Below, in pieces: positions 1 to 45,458 of a stretch of DNA of 45,458 nt (position 1 is its first letter; each line of letters opens with the position of its first letter). The notes below the pieces were generated by a model. The model had not been told where the DNA came from. It saw nothing but the letters and a program-made list of their open reading frames with translations, and searched no databases. The stretch comes from a bacterium (GTDB taxonomy: Bacteria > Bacteroidota > Bacteroidia > Chitinophagales > Chitinophagaceae), in the NCBI GenBank assembly GCA_027364635.1, contig DAHXOZ010000006.1, positions 1 through 45,458 of the forward strand, read 5' to 3'. Made by a program: the position numbers and the translations under genes.

Positions 1-1
1 A

Positions 2-241
2 AAAAAAGCTATCGCTCAAATTCCCGGAGTTATAAGTTCGCATGACTTGCATGTATGGTCATTAACATCCGGGTTAAATGCATTAAGTGTGCATGTAGTT
101 ATTAATAAAGAAGCAATCCCCGATGAAACATTAAAGCTCATTACAGATAAACTAACCAAAGGTTTTACAATTGCACATACTACGATTCAGATTGAAAGCG
201 AAAATTATATTTCATTACAACTTAATTTTTTATGTGATTAA
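2..241 (+). CDS. Cation diffusion facilitator (CzcD-like) efflux protein, C-terminal fragment truncated by the window start
   Basis: Frame open from base 2: KKAIAQIPGVISSHDLHVWSLTSGLNALSVHVVI..., the CDF cytoplasmic C-terminal domain (HDLHVW motif); stop at 241. Confidence 0.85.
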   Translation, partial: KKAIAQIPGVISSHDLHVWSLTSGLNALSVHVVINKEAIPDETLKLITDKLTKGFTIAHTTIQIESENYISLQLNFLCD

Positions 242-250
242 TAACAAACA

Positions 251-1552
251 CTATTCTTCTTCACCGGCATTTGTAATTATTGCCATGAGATAGAATGCGC
301 CATTAGTAACAATTTTTGAATTGTCCGGAACATTTTCAAGAGCGGTCACTTCTGTATAGCCGCCGTTTGTGATTCCTTTTTTTACTCTTATCCGTTCAAA
401 ATTAAATGAGGGCTCTCCATTTTCTTTTGATGAATTACTATGAGCGCTGTCCTGTATTTGTATAAAAATATAGTCACTGCCGCTAAAGCTTACCACTGCA
501 TTGGAAAGAACAGCGGTTGATAAATTATTGCCAATGTTTATCAATCCAATCACATTCATGCCTTCAATTAGTTCCTTTACAGGATTGTTTATTTCTGCAT
601 GAACAGGAATTGTTTTTGTTTCATTTTCAAATGCGCTTCCTATAGAATAAATTTTTGCACTAAAGGTCTTACCCGGCAAATTGGTAAGCGTGAAATCCAC
701 ATTTTGATCAATTTTGACTTTTGGTAAATCCTGTTCATACACAAAAAGATCAAGATGTAAATGAGAGTTATCCACTATCTGCATGAAGGTAGTGGAAGGG
801 TCAACAGTTAATCCCAAATTAACATTGACCTTAGCAACATTTCCGTTGATAGGACTTCTCACACTTATTGAAGATGTAATATTGTCTGCAGAAATAGATG
901 AAGCATTCATGCCAATTAAACTGAACTGGCTTTGCAGTGAGTTTACTCTTGCAACTAATGATTTGTAATTTGATGTTGCCTCCTGCACTACTCTCTGAGC
1001 GTTTACATTTTCTTTGGCAAGCTCCTGCTGACGTTCATAATTTGCTTTAGACAAACTTAACTGCGCCTGCGCTTCCAAATAATCCTGTTGCATCTTTATA
1101 AATTCAGGATTAACTATTGTAGCGAGCTTCTGCCCTTTGCGTACATTATCGCCCTCCTGTACATAAATTGATTTAATAGTTCCACCCAAAGGGGAAGTGA
1201 TGGTGGCTTTGCTTTGCGGTGGCACACTTAAAAAACCAGTAGCTTTTAAAACATCAGCAAGATTTTTTTTCTCAAAACTGCCTAACTGAATGTTGATAGC
1301 CTTGTATTGTTTTTGCGATATGGCCACTTCCTTTGCCACGTCTGCTGATTCGGTATCTGTAGCTTTTACAGATGTTGTATCCATTGTTGTGCCTCCTGTT
1401 TTATTTGTTTCTTTAGAAGCGTCTGACTTAGCTCCACAGGAAATAATAGATACAGAAAGAAAGGTTAGCAGAATAAAGCCATAAATTTTGGGGATCATTT
1501 TATTAAATAAATATTTCATTGTTTTTAATTTGATAGTCTTTTTAAATTCCAT
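251..1552 (-). CDS. czcB: Efflux RND transporter periplasmic adaptor subunit (CzcB-like lipoprotein)
   Basis: 433 aa; lipobox SIISCG; membrane-fusion hairpin and barrel motifs (SPLGGTIKSIYVQEGDNVRKGQKLATI). Downstream of czcA. Confidence 0.88.
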   Translation of the reverse strand: MEFKKTIKLKTMKYLFNKMIPKIYGFILLTFLSVSIISCGAKSDASKETNKTGGTTMDTTSVKATDTESADVAKEVAISQKQYKAINIQLGSFEKKNLADVLKATGFLSVPPQSKATITSPLGGTIKSIYVQEGDNVRKGQKLATIVNPEFIKMQQDYLEAQAQLSLSKANYERQQELAKENVNAQRVVQEATSNYKSLVARVNSLQSQFSLIGMNASSISADNITSSISVRSPINGNVAKVNVNLGLTVDPSTTFMQIVDNSHLHLDLFVYEQDLPKVKIDQNVDFTLTNLPGKTFSAKIYSIGSAFENETKTIPVHAEINNPVKELIEGMNVIGLINIGNNLSTAVLSNAVVSFSGSDYIFIQIQDSAHSNSSKENGEPSFNFERIRVKKGITNGGYTEVTALENVPDNSKIVTNGAFYLMAIITNAGEEE

Positions 1553-1569
1553 TACTATTTTATTTTAGA

Positions 1570-4500
1570 TTATGTTTCAGTTACTGTTTCTATGCTGTTA
1601 TTTTTTTTATTTTTTTTCCCGGAAAATAGAATATAGAGTGCCGGTAAAACGATCAGGGTTAAAGCTGTTGCAGAGAAGATGCCGCCAATAACTACTGTAG
1701 CTAATGGTCGTTGTACTTCAGCTCCCTGTGAAGTGGCAAGCGCCATGGGTAAAAATCCCAAGGCAGCGAGAAACGAGGCCATTAACACGGGCCGCAGAAT
1801 AGCTCTTGTACCGTGTATCACTCTTTCTTTCACATCTGCCATTCCTTCCTTTTGAAGCTTGTTGAAATAATTGACAAGTACAATTCCGAACAGAACTGCT
1901 ACTCCGAAAAGAGCAATAAATCCAACACCCGCACTAATACTAAAGTTTATCCCACGCATCCATAGAGCGAATACGCCGCCGATTGCTGAAAAGGGAATGG
2001 CGGTATAAATGAGCAATGCCTGCTTTACAGAGTCAAAGGCTGCGTACAATAATAAAAATATCAGCACGAGTGCGATCGGTACGGCTATCATTAAGCGTTG
2101 AGTGGCTTTAACGAGATTTTCAAACTGGCCGCCATAAGTATAATAATATCCTGTTGGAAGTTTTACCTGTTCCCCTAACTTTCTTGAAATCTCTTCCACC
2201 ACAGATTTTACATCCCTTCCACGTACATTAATACCAATCACAATTCTTCTCTTTGCATCTTCCCTGCTTATTTGTGCAGGCCCGTTTACATAATCAATTG
2301 TGGCTACTTGTTTAAGTGGGATTTGCCCTCCACTAGGTAAAGGGACAAAAAGATTACGTACATCTTCAATGTCTTGCCTTTGTGCTTCACTTAACCGTAC
2401 TACTAAATCGAATTTTCGCTCATTTTCAAAAACAGTACCTGCTTTTTCTCCGGCAAAGGCTGTGCGAAGAATGCGATTCAAATCCTGGATATTTAAACTG
2501 TATTGGGCAACGCGGTCACGATTATAAGCCACAGTAATCTGTGGTAAACCCGTCACTTTTTCTACCTGTGGAGAAGCGACTCCTTCGACTGTTTCAATTA
2601 CTTTAGCAGTTTTGTCTGCATAAAAAGCAAGCGAGTCAAGATTTTCGCCGAAAATCTTAACAGCTATATCCTGTTTTACCCCGGTCATCAATTCATTAAA
2701 GCGCATTTGTATTGGCTGAGAGGCTTCGAAAGACACTCCGGGAATTACTCTAAGTGCTTTCAGCATGGTGTCTTGTAAAGTTTCCCTGCTGTGTGCTGTT
2801 GTCCATTCTTTTTGGTCTTTTAAAATAACAGTAATGTCACTGGCTTCGGGCGGCATTGGGTCAGTAGGAATTTCCGCACTGCCGGTTTTACTAACTACTT
2901 CTTTTACTTCAGGGAAACGAAGTAAAATCGTTTCTACCTGTTTATTATTATCAAGGCTTTGAGACAGGGATGAACCTTGCGGCAAAATAGAACTAAAAGT
3001 AAAATCGCCCTCTTCAAGTGTTGGAATGAACTCTCCGCCTAATCTTGAAAAGATGAAAACTGTTGCTATTAGAAATAATACAGCAATTCCGATTACCGCG
3101 AATTTTCTCTTAATAGCAAAATTGATCAGCGGCCTATATCCTCTTTGAAATAAATCCATCAGCTTGTCACTAAAATTCTTTTTATGCGTAGTTTTTTTGC
3201 TAAGCACTAAAGAGCTCATCATCGGAATGTAGGTAAGTGAAAGTATCAATGCACCAATTACTGCGAATGAGACGGTCATGGCCATAGGGCCAAACATTTT
3301 TCCTTCAATACCAACAAGGGTCAAAATAGGAATGTAAACTATTAGAATAATAAATTGTCCGAAAGTAGAGCTGCTGGCTACACTGGAAGCAGACTCATAT
3401 ACCTCGCTGTTCATTTGCTCTGCTGTAAGCATACCAGCGCCCTTGTGATGCCGGTGGCTTTGTGTAATTCGGTGCAGCACTGCTTCAACAATAATTACAG
3501 CGCCATCCACTATTAATCCAAAATCCAAAGCGCCAAGTGACATAAGATTTCCTGAAACATGAAATAAATTCATTAGGATAACCGCAAACAACATAGCGAG
3601 GGGAATAACCGAGGCTACTAAAAGCCCTGCTCTAAAATTCCCAAGAAGAAGAACCAACACGAAAATTACGATCAACGCACCATCTAAAAGATTGCTTTCG
3701 ACTGTTGCTATACTTTTATTAACCAGTACAGTACGGTCAAGGTAAGGCTCAATTCTAACCCCTGCTGGTAAAGATTTCTGAATATCCGGCAGTTTATTTT
3801 TTATGGCTTCCACTACATCAGCGCTGTTTGCGCCTTTTAGCAGCATTACTACGCCGCCAACAACTTCTCCTTCTCCATTGCGTGTCATAGCGCCGTAACG
3901 AATGGCGCTTCCAAATTGAACAGTTGCCACATCCCGAATAAGAACGGGCGTTCCGTTAGGATTTGTTTTTACAACTATTTTACCAATATCTTCCAAAGAG
4001 GTAACCAAACCCAACCCGCGTATAAAATAAGCATTGGGTTTTTTATCTATGTAAGCCCCGCCCGTATTTTCATTATTTTTTTCCAATGCATCAAACACCT
4101 GTGGTATGGTTATATCCATACTCTTTAGCTTGATAGGATCAATGGCCACTTCATATTGTTTTAACAAGCCGCCAAAGCTGTTCACCTCTGCAACACCCGG
4201 CGTTCCTAAAATTCTTCTTGCTACCACCCAGTCCTGCAATGTTCGTAAATCGGATGCACTGTATTTATTTTCATATCCTTTGTCAGGACGAATCACATAT
4301 TGATAGATTTCCCCTAACCCTGTACTTACGGGCCCCATTTCGGGTGTACCGGTACCTGGTGGTATTTCTCCTTCAGCCTCTTTAATTCTCTGGGCTACCA
4401 GTTGCCGTGCAAAATATATATCTACATTGTCTTTGAATACAATAGTAATTACTGATAGTCCAAAACGGCTAATGCTCCGGATTTCAACTAAGTCAGGCAG

Positions 4501-4725
4501 TGTAGCCATGCTGCGTTCTATAGGGAAAGTCACAAATTGTTCAACTTCCTGAGAAGCAAGGGTAGGGCTCGTTGTAATAACCTGTACCTGATTGTTGGTA
4601 ATGTCAGGCACTGCATCAATAGGAAGCTGGGTTAATGAATAGGTTCCATAGATGATTAATGCTATGGTGAAAAGGCCGATTGCAAATTTATTTTTTATTG
4701 AGAATTGAATGATTTTATTGATCAT
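1570..4725 (-). CDS. czcA: Heavy-metal efflux RND transporter permease (CzcA/CusA family)
   Basis: 1051 aa; KLPIDAVPDITNNQVQV-type N-terminus (QLPIDAVPDITNNQVQV), DFGLIVDGAVIIVEA, GGEFIPTLEEGDF; full-length RND. Confidence 0.95.
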   Translation of the reverse strand: MINKIIQFSIKNKFAIGLFTIALIIYGTYSLTQLPIDAVPDITNNQVQVITTSPTLASQEVEQFVTFPIERSMATLPDLVEIRSISRFGLSVITIVFKDNVDIYFARQLVAQRIKEAEGEIPPGTGTPEMGPVSTGLGEIYQYVIRPDKGYENKYSASDLRTLQDWVVARRILGTPGVAEVNSFGGLLKQYEVAIDPIKLKSMDITIPQVFDALEKNNENTGGAYIDKKPNAYFIRGLGLVTSLEDIGKIVVKTNPNGTPVLIRDVATVQFGSAIRYGAMTRNGEGEVVGGVVMLLKGANSADVVEAIKNKLPDIQKSLPAGVRIEPYLDRTVLVNKSIATVESNLLDGALIVIFVLVLLLGNFRAGLLVASVIPLAMLFAVILMNLFHVSGNLMSLGALDFGLIVDGAVIIVEAVLHRITQSHRHHKGAGMLTAEQMNSEVYESASSVASSSTFGQFIILIVYIPILTLVGIEGKMFGPMAMTVSFAVIGALILSLTYIPMMSSLVLSKKTTHKKNFSDKLMDLFQRGYRPLINFAIKRKFAVIGIAVLFLIATVFIFSRLGGEFIPTLEEGDFTFSSILPQGSSLSQSLDNNKQVETILLRFPEVKEVVSKTGSAEIPTDPMPPEASDITVILKDQKEWTTAHSRETLQDTMLKALRVIPGVSFEASQPIQMRFNELMTGVKQDIAVKIFGENLDSLAFYADKTAKVIETVEGVASPQVEKVTGLPQITVAYNRDRVAQYSLNIQDLNRILRTAFAGEKAGTVFENERKFDLVVRLSEAQRQDIEDVRNLFVPLPSGGQIPLKQVATIDYVNGPAQISREDAKRRIVIGINVRGRDVKSVVEEISRKLGEQVKLPTGYYYTYGGQFENLVKATQRLMIAVPIALVLIFLLLYAAFDSVKQALLIYTAIPFSAIGGVFALWMRGINFSISAGVGFIALFGVAVLFGIVLVNYFNKLQKEGMADVKERVIHGTRAILRPVLMASFLAALGFLPMALATSQGAEVQRPLATVVIGGIFSATALTLIVLPALYILFSGKKNKKNNSIETVTET

Positions 4726-4736
4726 ACTTTAAGGAA

Positions 4737-4937
4737 TTAATATTTAGTCACGAGCTGGTAGTATCTAATGATTATAGCTATAATTGCGCCTATCATTAAA
4801 ATGGACAGGAGGATTATAGTAATAGTCCTGATAACCCTGAACCTGGGCCGGGAAGAAACTCTGCGTTTCTTTTTACTAAATTTTGTGGTCAAAATTGGCG
4901 TATGTAAAAAATGAAACAGGATTGCCTGTTTAAGCAA
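4737..4937 (-). CDS. Small single-TM protein upstream of czcA (copy 1); ATG start uncertain, conserved part begins near LTTKFSKKKRRVSSRPRF
   Basis: ORF MLKQAILFHFLHTPILTTKFSKKKRRVSSRPRFRVIRTITIILLSILMIGAIIAIIIRYYQLVTKY; frame preserved without indels in copy 2 at 12400-12560. Confidence 0.5.
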   Translation of the reverse strand: MLKQAILFHFLHTPILTTKFSKKKRRVSSRPRFRVIRTITIILLSILMIGAIIAIIIRYYQLVTKY

Positions 4938-4965
4938 ATAAAAGAATAAGCTTTATGTAAGAATA

Positions 4966-5280
4966 TTACGCCAATTGAGGTGGTTGCCAGATAGACAATG
5001 AAATCTCTTTAATAAAGGATGAATAGAAGGTGTTATACCTTTTTATTAATTCAGGTTTAACAGGAATTAATTTCGCTATTTTTTGGGGAACAGGAAAACC
5101 AGCACAACAAGTGCAAATACAAAATGGTGAGCAGGCATCTTTGGTTGTACGGTTCGTCTGTTGATGATTTGATTTTTGTATTTCTGTTTTTACTTTACTC
5201 ATAGCCTTAGCTCCATCAGCACAGGGTATTATGCTCATCGCCAAAACTATAACCGCTAATATGAAAGCTAAAAATTTCAC
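4966..5280 (-). CDS. Small secreted Cys-rich protein, DUF6660-like (CC...PP layout), copy 1
   Basis: 104 aa; signal peptide MKFLAFILAVIVLAMSIIPCADG, CSPFCICTCC, C-terminus SIWQPPQLA; paralogue of 12624-12935. Confidence 0.75.
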   Translation of the reverse strand: MKFLAFILAVIVLAMSIIPCADGAKAMSKVKTEIQKSNHQQTNRTTKDACSPFCICTCCAGFPVPQKIAKLIPVKPELIKRYNTFYSSFIKEISLSIWQPPQLA

Positions 5281-5404
5281 GGGTGCAAAAATAGTCTTTT
5301 ACTTTAAATAAATTTTCCAGAAAAGCAAAATATTGAAAATTGCTATTAAAAGCAATCTTTTCTTAAAAATATTTATTTTGGGGAACAGGCAACAAATTAA
5401 CTTT

Positions 5405-5509
5405 TTACAAACTCAATTTTATGCCTGCATTATAGACAAATCCTTCCAAGGCTGCATAGATATATTTAAAGATCGGGTTAGTAATTGTTCCGGTGTAATG
5501 GCTCTCAAA
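5405..5509 (-). pseudogene. Possible 3' remnant of an outer-membrane beta-barrel/receptor gene
   Basis: Minus-strand frame after a TGA reads STKFESHYTGTITNPIFKYIYAALEGFVYNAGIKLSL*; barrel-like C-terminal style, no start codon or upstream body. Confidence 0.25.
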
Positions 5510-5677
5510 TTTTGTTGATCAGCTAAACTAATTGCTGCTTTTTGCTTAATAAAACTCAAGAACCAGCAAGCGCATGGCTTTTTTTATTTCTGTTTTCATT
5601 GCTGTTTATTGGTGCTTTTAGCCCGGAAAGTTTTTAAATAACCCAAATAATTTCGACCAGGCTATTTCATATACAGT

Positions 5678-6034
5678 TCAATTTTTTACCCAACACAAGG
5701 CTTTATCTTTTTCATCTAACTCAAAGAAATTAATTTCTGCCTTAATGAAAGGCCTTATTAAACGTAAAATCAAATAATGCCATTTTTTTTCACAGACCAG
5801 TACTATTTTTTCATAACAGCCGATGTGTTGCAGATCAAATTTTACATCATCCCAAAATGCTTTCATCTGGTATTCTTCAAAACTTACTATTTCAAAATAC
5901 CAACAAATCTTCTTAAATTTTTTTAAAGCATTTGTTATAACCGGCAATAATTTTTTATAATCAGCATCAGTTAACTTATCAAATGCTCTTGTTGCGATGA
6001 TGTTTCCTTTTGTTTCTGCTAAAACTTGTATCAT
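5678..6034 (-). CDS. STAS/SEC14 (SpoIIAA-like) domain protein
   Basis: 118 aa; resembles SpoIIAA-like family (LTDADYKKLLPVITNALKKFKKICWYFEI...WDDVKFDLQH...KIVLVCEKKW). Confidence 0.7.
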   Translation of the reverse strand: MIQVLAETKGNIIATRAFDKLTDADYKKLLPVITNALKKFKKICWYFEIVSFEEYQMKAFWDDVKFDLQHIGCYEKIVLVCEKKWHYLILRLIRPFIKAEINFFELDEKDKALCWVKN

Positions 6035-6067
6035 AAAGATTTTTTTAAGTGATTAAGAGTTGTAAAA

Positions 6068-6098
6068 TGCATGTACCACTTTACTAATGGTACATGCA
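6068..6098. promoter_or_regulatory. Perfect 11-bp inverted repeat with 9-nt loop (operator or terminator hairpin)
   Basis: TGCATGTACCA-ctttactaa-TGGTACATGCA between mgtC and the SpoIIAA-like gene, about 34 bp upstream of the latter's start. Confidence 0.6.
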
Positions 6099-6272
6099 AT
6101 TAAGGCTGCTTCATTTGCTGTGCTCCATGATATGCATGGCAAGCCTGTTTGCATTTAGCTGTTAGCACAATCTAAAAGCTTTGGATGAGAGCTTTATGCT
6201 TGTACCCTGGTGATCTCTATTTTACTGGGTTTCCATTTTATTAAAATTAAGTGTGAAAAAATGATATAGTTG

Positions 6273-6743
6273 TTACTGATCACTTTTGTCAATATTATTA
6301 TCCGTGTTTTTTATCTTGTTCTTCCATTGCATATACCATTTTCTACGTTCTAACGACAACAAAAAATAAATCATTAAAGATGCAGTTATAGCAATGAAAA
6401 ACATATCTAACCCTATGGCTACACCTACAGCAGCGGTACACCAAACAGTAGCTGCTGTAGTTAAACCATGTGAAGACTTTGAGTCCTTGTTCCGGTAAAT
6501 AATTCCGGCTCCCAGAAAGCCAATACCTGTTACGATGTTTGCTACTATTCGCGAAATAGAAGTAACATCATCGTCAATGTTTTCCGCAATAGCAGTAAAC
6601 AGGGTTGCTCCTAAACACACTGCTGCATAGGTTCTTATACCCGCATCTTTTCCCTGTCTTTCCCGGTCCAGGCCAATGAATAAGCCTAAACCAAATGCTA
6701 CAATAAGTTTGGGAATAATGATTAATTCAAATTCTATATTCAT
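6273..6743 (-). CDS. MgtC/SapB family membrane protein
   Basis: 156 aa; GLGLFIGLDRERQGKDAGIRTYAAVCLGATLF...GIGFLGAGIIYR, canonical MgtC signatures. Confidence 0.92.
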   Translation of the reverse strand: MNIEFELIIIPKLIVAFGLGLFIGLDRERQGKDAGIRTYAAVCLGATLFTAIAENIDDDVTSISRIVANIVTGIGFLGAGIIYRNKDSKSSHGLTTAATVWCTAAVGVAIGLDMFFIAITASLMIYFLLSLERRKWYMQWKNKIKNTDNNIDKSDQ

Positions 6744-6794
6744 TTTAGAAGATTTAAAATGATTAGGTTTTAATTATATCTATTTAGCCAATGC

Positions 6795-7994
6795 CTATTC
6801 CTCCTCTTCTGTATTGTGCATTTTAGAAAGTAAATCATAAGCCCCGTTCGTAACTACTTTGCTTTCCATATTAAAGTTGGAAGGCAATTGCACACCGGTA
6901 AAACCGTTTTCAGTAACGGTGATGCCAATTTCAATTTTTCTGAATTTTATATGTTCATCAGCAGTACTATCCTGGCCTTTCGTATTTTGCCCAACTTCTG
7001 CATTTGATTTGTCTTCATCCAGAATAAAAATATAATTTTTGCCGCCAGCCTGAACAACTGCCTTTTGTGGTAAGGCGGTAGTTTGGGAAGCGCCAATTTC
7101 TATGATTGCATTAATAAACATGCCCGGTATAAGAGAAGGCGCCGGATTGATTAACCGGCCACTTACAAGAACGGTTCTGTCGGCATCAATATCTTTACCA
7201 ATCAAAAATATTTCTGCTATGCGTTCTACACTATCCCCTGTGGCTTTAAAGCGTATTTTCTGATTCATCTTTATTTGGGACAGATCCTTTTCAAACACTT
7301 TTACTTTTACCAGTATGTTTTTGGTATTGGCCATATCTGCAAGTACTTCATTAGGGCCAACATATTTTCCTACATTAGAATAAACATGCGTTATGTATCC
7401 GCTAATCGGCGCGTGAATGCTCACACGTGATGTAAAGTTGCCGGACTTTACACTTGCCGGATTAATATTTGCCAACCGCAGTTTAGATTTCAAACCCTCA
7501 ACACGGGCAACCATAGTATTATATTCGCTACCGGCTCTTTGCAAAGATTTCCGGGCTGCAATATTTTCTTTTACCAATTCTTCCTGGCGCGACATATCTT
7601 GTTTCAGAAAAGATAACTGGCTGCTGCTTTCCATATAATCCTGCTGCATTTGTAGAAATTCAGGATTTTCTATTACAGCAATCACCTCTCCCTTTCTTAA
7701 ATATTTACCTTCTATTACCGGCGTGCTTTTTATAATACCGCCGTAATGTGCTGTAATGCTTATGAACTGATTGGGCGGCACATCCAAGGTGCCGGACGCT
7801 TTTATGTAACTACCCAAATTGGTCATGGAAACATTACCCAATTGAACATTTGCATTGTTGTATTGGTCTTGTGAAAATTCTACCAAATTAGGGTCTTGTA
7901 TTTCTGTTACTACCGCTTTTTCTTCTGTTTTGGCGGTGCAGGCTGCAAACAATATGGTGATGGCGAATAAACTTTTATACATTATTTTATACAT
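6795..7994 (-). CDS. czcB: Efflux RND transporter periplasmic adaptor subunit (CzcB-like lipoprotein)
   Basis: 399 aa; lipobox LFAACTAK; MFP motifs; paralogue of 251-1552. Confidence 0.88.
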   Translation of the reverse strand: MYKIMYKSLFAITILFAACTAKTEEKAVVTEIQDPNLVEFSQDQYNNANVQLGNVSMTNLGSYIKASGTLDVPPNQFISITAHYGGIIKSTPVIEGKYLRKGEVIAVIENPEFLQMQQDYMESSSQLSFLKQDMSRQEELVKENIAARKSLQRAGSEYNTMVARVEGLKSKLRLANINPASVKSGNFTSRVSIHAPISGYITHVYSNVGKYVGPNEVLADMANTKNILVKVKVFEKDLSQIKMNQKIRFKATGDSVERIAEIFLIGKDIDADRTVLVSGRLINPAPSLIPGMFINAIIEIGASQTTALPQKAVVQAGGKNYIFILDEDKSNAEVGQNTKGQDSTADEHIKFRKIEIGITVTENGFTGVQLPSNFNMESKVVTNGAYDLLSKMHNTEEEE

Positions 7995-8016
7995 GCTATT
8001 TCTATTTTAATTTTTT

Positions 8017-11000
8017 TTAAAGACCGGAAATTAATTCCAGTTCTATTGCGGTTAAGTTATATTGATTAATTACTTCTATGTATTGACGGCGGACATTGTT
8101 GGCATTGTTTAAAGATTGGGATAATTGATAATAATCAATTTCACCTGCCTCAAATGCTCTTTGAGATTTGTTGATAAGCAATTCTGCCTGTGGCAAAGCG
8201 GTTTTGCGGAAATAGCCGATTTGTATCTGAAGCCTTCTTAAATCTGAAAGAAGCAAGGTGCCTCTTTGGGAAAGACCGAAATAAAATGCCTGTACTTCTG
8301 CTTCACGTATCTGCATATTTATTTCCGCAGCACGTATTTTCGCCTTTTGTGGTTTGGCAAAAAGGGGAATACTGATTCCTGCTTCAATGCCCTGGAACCG
8401 CTTACCTGCACCATAGTATTTTTCCCCTCCATTTTTTGGATGATTGCCCACTAATGACTGATTAAAGTATCCTACGCTAAAATCCGGAAGAAGCCTGGCC
8501 TTCTGCACCTTTATTTCTTTTGCCGCTACTTCTATCTGGCTGCGCAATGATTGCAATACCGGATTGTTTCCCAGGATAGAGCTATCCAAACTTAATAACA
8601 CTGTTTTCTCTTTCAACACGCTATCCTCAATACCTGTGATAGTGGTATCATTCATATACTTGCTTAAGAGTTTTAAGTTCGTGTTGATGTACTCATCTAC
8701 CTGTTGCCGTTGGGCAATGGCTTCCTGCAATTGGGTGTTGGCATTGTATTTTTCCAGAATATTCGTTTCACCGGTATTAAACCGGATCTCAGCAGCTTTT
8801 AAAACCCGTTCATACAAAGTGATTAAGGTATCTGCCAATTTTCGCTGTTCATTCCTGTAAAGCAATTGGTGATAAACATTCTTTACCTGAAAGGCTATCT
8901 GGCTCTGATAAATCTTCAGTTGAGAACGGCTGGCGCCTATAGAGGCATCTGCAAGTTCTTTAAGCCTTTTTAGGTAAACAGGATTTGGAATGTTTTGGGT
9001 AATGGTAATGTTATTGTCGTAAGGTATCGGGCTATTGTACTGCCCGTAAGTGAGGTTGATATTGGTTTTACCGATATCTCCTGTACTTCCTTTTAACGTT
9101 TGCTGATATTCGACACCCAGATTTCCTACTCTCATATTTGGATTAGCACTTAGAGAATTGGTTACTGCTGTCTGCAAATTCACTTTATTACTGACAGGGC
9201 TTTGTGCGTAGGAATAATTGGTACTACCCAACAATAAAAACAATATGGTTATGATAGTAGGAATTGTGGACTTTCTTCTCCTTATCTTTATTTTTTCAAA
9301 CATGGTATAAAGCACCGGCAATACAATGAGCGTTAAGAATGTCGCTGTTATCAATCCACCTATAACAACAGTAGCCAAAGGCTTTTGAACTTCTGCACCG
9401 GCACCATGTGATAATGCCATTGGTAAAAACCCTAACGAAGCAACAGTAGCAGTCATTAATACAGGCCGTAGCCTTGTTGCGGTACCTGTAAGAATAATCT
9501 TGTTCAAATTACGCATACCATTCTTTTTTAGCTGGTTAAACTCACTGACCAGCACAATTCCGTTTAGCACAGCTACCCCAAACAGTGCAATAAATCCAAT
9601 ACCTGCGGAAATACTGAAAGGCATTCCTCTTAGCCATAATGCGAATATGCCACCTATAGCAGATAGGGGAATGGCTGTAAAAATTAATAAGGAATATTTG
9701 ATAGAACCAAAAGCAAAATATAGTAATAAAAGAATCAGGCCCAGCGCTACCGGAACGGCAACAGATAATCGTTTATTAGCTTCTTCCAGGTTTTTGAACT
9801 GGCCGCCATAAGTAATGAAATAGCCCGTGGGCATTTTTATTTTCGCATCAATCTTTTGTTGCATTTCTTTTACCACCGAAGCAATATCCCTGCCTCTTAC
9901 ATTGAAGCCAACGATAATTCTTCGCTTACCATCTTCTCTCTGAATTTGGTTAGGGCCTAATTGAAAGCTTATATTCGCAACCTGTTCCAATGGAATATTT
10001 TTTCCGTCTTTGGTGGTAACAAAAAGCCTTTTTACATCATCTATACTTTGGCGTTCTGCTTCCTGAAGGCGTACTACCAAATCAAATCGCTTTTCTCCTT
10101 CAAATACAGTACCGGCAACACCACCTGCAAATGCGGTGTTAATTGCCTGGTTAATGTCTGAAACATTCAATCCATACTGAGCAATTTTATCACGATTGAG
10201 TTTGATAGAAATCTGTGGCAGTCCGGTTAACTGTTCCAGGTATAAATCCTCCGCACCTTTTACCGTTGGAACGATAGCGCCTATTTTTTTTGATAATTCT
10301 GTTAATACCTGCAGGTCTTCGCCAAATATTTTAATACCCACATCTTGTTTAACACCTGATAATAATTCATTGGACCGCAATTGGATTGGCTGAGAAAACC
10401 CGAATGTAACACCCGGAATTACTTCAAGGCTTTTCTCCATCAGTTCAGTGAGTCCTTCCCGGGTCTCGGCGCTAGTCCATTCTGCTTTTGGCTTTAATAT
10501 AACGGTTACATCAGCAGCCTCAATAGGCATAGGGTCTGTGGGTATTTCAGACGAGCCAATTTTGCCAATCACTTCTTTTACCTCCGGAAATGTTTTCATT
10601 AAAATATCAGAAGCCTGGGTTACTTTATCTATGGATTGGCTTAACGAACTTCCTGTGAGCAACCTGGTTTCAATAGCAAAATCCCCTTCATCCAGGGTGG
10701 GTATAAATTCGCCCCCAAGAGTAGAGAATACAACTAATGAAATAGCCAGAAGGCCTACTGCAATACCCACTACTAATAATCTCATTCGTAAAGCGCCTTT
10801 AATAAGTGGCTCATACCACTTTTGAACGCGAGCCATCATTCTATCAGAAATATTCTTTTTATGACTGATATTCTTACTTAAAAACAAAGAACTAATCATT
10901 GGCACATAAGTAACTGATAAAATTAAAGCGCCCAGGATAGCAAAAGAAACGGTCTCAGCCATTGGCCTGAACATTTTACCTTCCACGCCTACCAATGCAA

Positions 11001-12384
11001 GAATCGGTAAATAAACTATTAGAATAATAATTTGTCCGAAAGCCGCGGAATTCATCATTTTTTTTGATGCAGTACCCACTTCGCTATCCATTTCTGCCTG
11101 GGTTATTCTTCCCGCCTTTCGACGAGCGATATGATGCATGGTAGCTTCTACAATAATGACTGCACCATCCACAATTAATCCAAAATCTATTGCGCCAAGG
11201 CTCATAAGATTGCCGGTTACACCAAACACCTTCATTAAGGAAATAGCAAAAAGCATGGCTAACGGAATCACAGAGGCGACTATCAATCCTGACCGTACAT
11301 TTCCAAGGAAAACGACCAGTACAAAAATTACAATTAATGCTCCTTCCAATAGATTTTTCTCAACAGTACTAATGGCTCTTGCTACAAATTCACTTCTGTC
11401 TAAAAATGGCTCTACAACAACTCCCTCCGGTAGGGATTTATTTATTTGAATCATTTTTTCTTTAACGCTGTTTACAACTGCACTCGCATTGCTTCCTTTT
11501 AACAACATTACAATACCACCTACCGCTTCTTTATCATTCCGGGTGAAGGCGCCATAACGATTAGCAGCACCAAATTTAACAGTGGCTACATCGCGGATGG
11601 TAACCGGAACGCCACTTTCTGTATTCTTTACTACAATTCTTTCAATGTCGCCCAGGTTTGTTATCAGGCCTTCACTTCTTATGAAATAAGCATTTGGTTT
11701 CTTATCAATGTAAGAACCACCGGTGTTTTGATTATTGTTTTCAAGCGCGGTAAATATGTCTGATATGGAAATATTGTAGCTCCTTACCCTGTCAATATTC
11801 AAAGCAATTTCATATTGCTTCAAATAACCGCCAAAGCTATTTACTTCCGCTATACCCGGGGTTCCTAACAATTGTCTTCTTACAATCCAATCCTGAATGG
11901 TGCGCAGGTCCATCGCATTGTATTTGTCTTCATATCCTTTTTTAGCATGTAACACGTATTGGTATATTTCACCCAAACCCGTGGAAATAGGAGCCATTTC
12001 CGGCAGGCCTAAGCCGGGCGCTATAGAATTTTTAGCTTCGGTTATCCGTTCTGATACTTGCTGGCGCGCCCAATAAATATCGGCATCATCATGAAATATT
12101 ACCGTAACTACTGAAAGCCCAAAACGGGAAATGGAACGCACTTCCTCAATTTCAGGAATGGTTGCCATGGTCTGTTCTACGGGGAAAGAAATAAATTGCT
12201 CTACTTCCTGTGCTGCCAGCGAAGGGCTTATTGTAATAATTTGAACCTGGTTATTGGTAATGTCGGGGATAGCGTCTATTGGTAATTTTGAAGCGCTCCA
12301 TGCCCCCCAAATAATAAGGGCGAGCGTAAAAATCCCTATAACCAGTTTATTTTTAATGGAAAAATCAATGATCTTATTTAGCAT
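8017..12384 (-). CDS. czcA: CzcA-CzcC fusion: heavy-metal RND permease fused to a TolC-like outer-membrane factor
   Basis: 1455 aa; about 1030 aa of complete CzcA followed by IRRRKSTIPTIITILFLLLGSTNYSYAQS and an OMF domain (YHQLLYRNEQRKLADTLITLYERVLKAAEIRFNTGETNILEKYNA...). Confidence 0.92.
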   Translation of the reverse strand: MLNKIIDFSIKNKLVIGIFTLALIIWGAWSASKLPIDAIPDITNNQVQIITISPSLAAQEVEQFISFPVEQTMATIPEIEEVRSISRFGLSVVTVIFHDDADIYWARQQVSERITEAKNSIAPGLGLPEMAPISTGLGEIYQYVLHAKKGYEDKYNAMDLRTIQDWIVRRQLLGTPGIAEVNSFGGYLKQYEIALNIDRVRSYNISISDIFTALENNNQNTGGSYIDKKPNAYFIRSEGLITNLGDIERIVVKNTESGVPVTIRDVATVKFGAANRYGAFTRNDKEAVGGIVMLLKGSNASAVVNSVKEKMIQINKSLPEGVVVEPFLDRSEFVARAISTVEKNLLEGALIVIFVLVVFLGNVRSGLIVASVIPLAMLFAISLMKVFGVTGNLMSLGAIDFGLIVDGAVIIVEATMHHIARRKAGRITQAEMDSEVGTASKKMMNSAAFGQIIILIVYLPILALVGVEGKMFRPMAETVSFAILGALILSVTYVPMISSLFLSKNISHKKNISDRMMARVQKWYEPLIKGALRMRLLVVGIAVGLLAISLVVFSTLGGEFIPTLDEGDFAIETRLLTGSSLSQSIDKVTQASDILMKTFPEVKEVIGKIGSSEIPTDPMPIEAADVTVILKPKAEWTSAETREGLTELMEKSLEVIPGVTFGFSQPIQLRSNELLSGVKQDVGIKIFGEDLQVLTELSKKIGAIVPTVKGAEDLYLEQLTGLPQISIKLNRDKIAQYGLNVSDINQAINTAFAGGVAGTVFEGEKRFDLVVRLQEAERQSIDDVKRLFVTTKDGKNIPLEQVANISFQLGPNQIQREDGKRRIIVGFNVRGRDIASVVKEMQQKIDAKIKMPTGYFITYGGQFKNLEEANKRLSVAVPVALGLILLLLYFAFGSIKYSLLIFTAIPLSAIGGIFALWLRGMPFSISAGIGFIALFGVAVLNGIVLVSEFNQLKKNGMRNLNKIILTGTATRLRPVLMTATVASLGFLPMALSHGAGAEVQKPLATVVIGGLITATFLTLIVLPVLYTMFEKIKIRRRKSTIPTIITILFLLLGSTNYSYAQSPVSNKVNLQTAVTNSLSANPNMRVGNLGVEYQQTLKGSTGDIGKTNINLTYGQYNSPIPYDNNITITQNIPNPVYLKRLKELADASIGASRSQLKIYQSQIAFQVKNVYHQLLYRNEQRKLADTLITLYERVLKAAEIRFNTGETNILEKYNANTQLQEAIAQRQQVDEYINTNLKLLSKYMNDTTITGIEDSVLKEKTVLLSLDSSILGNNPVLQSLRSQIEVAAKEIKVQKARLLPDFSVGYFNQSLVGNHPKNGGEKYYGAGKRFQGIEAGISIPLFAKPQKAKIRAAEINMQIREAEVQAFYFGLSQRGTLLLSDLRRLQIQIGYFRKTALPQAELLINKSQRAFEAGEIDYYQLSQSLNNANNVRRQYIEVINQYNLTAIELELISGL

Positions 12385-12399
12385 TTTTAAAGAGGGTTA

Positions 12400-12561
12400 T
12401 TATTTAGTCACAAGCTCGTAGTATCTAATGATTACAGCTATGATTGCGCGTATCATCAAAATGGACAGGATGATTATAGTAATTGTTCTAATAATCCTGA
12501 ACCTTGGCCGGGAAGAAACTTTACGTTTCTTTTTACTAAATTTTGTGGTCAAAATTGGCGT
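12400..12561 (-). CDS. Small single-TM protein upstream of czcA (copy 2); start codon unclear (candidate TTG)
   Basis: Reverse frame reads LTTKFSKKKRKVSSRPRFRIIRTITIIILSILMIRAIIAVIIRYYELVTK*; colinear with copy 1 without indels; not in the supplied ORF list because it lacks an ATG. Confidence 0.45.
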   Translation of the reverse strand, partial: TPILTTKFSKKKRKVSSRPRFRIIRTITIIILSILMIRAIIAVIIRYYELVTK

Positions 12562-12623
12562 GTTGCAAAATGAAACAGGATTACCTGTTTAAGCAAATAA
12601 AAGAATAATCTTAGGGGAGAGTA

Positions 12624-12935
12624 TTACGCCAATTTGGGTGGTTGCCAGACAGACAATGAAATTCCTTTAATAAAGGATGAATAGATGGTGTTATACCTTT
12701 TTTTTAATTCAGGTTTAACAAGAATTAATTTCGCTATAACCTGGGGAATGGGTGAATCCGTACAGCATGAACAACTGCAAATAGGAGGGCAGGTATCATT
12801 TAGCGGATTGTCATGCTGATAAGACGTTTTTGTTATCTCTGTCGTTGCCTTACTATTCATTGTATTTGCATCAGTACATGGCACTACGCTAAGTACTAAA
12901 ATTACAAGAGCTAATATGGAGGCTATAAATTTCAA
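12624..12935 (-). CDS. Small secreted Cys-rich protein, DUF6660-like (CC...PP layout), copy 2
   Basis: 103 aa; signal peptide, CPPICSCSCC, C-terminus SVWQPPKLA; paralogue of 4966-5280. Confidence 0.75.
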   Translation of the reverse strand: MKFIASILALVILVLSVVPCTDANTMNSKATTEITKTSYQHDNPLNDTCPPICSCSCCTDSPIPQVIAKLILVKPELKKRYNTIYSSFIKGISLSVWQPPKLA

Positions 12936-13023
12936 AGTTTTGCGAAGGTATATAATGTGATTTATAAAATGAAAATCAAATTTGAATGCAAGAGATTTTA
13001 ATAAAACTTTATCAAAAATTTAT

Positions 13024-13239
13024 TTATACACAACAGGATCGGTTAGTTTGCATCGGAGGACATTTTACAGAGCCATAACTACAGAAGACACAGCAATCAC
13101 CCTCCTTCGGTTTTAAAACTGTTTCACAGTTGGTACACTTATAAAAATACTGGCAGGCATCCGTGGGCATAGTTTCTTCTTTTTGAAAACCGCAATCCGG
13201 GCAGGTAATTGTTGACTGTAACGTTATTGTTCTTTTCAT
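13024..13239 (-). CDS. GDCCVxC-motif small Cys-rich protein
   Basis: 71 aa; CPDCG...CTNCE...GDCCVFCSYGSVKCPP; directly follows merTP. Confidence 0.85.
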   Translation of the reverse strand: MKRTITLQSTITCPDCGFQKEETMPTDACQYFYKCTNCETVLKPKEGDCCVFCSYGSVKCPPMQTNRSCCV

Positions 13240-13848
13240 TTATTTTAATTTTGTATGAGTTACTTTATATCCGGTTGAATTAATAGCCTTTGTAATTTCA
13301 GCAATATTTGTTTTTGAGTTGTCGAATTGAACCGTTGCATTCGCATTTTGATAGGATGCTTCCGACTTTAAAATTCCTTGCAACTTATTGACTTCGTAAT
13401 TTACTTCTTCGGTGCAGCCTTCACAAGTCATACCGCTTATTTTAAATTCTGCTGATTGAATATTTGATTTTTCAACAAATACTATTTGCTTTTCAGTCTT
13501 TGGAAAAAATATTTTTGAGTAGTAGGGAAACGCAATCATTACGGCTGCAAAAATGGTTACCAGCAAGAGAAATGATTTTGATTGAACAAACTTTGATTTC
13601 TCATCTGTAGCACAACCACAATCATCAGGATTCTTTCGTTTTAATTTCAGATACCATGCCAATGCTAATGCAGCGACTGATAATCCGATTAAATAAGGTC
13701 TTGCAGGTTCTATCCATAAAAAGGTAGCTGCAATACTGCTGCTTCCGGCAAGTAATGCAACAACGGGGGTTATACAACAAAGGGAAGCAGCAATTGCTGA
13801 AAGAACGCCAGCACCTGTAAATGTACCGGATGATTTTATAGGTATCAT
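13240..13848 (-). CDS. merTP: Mercuric transport protein MerTP (MerT fused to HMA/MerP domain)
   Basis: 202 aa; SLCCITPVVALLAGSS (MerT) plus C-terminal GMTCEGCTEEVNYEVNKLQG (HMA). Confidence 0.9.
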   Translation of the reverse strand: MIPIKSSGTFTGAGVLSAIAASLCCITPVVALLAGSSSIAATFLWIEPARPYLIGLSVAALALAWYLKLKRKNPDDCGCATDEKSKFVQSKSFLLLVTIFAAVMIAFPYYSKIFFPKTEKQIVFVEKSNIQSAEFKISGMTCEGCTEEVNYEVNKLQGILKSEASYQNANATVQFDNSKTNIAEITKAINSTGYKVTHTKLK

Positions 13849-14222
13849 AGTGTTTCCAATTTTTGAGTTTGCTGGTTAATGTATTTGAAGAAAGGATTTA
13901 AAATCTTTAGGTTTTCCCGTGTAAGGGTATAATAAATGGTTTGTCCTTCCCTTCTGGTTTCTACAACATTTCCATCCTTTAATTTCCGTAAATGTTGTGA
14001 TACGGCCGGAATACTCATGCCTAAAATATCGGCGAGGTCGCAAGGGCACAATTCTTTTTCTTCTTCCAATAAATAAATAATTTTAAGCCTGGCTTCATTG
14101 CCCGCTAAAGCTAAAACGTTGGATAGCTGATTAAATGACTTTTGAGCCACTTTCAGCTTGTCTTTACAATTGTTTATTTGTTCCAAATCTGCAAACAATC
14201 TTATACAGGTATTATTTTCCAT
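13845..14222 (-). CDS. ArsR-family metal-responsive repressor
   Basis: 125 aa; LCPCDLADILGMSIPAVSQHLRKLKDGNVVETRREGQTIYYTL wHTH; 4-nt overlap with merTP. Confidence 0.92.
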   Translation of the reverse strand: MENNTCIRLFADLEQINNCKDKLKVAQKSFNQLSNVLALAGNEARLKIIYLLEEEKELCPCDLADILGMSIPAVSQHLRKLKDGNVVETRREGQTIYYTLTRENLKILNPFFKYINQQTQKLETL

Positions 14223-14245
14223 TTAGCAAAGATAAAATATATAAG

Positions 14246-14267
14246 TATTTAAGCAAATGCTTAAATA
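14246..14267. promoter_or_regulatory. Candidate ArsR operator (perfect 10-2-10 palindrome)
   Basis: TATTTAAGCA-AA-TGCTTAAATA, 24 bp upstream of the arsR-type start at 14222; near-identical to 32287-32306. Confidence 0.8.
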
Positions 14268-14329
14268 AGAATAAATGCAAATTTCCTGTGAATAATAATA
14301 ACTCAGAACCAGTAGCACTGGCTCAAAAA

Positions 14330-14965
14330 TTACTTCCTCTTGAAACTACAAAAAACAAAATTCTGAATAGTGTTGAAAGGCGTGGTATGATTCACTTCAA
14401 TACATTTAATTCTGTCAAATGCTATTTCAAACCTTGCTGACATGGATGCTTCTGAATATTGTTTTATTTCTAATCCGCTACATTTCTTAGGCCCTTTTTC
14501 TGAAAAGGTACCAAGTATTAAGTAACCATCTTTTTTTATAGCATCTTCTGCAATGGATACATATTTGTATATGCTATCTTCAGTTGTTATAAAATGAAAC
14601 GCTGCCCTGTCATGCCAAAAATCAAATTGTATCGGTGGCTCAAAATCCGTTACATCTGAAACAACCCAATGAACTTTTGATGCTCTTGCTCCTAATCTTT
14701 GTTTCGCTTTTTCAATTGCATTTGATGAAATATCAAGCACCCAAATATTTTGATACCCTTTTTCAAGTAGTGCATCAACGAAATGGCTTTCCCCACCGCC
14801 TATGTCAATGATATTGGCAGTTACAGGCAGTTTGAATAATTCTATAAACTCCATTGAAGTCTTTGGATATTCTTGAAACCAGCTAACCTCCTTTTCACTT
14901 TTTGAACGGAAAATATTTTCCCAATATTCCTTTTCTGTTTTTGCCACAATGAGCAGGTTTATCAT
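14330..14965 (-). CDS. Class I SAM-dependent methyltransferase
   Basis: 211 aa; EYWENIFRSKSEKEVSWFQEYP...IIDIGGGESHFVDALLEKGY...VLDISSNAIEKAKQR. Confidence 0.85.
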   Translation of the reverse strand: MINLLIVAKTEKEYWENIFRSKSEKEVSWFQEYPKTSMEFIELFKLPVTANIIDIGGGESHFVDALLEKGYQNIWVLDISSNAIEKAKQRLGARASKVHWVVSDVTDFEPPIQFDFWHDRAAFHFITTEDSIYKYVSIAEDAIKKDGYLILGTFSEKGPKKCSGLEIKQYSEASMSARFEIAFDRIKCIEVNHTTPFNTIQNFVFCSFKRK

Positions 14966-14988
14966 TGTTTAAAATTGATACAAATTTA

Positions 14989-17073
14989 TCAACGCTTTAT
15001 TTTCAACATACTTGCATTTATTGCAACTACAATGGTACTAACGCTCATCAACGCCGCACCTGCCGCAGGGCTTAATAATATTCCATAGTTATACAAAACT
15101 CCCGCTGCCAATGGTAAGGCAATAACGTTGTAACCCGTTGCCCACATTAGGTTTTGCACCATTTTGCGATAGGTTGCTTTACCAAATAAAATCAGGTTGA
15201 CAATATCTTTTGGGTTACTGTTTACCAATATGATTCCTGCTGTTTCCGCTGCTATGTCACTGCCGCTTCCAACTGCGATTCCAATATCAGCCTGTGCCAA
15301 TGCGGGCGCATCGTTTACCCCATCGCCAGTCATGGCAACGTATTCACCTTTGCTTTGCAGGTCTTTTATCTTTTCTAATTTCTGATGCGGCAATACTTCT
15401 GCAATAAAACTATCCATGCCCAAAGTCTTGCTCACTGTTTCCGCAACATTTTTATTATCTCCTGTTAGCAAAATGGATTTGATGTTATTCTTTTTTAATT
15501 CCTGAATTGCTTCCTTTGATTCAAGGCGTATTTCGTCTGACAAAGCAATGTAGCCCGCCAATGCATTATCAATGATTACAAACACAATTGTTTCTGCAGC
15601 GTCTGTTTTAAAATTTTCCGGAAATGGAATATTATTTTCTTTTAAAAATCCGGGGCTTACTACTTTTACATTTTTGCCTTCCACAATAGCTTCCACGCCT
15701 TTGCCTGTAATGGCATTAAAATTTTCCGTTGCCGGAATCGTAATTTTTAAATCTTTTACTTTTTGTAAAATCCCTGTAGCAATCGGATGTTCAGAGTTTT
15801 GTTCCAATGCGGAAGCAATGCGAATCAATTCATTCTCTGATAAGCCATTTTGTAGGGAAACCACTTTTGAAACTTCAAATTTTCCGATGGTTAATGTGCC
15901 GGTCTTATCAAAAACCAATGTGGTTATTTTTCTGCTGTTCTCAAATGCAGTCCGGTTTTTAATCAGCAATCCATTTTTAGCAGATAAAGCCGTTGATTTG
16001 GCCACTACTAATGGCACTGCCAATCCTAAAGCATGAGGGCAACAAATTACTATCACGGTTACCATTCTTTCCATGGCAAACGCCAAAGTTTTTCCATCCA
16101 CATACCAATATATAAAAGTAGCTACACCTGCAAGAATGGCAATGCCCGTAAGCCATTGCGCTGCTTTATCGGCCAGCAATTGCGTATTGGATTTTGCATT
16201 CTGAGCATCCTTCACCAATTTAACCACCTGCGATAAATAAGAATCCTTGGCGCCATGAGCCACTCGTATTTTTAATGAGCCATTTCCGTTTAGTGAACCT
16301 GCAATTAACTGATCACCTTTTGATTTTTTTACTGGTTTAGATTCGCCGGTAAGCATACTTTCATTGAGATAACTTTCTCCGTCTTCAATGATGCCATCAG
16401 CCGCTACTTTTTCACCTGGCTTGATAAGAATAATATCGTTTTCTTTAAGTGTCTCCGTCTTTACATCCTTAACCTCAGCTCCATTAACCAAATGAGCATC
16501 TGCGGGCATCAATTGCACCAACAATTCTAGTTCTTTTGACGCCCCTGCTACTGATTTCATTTCTATCCAATGCCCTAAAAGCATGATAAGGATTAACGTG
16601 GCAAGTTCCCAAAAGAAATCCATTCCTTCTAAACCAAAAACAGTTGCCGAACTATAGATATAAGCTACGGAAATGGCGAAGCCAATTAATGTCATCATAC
16701 CGGGATTCCAGAATTTCATTTCCTGATACCAGCCTTTCAAAAAAGGCCATCCGCCATATAAATAAACAATGGTTGACAAAGCAAATAAAATGTATCCGGA
16801 ACCTGCAAACTTCCAGTCAACATCAAGCCAATGCTGTATCATAGGCGACAACAACAGAATTGGAATGGTTAGAATTAATGTAACAAAAAATCTCTTTTTA
16901 AAATCCATAATCATCATCGCATGATGGTCATGGCCTTCCATTCCCATTGATGGATTTGCATCATGATGCATGGAACTGTGGCCCATTTTACTATGATCCG
17001 CTTTATTAATTTTCTTCTCTATTTCTTTTTTAGACGTCATCTGATGGCCCGAATTGTGCTGATGATTTTCCAT
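14989..17073 (-). CDS. copB: Copper-translocating P-type ATPase, CPH type (CopB, P1B-3)
   Basis: 694 aa; His/Met-rich N-terminus, VICCPHALGLAVPLV, DKTGTLT, MTGDGVNDAPALAQADIGIAVGSG. Confidence 0.93.
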   Translation of the reverse strand: MENHQHNSGHQMTSKKEIEKKINKADHSKMGHSSMHHDANPSMGMEGHDHHAMMIMDFKKRFFVTLILTIPILLLSPMIQHWLDVDWKFAGSGYILFALSTIVYLYGGWPFLKGWYQEMKFWNPGMMTLIGFAISVAYIYSSATVFGLEGMDFFWELATLILIMLLGHWIEMKSVAGASKELELLVQLMPADAHLVNGAEVKDVKTETLKENDIILIKPGEKVAADGIIEDGESYLNESMLTGESKPVKKSKGDQLIAGSLNGNGSLKIRVAHGAKDSYLSQVVKLVKDAQNAKSNTQLLADKAAQWLTGIAILAGVATFIYWYVDGKTLAFAMERMVTVIVICCPHALGLAVPLVVAKSTALSAKNGLLIKNRTAFENSRKITTLVFDKTGTLTIGKFEVSKVVSLQNGLSENELIRIASALEQNSEHPIATGILQKVKDLKITIPATENFNAITGKGVEAIVEGKNVKVVSPGFLKENNIPFPENFKTDAAETIVFVIIDNALAGYIALSDEIRLESKEAIQELKKNNIKSILLTGDNKNVAETVSKTLGMDSFIAEVLPHQKLEKIKDLQSKGEYVAMTGDGVNDAPALAQADIGIAVGSGSDIAAETAGIILVNSNPKDIVNLILFGKATYRKMVQNLMWATGYNVIALPLAAGVLYNYGILLSPAAGAALMSVSTIVVAINASMLKIKR

Positions 17074-17323
17074 AATGAAAATTTAAAAAAATCGGTGATA
17101 AAAAATTAAGAATTAAAATTATTGTTTCCTTGAAGCAATTCCAAAAACTCACAGAATTACAGATAATTTAGTCACAACAGTTTAGTAAAAAATTCTGAAC
17201 CTAACATACTTATTTGTTAAGTCAAGTTACCAAATACCATCTGATTTAAATGCATGCCGATCCCACTTCCGTACTCTATACGATTGAAAATGAATATACT
17301 TAGTCCTTTGTTATATAACAATC

Positions 17324-18655
17324 CTAAGATTCATGCGCTAATTTTTCAATTAACTCCCCAACTTTTTTTCGGGTACGCCAATAAACATCCTCCATAAACC
17401 GATGGGAAAACTCACCATTACGTCCAATACTCAAAAGATTTTCCACATTAGTTGACTGTTCAAAATCTTTTCGCTCCTTTTCATATTCGTTAAGAAAAAC
17501 AGGATAAGAAATGGTTGTACGTAAAACGGTACTACCTAAAAATTTATTTTTTACGCCGGGAATCACCGACTCAAGATGATCAAAACAAAGCTGCGTCAAT
17601 GTTTTTTCGTCCATGGCCCAGTACTCGTCATCTTTTTGACATCCAATATCAACAGTAATAATGGATTTCCCTTCCGGTGCCAACCAAGGCATTGAGCGAG
17701 TTACTTCAGTAATTCGGAAAAAAGGAAATTTATTTTCCGGAAACCAAAGAACGGTATCAGGTAATAACTTGCGCCCTTCTAAACGCAAATTCACAAACAG
17801 CATTGGCCGAAATCGAAAACGCTGAATCCCCTGCAAAACGGTTGTGCCTTTCACCATCTTTGCGAGAATATTTGCAGGCGCAGTACTAATAACCGCTGCC
17901 ACTTCTAGTATTTCTCCTTTTACCAGTATTGCAATCACTTTTTCGTTTTCCACCATAATTTCCTCTACAGGCGATTCCAGCCTAATCGAATCCTCTAAGC
18001 CTTCGGCAAGCTTTGAGCATAAGGTAGCAATTCCACCATTTGGATAAACATGCCATACAGATGGCTTTTCCGGCATCTCTCTGTTATAACCACAAGAAAC
18101 TGCGCGACCGGTAAGTACACTGGAAATTTTTAAATAAAGAGTTTTAAGAATGCTTCCAGGCAAACTTTCACCCACGGCCGGAGAAAGTTTTTCTGCGGGC
18201 GCTCCCGACCAGGCTTCGATAAGAGGAAGCGCAACTTCGTTAGCAATAGACGATCCAAACTGCATATTAAACCATTCAGCCGCAGAATTAGGCGCTTGCT
18301 TGTTATTGAATAATTTAATTTTAGTTTTTATAAAATTCAAAGACATTCTGGGTATTTGTATCAGGCCAAATGGATAATTGTAGCTTTTGCCTTTTAGCCA
18401 GACTGCTTCTCCGTAATGTTTTACCAATTGACATTCAGACCCTACCCCAATTGCATCAGCCAGCCGATTGGTTACAAAATGTGCACCAAAGTCATGGCTA
18501 AACCCGTCAGCATCTTTGAAACTGGTAGCGAGTCCTGCTATCTTATTGCCTGCTTCGAAAAGTACAAATGGAACGTTATTCTGTCTTAAAAAATTTGCTG
18601 CAGTCAATCCTGCAATCCCTGCCCCTATAATGGCAATAGGCTTTCCTGTGTTCAT
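17324..18655 (-). CDS. FAD-dependent oxidoreductase (protoporphyrinogen oxidase/amine oxidase-like fold)
   Basis: 443 aa; AIIGAGIAGLTAANFLRQNNVPFVLFEAGNKIAGLATS dinucleotide-binding motif. Confidence 0.8.
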   Translation of the reverse strand: MNTGKPIAIIGAGIAGLTAANFLRQNNVPFVLFEAGNKIAGLATSFKDADGFSHDFGAHFVTNRLADAIGVGSECQLVKHYGEAVWLKGKSYNYPFGLIQIPRMSLNFIKTKIKLFNNKQAPNSAAEWFNMQFGSSIANEVALPLIEAWSGAPAEKLSPAVGESLPGSILKTLYLKISSVLTGRAVSCGYNREMPEKPSVWHVYPNGGIATLCSKLAEGLEDSIRLESPVEEIMVENEKVIAILVKGEILEVAAVISTAPANILAKMVKGTTVLQGIQRFRFRPMLFVNLRLEGRKLLPDTVLWFPENKFPFFRITEVTRSMPWLAPEGKSIITVDIGCQKDDEYWAMDEKTLTQLCFDHLESVIPGVKNKFLGSTVLRTTISYPVFLNEYEKERKDFEQSTNVENLLSIGRNGEFSHRFMEDVYWRTRKKVGELIEKLAHES

Positions 18656-18738
18656 ATAATTTAATGTATTTAATGCTTAATAAAATAATTACCAACATGG
18701 ATAATAATACCATGAAGAAAATAACCTTAAGCATTAAA

Positions 18739-19218
18739 TCATATCTGAAAACTTTGGATAGCTATACGAATGTCTGGAATTGGGGGATGGTGATGCCGGA
18801 CAAAATATTTGATGTTTGCAGATAATCTAGAAGTATGTAGAACATCAATATTATAAAAAGAGGAAATTAAAGTGGTAAAAAATAATGCACTAGGCCCCGC
18901 AAAACTATGAGGCACAAATTTTTCAACCTGAGCAAATTTAATAACCTGATCATTGCAGCAATTATCCTTATTGTCTTTTGATTTATGATGTTCATCTGCT
19001 TCATCGTGATGATGAGAAGAACTTTCATGTGCCGCTATTCCAATTTCGTCGTGATGGTGAGAAGGGCTTCCATGATCTACTATTTCTTTTTCCTCATGAT
19101 GGCTAATATTGAACCACATATCTATACCAATAGCGCAGGCAAAACCTATAACCATATTCAGGGAAAATAGGATCAATAGAGAAGCCGCTTTTAATCGTAT
19201 AGAGATAGATGTTTTCAT
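18739..19218 (-). CDS. His-rich secreted/membrane-anchored protein with CC...PP layout (copy 1)
   Basis: 159 aa; N-terminal hydrophobic segment, HHEEK...SHHHDE...SSHHHDEADEHH, DNCCND, C-terminus KYFVRHHHPPIPDIRIAIQSFQI. Confidence 0.7.
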   Translation of the reverse strand: MKTSISIRLKAASLLILFSLNMVIGFACAIGIDMWFNISHHEEKEIVDHGSPSHHHDEIGIAAHESSSHHHDEADEHHKSKDNKDNCCNDQVIKFAQVEKFVPHSFAGPSALFFTTLISSFYNIDVLHTSRLSANIKYFVRHHHPPIPDIRIAIQSFQI

Positions 19219-19298
19219 AAAACTTTATGAAGATATATTTAATAATCAAATCCTAATAATTTTATTTTACTAAGCTTATAATTTTTATTTTTCAAAAC

Positions 19299-19320
19299 TT
19301 TTATAAGTCTGCTTATAAAA
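19299..19320. promoter_or_regulatory. 9-4-9 palindrome upstream of the His-rich gene (operator or terminator)
   Basis: TTTTATAAG-TCTG-CTTATAAAA between 19218 and 19350. Confidence 0.5.
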
Positions 19321-19349
19321 TTGATCTCCAAAAATCCGTGGTTGGAATT

Positions 19350-20303
19350 TCATAAAGGCTTCTTCAAAACTACCCGTAAAAGTGCACCCTTTCCAAATTT
19401 TTGCAAAATAATATCCAGCATGGTAAAAACAGACAGCGAAACAGTAGATTTAAGTGTAAAGCGATTTATGATCCAGTTTGGCGCCTTAATGTCAACCAAC
19501 CAATTATGAATTGAATAAACCCAATTCACAGGGCTAACCTGGGTTTCTAAAACTTCAATGTCAAAATTAGTTTTGGCTGCAAGTTTGGCTAAAGAATTTT
19601 TATTAAATAAATTCCAATGTCGTGGAAAATGATAGCCCCCCCAATAGCGTCTTTTGAAAAAGCGGAAATCCAGGGAATCAGTGTTATCCGTAACGATCAA
19701 CAATTTCCCTCCAGGTTTCAAAAGCCTGCTAATTCCCTGTAAAACTTTATTTGGATTTTCAACGTGCTCAATGGTTTGGATAATAAATGCTCCATCATAG
19801 CTGTTTTCAGGTAGGTCAATAGATTCAACACTTCCACGATAAACAATCAAGCCTGATTCTTGTGCTTTTGCGACAGCCCGTTCATCCATGTCAATACCTT
19901 CAGGTACCCAGGATTTTTTTCCGTATTGACGTAATAATTTTAAATGAAAACCATCGCCACATCCTACATCCAAAATCCTGGCATCGTCAGCCAACCCTTT
20001 AAAGCTTTTTAGTAGTCGTTGAGCCTCAAGACGTGACCTGATTTTATGAACGATACCATAGTCTTTTTCGGAAAAATTAAAAGCATGATAGCTCGCAGGG
20101 TAAATTTTTTTAAATTCTGAAACCTTGGGACGCGGGTTTAAATAAACTAATCCGCATGAATTACACCTCATTGCCACAAAAGTATCTTCACTCGTATGGT
20201 ATTCAAAATCTTTGCCCTCACCAACGATTTCAGCATTATCTGATTCACAAACGCAACATTTAACTTGAATTAAGTCAAGTAGTTTATTTTGTAGATTTTC
20301 CAT
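19350..20303 (-). CDS. Class I SAM methyltransferase with N-terminal Cys-rich zinc-ribbon-like segment
   Basis: 317 aa; CCVCESDNAEIVGEG...MRCNSCGLVYLNPRP; RILDVGCGDGFHLKLLRQYG. Confidence 0.85.
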   Translation of the reverse strand: MENLQNKLLDLIQVKCCVCESDNAEIVGEGKDFEYHTSEDTFVAMRCNSCGLVYLNPRPKVSEFKKIYPASYHAFNFSEKDYGIVHKIRSRLEAQRLLKSFKGLADDARILDVGCGDGFHLKLLRQYGKKSWVPEGIDMDERAVAKAQESGLIVYRGSVESIDLPENSYDGAFIIQTIEHVENPNKVLQGISRLLKPGGKLLIVTDNTDSLDFRFFKRRYWGGYHFPRHWNLFNKNSLAKLAAKTNFDIEVLETQVSPVNWVYSIHNWLVDIKAPNWIINRFTLKSTVSLSVFTMLDIILQKFGKGALLRVVLKKPL

Positions 20304-20465
20304 TTTTTAATTTTAGCAGTTAATTTTCTTTAAATATAAACCAATAAATAAAGCGTATTATCAAAGAATGCGTTTTTGTTTGCAGGAAACGGTTTGTTTT
20401 TCATTTATATTTTCCCAGATGAAACAATTAATTTACTTAATAAACCCAGATAATTACAAATGTGA

Positions 20466-21281
20466 TCAGGTTATTGATCTTCTGAAAACAAAATACAATC
20501 CAACTAAAATAAAAGGTATGCTTAAAATTTGACCCATATTAATTGGTAGTGCATTTTCAAATACTTCCTGGTTTTCTTTTAAAAATTCAATTATAAATCG
20601 AACAGAAAAAACAAGAATCAGAAACAGGCCAAATAAAAATCCTCTTTTTTGCTGTGTGCCTCTTTTTTTATAAATATTCCATAGAATAACAAAGATAAAG
20701 AGATAGCAGAGCGCTTCATAAATTTGTGTAGGATGGCGTGGAATAAAATCAACCCTTTCAAAAATAAAAGCCCAAATAATATTCGTGGGTTTGCCAATTA
20801 TTTCTGAATTAAAAAGATTGCCCACACGAATAAAGAAACCTGAAAGAGCAACAACAATTACCAACCTGTCTATCACCCACAAAAATGGTTGTTTGTATTT
20901 TTTGCAATACCATGCTAATGCAATAAGAATTCCAATGGCTCCTCCATGGCTTGCGAGGCCTTGATAACCTGTCCATTCAAATTTTCCCTGTTGTATGCTA
21001 AAAGGTAAAATAATTTCAAGCAAGTGATTTTTATAATAACCAAATTCATAAAAGAAACCCTGTCCTAATCTTGCACCAATCAATGTTCCCAAAATAATAA
21101 AAATGACAAGTTTATCTACGAGATGAATTGATACACTTTCCCGCTTATATATTTTTGACAATATCAGATAACTGAAAAAGAATGCGGCTGCAAACATTAA
21201 GGAATAATACCTGATTGCAAACCCTCCGATACGAAAGATTTCAGGATTGATATTCCAATGAATGTTTAAGAAAGATTGCAT
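20466..21281 (-). CDS. lgt: Prolipoprotein diacylglyceryl transferase
   Basis: 271 aa; IIGKPTNIIWAFIFERVDFIPRHPTQIYEALCYL...RGFLFGLFLILVFSVRFIIEFLKENQE, typical Lgt. Confidence 0.93.
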   Translation of the reverse strand: MQSFLNIHWNINPEIFRIGGFAIRYYSLMFAAAFFFSYLILSKIYKRESVSIHLVDKLVIFIILGTLIGARLGQGFFYEFGYYKNHLLEIILPFSIQQGKFEWTGYQGLASHGGAIGILIALAWYCKKYKQPFLWVIDRLVIVVALSGFFIRVGNLFNSEIIGKPTNIIWAFIFERVDFIPRHPTQIYEALCYLFIFVILWNIYKKRGTQQKRGFLFGLFLILVFSVRFIIEFLKENQEVFENALPINMGQILSIPFILVGLYFVFRRSIT

Positions 21282-21340
21282 GATTGCTTTTCTAATTATC
21301 TTTTTCTTAGATCTTTTCCTATTCTATCTTTTAAAACAAA

Positions 21341-21850
21341 TTATTTATTCAGTTCCTTTAATTTAGCTTTCATCATTTTTATTTCTTCCTGCTGGCTTGA
21401 AATAATTTCCTGCTGTAATTTTTTAATTTCAGGGTCTTGCGATTTTGATTGTTCACTCATCAGGATGGCTGCGGCATGATGCGGAATCATCCCTCTCAAA
21501 AATTGCCTGTCAGTAACGCCTGTTTGATATTGAATCAATAAAAAAAATGCAATTAATGCCGCAGAACTTATAGAAATAAGAACAGCATTCAGTTTTTTAT
21601 TCATATACATTTTCCCCATCAAGGCCAATTCAATTATCATCATAGGCATGGTCATTAAGCCTGCCATGTAAAATTGATTGATATTCGGATAGACGTTCGA
21701 CAGGCTGTTTGCCATTGAGTACATTAGAATGTACATTGAAATAAAAGACAGCACCAGCATGATGAATAATTTTCTGTATGTATTGTTGTTGCTCTTCATA
21801 TCCTTCATGCCATTCATCTTTTGCATATTTTTTTGATGATTATTTTCCAT
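21341..21850 (-). CDS. DUF305-containing membrane protein
   Basis: Start reassigned to ATG at 21850 (MENNHQKNMQKMNGMKDM...); GVTDRQFLRGMIPHHAAAILMSEQSKSQDPEIKKLQQEIISSQQEEI. Confidence 0.85.
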   Translation of the reverse strand: MENNHQKNMQKMNGMKDMKSNNNTYRKLFIMLVLSFISMYILMYSMANSLSNVYPNINQFYMAGLMTMPMMIIELALMGKMYMNKKLNAVLISISSAALIAFFLLIQYQTGVTDRQFLRGMIPHHAAAILMSEQSKSQDPEIKKLQQEIISSQQEEIKMMKAKLKELNK

Positions 21851-21920
21851 AAATATTTTTTTAGTAAAGAAATAAAAGGAAGAATGCAGATAAATTTTAC
21901 CTGCATTCTTTAAAAAAAAT

Positions 21921-22250
21921 TTACGCCATAGCCCTGCATGCTTCCGCGCATTTTTTACATGCTTCAGCACATTCTTTACAATGCTCTGTTTTATGCATTG
22001 CACATTCTGCTGCACAAGCATCGCAAATGTCTGCACAAATTTTACAGATGTCTTTTGCCTTGTTGCTCCCAATGCTCATGAGTTGCGCTGATGCATAACA
22101 GATTGCAGCGCATTCCATGTCTAACTGAATACATTTTGCCATCATTTTTACGTCATCTTCCTGCAAGCAGACAGATGCACAATGATTACAGATTGCTGCA
22201 CATTTTAAACATGCCTCAATACAACTTTTGTACGTGTGATAACCGGTCAT
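21921..22250 (-). CDS. Four-helix bundle copper-binding protein (Csp-like/DUF326)
   Basis: 109 aa; repeated Cys pairs (CIEACLKCAAICNHCASVC...CKECAEACKKCAEACRAMA). Confidence 0.9.
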   Translation of the reverse strand: MTGYHTYKSCIEACLKCAAICNHCASVCLQEDDVKMMAKCIQLDMECAAICYASAQLMSIGSNKAKDICKICADICDACAAECAMHKTEHCKECAEACKKCAEACRAMA

Positions 22251-22346
22251 AATCGTTGATTTTATTTTGTTATGAAACTTGATTTATCGTTTATTTGTTT
22301 ATTTACTGCTTAATTGATTTCCTCATACCTGAAACCTCATATCTAT

Positions 22347-24938
22347 TTAATAGGTCAAAACAACGCCCGCACCCAAGCCCATATCACTATCAAGATGAGT
22401 AGATAACGCAAGCCATTTGGTGGTGATGTATCTAAATCCTGCTGTATATTCTTTATCAGTATTTACCCTAAAATTGAAACGTAGCCGTTTAGATATACCT
22501 ATATCTTCGCGGCTTAATTGAAAACGTAACTTTCCTTCACTATCAATAGAGCCATCGGCTATTACCAACATCGGCAGCGTGTATTCAACACCCACATGAA
22601 CCACCTGCCTGAAATTTTTTGTATTGGTTTGACCAAACAAATTTTTCCTGGGTGCAAGTAATTGCCCAAAAATATTTTTTTCACCCGGTATCAATGTTCG
22701 TTTACGAAAATCCCAACCTACATAAGGGAATAGCCATTGCATTACACCCAAATACCTTCCCAAATGGCTTTCACTCTCATAACCCATTTCTTTATTTAAA
22801 CCTATGCGCCATTCAGTTTGTAACCGGTAACGTGTATTAGCTAACATGGCTTCTCCATCGCTGCCATTACTTTCCAATCCTATTTGTGCCATCGGGTGCA
22901 GCATTTTGTCATCCCTTTTAAATTTCCGCCATGCTTGTGCGGGATTAGGAAATTCCGGATTCGGTGGCGAATTTTCATAACTGAAAACTCTTCCCATTCC
23001 ACTCATCATGTGATACAAAATATGACAATGAAAAAACCAATCGCCGCTTTCTGTTGCAGCAAATTCCAATGTATCTGTTTCCATCGGCATAATGTCCACT
23101 ACCGATTTTAATGGCGAATATTCTCCCTGATCATTTATCAATCTAAAAAAATGCCCATGCAAATGCATTGGGTGGCGCATCATAGTATTATTGAATAAAA
23201 TGATTTTTACATTTTCACCTTTTTTTATTAATATCTTATCAGATTCAGAAACGGTTTTGTTGTTGATGGTCCATACATAGCGGTTCATGTTTCCGGTAAG
23301 ATTAAATCGCAAAACCTTTGTTGGCCCATCACGTAAAGTAGTTTTTACGGGTGAACGCAACATGCCGTAATTCAGCGTTACAATGTCGGAACTATTGCCC
23401 ATGTCCATTCCGGCCATGCCATCTTCTTTAATAATGGAACCTGTGGTATCTTTCTTATTTGTATCATTCATCTCCATCCCCGGCATTTCACTTTTATTGT
23501 CATGGCTTTTGCCATCTTCATAACCAGTTATTTCAGGATACATCACATTGTTCATATCCATTGTTTGATTGGTCATGTCCATGCCTTCCATTGGTTTCAT
23601 ATCGCCATTCATTTTCATCATATCGTTCATCATTTTCATACCGGCGAAATATTTTAAAGTTGGTAATGTAGGGGCAGGCATTTTCATGCCGCTGCCCAGC
23701 CAGAGTGAACTATGGCCTGTTCTATCTTCTGAGGTAGCGCGAAATTCATAACTCATATTTTCAGGAATGGTTACAATTACATCGTAAGTTTCTGAAACAC
23801 CTACAATAAGCCTGTCAACCTCCACCGGAACTACATCCTGTCCATCGTTAGCAACAACCGTTAATTTACCACCCGCAAATTGCAGCCAGAAATAGGTAGA
23901 AGATGAACCATTGACAACACGAAGCCTTACTTTATCGCCTGCTTTAAATTGCGGTTGCTCATTCACAGGTCTTCCATTATTCAAAAACCTGTCATAAGCC
24001 ACATCGCTCACATCCATTGCCAGCATTCGTTTCCATTCGTTATTTATTTTGGTTTTAAAATGTCCGGTTCGGATGGCTTCAGCATAACTTTGTGTCGTTC
24101 CTTTTCTTATGGCATACCAATCAGTCGCATTATGCAAACGGCGATTTACTTCACCAGGTTTTTCATCTGTCCAATCGCTGAGTACCATGGTATATTCTTT
24201 CATCGGCGCTTCATCTCTTTTATGAAATACTAATGCTCCATACATGCCACTTTGTTCCTGTAATCCGGTATGGCTGTGATACCAATAAGTTCCGTTTTGG
24301 ACGATAGGGAATCTGAACAAATGCGTTTTCCCTGCTTCAATAGGTTGTGTAGTTAAATAGGGAACGCCATCAAAACGGTTGGGTAAAATAACACCGTGCC
24401 AATGAATCATGGTTTCTTCATTCATCATATTATGCACATAAATTTCTGCTGTATCGCCTTCAGTGAAATATAAGGTGGGCGCAGGAATGGTACCATTTAT
24501 GGCAATAGCATGTTTGGATTTTCCGGTAAAATTCACCGTGCTATCTTTTACATATAAATCATAACGTACAGTTTTAGGCGGCACATTGTTTACAATAACT
24601 GGCGTTGGTTTCTCCTGCGATTTTCCCATAGGCGATTTTCCCATAGGCATATCGTCCATTTTTTTCATCGGCATGGTATCCATCATATTTCCGGGCATTT
24701 TCATATTGCCCATATCCATTGGTTTTTCTTTGGATGAATCTTCGGCCATTTTCATTTCACTCATCATTTTCATTGCAGGCTTTTTCTTAGCTTTTGGCTT
24801 GGCAACAACTTTAGTTTTCTTCTTAGGCTGAACCTTTGTTTTGTTTTCTTTTTTAGACATATCCATACCCTTCATTTCCTGCGCCGATGCAAAAGAATAA
24901 AGAGAGAAAAGGAATGCTATTAGAATAATTTTTTTCAT
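22347..24938 (-). CDS. copA: Multicopper oxidase (CopA/PcoA-like) with Met-rich insert and beta-barrel-like C-terminal domain
   Basis: Start reassigned to MKKIILIAFLFSLYSFASAQ at 24938; HWHGVILPN, WYHSHTG, HPMHLHGHFF, HCHILYHMMSGM; C-terminal about 170 aa ends LGAGVVLTY. Confidence 0.92.
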   Translation of the reverse strand: MKKIILIAFLFSLYSFASAQEMKGMDMSKKENKTKVQPKKKTKVVAKPKAKKKPAMKMMSEMKMAEDSSKEKPMDMGNMKMPGNMMDTMPMKKMDDMPMGKSPMGKSQEKPTPVIVNNVPPKTVRYDLYVKDSTVNFTGKSKHAIAINGTIPAPTLYFTEGDTAEIYVHNMMNEETMIHWHGVILPNRFDGVPYLTTQPIEAGKTHLFRFPIVQNGTYWYHSHTGLQEQSGMYGALVFHKRDEAPMKEYTMVLSDWTDEKPGEVNRRLHNATDWYAIRKGTTQSYAEAIRTGHFKTKINNEWKRMLAMDVSDVAYDRFLNNGRPVNEQPQFKAGDKVRLRVVNGSSSTYFWLQFAGGKLTVVANDGQDVVPVEVDRLIVGVSETYDVIVTIPENMSYEFRATSEDRTGHSSLWLGSGMKMPAPTLPTLKYFAGMKMMNDMMKMNGDMKPMEGMDMTNQTMDMNNVMYPEITGYEDGKSHDNKSEMPGMEMNDTNKKDTTGSIIKEDGMAGMDMGNSSDIVTLNYGMLRSPVKTTLRDGPTKVLRFNLTGNMNRYVWTINNKTVSESDKILIKKGENVKIILFNNTMMRHPMHLHGHFFRLINDQGEYSPLKSVVDIMPMETDTLEFAATESGDWFFHCHILYHMMSGMGRVFSYENSPPNPEFPNPAQAWRKFKRDDKMLHPMAQIGLESNGSDGEAMLANTRYRLQTEWRIGLNKEMGYESESHLGRYLGVMQWLFPYVGWDFRKRTLIPGEKNIFGQLLAPRKNLFGQTNTKNFRQVVHVGVEYTLPMLVIADGSIDSEGKLRFQLSREDIGISKRLRFNFRVNTDKEYTAGFRYITTKWLALSTHLDSDMGLGAGVVLTY

Positions 24939-25022
24939 GTGTTTATTTTTATTGACAACATTTTTTCTTGTGAACAAAAACTGTTCTAAGAATTTTAAGT
25001 ATCACTTTTTTAAAAATTTTCA

Positions 25023-25490
25023 TTATGGATTTATTTTGTCAAGGCTATCTTTTGCATTCTGTGCCCAATCAATGATTAATGATTTTTCTTCTTTTGAGAG
25101 CCTTGCGTTTTTATGTATGATTGTATAAGAATACAGCGGCATTTCGCCATCTTTTATCTGGCTTGCTATTGCTTTCAATTTGCTTTGCTGCTTTCTGGCT
25201 GGATAAGATCCAAAGTCGCTAAAATTGAGATCCTTTTTTCCATGTTTAATATGATTTGCCAACATCCATGCAGCAGGCTGCACATAATTGTACCAGGGAT
25301 AATTGGTATTGTTGCTGTGGCAATCGTAACAGGCTGTTCGCAAAATATTTTGAACATTTTCGGGAACAGAAACTATTTTGGAAATATCAGTCGGTAAAAC
25401 CTGCCCGTTTGTGTTCCGGGCAGGTTGTATAAACTGAATCGCAATAAATACGATTAAAAAAACCAACAATATTTTTTTCAAAATACTCAT
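25023..25490 (-). CDS. Haem-binding domain protein (CxxCH)
   Basis: 155 aa; ACYDCHSNNTNYPWYNYVQPAAWMLANHIKHGKKDLNFSDF. Confidence 0.85.
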   Translation of the reverse strand: MSILKKILLVFLIVFIAIQFIQPARNTNGQVLPTDISKIVSVPENVQNILRTACYDCHSNNTNYPWYNYVQPAAWMLANHIKHGKKDLNFSDFGSYPARKQQSKLKAIASQIKDGEMPLYSYTIIHKNARLSKEEKSLIIDWAQNAKDSLDKINP

Positions 25491-25495
25491 GTTTC

Positions 25496-26062
25496 CTATT
25501 TTAAAGTTTCTTTTATCGCTCCACAGGTATCCATTTTTTTACCCAAATAAGGGTTTTTGATTTCCTTCATTTCACTAAGCCAGGTAGCTTTCCCATTATC
25601 ATACATTGGGCATGAATCCAGATACATTGTTTTATCTGTACCCACAGATTTTACCAGGTCGTACATGTCTTTACTAAGCATTTCAAAGTGTTCGCGCTGA
25701 TGGTCAATTTTGTCTCCGTTTTCATTAATGTGTTCGCTGTTTTCTTTTATATCACCAACCAAGCCAAGAAACACTTTTTTTTGTTCAGGTGTTAATGAGG
25801 AATTATCAAATTTTGATACGGCATCCAGAATTTCCTGGCCGTTTTTTGCTGCATCGCTGCTATTATCTGCTGCCAGAGAATTTTTTAAGTTTATGTAACC
25901 TGTTAAAATAGCATCTGCTGGTTTTGCATCGCTTACCATTACTGGTGCTGTAGCAGAAATTTGTGTGCTATCTGTAGCGCTTGCTTTGTTGTTATCAGTA
26001 GAATTGCAAGCTGTAAAACTAAGCGCTAAAATTGCGGCGCTAATAGCCATTATTGTTTTCAT
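25496..26062 (-). CDS. DUF3347 lipoprotein (paralogue 1)
   Basis: 188 aa; lipobox LSFTACNS; CPMYDNGKATWLSEMKEIKNPYLGKKMDTCGAIKETLK. Confidence 0.85.
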   Translation of the reverse strand: MKTIMAISAAILALSFTACNSTDNNKASATDSTQISATAPVMVSDAKPADAILTGYINLKNSLAADNSSDAAKNGQEILDAVSKFDNSSLTPEQKKVFLGLVGDIKENSEHINENGDKIDHQREHFEMLSKDMYDLVKSVGTDKTMYLDSCPMYDNGKATWLSEMKEIKNPYLGKKMDTCGAIKETLK

Positions 26063-26153
26063 TTTGTATTGTTTGAAATTGTTTAAAATAATAAAAAGTT
26101 ATTCCGATAAGTTATTTCAAAGAAAATATGCTTACCAGTTTAAGGTTAATAAT

Positions 26154-26726
26154 TTATTGAATAGTTTCCGTTGTTTTTCCACAAGTAAGCATCTCCGAGC
26201 CGAAATATGGATTTTTGATTTCTTTAGTTTCACTTAGCCATACTGCCCCCTTATTATCATTATACATCGGACAATAATTAGCATATACACGTTCACCTGC
26301 GGCAAATTTTTTTACCATGTCATACATATCTTTACTAAGCATATCAAAATGTTCACGCTGGTGTTTAATATTACCTGCATTCATTCCAATGTGTTCAGCA
26401 TGTTCTTTTGCATCTTCTGCTATATCTTCAAACGCTTTCTTTTCTTCATCTCTTAATATAGTTTTATCAAAATCATTCAATGCCTTTAGCATCTCATTTC
26501 CTGCGTTAGCGGCGCCTTTATCATCATCATTGACAAATGCGTTTTTCATTTGCAGGTATATTTGTAAAAGGCCGTTTACAGGTGAAGTAAAAGCTGAAAC
26601 CTTTTGTACAGCGTATTCCGGCGAACTATCATTCATTTTATTTGATTGCTCAGATTGATTGCTGCTGTTATTACAGGCAGATAGTGTGATTGCACCAATG
26701 GTAATAACAAAAAAAATATATTTCAT
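26154..26726 (-). CDS. DUF3347 lipoprotein (paralogue 2)
   Basis: 190 aa; lipobox ITLSACNN; CPMYNDNKGAVWLSETKEIKNPYFGSEMLTCGKTTETIQ. Confidence 0.85.
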   Translation of the reverse strand: MKYIFFVITIGAITLSACNNSSNQSEQSNKMNDSSPEYAVQKVSAFTSPVNGLLQIYLQMKNAFVNDDDKGAANAGNEMLKALNDFDKTILRDEEKKAFEDIAEDAKEHAEHIGMNAGNIKHQREHFDMLSKDMYDMVKKFAAGERVYANYCPMYNDNKGAVWLSETKEIKNPYFGSEMLTCGKTTETIQ

Positions 26727-26759
26727 TTTTAAGTTTTAAAATGTAAGCTATTTATGAGT

Positions 26760-27236
26760 TTACTGTATTGTCTCAGTCACTTTACCACAGGTAAGCATTG
26801 CATTTCCGAAATACGGGTTTTTTATTGTTTTACTGCTGCTAAGCCATGTAGCTTTTTTCATAGGGCAATACACATAATAAACCGGTTCGGAATTGAGTTT
26901 CACTTCTTTTGCCAGTTCAAACATATTTGCAGAAAATGTAGAGAAAGCTGCCCGTTGTTTTTTTAAATCCTTGCTTTCAGAAATTTTACTGGCATCTTTT
27001 AGCAACGCTTCTTTGTACGATTCGTGAATAATTTCAGAACTGATGCTATTAAGTGTTTTTACAAATTTTTCTGCATTAGTTGCCGCGTTATTTGCATCGC
27101 CGCTTACTAAAGCATCTTTTATGTTGTAATAAGAAGTGAGTAATTCTGAGGGTTTGGGGGTCGAAGTGTTTTGAGCAAAACTTTGTTGCACAAATGCTGT
27201 TGCACAGATGGCAACTATTAAAAGAATCTTTTTCAT
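26760..27236 (-). CDS. DUF3347 secreted protein (paralogue 3)
   Basis: Start reassigned to MKKILLIVAICATAFVQQSFAQ at 27236; CPMKKATWLSSSKTIKNPYFGNAMLTCGKVTETIQ. Confidence 0.85.
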   Translation of the reverse strand: MKKILLIVAICATAFVQQSFAQNTSTPKPSELLTSYYNIKDALVSGDANNAATNAEKFVKTLNSISSEIIHESYKEALLKDASKISESKDLKKQRAAFSTFSANMFELAKEVKLNSEPVYYVYCPMKKATWLSSSKTIKNPYFGNAMLTCGKVTETIQ

Positions 27237-27316
27237 TTTATTTTGATTTAATGTTAATACAATAATTACAGGCATAGAAAGAAATCCATGCACGAGGGGC
27301 ATTGAAAAACATTAAA

Positions 27317-27766
27317 TCATATTTGAAAACTCTGTATGGCTATACGTATGTCCGGTATGGGGGGATGGTGTCGTCGGACAAAATATTTAATAGTTGAAAT
27401 TCTATTATTAGAAGATAGAAGATCAATATGGTAAAAAGAAGCAAGGAACGAAGTAAAAAATACCGGGCTGATTAAGCTAAAAGAAGTTGCAATATTCTTG
27501 TCAACCTGTTGAAATTTCATCACTTCATCATTGCAGCAATTGTCTTTGTCGTTATTTGTTTTTTGATGACTAACATCTGCTTCATCATGATGATGAGATT
27601 TATCGTGATGATGATTTTCCGTAGCTTCTATTGCACTTTCTTTATGATGATTTGAATTAAAACCCATGTTCATCCCAACCGCACAGGCAAATCCAATAAC
27701 AGTATTTAGTGAGAACACTATCAACAGGAAGGCTGCTTTAAATTGTATGGATTTATTTCTATTCAT
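27317..27766 (-). CDS. His-rich secreted/membrane-anchored protein with CC...PP layout (copy 2)
   Basis: 149 aa; paralogue of 18739-19218; ENHHHDKSHHHDEADVSH, DNCCND, KYFVRRHHPPIPDIRIAIQSFQI. Confidence 0.7.
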   Translation of the reverse strand: MNRNKSIQFKAAFLLIVFSLNTVIGFACAVGMNMGFNSNHHKESAIEATENHHHDKSHHHDEADVSHQKTNNDKDNCCNDEVMKFQQVDKNIATSFSLISPVFFTSFLASFYHIDLLSSNNRISTIKYFVRRHHPPIPDIRIAIQSFQI

Positions 27767-27868
27767 TTAATTGATGCAAAGTTCCATTTTAATTTGGATA
27801 AAGCTATTCTAAAGTCGATAATTTTGAACTATTATCAAAAATGTTGCCGTTTTTATAACACTTTTCTT

Positions 27869-28081
27869 TTAAACTAACTCTTCTGCTTTATAACCTGCTT
27901 TTTCAACCGCTTTTATAACGTCGTTCTCACTATTACTTTCTGTTAAGACTGTTAGAGTTTTTTTGGGATTCTGTGTGTCTACTTTCCAGTTATCTTCTCC
28001 AAAGGTTTCATTTAATACAGGGGTAACTTTCGTTATACATGAACCACACATGATGTTGGTTTTTACTTGAATCGTTTTCAT
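27869..28081 (-). CDS. Heavy-metal-associated (HMA) domain protein
   Basis: 70 aa from ATG at 28081: MKTIQVKTNIMCGSCITKVTPVLNETFGEDNWKVDT...; MCGSC metal-binding motif. Confidence 0.85.
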   Translation of the reverse strand: MKTIQVKTNIMCGSCITKVTPVLNETFGEDNWKVDTQNPKKTLTVLTESNSENDVIKAVEKAGYKAEELV

Positions 28082-28173
28082 TGCTTTAAAATATTTTTTA
28101 GGATGTAAAATTAATTTTAGCACGGATAATTTTGTTACATAATTAAAGGAAAAAGTTACAAGATTTTGTGTGC

Positions 28174-29238
28174 TTATAGTTCTACAACCGAGGCATGAAT
28201 TTGCTTTTCGTTTTCCCATACACAAATTACATGATCCTTATCCAGCGCTTTTAAAACAGGCTGGCTACCTTTGCCAAGGACTTTTTTCTCTCCATTAGAA
28301 TTCATTAATACCACCTCTTCTTTCTCCGTCCATGTGTATATATTCTTATTATCGACAATTTCTAATGCGCAATCTCTTCCTTCTCCAATCTCTTTTTCGG
28401 GCTTGCCGGGTATTGCCGCAAAAATTGTATTCTTCCTTCTCCAAACAGTTTGTATTTCTCCGTTTTGGCTGATGGCCAAACTGCCTCCATCCATAGGGCA
28501 ACCATTTAACTTCCAGCTTCCGCTGCCTAATTTTTGCGCCTGTCCAAATGAAGCGCCACCATTGGAAGATTGGATCAAATACAAATCCCTGTTGCCATTC
28601 AGCCAATTCCGAAACATCACATATACCTGATTGCCTTTCATAACAACGGAAGGCTTGCAGCATTCGCACACAGTAGTATCTGGTGAAGTATAGATCATTT
28701 TGTTTTCAGACCAGGTTTTGCCTCCATCATTTGATTTGGCTCCGTATATTTTATTCCTTTTATTTCCTCTTAAATCCAACCATATTGCAAAAGCATTTTC
28801 CCCGTCTGCACTCAAAGCCATTAAACCTTCCTTTGCCACCGTATCTACATCGTTCACCCGGGCGCCCTGCTTCCACTTTCCATCTTCTTTATAGTAAGAA
28901 TATATATTTCCCGTAGAAGTACACGCTGTTATTATAACGCCATGATCAGTAGCTGAAACCTGTGTTCCCCTGGTGGCAAAAGAAAATAAATCAGGCAATA
29001 CATCCACGAGTGAAGGTGAAGAAAAAGAAATTCCCTTATCCGAAGAAGAGGTGTACATAATACTATCACCCACGCCATATACGAGATGAAGATGGTCGTT
29101 TTTATCTTTGACAATGTCCGGCATCTGACCATTGGCTATTACAAAATCGGCTTTAGAAAAAACTTTCTTTTCATTACACGCGATAATAATGCAAAAGGCA
29201 ATTGTAATTAAGAAAGATATTTTAAAGGGCTTGTACAT
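28174..29238 (-). CDS. BNR-repeat/sialidase-like beta-propeller lipoprotein
   Basis: 354 aa; lipobox FCIIIACNE; repeated SSDKGISFS / SNDGGKTWS / SSNGGASFG Asp-box motifs; CECC motif. Confidence 0.75.
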   Translation of the reverse strand: MYKPFKISFLITIAFCIIIACNEKKVFSKADFVIANGQMPDIVKDKNDHLHLVYGVGDSIMYTSSSDKGISFSSPSLVDVLPDLFSFATRGTQVSATDHGVIITACTSTGNIYSYYKEDGKWKQGARVNDVDTVAKEGLMALSADGENAFAIWLDLRGNKRNKIYGAKSNDGGKTWSENKMIYTSPDTTVCECCKPSVVMKGNQVYVMFRNWLNGNRDLYLIQSSNGGASFGQAQKLGSGSWKLNGCPMDGGSLAISQNGEIQTVWRRKNTIFAAIPGKPEKEIGEGRDCALEIVDNKNIYTWTEKEEVVLMNSNGEKKVLGKGSQPVLKALDKDHVICVWENEKQIHASVVEL

Positions 29239-29304
29239 TTTAAGTTGTTAAATTCTTAGCCGTGAGGCTGTGAGATGATTTATAAAATTATCACTAATAA
29301 ATTT

Positions 29305-29363
29305 CCTCTTACATTTTCATTCCACCCATATCCATTCCCGCCATTGGGCATGCGCCTTTTCTA
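29305..29363. repeat. Left direct repeat (copy of the cusB 3' end) flanking the mer cassette
   Basis: 54/59 identical by eye to 32409-32467. Confidence 0.85.
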
Positions 29364-29377
29364 ATTTTTAATTGCAT
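29309..29377 (-). pseudogene. Remnant of CusB Met-rich C-terminus or 22-aa peptide MQLKIRKGACPMAGMDMGGMKM
   Basis: In-frame RKGACPMAGMDMGGMKM* matches the CusB tail RKGANPMAGMDMGGMKM* at 32413. Confidence 0.7.
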
Positions 29378-29410
29378 ATCCGGTTTACAGAATAAAAATC
29401 GTTAATACTT

Positions 29411-30841
29411 TTAACTGGCACAACAACTCATTTTCTTTACATCGGTAGTAAAGGACATTGCAGCTAATTTCACTCCTTCACTTAAAGTAAGGTAAGGATG
29501 AAACATTCCAATGATTTCTTTTAATGGTATTTTGTATTTTATCATAAGGCTTAATTGCATTAGCAATTCACCACCTTCAGGTGCTACAATTCTTGCACCT
29601 AAAAGCAAATCATTTTCCGGGTTTCTAATCAGCTTAATAAAACCTCTTGTATCTAATGCTACTATGCTTCTTGGAATGTCCTTTAAATGGAATACGGTAA
29701 CCTGATGTGGAATATCTTTTTCTTCTGCTTCTCTGTCGTCTATGCCTACACCTGCTACTTGTGGATCAGTAAATACAACCCAAGGCAAAACAGAAAAATC
29801 TGCTTTCTTGTGATGTGCTTTGAAAGCATTGATTACAGCCTTGCCACCTTCATAGGCTGCTGTATAAACAAAAGGGGGATTAGTAGTAACATCGCCAATC
29901 GCAAATATATCTTCTGCACTTGTTCTAAGCAAATCATCTACTTTAATCAATCCTCTTTCAGTTGTTTCAATCCCTGTCTTTTCCAATCCTAATTCTTCTG
30001 TGTTTCCTTTTGTACCTGTAGCCACAACAATATGCGAAGCTTCTATGGCTTCTGTTTCATAGGCTGAATTAATGTAAGAAACTTTGATATTGTTTCCTTC
30101 TTTCCAAACTTTATTAACTGTTGTTCCTGAATGAATGATTATTCCTTCATCAATAAGATGTTTTTCTAATTCATCTGTAACGTCTTTTGCTTCTTTTGAA
30201 AGAATGCTTTTAGAACGTTGAACGATTGCAACTTTAGTTCCCATTCTTTGATATGCTTGTGCAATTTCCAAAGCAATATAACCTGCCCCTAAAATGATAA
30301 GAGACTGAGGTTGTTCTTCTAATTCAAATAATGTTTTGCTGGTTAAATAAGGCACATCGTTTATGCCATTGATTTGGGGTATCAAAGTAGTAGCGCCAGT
30401 TGCAATGATTATTTTAGAGCCTTTATAAAGTTCTCCATTCACTTCAACAATATTCTTCTCTATAAATTTTGCTTTCCCTTCTATTACTTTTAAATGTGGT
30501 AAGCCTGGTAACAGATCCATATACTTATGCTGCTGCATATCGTTTACCAAAGCTGTCTTCTGCTTAATAATTTCAGCAAAATTGATTGTTGGCTTTCCGG
30601 CAGTCACACCGTTAAAGTTTGAAACAGAAGCATGACGAATGCTTTCGGCTGCTCTTATTAAAAACTTCGATGGAACACAACCTACATTTACGCAAGTGCC
30701 ACCAAATGGCAAACCACCATTAATCATCAGCGTAGATACTTTCATGCTATCAGCATGAATAGCTGCTGCAAAAGCAGCCGAGCCACCACCTATAATAATC
30801 AGGTCAAACTTTTTTTCGGTATCAACGTTACAGCAATCCAT
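29411..30841 (-). CDS. merA: Mercuric reductase (no N-terminal HMA domain)
   Basis: 476 aa; GGTCVNVGCVPSK redox-active site, GDVTTNPPFVYTAAYEGG, C-terminal KKMSCCAS. Confidence 0.93.
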   Translation of the reverse strand: MDCCNVDTEKKFDLIIIGGGSAAFAAAIHADSMKVSTLMINGGLPFGGTCVNVGCVPSKFLIRAAESIRHASVSNFNGVTAGKPTINFAEIIKQKTALVNDMQQHKYMDLLPGLPHLKVIEGKAKFIEKNIVEVNGELYKGSKIIIATGATTLIPQINGINDVPYLTSKTLFELEEQPQSLIILGAGYIALEIAQAYQRMGTKVAIVQRSKSILSKEAKDVTDELEKHLIDEGIIIHSGTTVNKVWKEGNNIKVSYINSAYETEAIEASHIVVATGTKGNTEELGLEKTGIETTERGLIKVDDLLRTSAEDIFAIGDVTTNPPFVYTAAYEGGKAVINAFKAHHKKADFSVLPWVVFTDPQVAGVGIDDREAEEKDIPHQVTVFHLKDIPRSIVALDTRGFIKLIRNPENDLLLGARIVAPEGGELLMQLSLMIKYKIPLKEIIGMFHPYLTLSEGVKLAAMSFTTDVKKMSCCAS

Positions 30842-30887
30842 AAATATGTATTTTAAAATGAAGCAATCTTTTGAGCGTAGTTTGCTT

Positions 30888-31244
30888 TTAGCCTTGTTTT
30901 GCAGTAGCTTTTTCGGAAACTGCTACAGCTTTATATCCTATTTTTTCTATAGCTTCAATAATATCGGCAACAGATGTTTTGGCAGGATTATATTTTATGG
31001 TAGCTAAATCACCGGGATACTCTACTTTCTGTTCAATAACTCCATCTATCGCTTTCAATGTGGTTGCTACATGATTGGAACAACCAGCACAAGTCATGCC
31101 CATGATTTTTAATTTAACTGTTTTAGGTTCTCCTTTAGTTACAGTTTTTATAGTCGTTTGAGCATTTGCTTTACTTTGTGCAATACCGCAAACCTGTGCT
31201 GCAATTACTAAAAATGAACCTGCGATAATAGAAAAGCTTTTCAT
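30888..31244 (-). CDS. Secreted HMA-domain protein (MerP-like)
   Basis: 118 aa; signal peptide plus KLKIMGMTCAGCSNHVATTLKAIDGV. Confidence 0.88.
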   Translation of the reverse strand: MKSFSIIAGSFLVIAAQVCGIAQSKANAQTTIKTVTKGEPKTVKLKIMGMTCAGCSNHVATTLKAIDGVIEQKVEYPGDLATIKYNPAKTSVADIIEAIEKIGYKAVAVSEKATAKQG

Positions 31245-31247
31245 TTG

Positions 31248-31874
31248 TTATTTGTTTAAAAGTTCATAATTAGTTACCGTATATCCTGTTTTGGCGATAG
31301 CATTTTTAAGTTGCTCAACCGTTGTTTTTGACTTATCAAATTTGACGATGCTTGTTCCATTATCATAAAATGTTTGAGCATCAATTACACCCAATACTTT
31401 GTATATTTCGTTGTTTACTTCAGTCTCACATCCTTTACATGTCATTCCTTTGATAGCAAAAGAAGCCGTATTAATATTGTTACTTTCCACAACCACTATA
31501 TTTTGCTTCTGTGGCTTTGCATAAAATATTTGAGCATAATAAGGGAAAGCAATCAGTGTAATAGCAGCTATGGTAATAATTATTAAGAATGTTTTAGAAG
31601 CAAGGAAACTTTTCTTTTCAACTGCACAAGTTCCATCGGGACCACATGCTGCATTCTGTTTGGTGCTTATTGTTTTGTACCATGCAAAAGCTAATGCAGC
31701 TATAGCCAAACCAATTAAATAAGGTCGTGCTGGTTCTAACCATGAAAGTGATGAAGCTACGCCACTTGCACCTGCAAGCAATGCTAATACAGGCGTAATA
31801 CAACAAAGCGAGGCTGCAATTGCCGCTACTATTCCTACTCCTGTAGCCGTCTTTGATGATGGTACTTCTTTCAT
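31248..31874 (-). CDS. merTP: Mercuric transport protein MerTP
   Basis: 208 aa; SLCCITPVLALLAGASG plus C-terminal GMTCKGCETEVNNEIYKVLG; paralogue of 13240-13848. Confidence 0.9.
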   Translation of the reverse strand: MKEVPSSKTATGVGIVAAIAASLCCITPVLALLAGASGVASSLSWLEPARPYLIGLAIAALAFAWYKTISTKQNAACGPDGTCAVEKKSFLASKTFLIIITIAAITLIAFPYYAQIFYAKPQKQNIVVVESNNINTASFAIKGMTCKGCETEVNNEIYKVLGVIDAQTFYDNGTSIVKFDKSKTTVEQLKNAIAKTGYTVTNYELLNK

Positions 31875-32251
31875 ACTTTTTGTTTTTTTCTATTGGTTAT
31901 CGTAATATGTTCAAAAAGAGGCCTTATAACTTTTAAATGTTCCTCCTTCATGGAATAAAAAATGGTTTGTCCTTCTCTGCGTGGCTGAATGATGCCGACA
32001 TCTTTCAATTTGCGTAAATGCTGGGATACTGCCGGAATGCTCATTTCTAAAATATCGCTTAAATCACAAACACATAAGCCACCTCCTTCTTCCTCTAATA
32101 AATAAAGTATTTTCAACCGCACCTTATTACCGGCAGCGCTAAGCACCTTGCTGAGACGGCTAAAAGAACTTTCAGCTGATTTAATTTTATGCCTACATTC
32201 CTTTATCAATAATTCGTCGGCATACAGACGTATACAATTTTGACCATCCAT
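31871..32251 (-). CDS. ArsR-family metal-responsive repressor
   Basis: 126 aa; LCVCDLSDILEMSIPAVSQHLRKLKDVGIIQPRREGQTIFYSM; 4-nt overlap with merTP. Confidence 0.92.
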   Translation of the reverse strand: MDGQNCIRLYADELLIKECRHKIKSAESSFSRLSKVLSAAGNKVRLKILYLLEEEGGGLCVCDLSDILEMSIPAVSQHLRKLKDVGIIQPRREGQTIFYSMKEEHLKVIRPLFEHITITNRKKQKV

Positions 32252-32286
32252 GTTCCAATTTTCAGCAAAGATACTCAGTGGTTTTT

Positions 32287-32306
32287 ATTTAAGTAATTGC
32301 TTAAAT
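32287..32306. promoter_or_regulatory. Candidate ArsR operator
   Basis: ATTTAAGTAATTGCTTAAAT, 36 bp upstream of the arsR start; 18/20 identical to ATTTAAGCAAATGCTTAAAT at 14247-14266. Confidence 0.8.
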
Positions 32307-32408
32307 GTTAAAGAAATAATTTTCTCCCTTATTTACATTGCTTTTACAAATCGGTGTTTTACAATTGCCTACATGCACCTGCCTTCATTTCGTGGACAGG
32401 TGGCACAG

Positions 32409-32467
32409 CCTCTTACATTTTCATTCCACCCATGTCCATTCCGGCCATCGGGTTTGCGCCTTTTCTA
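32409..32467. repeat. Right direct repeat flanking the mer cassette (authentic 3' end of cusB)
   Basis: 54/59 identical to 29305-29363. Confidence 0.85.
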
Positions 32468-33723
32468 AAAATATATTCGCTTTGTAAAAGATAAGCGCCC
32501 GATGTTACTACTGCGTCATTCTGCTGAATGCCTGATTTTATTTCAATCATATTCGCGCTTTCCATGCCGGTTTCAACCATCACGCTTTTAAATTTATTTT
32601 GAGAAGTTTCTATCCATACCATCGCCATTTTCCCGTCTCTTAAAACGGCATCTGATGGCAGGAAAAGAGCATTTACTCCGCCGGTTTTTACAGTGATATA
32701 AGCGGACATTCCCGGTTTCAGTTGATTTCCTTCATTGGTAACGGGTATCCTGATAAGATTGATTCTTGAAGCGGTATTTAATTCAGGATTTTGAAACGAA
32801 ATTTTGCCTGGAAATTTTTTTCCCGGAATGTCCGGTATTTCTATCATAACATTTTTCGCATTATTCAATTGTGCAAGTTGCGTAGCATATACCTGTGCTT
32901 CCACCCAAAGGGTCGAAAGGCCAGCGAGCTTTACTATACTACCTCCTTCGGAAACATAATCTCCTTCCTGTAGATTTAGCTCGGTGATATATCCTGATGC
33001 GGTACTGAAAAAAGTAGTGCGCGGATTAGCAAGCGCTCCTTTATTGATATTCTTTACTTGTTGCTCACTCATGCCCCAAAGAAGTAATTTGTTTTTTGCG
33101 GCATCAATAACATCATCAAAATTGATAACTGAATTGCCAAGCGTTTCTTTCTTTTGCAAAGCGAGTATATACTCTTGCTTTGCATTGTTCAATTCTTCGC
33201 TATAAATATCATATAGCGGTGCGCCTTTCGTAACATAATCGCCGATTTTTTTGAAATACAATTTCTCTATACGACCGCCAACTCTTGCGCTAACGTCATT
33301 TATTTTCGTTTGATCGAAATTCAACGTCCCGGTTAAAACCACTTGATTCCCTACGAAGGCATTACCGATTGTATCTAACTGGATATTTCCTAATTGCATT
33401 TGTTCAGGACTAAGAGCAAGTTCATCATTATCTGCCTGTTGATTGCTCTTCTTAACCGGTGTTAAGTCCATGTGGCAGATAGGACATTTGCCAGGTTTTG
33501 ATTCTACTACTTGAGGGTCCATTGAACACGTATAATAGATATCCGGGTCTGCCGCTATTTGTGTTTTATTTTTGCATGATGCAATTAACACCACAACTAA
33601 CAACATCAATGATGAAAAAATAATCAAACGATGTCTGCTCTTTCTTCTATTCAACTTAGGTCGAAATAGAGATTCCAAACTTGTTTTTTTTTGTGGCTTA
33701 TTATATTCAGAGACATTTTTCAT
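32413..33723 (-). CDS. cusB: Efflux RND periplasmic adaptor (CusB-like) with heavy-metal-binding domain
   Basis: 436 aa; YYTCSMDPQVVESKPGKCPICHMDLTPVKK; Met-rich C-terminus. Confidence 0.9.
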   Translation of the reverse strand: MKNVSEYNKPQKKTSLESLFRPKLNRRKSRHRLIIFSSLMLLVVVLIASCKNKTQIAADPDIYYTCSMDPQVVESKPGKCPICHMDLTPVKKSNQQADNDELALSPEQMQLGNIQLDTIGNAFVGNQVVLTGTLNFDQTKINDVSARVGGRIEKLYFKKIGDYVTKGAPLYDIYSEELNNAKQEYILALQKKETLGNSVINFDDVIDAAKNKLLLWGMSEQQVKNINKGALANPRTTFFSTASGYITELNLQEGDYVSEGGSIVKLAGLSTLWVEAQVYATQLAQLNNAKNVMIEIPDIPGKKFPGKISFQNPELNTASRINLIRIPVTNEGNQLKPGMSAYITVKTGGVNALFLPSDAVLRDGKMAMVWIETSQNKFKSVMVETGMESANMIEIKSGIQQNDAVVTSGAYLLQSEYIFRKGANPMAGMDMGGMKM

Positions 33724-33725
33724 GA

Positions 33726-34988
33726 TTACTGTTTTAATTTTATAAATCCTTCACTATCTATTAAAAATTGTGCATTTATTGCTACACTATCTTTTGTATC
33801 CAAACCATCAGTCACCTGGATTAAATTCTTAGCTACAATACCTGTACTTACCTGGTGTGCTTTAAAGACATTTCCTTTTTTTAGAAAAACTATTTTGTTC
33901 AATCCGAGGGAAAGCACCGATTCTTTTGGCAGCCAATTACTAAACTTTGTTTGAATGTTTAGCGTGGCTTTTACCTGGCTTCCTACAGGTATCATTGATT
34001 TGGAATTATTAATATAAACCCTTGCAGATATTGTTTTAGAACCATTTTTATAAAAGGGTTCTATAAAATTAATTTTAGAAAAAATCTTTTTATCAGGCGC
34101 CGTTTCAGGAATGATGGTTACCGGCGTACCAACTTTTATTAAGGAATTTTCTCCGGGAAAAAGGTTTAGAGTGACCCAAACATTATTCACATTATTTACC
34201 TGGAATACCGGCTGTCCTTTTTCTACATACATACCTTCCTTTATTGATAATTCACCCGATTCATTCATAGGAATTATTTGTTGTGATGAATTCATATTTC
34301 CTGTTTCATGTACATGGCCGGTGTAACTGCTATAAATGGTAACACTGTAGATCGCTTTACCTGTCGCAATAACTTTTTGCAATTGGTTATTATTCATGCC
34401 GAGCAATAACAATCTTTGTTTTGCTGCATTGATTAGCGGTGTGTTTGTTGGGTCATTTTTTATTAGGAACAATAAATTTTGTTGTCCCGTTAAAAGTTCA
34501 GGACTGTAAATATCCATCACTTTATCGCCCGCACGCACAGGCTGATAGCGGTATTTTATATACAGTTTTTCTATCCGTCCCGAAACTCTTGCCGATATCG
34601 TTTTCATAAATCTGGTATCATACTCCACGCTACCCAACGCATCTAATTGTATCTCCTGATTGGCAAATTGCATGGTGGTAACGGGTATAGAAGATACTAC
34701 TGTGTTATTATCGCTTTGAAGTAATGTTGAAAGGTCAACTTCCGAAATTTCCCTGCTTGCATTTTCTTTTTTTACCAAAGGCATTCCACAAATAGGGCAA
34801 TTGCCCGGCTCATGCCTTATTATCTGCGGATGCATAGGGCAGGTATAGGTTTCTTCTGTGCCAGCATTTGCTGAAACCTTTTTATCAGAATTGTCTTTGC
34901 ATCCCGTGAAAGTGAAAAAAGCAGTGGCAAGGATAAAAACAAAAGATTTCAGTATAATTGATTTTCTGATTTTCATATTCATATTCAT
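33726..34988 (-). CDS. cusB: Efflux RND periplasmic adaptor (CusB-like) with heavy-metal-binding domain
   Basis: 420 aa; lipobox FTFTGCKD; YTCPMHPQIIRHEPGNCPICGMPLVKK. Confidence 0.9.
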   Translation of the reverse strand: MNMNMKIRKSIILKSFVFILATAFFTFTGCKDNSDKKVSANAGTEETYTCPMHPQIIRHEPGNCPICGMPLVKKENASREISEVDLSTLLQSDNNTVVSSIPVTTMQFANQEIQLDALGSVEYDTRFMKTISARVSGRIEKLYIKYRYQPVRAGDKVMDIYSPELLTGQQNLLFLIKNDPTNTPLINAAKQRLLLLGMNNNQLQKVIATGKAIYSVTIYSSYTGHVHETGNMNSSQQIIPMNESGELSIKEGMYVEKGQPVFQVNNVNNVWVTLNLFPGENSLIKVGTPVTIIPETAPDKKIFSKINFIEPFYKNGSKTISARVYINNSKSMIPVGSQVKATLNIQTKFSNWLPKESVLSLGLNKIVFLKKGNVFKAHQVSTGIVAKNLIQVTDGLDTKDSVAINAQFLIDSEGFIKLKQ

Positions 34989-36244
34989 TTTTGTTCAAGT
35001 GTCTTATCCATCTGCACCTGAAGATTTAATAATTCCTGTAACTGGTCGAGATAATCGAGTTGGGTCATGTTGAGTGTTTGCCAGGCATCGAATAATTCAA
35101 ATAATTCTCCTGTGTTTTGTTCATAAGCCAACTGCATAGTTTGATAATTTTTTTTCAATGCCGGAATAATATTTCCTTCAAACAATTGCAATTGTTTTTT
35201 CTTACTTTTAATAGAAGAAAGTAATCCGTTAGCCTCTCCGGCAGCTTTATTGATAATTACTTGCTTCTCAGCTTCTATGGATTGGGCTTTCCATTTTAAA
35301 CTTTCAATATTGGCTTTATAAGAGCCCGAAGACCAGGGGGCTAACGGGATTTTAACCATAGCCATTAAAGAAAATTGCCAGGGGCTTTTTCCAAATCCCA
35401 TCATGTGATCATATTTAATTCCAAACTGCGGTAGTTGCCTCGTTCTTTCAAGATTCAGTTGAAGTTGATTGATCTCTAAATCCTGCATTACTGCTTTTAT
35501 ATCACTCCGATTCTGTAATAAATAGTTGCTATCAACAGGATTATAATTTTTGATTGTATAATTTGTGTCAATAACAAAGTTTTCATTCCTATCACGATTC
35601 ATTAAAGTATTCAACAGGATTTGTTTCTGCTTTATTTCGTTGTTCAATTGCTCGCGCTGGTTTTCTATTTTCCCCAACTCTGCTTTTGCTTTGTAATAAG
35701 CATTTAGTTTCCCCAGATTATTTTTGTACCGCAATTCTGTACTTTGAATCATAAAATTCAGCAGCTTTTCATTATCATTTAGTACGGTTTGTTTTTTTTC
35801 AATAACCAGCCAATCGTAATAATTTTTCTTTGCTTCGGCATATAAATTATTGAGAGAAAATTGTTTATTTTCTTTATTTACTGATGACAAAGCCTGCAGA
35901 TATGCTGCGTTGGCATTTTGTTCTTTTTTATTGGGAAACATTTGCGAAGCGCTAACCATGAAAGAACCCATTCCGTTTTGAGTGCCCCTTGGTGTAGCCA
36001 TAACTTTTGTAAGGCCAATATTATAGGGTGTCATATAAAAACCTGCACCAAATTCAGGTGGTGCCCAGCTTTTAGCGCCCTTGGCCACTTCATCCGAAGA
36101 GCGGATCTCTGCGTCATACATTTTCATTTCCGGATGATCTTTTTGGATGATTGAAAATATATTTTCAAGATTCATCTTTTGCTGTCCGTAAGTGGTTACA
36201 GCAAACAAACAAATAATGGAAATTCCTGTTAGTGATCGTTTCAT
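34985..36244 (-). CDS. cusC: TolC-family outer membrane factor (CusC-like)
   Basis: Start reassigned to MKRSLTGISIICLFAVTTYGQQ at 36244; OMF coiled-coil pattern. Confidence 0.87.
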   Translation of the reverse strand: MKRSLTGISIICLFAVTTYGQQKMNLENIFSIIQKDHPEMKMYDAEIRSSDEVAKGAKSWAPPEFGAGFYMTPYNIGLTKVMATPRGTQNGMGSFMVSASQMFPNKKEQNANAAYLQALSSVNKENKQFSLNNLYAEAKKNYYDWLVIEKKQTVLNDNEKLLNFMIQSTELRYKNNLGKLNAYYKAKAELGKIENQREQLNNEIKQKQILLNTLMNRDRNENFVIDTNYTIKNYNPVDSNYLLQNRSDIKAVMQDLEINQLQLNLERTRQLPQFGIKYDHMMGFGKSPWQFSLMAMVKIPLAPWSSGSYKANIESLKWKAQSIEAEKQVIINKAAGEANGLLSSIKSKKKQLQLFEGNIIPALKKNYQTMQLAYEQNTGELFELFDAWQTLNMTQLDYLDQLQELLNLQVQMDKTLEQK

Positions 36245-36248
36245 AATT

Positions 36249-38189
36249 TTAATGTTTTGCATCAGGTACTTCAATTTTGCCATATTTTTTTAACTCGTAT
36301 TCTTTACTCATCAAAAAGATAATTGGCGTTACTAAAAGAATATGAATTGATGATGTAAATACTCCACCAATCATAGGAAGAACAATAGGTATCATCACAT
36401 CGCTTCCAACTCCTGAACTCCAAAGAATAGGAATCAGGCCAAAAAGGATCACACAAACGGTCATTATTTTTGGCCTTACCCGTTTGGCAGCGCCAAGTAT
36501 CACATATTCCCTTAAATCGGCTTTGCTAATGGTTTCCCTTGAATTGCCTTTTAATGCTATCAACTGATCCATCGCATCATAGAGGTAAATGATCATTACC
36601 ACACTGGTTTCCACCGCCAAACCAAACAGCGCAATAAAGCCAACAGCCACCGCTATTGATAAATTTACTCCCCAGAAGTATATCATGAATGCACCTCCAA
36701 TTAAAGCAAAAGGAAGAGAGACTAAACTTAACAAAGCCTCCCTAACAGAATGAAATGCAAAATACATGGAGAAAAAAATGATCAGCAACACAATCGGCAA
36801 AATGATCTTCATCGTTTTTTCGCTGCTCAATAAATTTTCATATTGTCCGCTCCAGTCAATAAAATAACCTTTTGGCAATTTAGTAAGCATCGTATTTAAT
36901 CTTGACTGCGCTTCCTGCACCGTTCCCGCAAGGTCTCTATCTCTTACATTAAACAAAACCGTTCCACGCAATAAGGCATTCTCAGAATTAATCATTGGCG
37001 GCCCTTCGGTAATCGCAATATCTGCCACTGCATTTAATGGAATCGGGCCAAACTCCTTGGTTTGTACCAGCAAACTTTTCAGCGCTTCCATATTATCCCT
37101 AAAATCCTGTCCATAGCGTGCGATGACCGGAAATCGTTGCCGGCCTTCGATTGTGGTTGTAAGTTTCATTCCGCCCAAGGCGCTCTGTACCACTGCGTTC
37201 ACATCATCCACGGTTAAACCATAACGGCTGATTTCGTCTCTTTTGATTTTAATGTCAATATACTTTCCACCTGTAATTGGTTCTACATACAAATCTTTCA
37301 CGCCGTTGATTCCCTGCAATTCATTTTTTATTTTTTGGGAAAAAGCGTAAATCGTATCCAAATTTTGTCCATACACTTTCACTCCAACATCAGTCCTGAT
37401 GCCGGTTGACAGCATATTGATGCGGTTAATGATTGGTTGTGTCCATCCATTGGTAACGCCGGGAATTTGCAATTTGCTGTTCAGTTCATTGATAATATCT
37501 TCTTTTGTTTTTCCGGCTCTCCATTCAGATTTTGGTTTTAATAAAACAATAGTCTCAATCATACTAATAGGAGAATTATCAGTGGCTGTATTCGCCCTTC
37601 CTGCTTTGCCTAAAACATTTTTCACTTCCGGCACGGAAGCAATAATTTTATCCTGAACCTGCAGGATTCTTTTTACTTCAGTATTAGAAACATCTGGCAT
37701 CATCACAGGCATGAATAATATAGAGCCTTCATCTAACGGCGGCATAAATTCGCGACCCAAACTTAAAATCAGTGGAATACTTACCAGTAAGGCAATGATA
37801 TTAATAGCTATGGTTGTTTTGCGCCATTTGATGCACAATCGAATGACAGGTTCATAAATCTTGCGCAATCCTTTATTTAACGGGTTTGCAGATTCAGGTG
37901 TAAATCTTCCTTTCAGAAAGAAGGAGATCAAGACTGGAGTAAGGGTTAACACCAGAATAGCATCTATTGCAATAATGAAAGTTTTGGTGTATGCCAAAGG
38001 ATGAAACAATTTCCCTTCCTGCCCCGTAAGTAAAAATATAGGAAGAAAGGAAGCAATAATTATAATAGTTGAAAAAAATACGCCTCTGGAAACCTGTTTG
38101 CATGAGCGTTCTATAATACTTAATCTTACCTCTTTCGGTATTTTTACATAATTCTTTTTAGTTACTATTTTTTTAAAAATGTTTCTCAT
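36249..38189 (-). CDS. cusA: CusA-type RND permease, C-terminal half (646 aa from ATG 38189)
   Basis: MRNIFKKIVTKKNYVKIPKEVRLSIIERSCKQVSRGVFFSTIIIIASFLPIFLLTGQEGKLFHPLAYTKTF... through the RND C-terminus. Confidence 0.85.
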   Translation of the reverse strand: MRNIFKKIVTKKNYVKIPKEVRLSIIERSCKQVSRGVFFSTIIIIASFLPIFLLTGQEGKLFHPLAYTKTFIIAIDAILVLTLTPVLISFFLKGRFTPESANPLNKGLRKIYEPVIRLCIKWRKTTIAINIIALLVSIPLILSLGREFMPPLDEGSILFMPVMMPDVSNTEVKRILQVQDKIIASVPEVKNVLGKAGRANTATDNSPISMIETIVLLKPKSEWRAGKTKEDIINELNSKLQIPGVTNGWTQPIINRINMLSTGIRTDVGVKVYGQNLDTIYAFSQKIKNELQGINGVKDLYVEPITGGKYIDIKIKRDEISRYGLTVDDVNAVVQSALGGMKLTTTIEGRQRFPVIARYGQDFRDNMEALKSLLVQTKEFGPIPLNAVADIAITEGPPMINSENALLRGTVLFNVRDRDLAGTVQEAQSRLNTMLTKLPKGYFIDWSGQYENLLSSEKTMKIILPIVLLIIFFSMYFAFHSVREALLSLVSLPFALIGGAFMIYFWGVNLSIAVAVGFIALFGLAVETSVVMIIYLYDAMDQLIALKGNSRETISKADLREYVILGAAKRVRPKIMTVCVILFGLIPILWSSGVGSDVMIPIVLPMIGGVFTSSIHILLVTPIIFLMSKEYELKKYGKIEVPDAKH

Positions 38190-38190
38190 T

Positions 38191-39474
38191 TTATTTAGGT
38201 TTATTAGCAGGATTGTTTTGCCATTCAGATAAGTTGTGATACGCGTTTTCCGACATGATAATGCCATTGTCAACAATAACTCCTATAGCCAGCGCTATCC
38301 CTGTAAGCGACATAATATTGGAAGAAAGGCCAAACGCATTTAGTAAAATAAAGCTGATGGCAATCGTGACGGGAATCTGGATAATGATATTCAGGGCGCT
38401 GCGCCAATGAAACAGGAAGAGTAAAACGATCAGCGAAACTGCGATCATTTCTTCTATTAATTTTCCTTTGATATTTTCTATGGCAGCTTCAATTAATGTG
38501 CTGCGGTCGTACGCGAATTTAAAATGAACTCCCTCAGGCAATCCTTTTTCAACCACTTCCATTTTTGCTTTTACATCATGAATTACTTTATCAGCGTTTT
38601 CCCCATATCGCATCACTACTATTCCTCCAACAACTTCTCCTTCGCCATTTTGATCAAAAATGCCTAACCGTTCGCCGCCGCCTAACTGTACTGTACCAAT
38701 ATCTTTTATCCTGACAGGAATACCGTTGTTATTGGCAATTCCTATGTTTTCGATGTCTTCTTTGTTCTTTATGTAACCAAGACCGCGAATAATGTAAGAC
38801 ATATCGCTCATCTCAAATTTTCGTCCACCAACATCATTGTTATTGGCTTTCACTTTGTTCATCACATCCATCAGCGAGATATTGTAATACTGCAATTTCA
38901 ATGGATCAACCACGATTTGGTATTGCTTTTCAAAGCCACCGAAAGATGCTATTTCTGCAACCCCGGGAACGGTTTGCAAAGCAAATTTGATGTACCAGTC
39001 CTGCAAAGTTCTTTGCTCGCCGAGGTCTAAATTTTTAGCGTCTAACGTGTACCAAAGAATATGCCCAACGCCTGTTCCATCAGGGCCGAGCGCAGGAGTA
39101 ACACCGGGCGGAAGCAAACGCTGTGCATAATTCAAGCGTTCCAACACGCGGGTTCTTGCCCAATAAATATCTACATTATCTTCAAAAATTACATACACAA
39201 AACTCATCCCGAACATAGAAGTGCCGCGAATGTTTTTGACCTTTGGAATACCCTGGAGGTTGGATACCAAAGGGAATGTGATCTGGTCTTCCATGATCTG
39301 TGGGCTTTGGCCTTCCCATTCTGTAAAAACAATTACCTGGTTTTCCGAAAGATCGGGAATGGCATCAATCGGATTTTTTTGTACGGCGTAGATTCCCCAC
39401 GCAAACAAGCTCAATGCAATTACCAAAACAATATACCTGTTGCGGAGTGAAAGTTCAATTAGTTTCTGAACCAT
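38191..39474 (-). CDS. cusA: CusA-type RND permease, N-terminal half
   Basis: 427 aa; NPIDAIPDLSENQVIVFTEWEGQSPQIMEDQITFPL...GIALAIGVIVDNGIIMSENAYHNLSEWQNNPANKPK*. Confidence 0.85.
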   Translation of the reverse strand: MVQKLIELSLRNRYIVLVIALSLFAWGIYAVQKNPIDAIPDLSENQVIVFTEWEGQSPQIMEDQITFPLVSNLQGIPKVKNIRGTSMFGMSFVYVIFEDNVDIYWARTRVLERLNYAQRLLPPGVTPALGPDGTGVGHILWYTLDAKNLDLGEQRTLQDWYIKFALQTVPGVAEIASFGGFEKQYQIVVDPLKLQYYNISLMDVMNKVKANNNDVGGRKFEMSDMSYIIRGLGYIKNKEDIENIGIANNNGIPVRIKDIGTVQLGGGERLGIFDQNGEGEVVGGIVVMRYGENADKVIHDVKAKMEVVEKGLPEGVHFKFAYDRSTLIEAAIENIKGKLIEEMIAVSLIVLLFLFHWRSALNIIIQIPVTIAISFILLNAFGLSSNIMSLTGIALAIGVIVDNGIIMSENAYHNLSEWQNNPANKPK

Positions 39475-39622
39475 TGTTGATTATTTAATTCGTTTCCTTT
39501 TTAAGATTATGTACTAACTCCATTCAGTAGCAAAATGAAAAAGGAATAATAGTGAATTTGAAAAATAGAATGGACGTAGAATTGGCTTAAATAAAGCCTT
39601 GTCCGACAAAAGGAAGGTTAAA

Positions 39623-40009
39623 TCAAATTCTAAAAACGCAATTGAAAATATAATCCGGAACCGTATGAAGTAGCGGCGGCGCATTGCTTAGGTTAGCAAT
39701 ATAAATTTCCTGAGAAGGAAAATTAATTACCTGAAAAGATAAAGGAAATAAATGTAAATTGATAAAGTGTAAAACAGGTGTGCAAATTACATCAGCGGTA
39801 ACATGATTATCTTTTACTTTAAAGAATTGATATTTTGTTTTGCAGCAATCGCTTGTGCCATCATCGTTAGCACAGGTCTGTTGTTCGTGCTGCGTAATTG
39901 AAACAGTTACTGATTTTAAATTACCACAACAATAAAAACTTTTCAGACTTAACCCTAACGATGAGATAGAGTATATGCTAAGAAGTAATATGACGGTAAT
40001 TTTTTTCAC
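39623..40009 (-). CDS. Small secreted Cys-containing protein, HYC_CC_PP-like
   Basis: 128 aa; signal peptide, FYCCGNLKSVTV, DCCKTKYQFFKVKDNH, SNAPPLLH. Confidence 0.75.
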   Translation of the reverse strand: MKKITVILLLSIYSISSLGLSLKSFYCCGNLKSVTVSITQHEQQTCANDDGTSDCCKTKYQFFKVKDNHVTADVICTPVLHFINLHLFPLSFQVINFPSQEIYIANLSNAPPLLHTVPDYIFNCVFRI

Positions 40010-40131
40010 TGTTCGCGCAAAGATAAAGTTATTTGAGATTCTGTTTTACAAAGAATTTCATAAGTTCGTATAATGTAATGGTAAATTTATGTACCAATTT
40101 GAAAAAATAGAAAGACTGAATTTAATAAAAT

Positions 40132-40166
40132 ATGATTTTGATCATCTAAAATATGATTTTAATCAT
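40132..40166. promoter_or_regulatory. Tandem 21-bp repeats each carrying ATGAT-N4-ATCAT dyad
   Basis: ATGATTTTGATCAT (40132-40145) and ATGATTTTAATCAT (40153-40166), spaced 21 bp, upstream of the 40009 start. Confidence 0.65.
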
Positions 40167-40197
40167 CGAAGGCCTTTAAAGATATTAAGGTTATAAA

Positions 40198-40621
40198 TTA
40201 TTTAGCAATAAAATCTTTAGAATAAGTTCTAATCATATTTCTTACTTCCCTGAACTTTTCCATTACCTCATTCTTCGCTGCCTTTTGCTTTTGCAGGATC
40301 ATAAAATTATAATGAATTTTTTTTGCCTCTGAGGGAAAGAGTGGCATCTTTCTTTTGCATTATCACATACGGTTATTACAAATCAAAATCAATATTCCGG
40401 TATTCTTCTATATTATTTGAGGTATGGTGCGAAATATCAATGCCGTCTTTTTTCATCACAGCAATGGCCCGCGAATTTACGCCATGCGTTTCAATGCCTG
40501 CAGAATATATTTTTGCTTTGCCATTTGCAAAATACCTTAAATAGCCTTCTGCTATCTGGCTGCGGCAACTATTGGCTATGCAAAGCACTAATACTTTTTT
40601 CATTTTAAATTTTGATTTCAT
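40198..40621 (-). pseudogene. arsC: Low-molecular-weight-phosphatase-type arsenate reductase, frameshifted
   Basis: ORF 40376-40621 (VLVLCIANSCRSQIAEGYLRYF) stops at NIDFDL*; downstream frames resume FVITVCDNAKERCHSFP, HYNF/YDPAKAKGSEE, EVMEKFREVRNMIRTYSKDFIAK*. Confidence 0.88.
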
Positions 40622-40622
40622 T

Positions 40623-41396
40623 TTAAAACCCTTTTCTCAACATTTCTGCATACTCGTCAGGCAACGGGCTTGTTTCTATTGCCTTTGCAGCCGTTTCTAC
40701 GTCATAATCAAAACGGATAAAATCAATGCCAATACTGTCTTTATTGGAAATGCTGCTGTTCTCATTTATGGTAAGTATCACATAGCCGCCTTGAGGATTT
40801 CCATCCTTTGGTTTACCTACTGAACCAATGTTTATTGCATGACGATAATGAGTATCTTCATCTAACACTGATGGTAAAATTCTGTGATAAGGTTTGTGAG
40901 TATGACCAAAGCACATAATGTCTGCGTCAGCCTGTTCCATTATTCTTAATAGACTTTTTTCTTCCCTGTCTTCAAACAAATACTCATTTATTTTTCGCGG
41001 ACTTCCATGCACTAATAATAAATTGAGCTTATCATTATTCAACTGAAACTCTATTTTGATATGAGCCGGTAATGTTCTTAAATATTTTCTTTCATCTTCT
41101 TTGATAATCGAGTTGGTAAAAGAGATGGATATTTTGCCCATTTCTTTTTCATGTTCTTCTTTATAGGCACAACCGCAATCATCACTCTTTCTGCCAATCC
41201 CAAAATCATAATTGCCTGCAATTGTTGGAATATGCCTTTTTCTTATTTCACTGATTACTTCATTTGGCCAGATATTATAACCTACTAAATCGCCAAGGCA
41301 ATAAAGGGCATCAGGTTTACGATTTTCAACGTCTTTAAAAAAGGCTTCAAGTGCTGGTAGATTGGCATGAATGTCGGAAAATAATGCAATTTTCAT
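40623..41396 (-). CDS. Metallophosphoesterase
   Basis: 257 aa; FSDIHANLPALEAF, YCLGDLVGY, GNYDF, LLVHGSPR, CFGHTHKPYH. Confidence 0.9.
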   Translation of the reverse strand: MKIALFSDIHANLPALEAFFKDVENRKPDALYCLGDLVGYNIWPNEVISEIRKRHIPTIAGNYDFGIGRKSDDCGCAYKEEHEKEMGKISISFTNSIIKEDERKYLRTLPAHIKIEFQLNNDKLNLLLVHGSPRKINEYLFEDREEKSLLRIMEQADADIMCFGHTHKPYHRILPSVLDEDTHYRHAINIGSVGKPKDGNPQGGYVILTINENSSISNKDSIGIDFIRFDYDVETAAKAIETSPLPDEYAEMLRKGF

Positions 41397-41405
41397 TTGT
41401 TGATT

Positions 41406-42512
41406 TTAAGCGTTTTGTAATTGTTGTTTTGAATAATATTTTCTTCTTAACCAAAAAGCCACATTCACCAGAGCAATTAATGCAGGCACTTCTACTAACG
41501 GGCCGATTACCCCCGCAAACGCCTGCCCTGAATTAATTCCAAAAACACCGATGGCTACTGCAATGGCTAATTCAAAATTATTTCCAGCTGCCGTAAAAGC
41601 TATTGAAGCATTCGTTGAATAATCCGCCCCCATTTTCTTGCCAATTAAGAAACTGACAAAAAACATCAGGACGAAATAAATGACTAAGGGAATAGCAATC
41701 CTTACAACATCCATTGGTATCTGCACAATCAATTCACCTTTTAAACTAAACATGATTACAATCGTAAAAAGTAACGCTATTAATGTAATTGGAGAAATCA
41801 TGGGAATGAATTTTTTCTCATACCATTCTTCACCTTTGAATTTTATCAATGAATACCTGCTTAGAATTCCTGCGGCAAATGGAATACCTAAATAGATAGC
41901 AACGCTTTCTGCAATTTGCCCGATAGTAATATTAACCTCTGAACCCGTAATGCCAAATAACGGAGGAAGAACTGATATAAACACATAAGCATAGACGCTA
42001 TATAATAATACCTGAAAAATACTGTTCAGCGCAACCAAACCTGCAGCATATTCTCTACTGCCTTCCGCTAATTCATTCCATACAATGACCATCGCAATAC
42101 AACGGGCAAGCCCAATCAGAATTAATCCGGTCATATATTCAGGATAACCGTGCAAAAAAACAATGGCGAGAATAAACATCAATACTGGCCCGATTATCCA
42201 ATTCAGAAACAACGAAACGCCCAATACTTTTGCATTTTTAAAAACCTCCCGCATTTTATCATACCTGACTTTTGCAAAAGGCGGATACATCATGAGGATT
42301 AATCCGATTGCCAGTGGAATATTTGTAGTTCCTGTTGAAAATGAATTAATAAATGCAGATGATGACGGAAAGAAGTATCCGATGGAAACACCAACAGCCA
42401 TTGCCAAAAAAATCCACAAGGTTAAATACCGGTCTAAAAAGCTTAATTTCTTTCTTTCATTTGCCGGAGCGCAATTGTTTGCTGTCATTCTGTTTTTTTT
42501 ATTAAATCCCAA
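41406..42512 (-). CDS. arsB: ACR3-family arsenite efflux transporter
   Basis: 368 aa; [27 protein letters not shown]...[18 protein letters not shown]...[21 protein letters not shown]. Confidence 0.93.
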
Positions 42513-42993
42513 TTGTTTTACTTCTTCTTTCCATTAAAATAGTATCTCTCCATTTCCCATTCATTTGCCCGATGCGTTCTCTTGTACCCAATATCCGAAA
42601 TCCAAACGCTTCATGAATTTTAATGCTTGCTATATTTTCAGGAAAAATCCCTGCCTGTAAAGTCCAGATATTATTCGCTTCGCTTTCTTCAATCAATTTC
42701 TGCAGTAGTTGTTTTCCCACACCTTTTCTCCTGGCTTTACCACTTACATATACACTTACTTCCGCTACGCCCGCATATACGCATCTTTCTGAAACCCCTG
42801 TAAGCGCTGCCCAACCTAAAATAATTCCATCTCCTTTTGCAACCATGCGACTATGTTGAAGGTGGTCGTTGTTCCATTCGTGCCAATCCGGTGACTGTTG
42901 TTGAAAGGTCGCATTGCCTGTAGCAATGCCTTCTTCATAAATTTGTTTTACCGCTTCCCAGTCTTTCGGAAGCATTTTATCTAAGATGATCAT
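42502..42993 (-). CDS. arsN: GNAT acetyltransferase, ArsN/phosphinothricin-acetyltransferase-like
   Basis: 163 aa; [20 protein letters not shown]...[37 protein letters not shown]; located between arsM and acr3. Confidence 0.85.
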
Positions 42994-43007
42994 TGAAAAT
43001 AATTTTT

Positions 43008-43853
43008 TTAATTACAACATCCCGGAGCACATCCACATTCTCTTTCTGAAGTTTTTTCTGCATAAACAGTAATACTAAAAATTCCCGCGTCTGAGTTTTT
43101 AAAAGATGCGATTTCATCTGCAGATAAATAATTACTTAAAATATCATCCGGAACAACGATTGTTTTTTCTTTCTGAATCATAATGTTTGTGAATCCGTTT
43201 GATTCTATCAATTCCAGGTAGGTTTGTTTTTGAATAGCACCTGAAACACAGCCTGCATACATCTCAGCAGCATTTTGAATGTTTGCAGGAAGATCGCCAA
43301 CTAACACAATGTCAGAAATACTGAAATGGCCACCTGGCTTCAATACCCTGAAGATTTCTTTAAAAACTCCTGATTTATTTGGAACGAGGTTTAAAACACA
43401 ATTGCTTACAATTACATCGGCAACATTAGAAGTAACCGGCATTTTTTCGATGTCGCCCTGACGGAATTCGACATTGTTTAATCCCCTTAATTCGGCATTG
43501 CTTCTCGCTTTTTCAATCATCGCAGGTGTAAAATCAATTCCTATCACTTTTCCTTTCTCGCCGGTTTCATAGCGGGCAACAAAAGCATCATTGCCCGCGC
43601 CGCTTCCCAGATCAATTACTACATCTTTTTTTTTAATTTTTGCAAATTGTGTCGGCAATCCACATCCCAAACCAAGATCTGCATCGGGATTGTAACCTTC
43701 CAAATGCTTATAATCTTCAGACATGATGTTGTACACTTCATCACTACAACAGCCGGAGCCGCAGCAGGATGATTGATTCGTTTCTTTGTCCTGTAAAGCA
43801 ATCTCTGAATATTTTTGCTTTACGATTTCTTTTAGACCATTTTCGTTTTCCAT
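43008..43853 (-). CDS. arsM: Arsenite methyltransferase
   Basis: 281 aa; SSCCGSGCCSDEVY, GLGCGLPTQFAKIKKKDVVIDLGSGAGNDAFVA, VSNCVLNL, MYAGCVSGA; Cys-rich C-terminus. Confidence 0.94.
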   Translation of the reverse strand: MENENGLKEIVKQKYSEIALQDKETNQSSCCGSGCCSDEVYNIMSEDYKHLEGYNPDADLGLGCGLPTQFAKIKKKDVVIDLGSGAGNDAFVARYETGEKGKVIGIDFTPAMIEKARSNAELRGLNNVEFRQGDIEKMPVTSNVADVIVSNCVLNLVPNKSGVFKEIFRVLKPGGHFSISDIVLVGDLPANIQNAAEMYAGCVSGAIQKQTYLELIESNGFTNIMIQKEKTIVVPDDILSNYLSADEIASFKNSDAGIFSITVYAEKTSERECGCAPGCCN

Positions 43854-43873
43854 TATTTTATGTTTTTATTATT

Positions 43874-43889
43874 ATCGGAATATTACGAT
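43874..43889. promoter_or_regulatory. Candidate ars operator upstream of arsM
   Basis: ATCGGAATATTACGAT; 14/16 identical to 44253-44268; near-palindromic. Confidence 0.7.
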
Positions 43890-43907
43890 TAGTATTTGCA
43901 AAAAAAA

Positions 43908-44237
43908 TCAGCAACACTGGTTTGTTCCTTTGTAAGAATCAAAAAGCTGATTAAGTCTTTCTTTTGCTACCTTCCATTCCTTTTCATCAATACAGTAACA
44001 AACAGTTGCTCCATCAATGTCACCCTTTATTAATCCTGCCTGCTTTAATTCCTTCAAATGCTGTGAAACGGTGCTTTGTGACAAGGGAAGTTCGTCCACA
44101 ATGTCACCACAAATACACGCTTGCTTTTTTATTAATAAATTAAGAATAGCGACTCGTGCCGGATGGGCAAGCGCTTTGGCGTAATTGGCAATCCGGTTAT
44201 CCTTTAGTGTAAATTCTTCTGATTTTGTTGCCCCCAT
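43908..44237 (-). CDS. arsR: ArsR-family arsenic-responsive repressor
   Basis: 109 aa; [63 protein letters not shown]. Confidence 0.92.
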
Positions 44238-44252
44238 GTTGTTTCTTTATTA

Positions 44253-44268
44253 ATCGCAAAATTACGAT
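44253..44268. promoter_or_regulatory. Candidate ars operator upstream of arsR
   Basis: ATCGCAAAATTACGAT, 16 bp upstream of the arsR start. Confidence 0.7.
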
Positions 44269-44475
44269 GTAATATTTACAGCACAAACATTTTTTAAAAA
44301 TTTTCGAAATATTTTTTTTAAGAATCCCTAGTTATCATAATTCTTAATAAATTAATTATCATTTTGAACTAAATGCATTTTGAAAGAAAAATAGAAATCC
44401 CAACTAATTGTTCGTTTACTGTTTTATGATAATAGAAAAAAGGTATATCCAATTTCTTTGTTGAGACAGTTAAAT

Positions 44476-45153
44476 TTATTTTGCTTTTTTTAAGTTTTCA
44501 ATTTTCCACAATGAATAATTAAGTTTATAAAATATCTTAAATACCAGGCAATACTCTTCAATTATTTTATCGATACTGAAATCTGTTGTCCAGGTAACCT
44601 GAAGTTGGCCTAAATTTCCAATTTCATTATTCTCTGCTATACCAATAAAATATTTTCTAAAGATTCTAAATATTGTTCCTTTATTAGTTTGAAAAAGTTC
44701 AGGATATTTACTTTTTACTGACTTTCCAAAATGCTCACTTTCCACTAATTCAAATTCTCCATACTGTGAAAGATTCAAAAAATCTATCCAAAAAGTATCA
44801 GCCATATTCTTAAGATTTTTGGAATGCCGGAAATAGGTGCTCAAATAAACTCCCTTTTCTCCAAGTCCTAAATAATAAGAAGATTTTGTCTTTTTGGAGT
44901 TTATAATTAATTCAGGGCCATAAAAATTTTCTGAAAATTTATCACTTTCAAAATCATCTTTAAAATTTCCAAATTCCAGTGCCATTTCAAAAATTTTAAA
45001 AAATACATTAACTACTTCATAAAGTAATTTAATTTTATCTTCCCCTGAAAGCTTCTCAGAATATGGCGCTTTGCGATAAGAATTTATAAGATTTGTCCAA
45101 GTATCAAAATATTCAGACTGATTTGTGATTATTTTCTTTAAACGATTTTCCAT
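44476..45153 (-). CDS. Hypothetical protein, no family recognised
   Basis: 225 aa intact ORF (MENRLKKIITNQSEYFDTWTNLINSYRKAP...), AT-rich coding style. Confidence 0.6.
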   Translation of the reverse strand: MENRLKKIITNQSEYFDTWTNLINSYRKAPYSEKLSGEDKIKLLYEVVNVFFKIFEMALEFGNFKDDFESDKFSENFYGPELIINSKKTKSSYYLGLGEKGVYLSTYFRHSKNLKNMADTFWIDFLNLSQYGEFELVESEHFGKSVKSKYPELFQTNKGTIFRIFRKYFIGIAENNEIGNLGQLQVTWTTDFSIDKIIEEYCLVFKIFYKLNYSLWKIENLKKAK

Positions 45154-45241
45154 AATTAATCTTTATAAAGCTACTACCAAAGCGAGGAAACAAATGTAAT
45201 TATCAGAAAAATCAGAAAGATAAACTAATAGCTTTTAGTGA

Positions 45242-45303
45242 CATAGCAGTACTCCCGCTTTATTCTATAAAAATGGGAAAATATTGTCGGGAGAACTGCT
45301 ATG
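45242..45303. repeat. Imperfect inverted repeat, 16-bp arms (15/16) with 30-nt spacer
   Basis: CATAGCAGTACTCCCG ... CGGGAGAACTGCTATG. Confidence 0.75.
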
Positions 45304-45458
45304 AATTGAAAGTAACGGATGTATTGAGATTGACTCGTTCCTCACCAAACACAATACAAGATTCATAAATGAAAAGACATTCGCACCACATCCTTCATTC
45401 TTTCGGAAGAGGTGCTTGTAAAGAGTATTGTGTATCCAGCTTTTTCGCTCCTTCCTTC

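Follow-up and report, generated by a model that had tools for sequence, protein, structure and literature searches.

A conserved micro-protein gene between DUF6660 and czcA in Chitinophagaceae metal-resistance operons, a candidate pump-side accessory

The window, by which we mean the whole 45,458-nt stretch analyzed here (contig DAHXOZ010000006.1 from a member of the Chitinophagaceae), is a metal-resistance region that also contains CopA-type ATPase, multicopper oxidase, MerT-like and ArsR-like genes. Two operons in it are built alike, with a DUF6660 gene, a micro-ORF and a gene for a heavy-metal RND permease in this order (Table 1). An earlier note on this DNA had reported a duplicated micro-ORF directly upstream of both czcA genes, and both the coordinates and the downstream CzcA/CusA genes agreed with that report. 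The gap between the micro-ORF stop codon and the ATG of the pump gene is 11 nt for copy 1 (ATG at 4725) and 15 nt for copy 2 (ATG at 12384). The absence of an ATG, which had been noticed in copy 2, is equally true of copy 1: neither has an upstream ATG and both begin with TTG. The start codon is TTG throughout the window clade, GTG at the aligned codon in genome G178, and mostly ATG elsewhere; because the ATG or GTG of homologues aligns with the TTG, the start of the micro-ORF is well placed.

Table 1 Features of the two DUF6660–micro-ORF–czcA operons in the window
Feature	Position	Strand	Remarks
Micro-ORF copy 1	4737..4892	minus	TTG start at 4892, stop 4737-4739; 51 codons/51 aa; basic N-terminus, one TM helix; homologues found
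Micro-ORF copy 2	12400..12552	minus	TTG start at 12552, stop 12400-12402; 50 codons/50 aa
czcA/cusA-type heavy-metal RND permease gene, 3' of copy 1	1570..4725	minus	1051 aa; TIGR00914 and PF00873 above cut-off
cusA/czcA-type RND permease gene with fused TolC-like (OEP) domain, 3' of copy 2	8017..12384	minus	1455 aa; profile matches including TIGR00914
DUF6660 gene, 5' of copy 1	4966..5280	minus	PF20365 above cut-off; putative secreted Cys-rich protein, end WQPPQLA
DUF6660 gene, 5' of copy 2	12624..12935	minus	PF20365 above cut-off
Shared block, copy 1 side (approximate)	4739..5085	minus	85-93% DNA identity; 3' part of DUF6660 gene, spacer and micro-ORF; sliding identity
Shared block, copy 2 side (approximate)	12399..12744	minus	Sliding identity
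Predicted stem, copy 1	4893..4976	minus	AATTGGCGTA (4967-4976) with TACGCCAATT (4893-4902); MFE fold
Same predicted stem, copy 2	12552..12635	minus	12626-12635 with 12552-12561; MFE fold

Comparison of the two micro-ORF copies revealed exactly 14 substitutions and no indels over 150 nt, in line with the count made by eye in the earlier note, and the majority of the changes were synonymous, as it had also proposed (8 versus 6 nonsynonymous; 5, 1 and 8 at the first, second and third codon positions). The NG86 estimates were dS 0.26 and dN 0.05, a ratio of 0.21 (Fisher p = 0.005). A small indel indeed lies just upstream of the TTG, but the DNA similarity does not begin there, since it starts inside the DUF6660 gene. 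Sliding identity between the copies was 85–93% over a stretch that begins about 360 nt before czcA and ends with the micro-ORF, and 55–75% on the flanks; the two operons have a homogenized block of about 340 bp that comprises the end of DUF6660, the spacer and the micro-ORF. Because the similarity extends over the spacer and the DUF6660 end, the two copies in the window provide weak evidence for a frame by themselves, and their likeness proves little against a conserved untranslated sequence or a chance frame that was shared through recent block duplication or conversion.

We therefore turn to the wider family, which was collected by a blind six-frame profile search of 399 genomes from the family of the window. 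Homologues were present in 55 of these genomes and in 33 of 104 genera (E ≤ 1e-3, the threshold for genome counts), with a few outside the family, where G633, G403 and G693 carry the micro-gene in the same place; hosts include Flavisolibacter nicotianae, Cnuella takakiae, three Sediminibacterium species, Niastella vici and Paraflavitalea pollutisoli. Among the 52 strong hits (E ≤ 4e-8), 49 were located directly upstream of czcA, mostly at a distance of 3–17 nt, and order- and phylum-level searches done earlier agree with this linkage. A single-sequence search of 100 relatives was positive for one congeneric genome and for three genomes from other genera; every match lay between DUF6660 and czcA, and those in other genera start with ATG. 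The profile was built stepwise from its own hits, so that members recruited late depend on those found early; adjacency to czcA was never a criterion in the genome searches, and it is therefore independent evidence. Such placement across dozens of genomes strongly supports the proposal that this is a conserved single-TM microprotein gene associated with RND metal pumps.

The remaining 3 of the 52 strong hits, as well as a second copy in G633, had no adjacent czcA. The copy in G964 lies between DUF6660 and a Fur-like gene and that in G800 follows a metal P-type ATPase gene, these neighbors being identified by eye and not by profile. The second G633 copy (L060; G633:C1, ~4076699) follows a DtxR/MntR-like gene, again assigned by eye, and all that resembles czcA in its vicinity is a short fragment. 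Hits without czcA in the weak range (E 1e-4 to 0.01) look like chance basic-plus-TM stretches and were set aside (for example L027, L030, L032–L036 and L043, and further L045, L046, L048–L058, L062, L187 and L188). A query of PLSDB with one member gave no match that would indicate plasmid spread. One typical Chitinophagaceae czcA operon was found on a contig titled Williamsia sp., of the Actinomycetota (L069; JADCRZ010000007.1), which is probably a mislabelled bin.

Analysis of substitutions across the family revealed that one frame is under purifying selection on its amino-acid sequence, as found in protein-coding genes. The dN/dS ratio was 0–0.4 for most other homologue pairs, and in seven pooled pairs 92 of 253 synonymous sites were changed versus 72 of 866 nonsynonymous sites (p about 1e-24); G403 and G693 encode an identical micro-protein despite 9 synonymous changes. 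All 36 curated members have this frame open, whereas each of the other five frames carries stops in 34–36 of them, a control that is not independent because the members had been collected by their open frame. (Row L020, which has a nonsense codon, bears an artificial initial M in alignment A2 and was excluded from A3; the curated set includes L020 with no added M.) Conservation of the frame in other genomes had been named beforehand as a decisive test, and dozens of genomes keep it; the second test named, dN/dS, gave values far below 1 (about 0.2 for the window pair), so the gene withstood both. At the level of sequence comparison, it is the wider homologue family and not the window pair that proves the coding frame, and on this ground the micro-ORFs are genuine genes rather than chance frames. 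The untranslated or chance-frame explanation is practically excluded, having already been refuted by family-wide data: with homologues of as little as 21–40% identity included, the profile recovered the gene in this position in 33 genera and with these low dN/dS ratios.

The members are 38–65 aa long, and the hydropathy of the TM segment is at least 2.6 in 36 of 36 curated sequences. Net charge has a median of +9 on the N-terminal side of the TM segment and +2 on its C-terminal side, and by the positive-inside rule an N-in topology is predicted. AlphaFold2 gave one helix at residues 17–50 with a mean pLDDT of 80 (94–96 over residues 21–40) and a low-confidence basic N-terminus, and the basic N-terminus plus single TM helix originally described is thus borne out by charge, hydropathy and structure prediction. 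Two C-terminal types occur, YYrLV(T/S)K and H(F/Y)(F/Y)RxxTK. The best conserved columns are the helix alanine A36, the aromatic pair 44–45, the proline before the helix and the basic positions. Conservation around the helix showed no 100-degree periodicity (p 0.95); with no preferred face, a fixed packing surface finds no support. Searches of Pfam, NCBIfam, PHROGs and PDB gave chance-level matches only, and neither 21 members against Pfam nor the family profile against PDB chains, both at E ≤ 1, matched AcrZ.

In the window clade, MFE folds of the leader contained a 10-bp stem that joins the last DUF6660 codons to the start of the micro-ORF. In copy 1 this stem closes beside the TTG and encloses the hairpin AAACAGG-CAAT-CCTGTTT (4914–4931), whose loop is CAAT in one window copy and TAAT in the other, and a terminator-like scan also matched a hairpin in the copy 1 spacer. 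Together with a gap to czcA of just 3–17 nt, these features would suit a translated cis-acting leader, in which coupling, a stem hiding the TTG or targeting of the mRNA to the membrane sets czcA translation and the peptide has no job afterwards. We consider such a leader improbable, because the TM segment and C-terminus are under strong selection at the amino-acid level (the protein kept identical through 9 synonymous changes being the clearest pair), because copies without a downstream czcA exist, because the leader has no Rfam match, and because the stem was absent from the MFE folds of leaders beyond the close relatives of the window. By eye, the stem can still pair through G-U changes in L063 and L066; the minimum-energy fold of L066 differs.

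The micro-gene is not a constant part of these operons. In 30 DUF6660 loci sampled from the family, czcA was the next gene in 25, and a clear micro-gene homologue was present in 7 of the 25, one of them frameshifted. The other 18 DUF6660–czcA operons contained no basic-plus-TM ORF before czcA, one having a weak 16-bit profile match only; about two thirds of the sampled family DUF6660–czcA operons are without the micro-gene. Broken copies include that of G196, with an in-frame TAA at codon 3 and, compared with its close relative L025, a dN/dS of 0.87, and the frameshifted genes of G334 and G049; single frameshifts may be assembly errors, since some of these genomes are probably metagenome bins. 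The absences and broken copies suggest that the micro-gene is useful but dispensable. Near-identical czcA loci with DUF6660 and without the micro-gene were found in L081–L096 (Sphingobacterium, Weeksella, Flavobacterium, Vaginella and others), and these look like the result of recent horizontal transfer across several families; L092, which falls within this numbering, is an unrelated locus that does have the micro-gene.

To relate the micro-protein to its neighbors, distances were compared by Mantel tests over 43 non-redundant operons, in which the micro-protein was correlated with DUF6660 (r 0.33, p 0.0002) and hardly with CzcA (r 0.08, p 0.04). Pumps that are 97–98% alike can accompany micro-proteins about 30% alike (L017 versus L031: CzcA 98%, micro-protein 33%), and pumps about 65% alike can accompany micro-proteins 85–88% alike, as in L016 versus L145 (CzcA 65%, micro-protein 85%) and in the two operons of the window (66% and 88%). 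In several pairs, and in both directions, sliding DNA identity broke at the junction of the micro-gene and czcA, where czcA starts. In a tree of 118 CzcA rows, operons with the micro-gene clustered, and at least 7–8 gains or losses were needed. Co-evolution of the micro-protein with CzcA was rejected by the Mantel tests and sliding identity. Our reading of the sequences is that an upstream module has stayed in place while the pumps below it were exchanged, or that the module was copied between operons; in either scenario the micro-protein would work with quite different pumps. Since its lineage follows DUF6660 and not CzcA, any contact with the pump would have to be generic, tolerating pumps only about 65% identical. 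Carried further, DUF6660 and the micro-protein could form a portable, pump-agnostic upstream module that acts as a general adaptor or regulator in Chitinophagaceae while metal RND pumps are swapped by recombination at the junction, a proposal that we advance tentatively and rate somewhat below an even chance.

The tracking of DUF6660 rather than CzcA would also be expected of a small membrane protein that serves the metal-stress response independently of the pump, shares only the operon with it and has DUF6660, a sensor, a protease such as FtsH or the membrane itself as its partner; the few copies away from czcA (G964, G800 and G633) and the service of a single micro-protein type to very different pumps are consistent with it. 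However, the placement of 49 of 52 strong hits immediately before czcA is far closer to the pump start than a shared operon would by itself require, and on balance we regard pump independence as unlikely.

Given the position, the coupling distance and the precedents, the most likely role is that of a pump-side membrane accessory similar to AcrZ or the WatS peptides, tolerant of different pumps and made with the pump, and by analogy with these systems we put it at about an even chance. Such a micro-gene would be co-transcribed, and probably translationally coupled, with the downstream metal RND permease. Its product would have some 10–30 disordered, strongly basic cytoplasmic residues, one inner-membrane TM helix and a short C-terminal end of the YYxLVTK or HFYRH type, most likely periplasmic, and may lie beside the permease in the membrane, adjusting its assembly, stability or activity. 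What we infer from these data is translation and topology of the micro-protein, its binding to the pump and an effect on metal export. Measured against an AcrZ-like functional class, the micro-protein has the size, the single TM helix and the genetic link to an RND permease, and lacks co-evolution with the permease.

The earlier note had inferred, by analogy, a possible pump-subunit role like that of AcrZ or KdpF. KdpF is a small one-TM protein whose gene lies just before the transporter gene in KdpFABC, and no micro-protein had a KdpF profile match in Pfam. This comparison turned out to be poor, because KdpF is integral to one fixed complex, whereas the micro-gene is optional, swaps between operons, is absent from many related DUF6660–czcA operons and is decoupled from CzcA. 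AcrZ of E. coli (49 aa) resembles the micro-protein in its length of about 50 aa, its one TM helix and its association with an RND permease, but it has no detectable sequence relation in Pfam and PDB profile searches. AcrZ is oriented N-out/C-in, whereas the micro-protein is predicted to have its basic N-terminus inside; furthermore, the micro-gene immediately precedes the pump gene, which here encodes a heavy-metal RND permease. AcrZ modulates the substrate range of AcrB (PMC7267776, PMC10710835). The WatS1–WatS4 peptides of Methylomonas sp. DH-1, of about 50 aa with one TM domain, act with the RND pump WatABO, and their effect on tolerance was seen only when the pump was present, binding not being shown (PMC10355033). 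By description, they resemble the micro-proteins as unannotated smORFs with one TM domain in multiple copies (PMC10355033). In contrast, the watS genes are intergenic and distant from the pump genes, gammaproteobacterial, and linked to a weak-acid pump.

YajC occurs widely, is associated with Sec and has a Pfam family of its own, which the micro-proteins did not match in the Pfam search. This small single-TM protein has been reported at the membrane surface of AcrB (PMC10710835). MgtU, MgtR and MgtS are regulators of about 30 aa that protect Mg transporters from FtsH or expose them to it (PMC10710835). They are alike in being small proteins that act on a metal transporter, but the transporter class is another and no sequence relation was found. 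To our knowledge, very few small TM partners of RND pumps have been described, mainly AcrZ and the WatS peptides, and in the open literature (subscription journals being outside the coverage) we found no such partner of CzcA/CusA-type metal pumps, no paper with DUF6660 and no account of the micro-protein, which suggests a so far undescribed pump-side accessory. Spread over at least 33 genera, missed by the profile libraries tried and in some genomes starting with TTG or GTG, this cis-encoded family would offer a compact system for the tuning of metal export, and its naturally present, absent, broken and swapped versions provide ready-made comparisons across genomes.

Some loci showed further variation around the micro-gene. 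In L028 (G031:C62) the micro-ORF, at about 1420–1641, is open in frame into CzcA (czcA from 1642), giving a frame of 1530 residues. This is a possible natural fusion of the micro-protein with CzcA; since a basic N-in helix would clash with the CzcA topology, re-initiation at the czcA ATG is equally likely. L012 (G048:C11) contains a second basic one-TM micro-ORF (MKRKNKRNPKWGFKEKAFAVFLILLSIFLVYWMWLIIKQYNQRLKDIDNAQQNH), which has no Pfam match, between the first micro-ORF and czcA. Another basic one-TM micro-ORF (MKRKKQPATKGKTKKENKS...; L061, G054:C5:89235-89351) precedes DUF6660 in this operon region of G054, and a similar weak hit, located by profile only, occupies the corresponding place in G320 (G320:C13:608278-608394).
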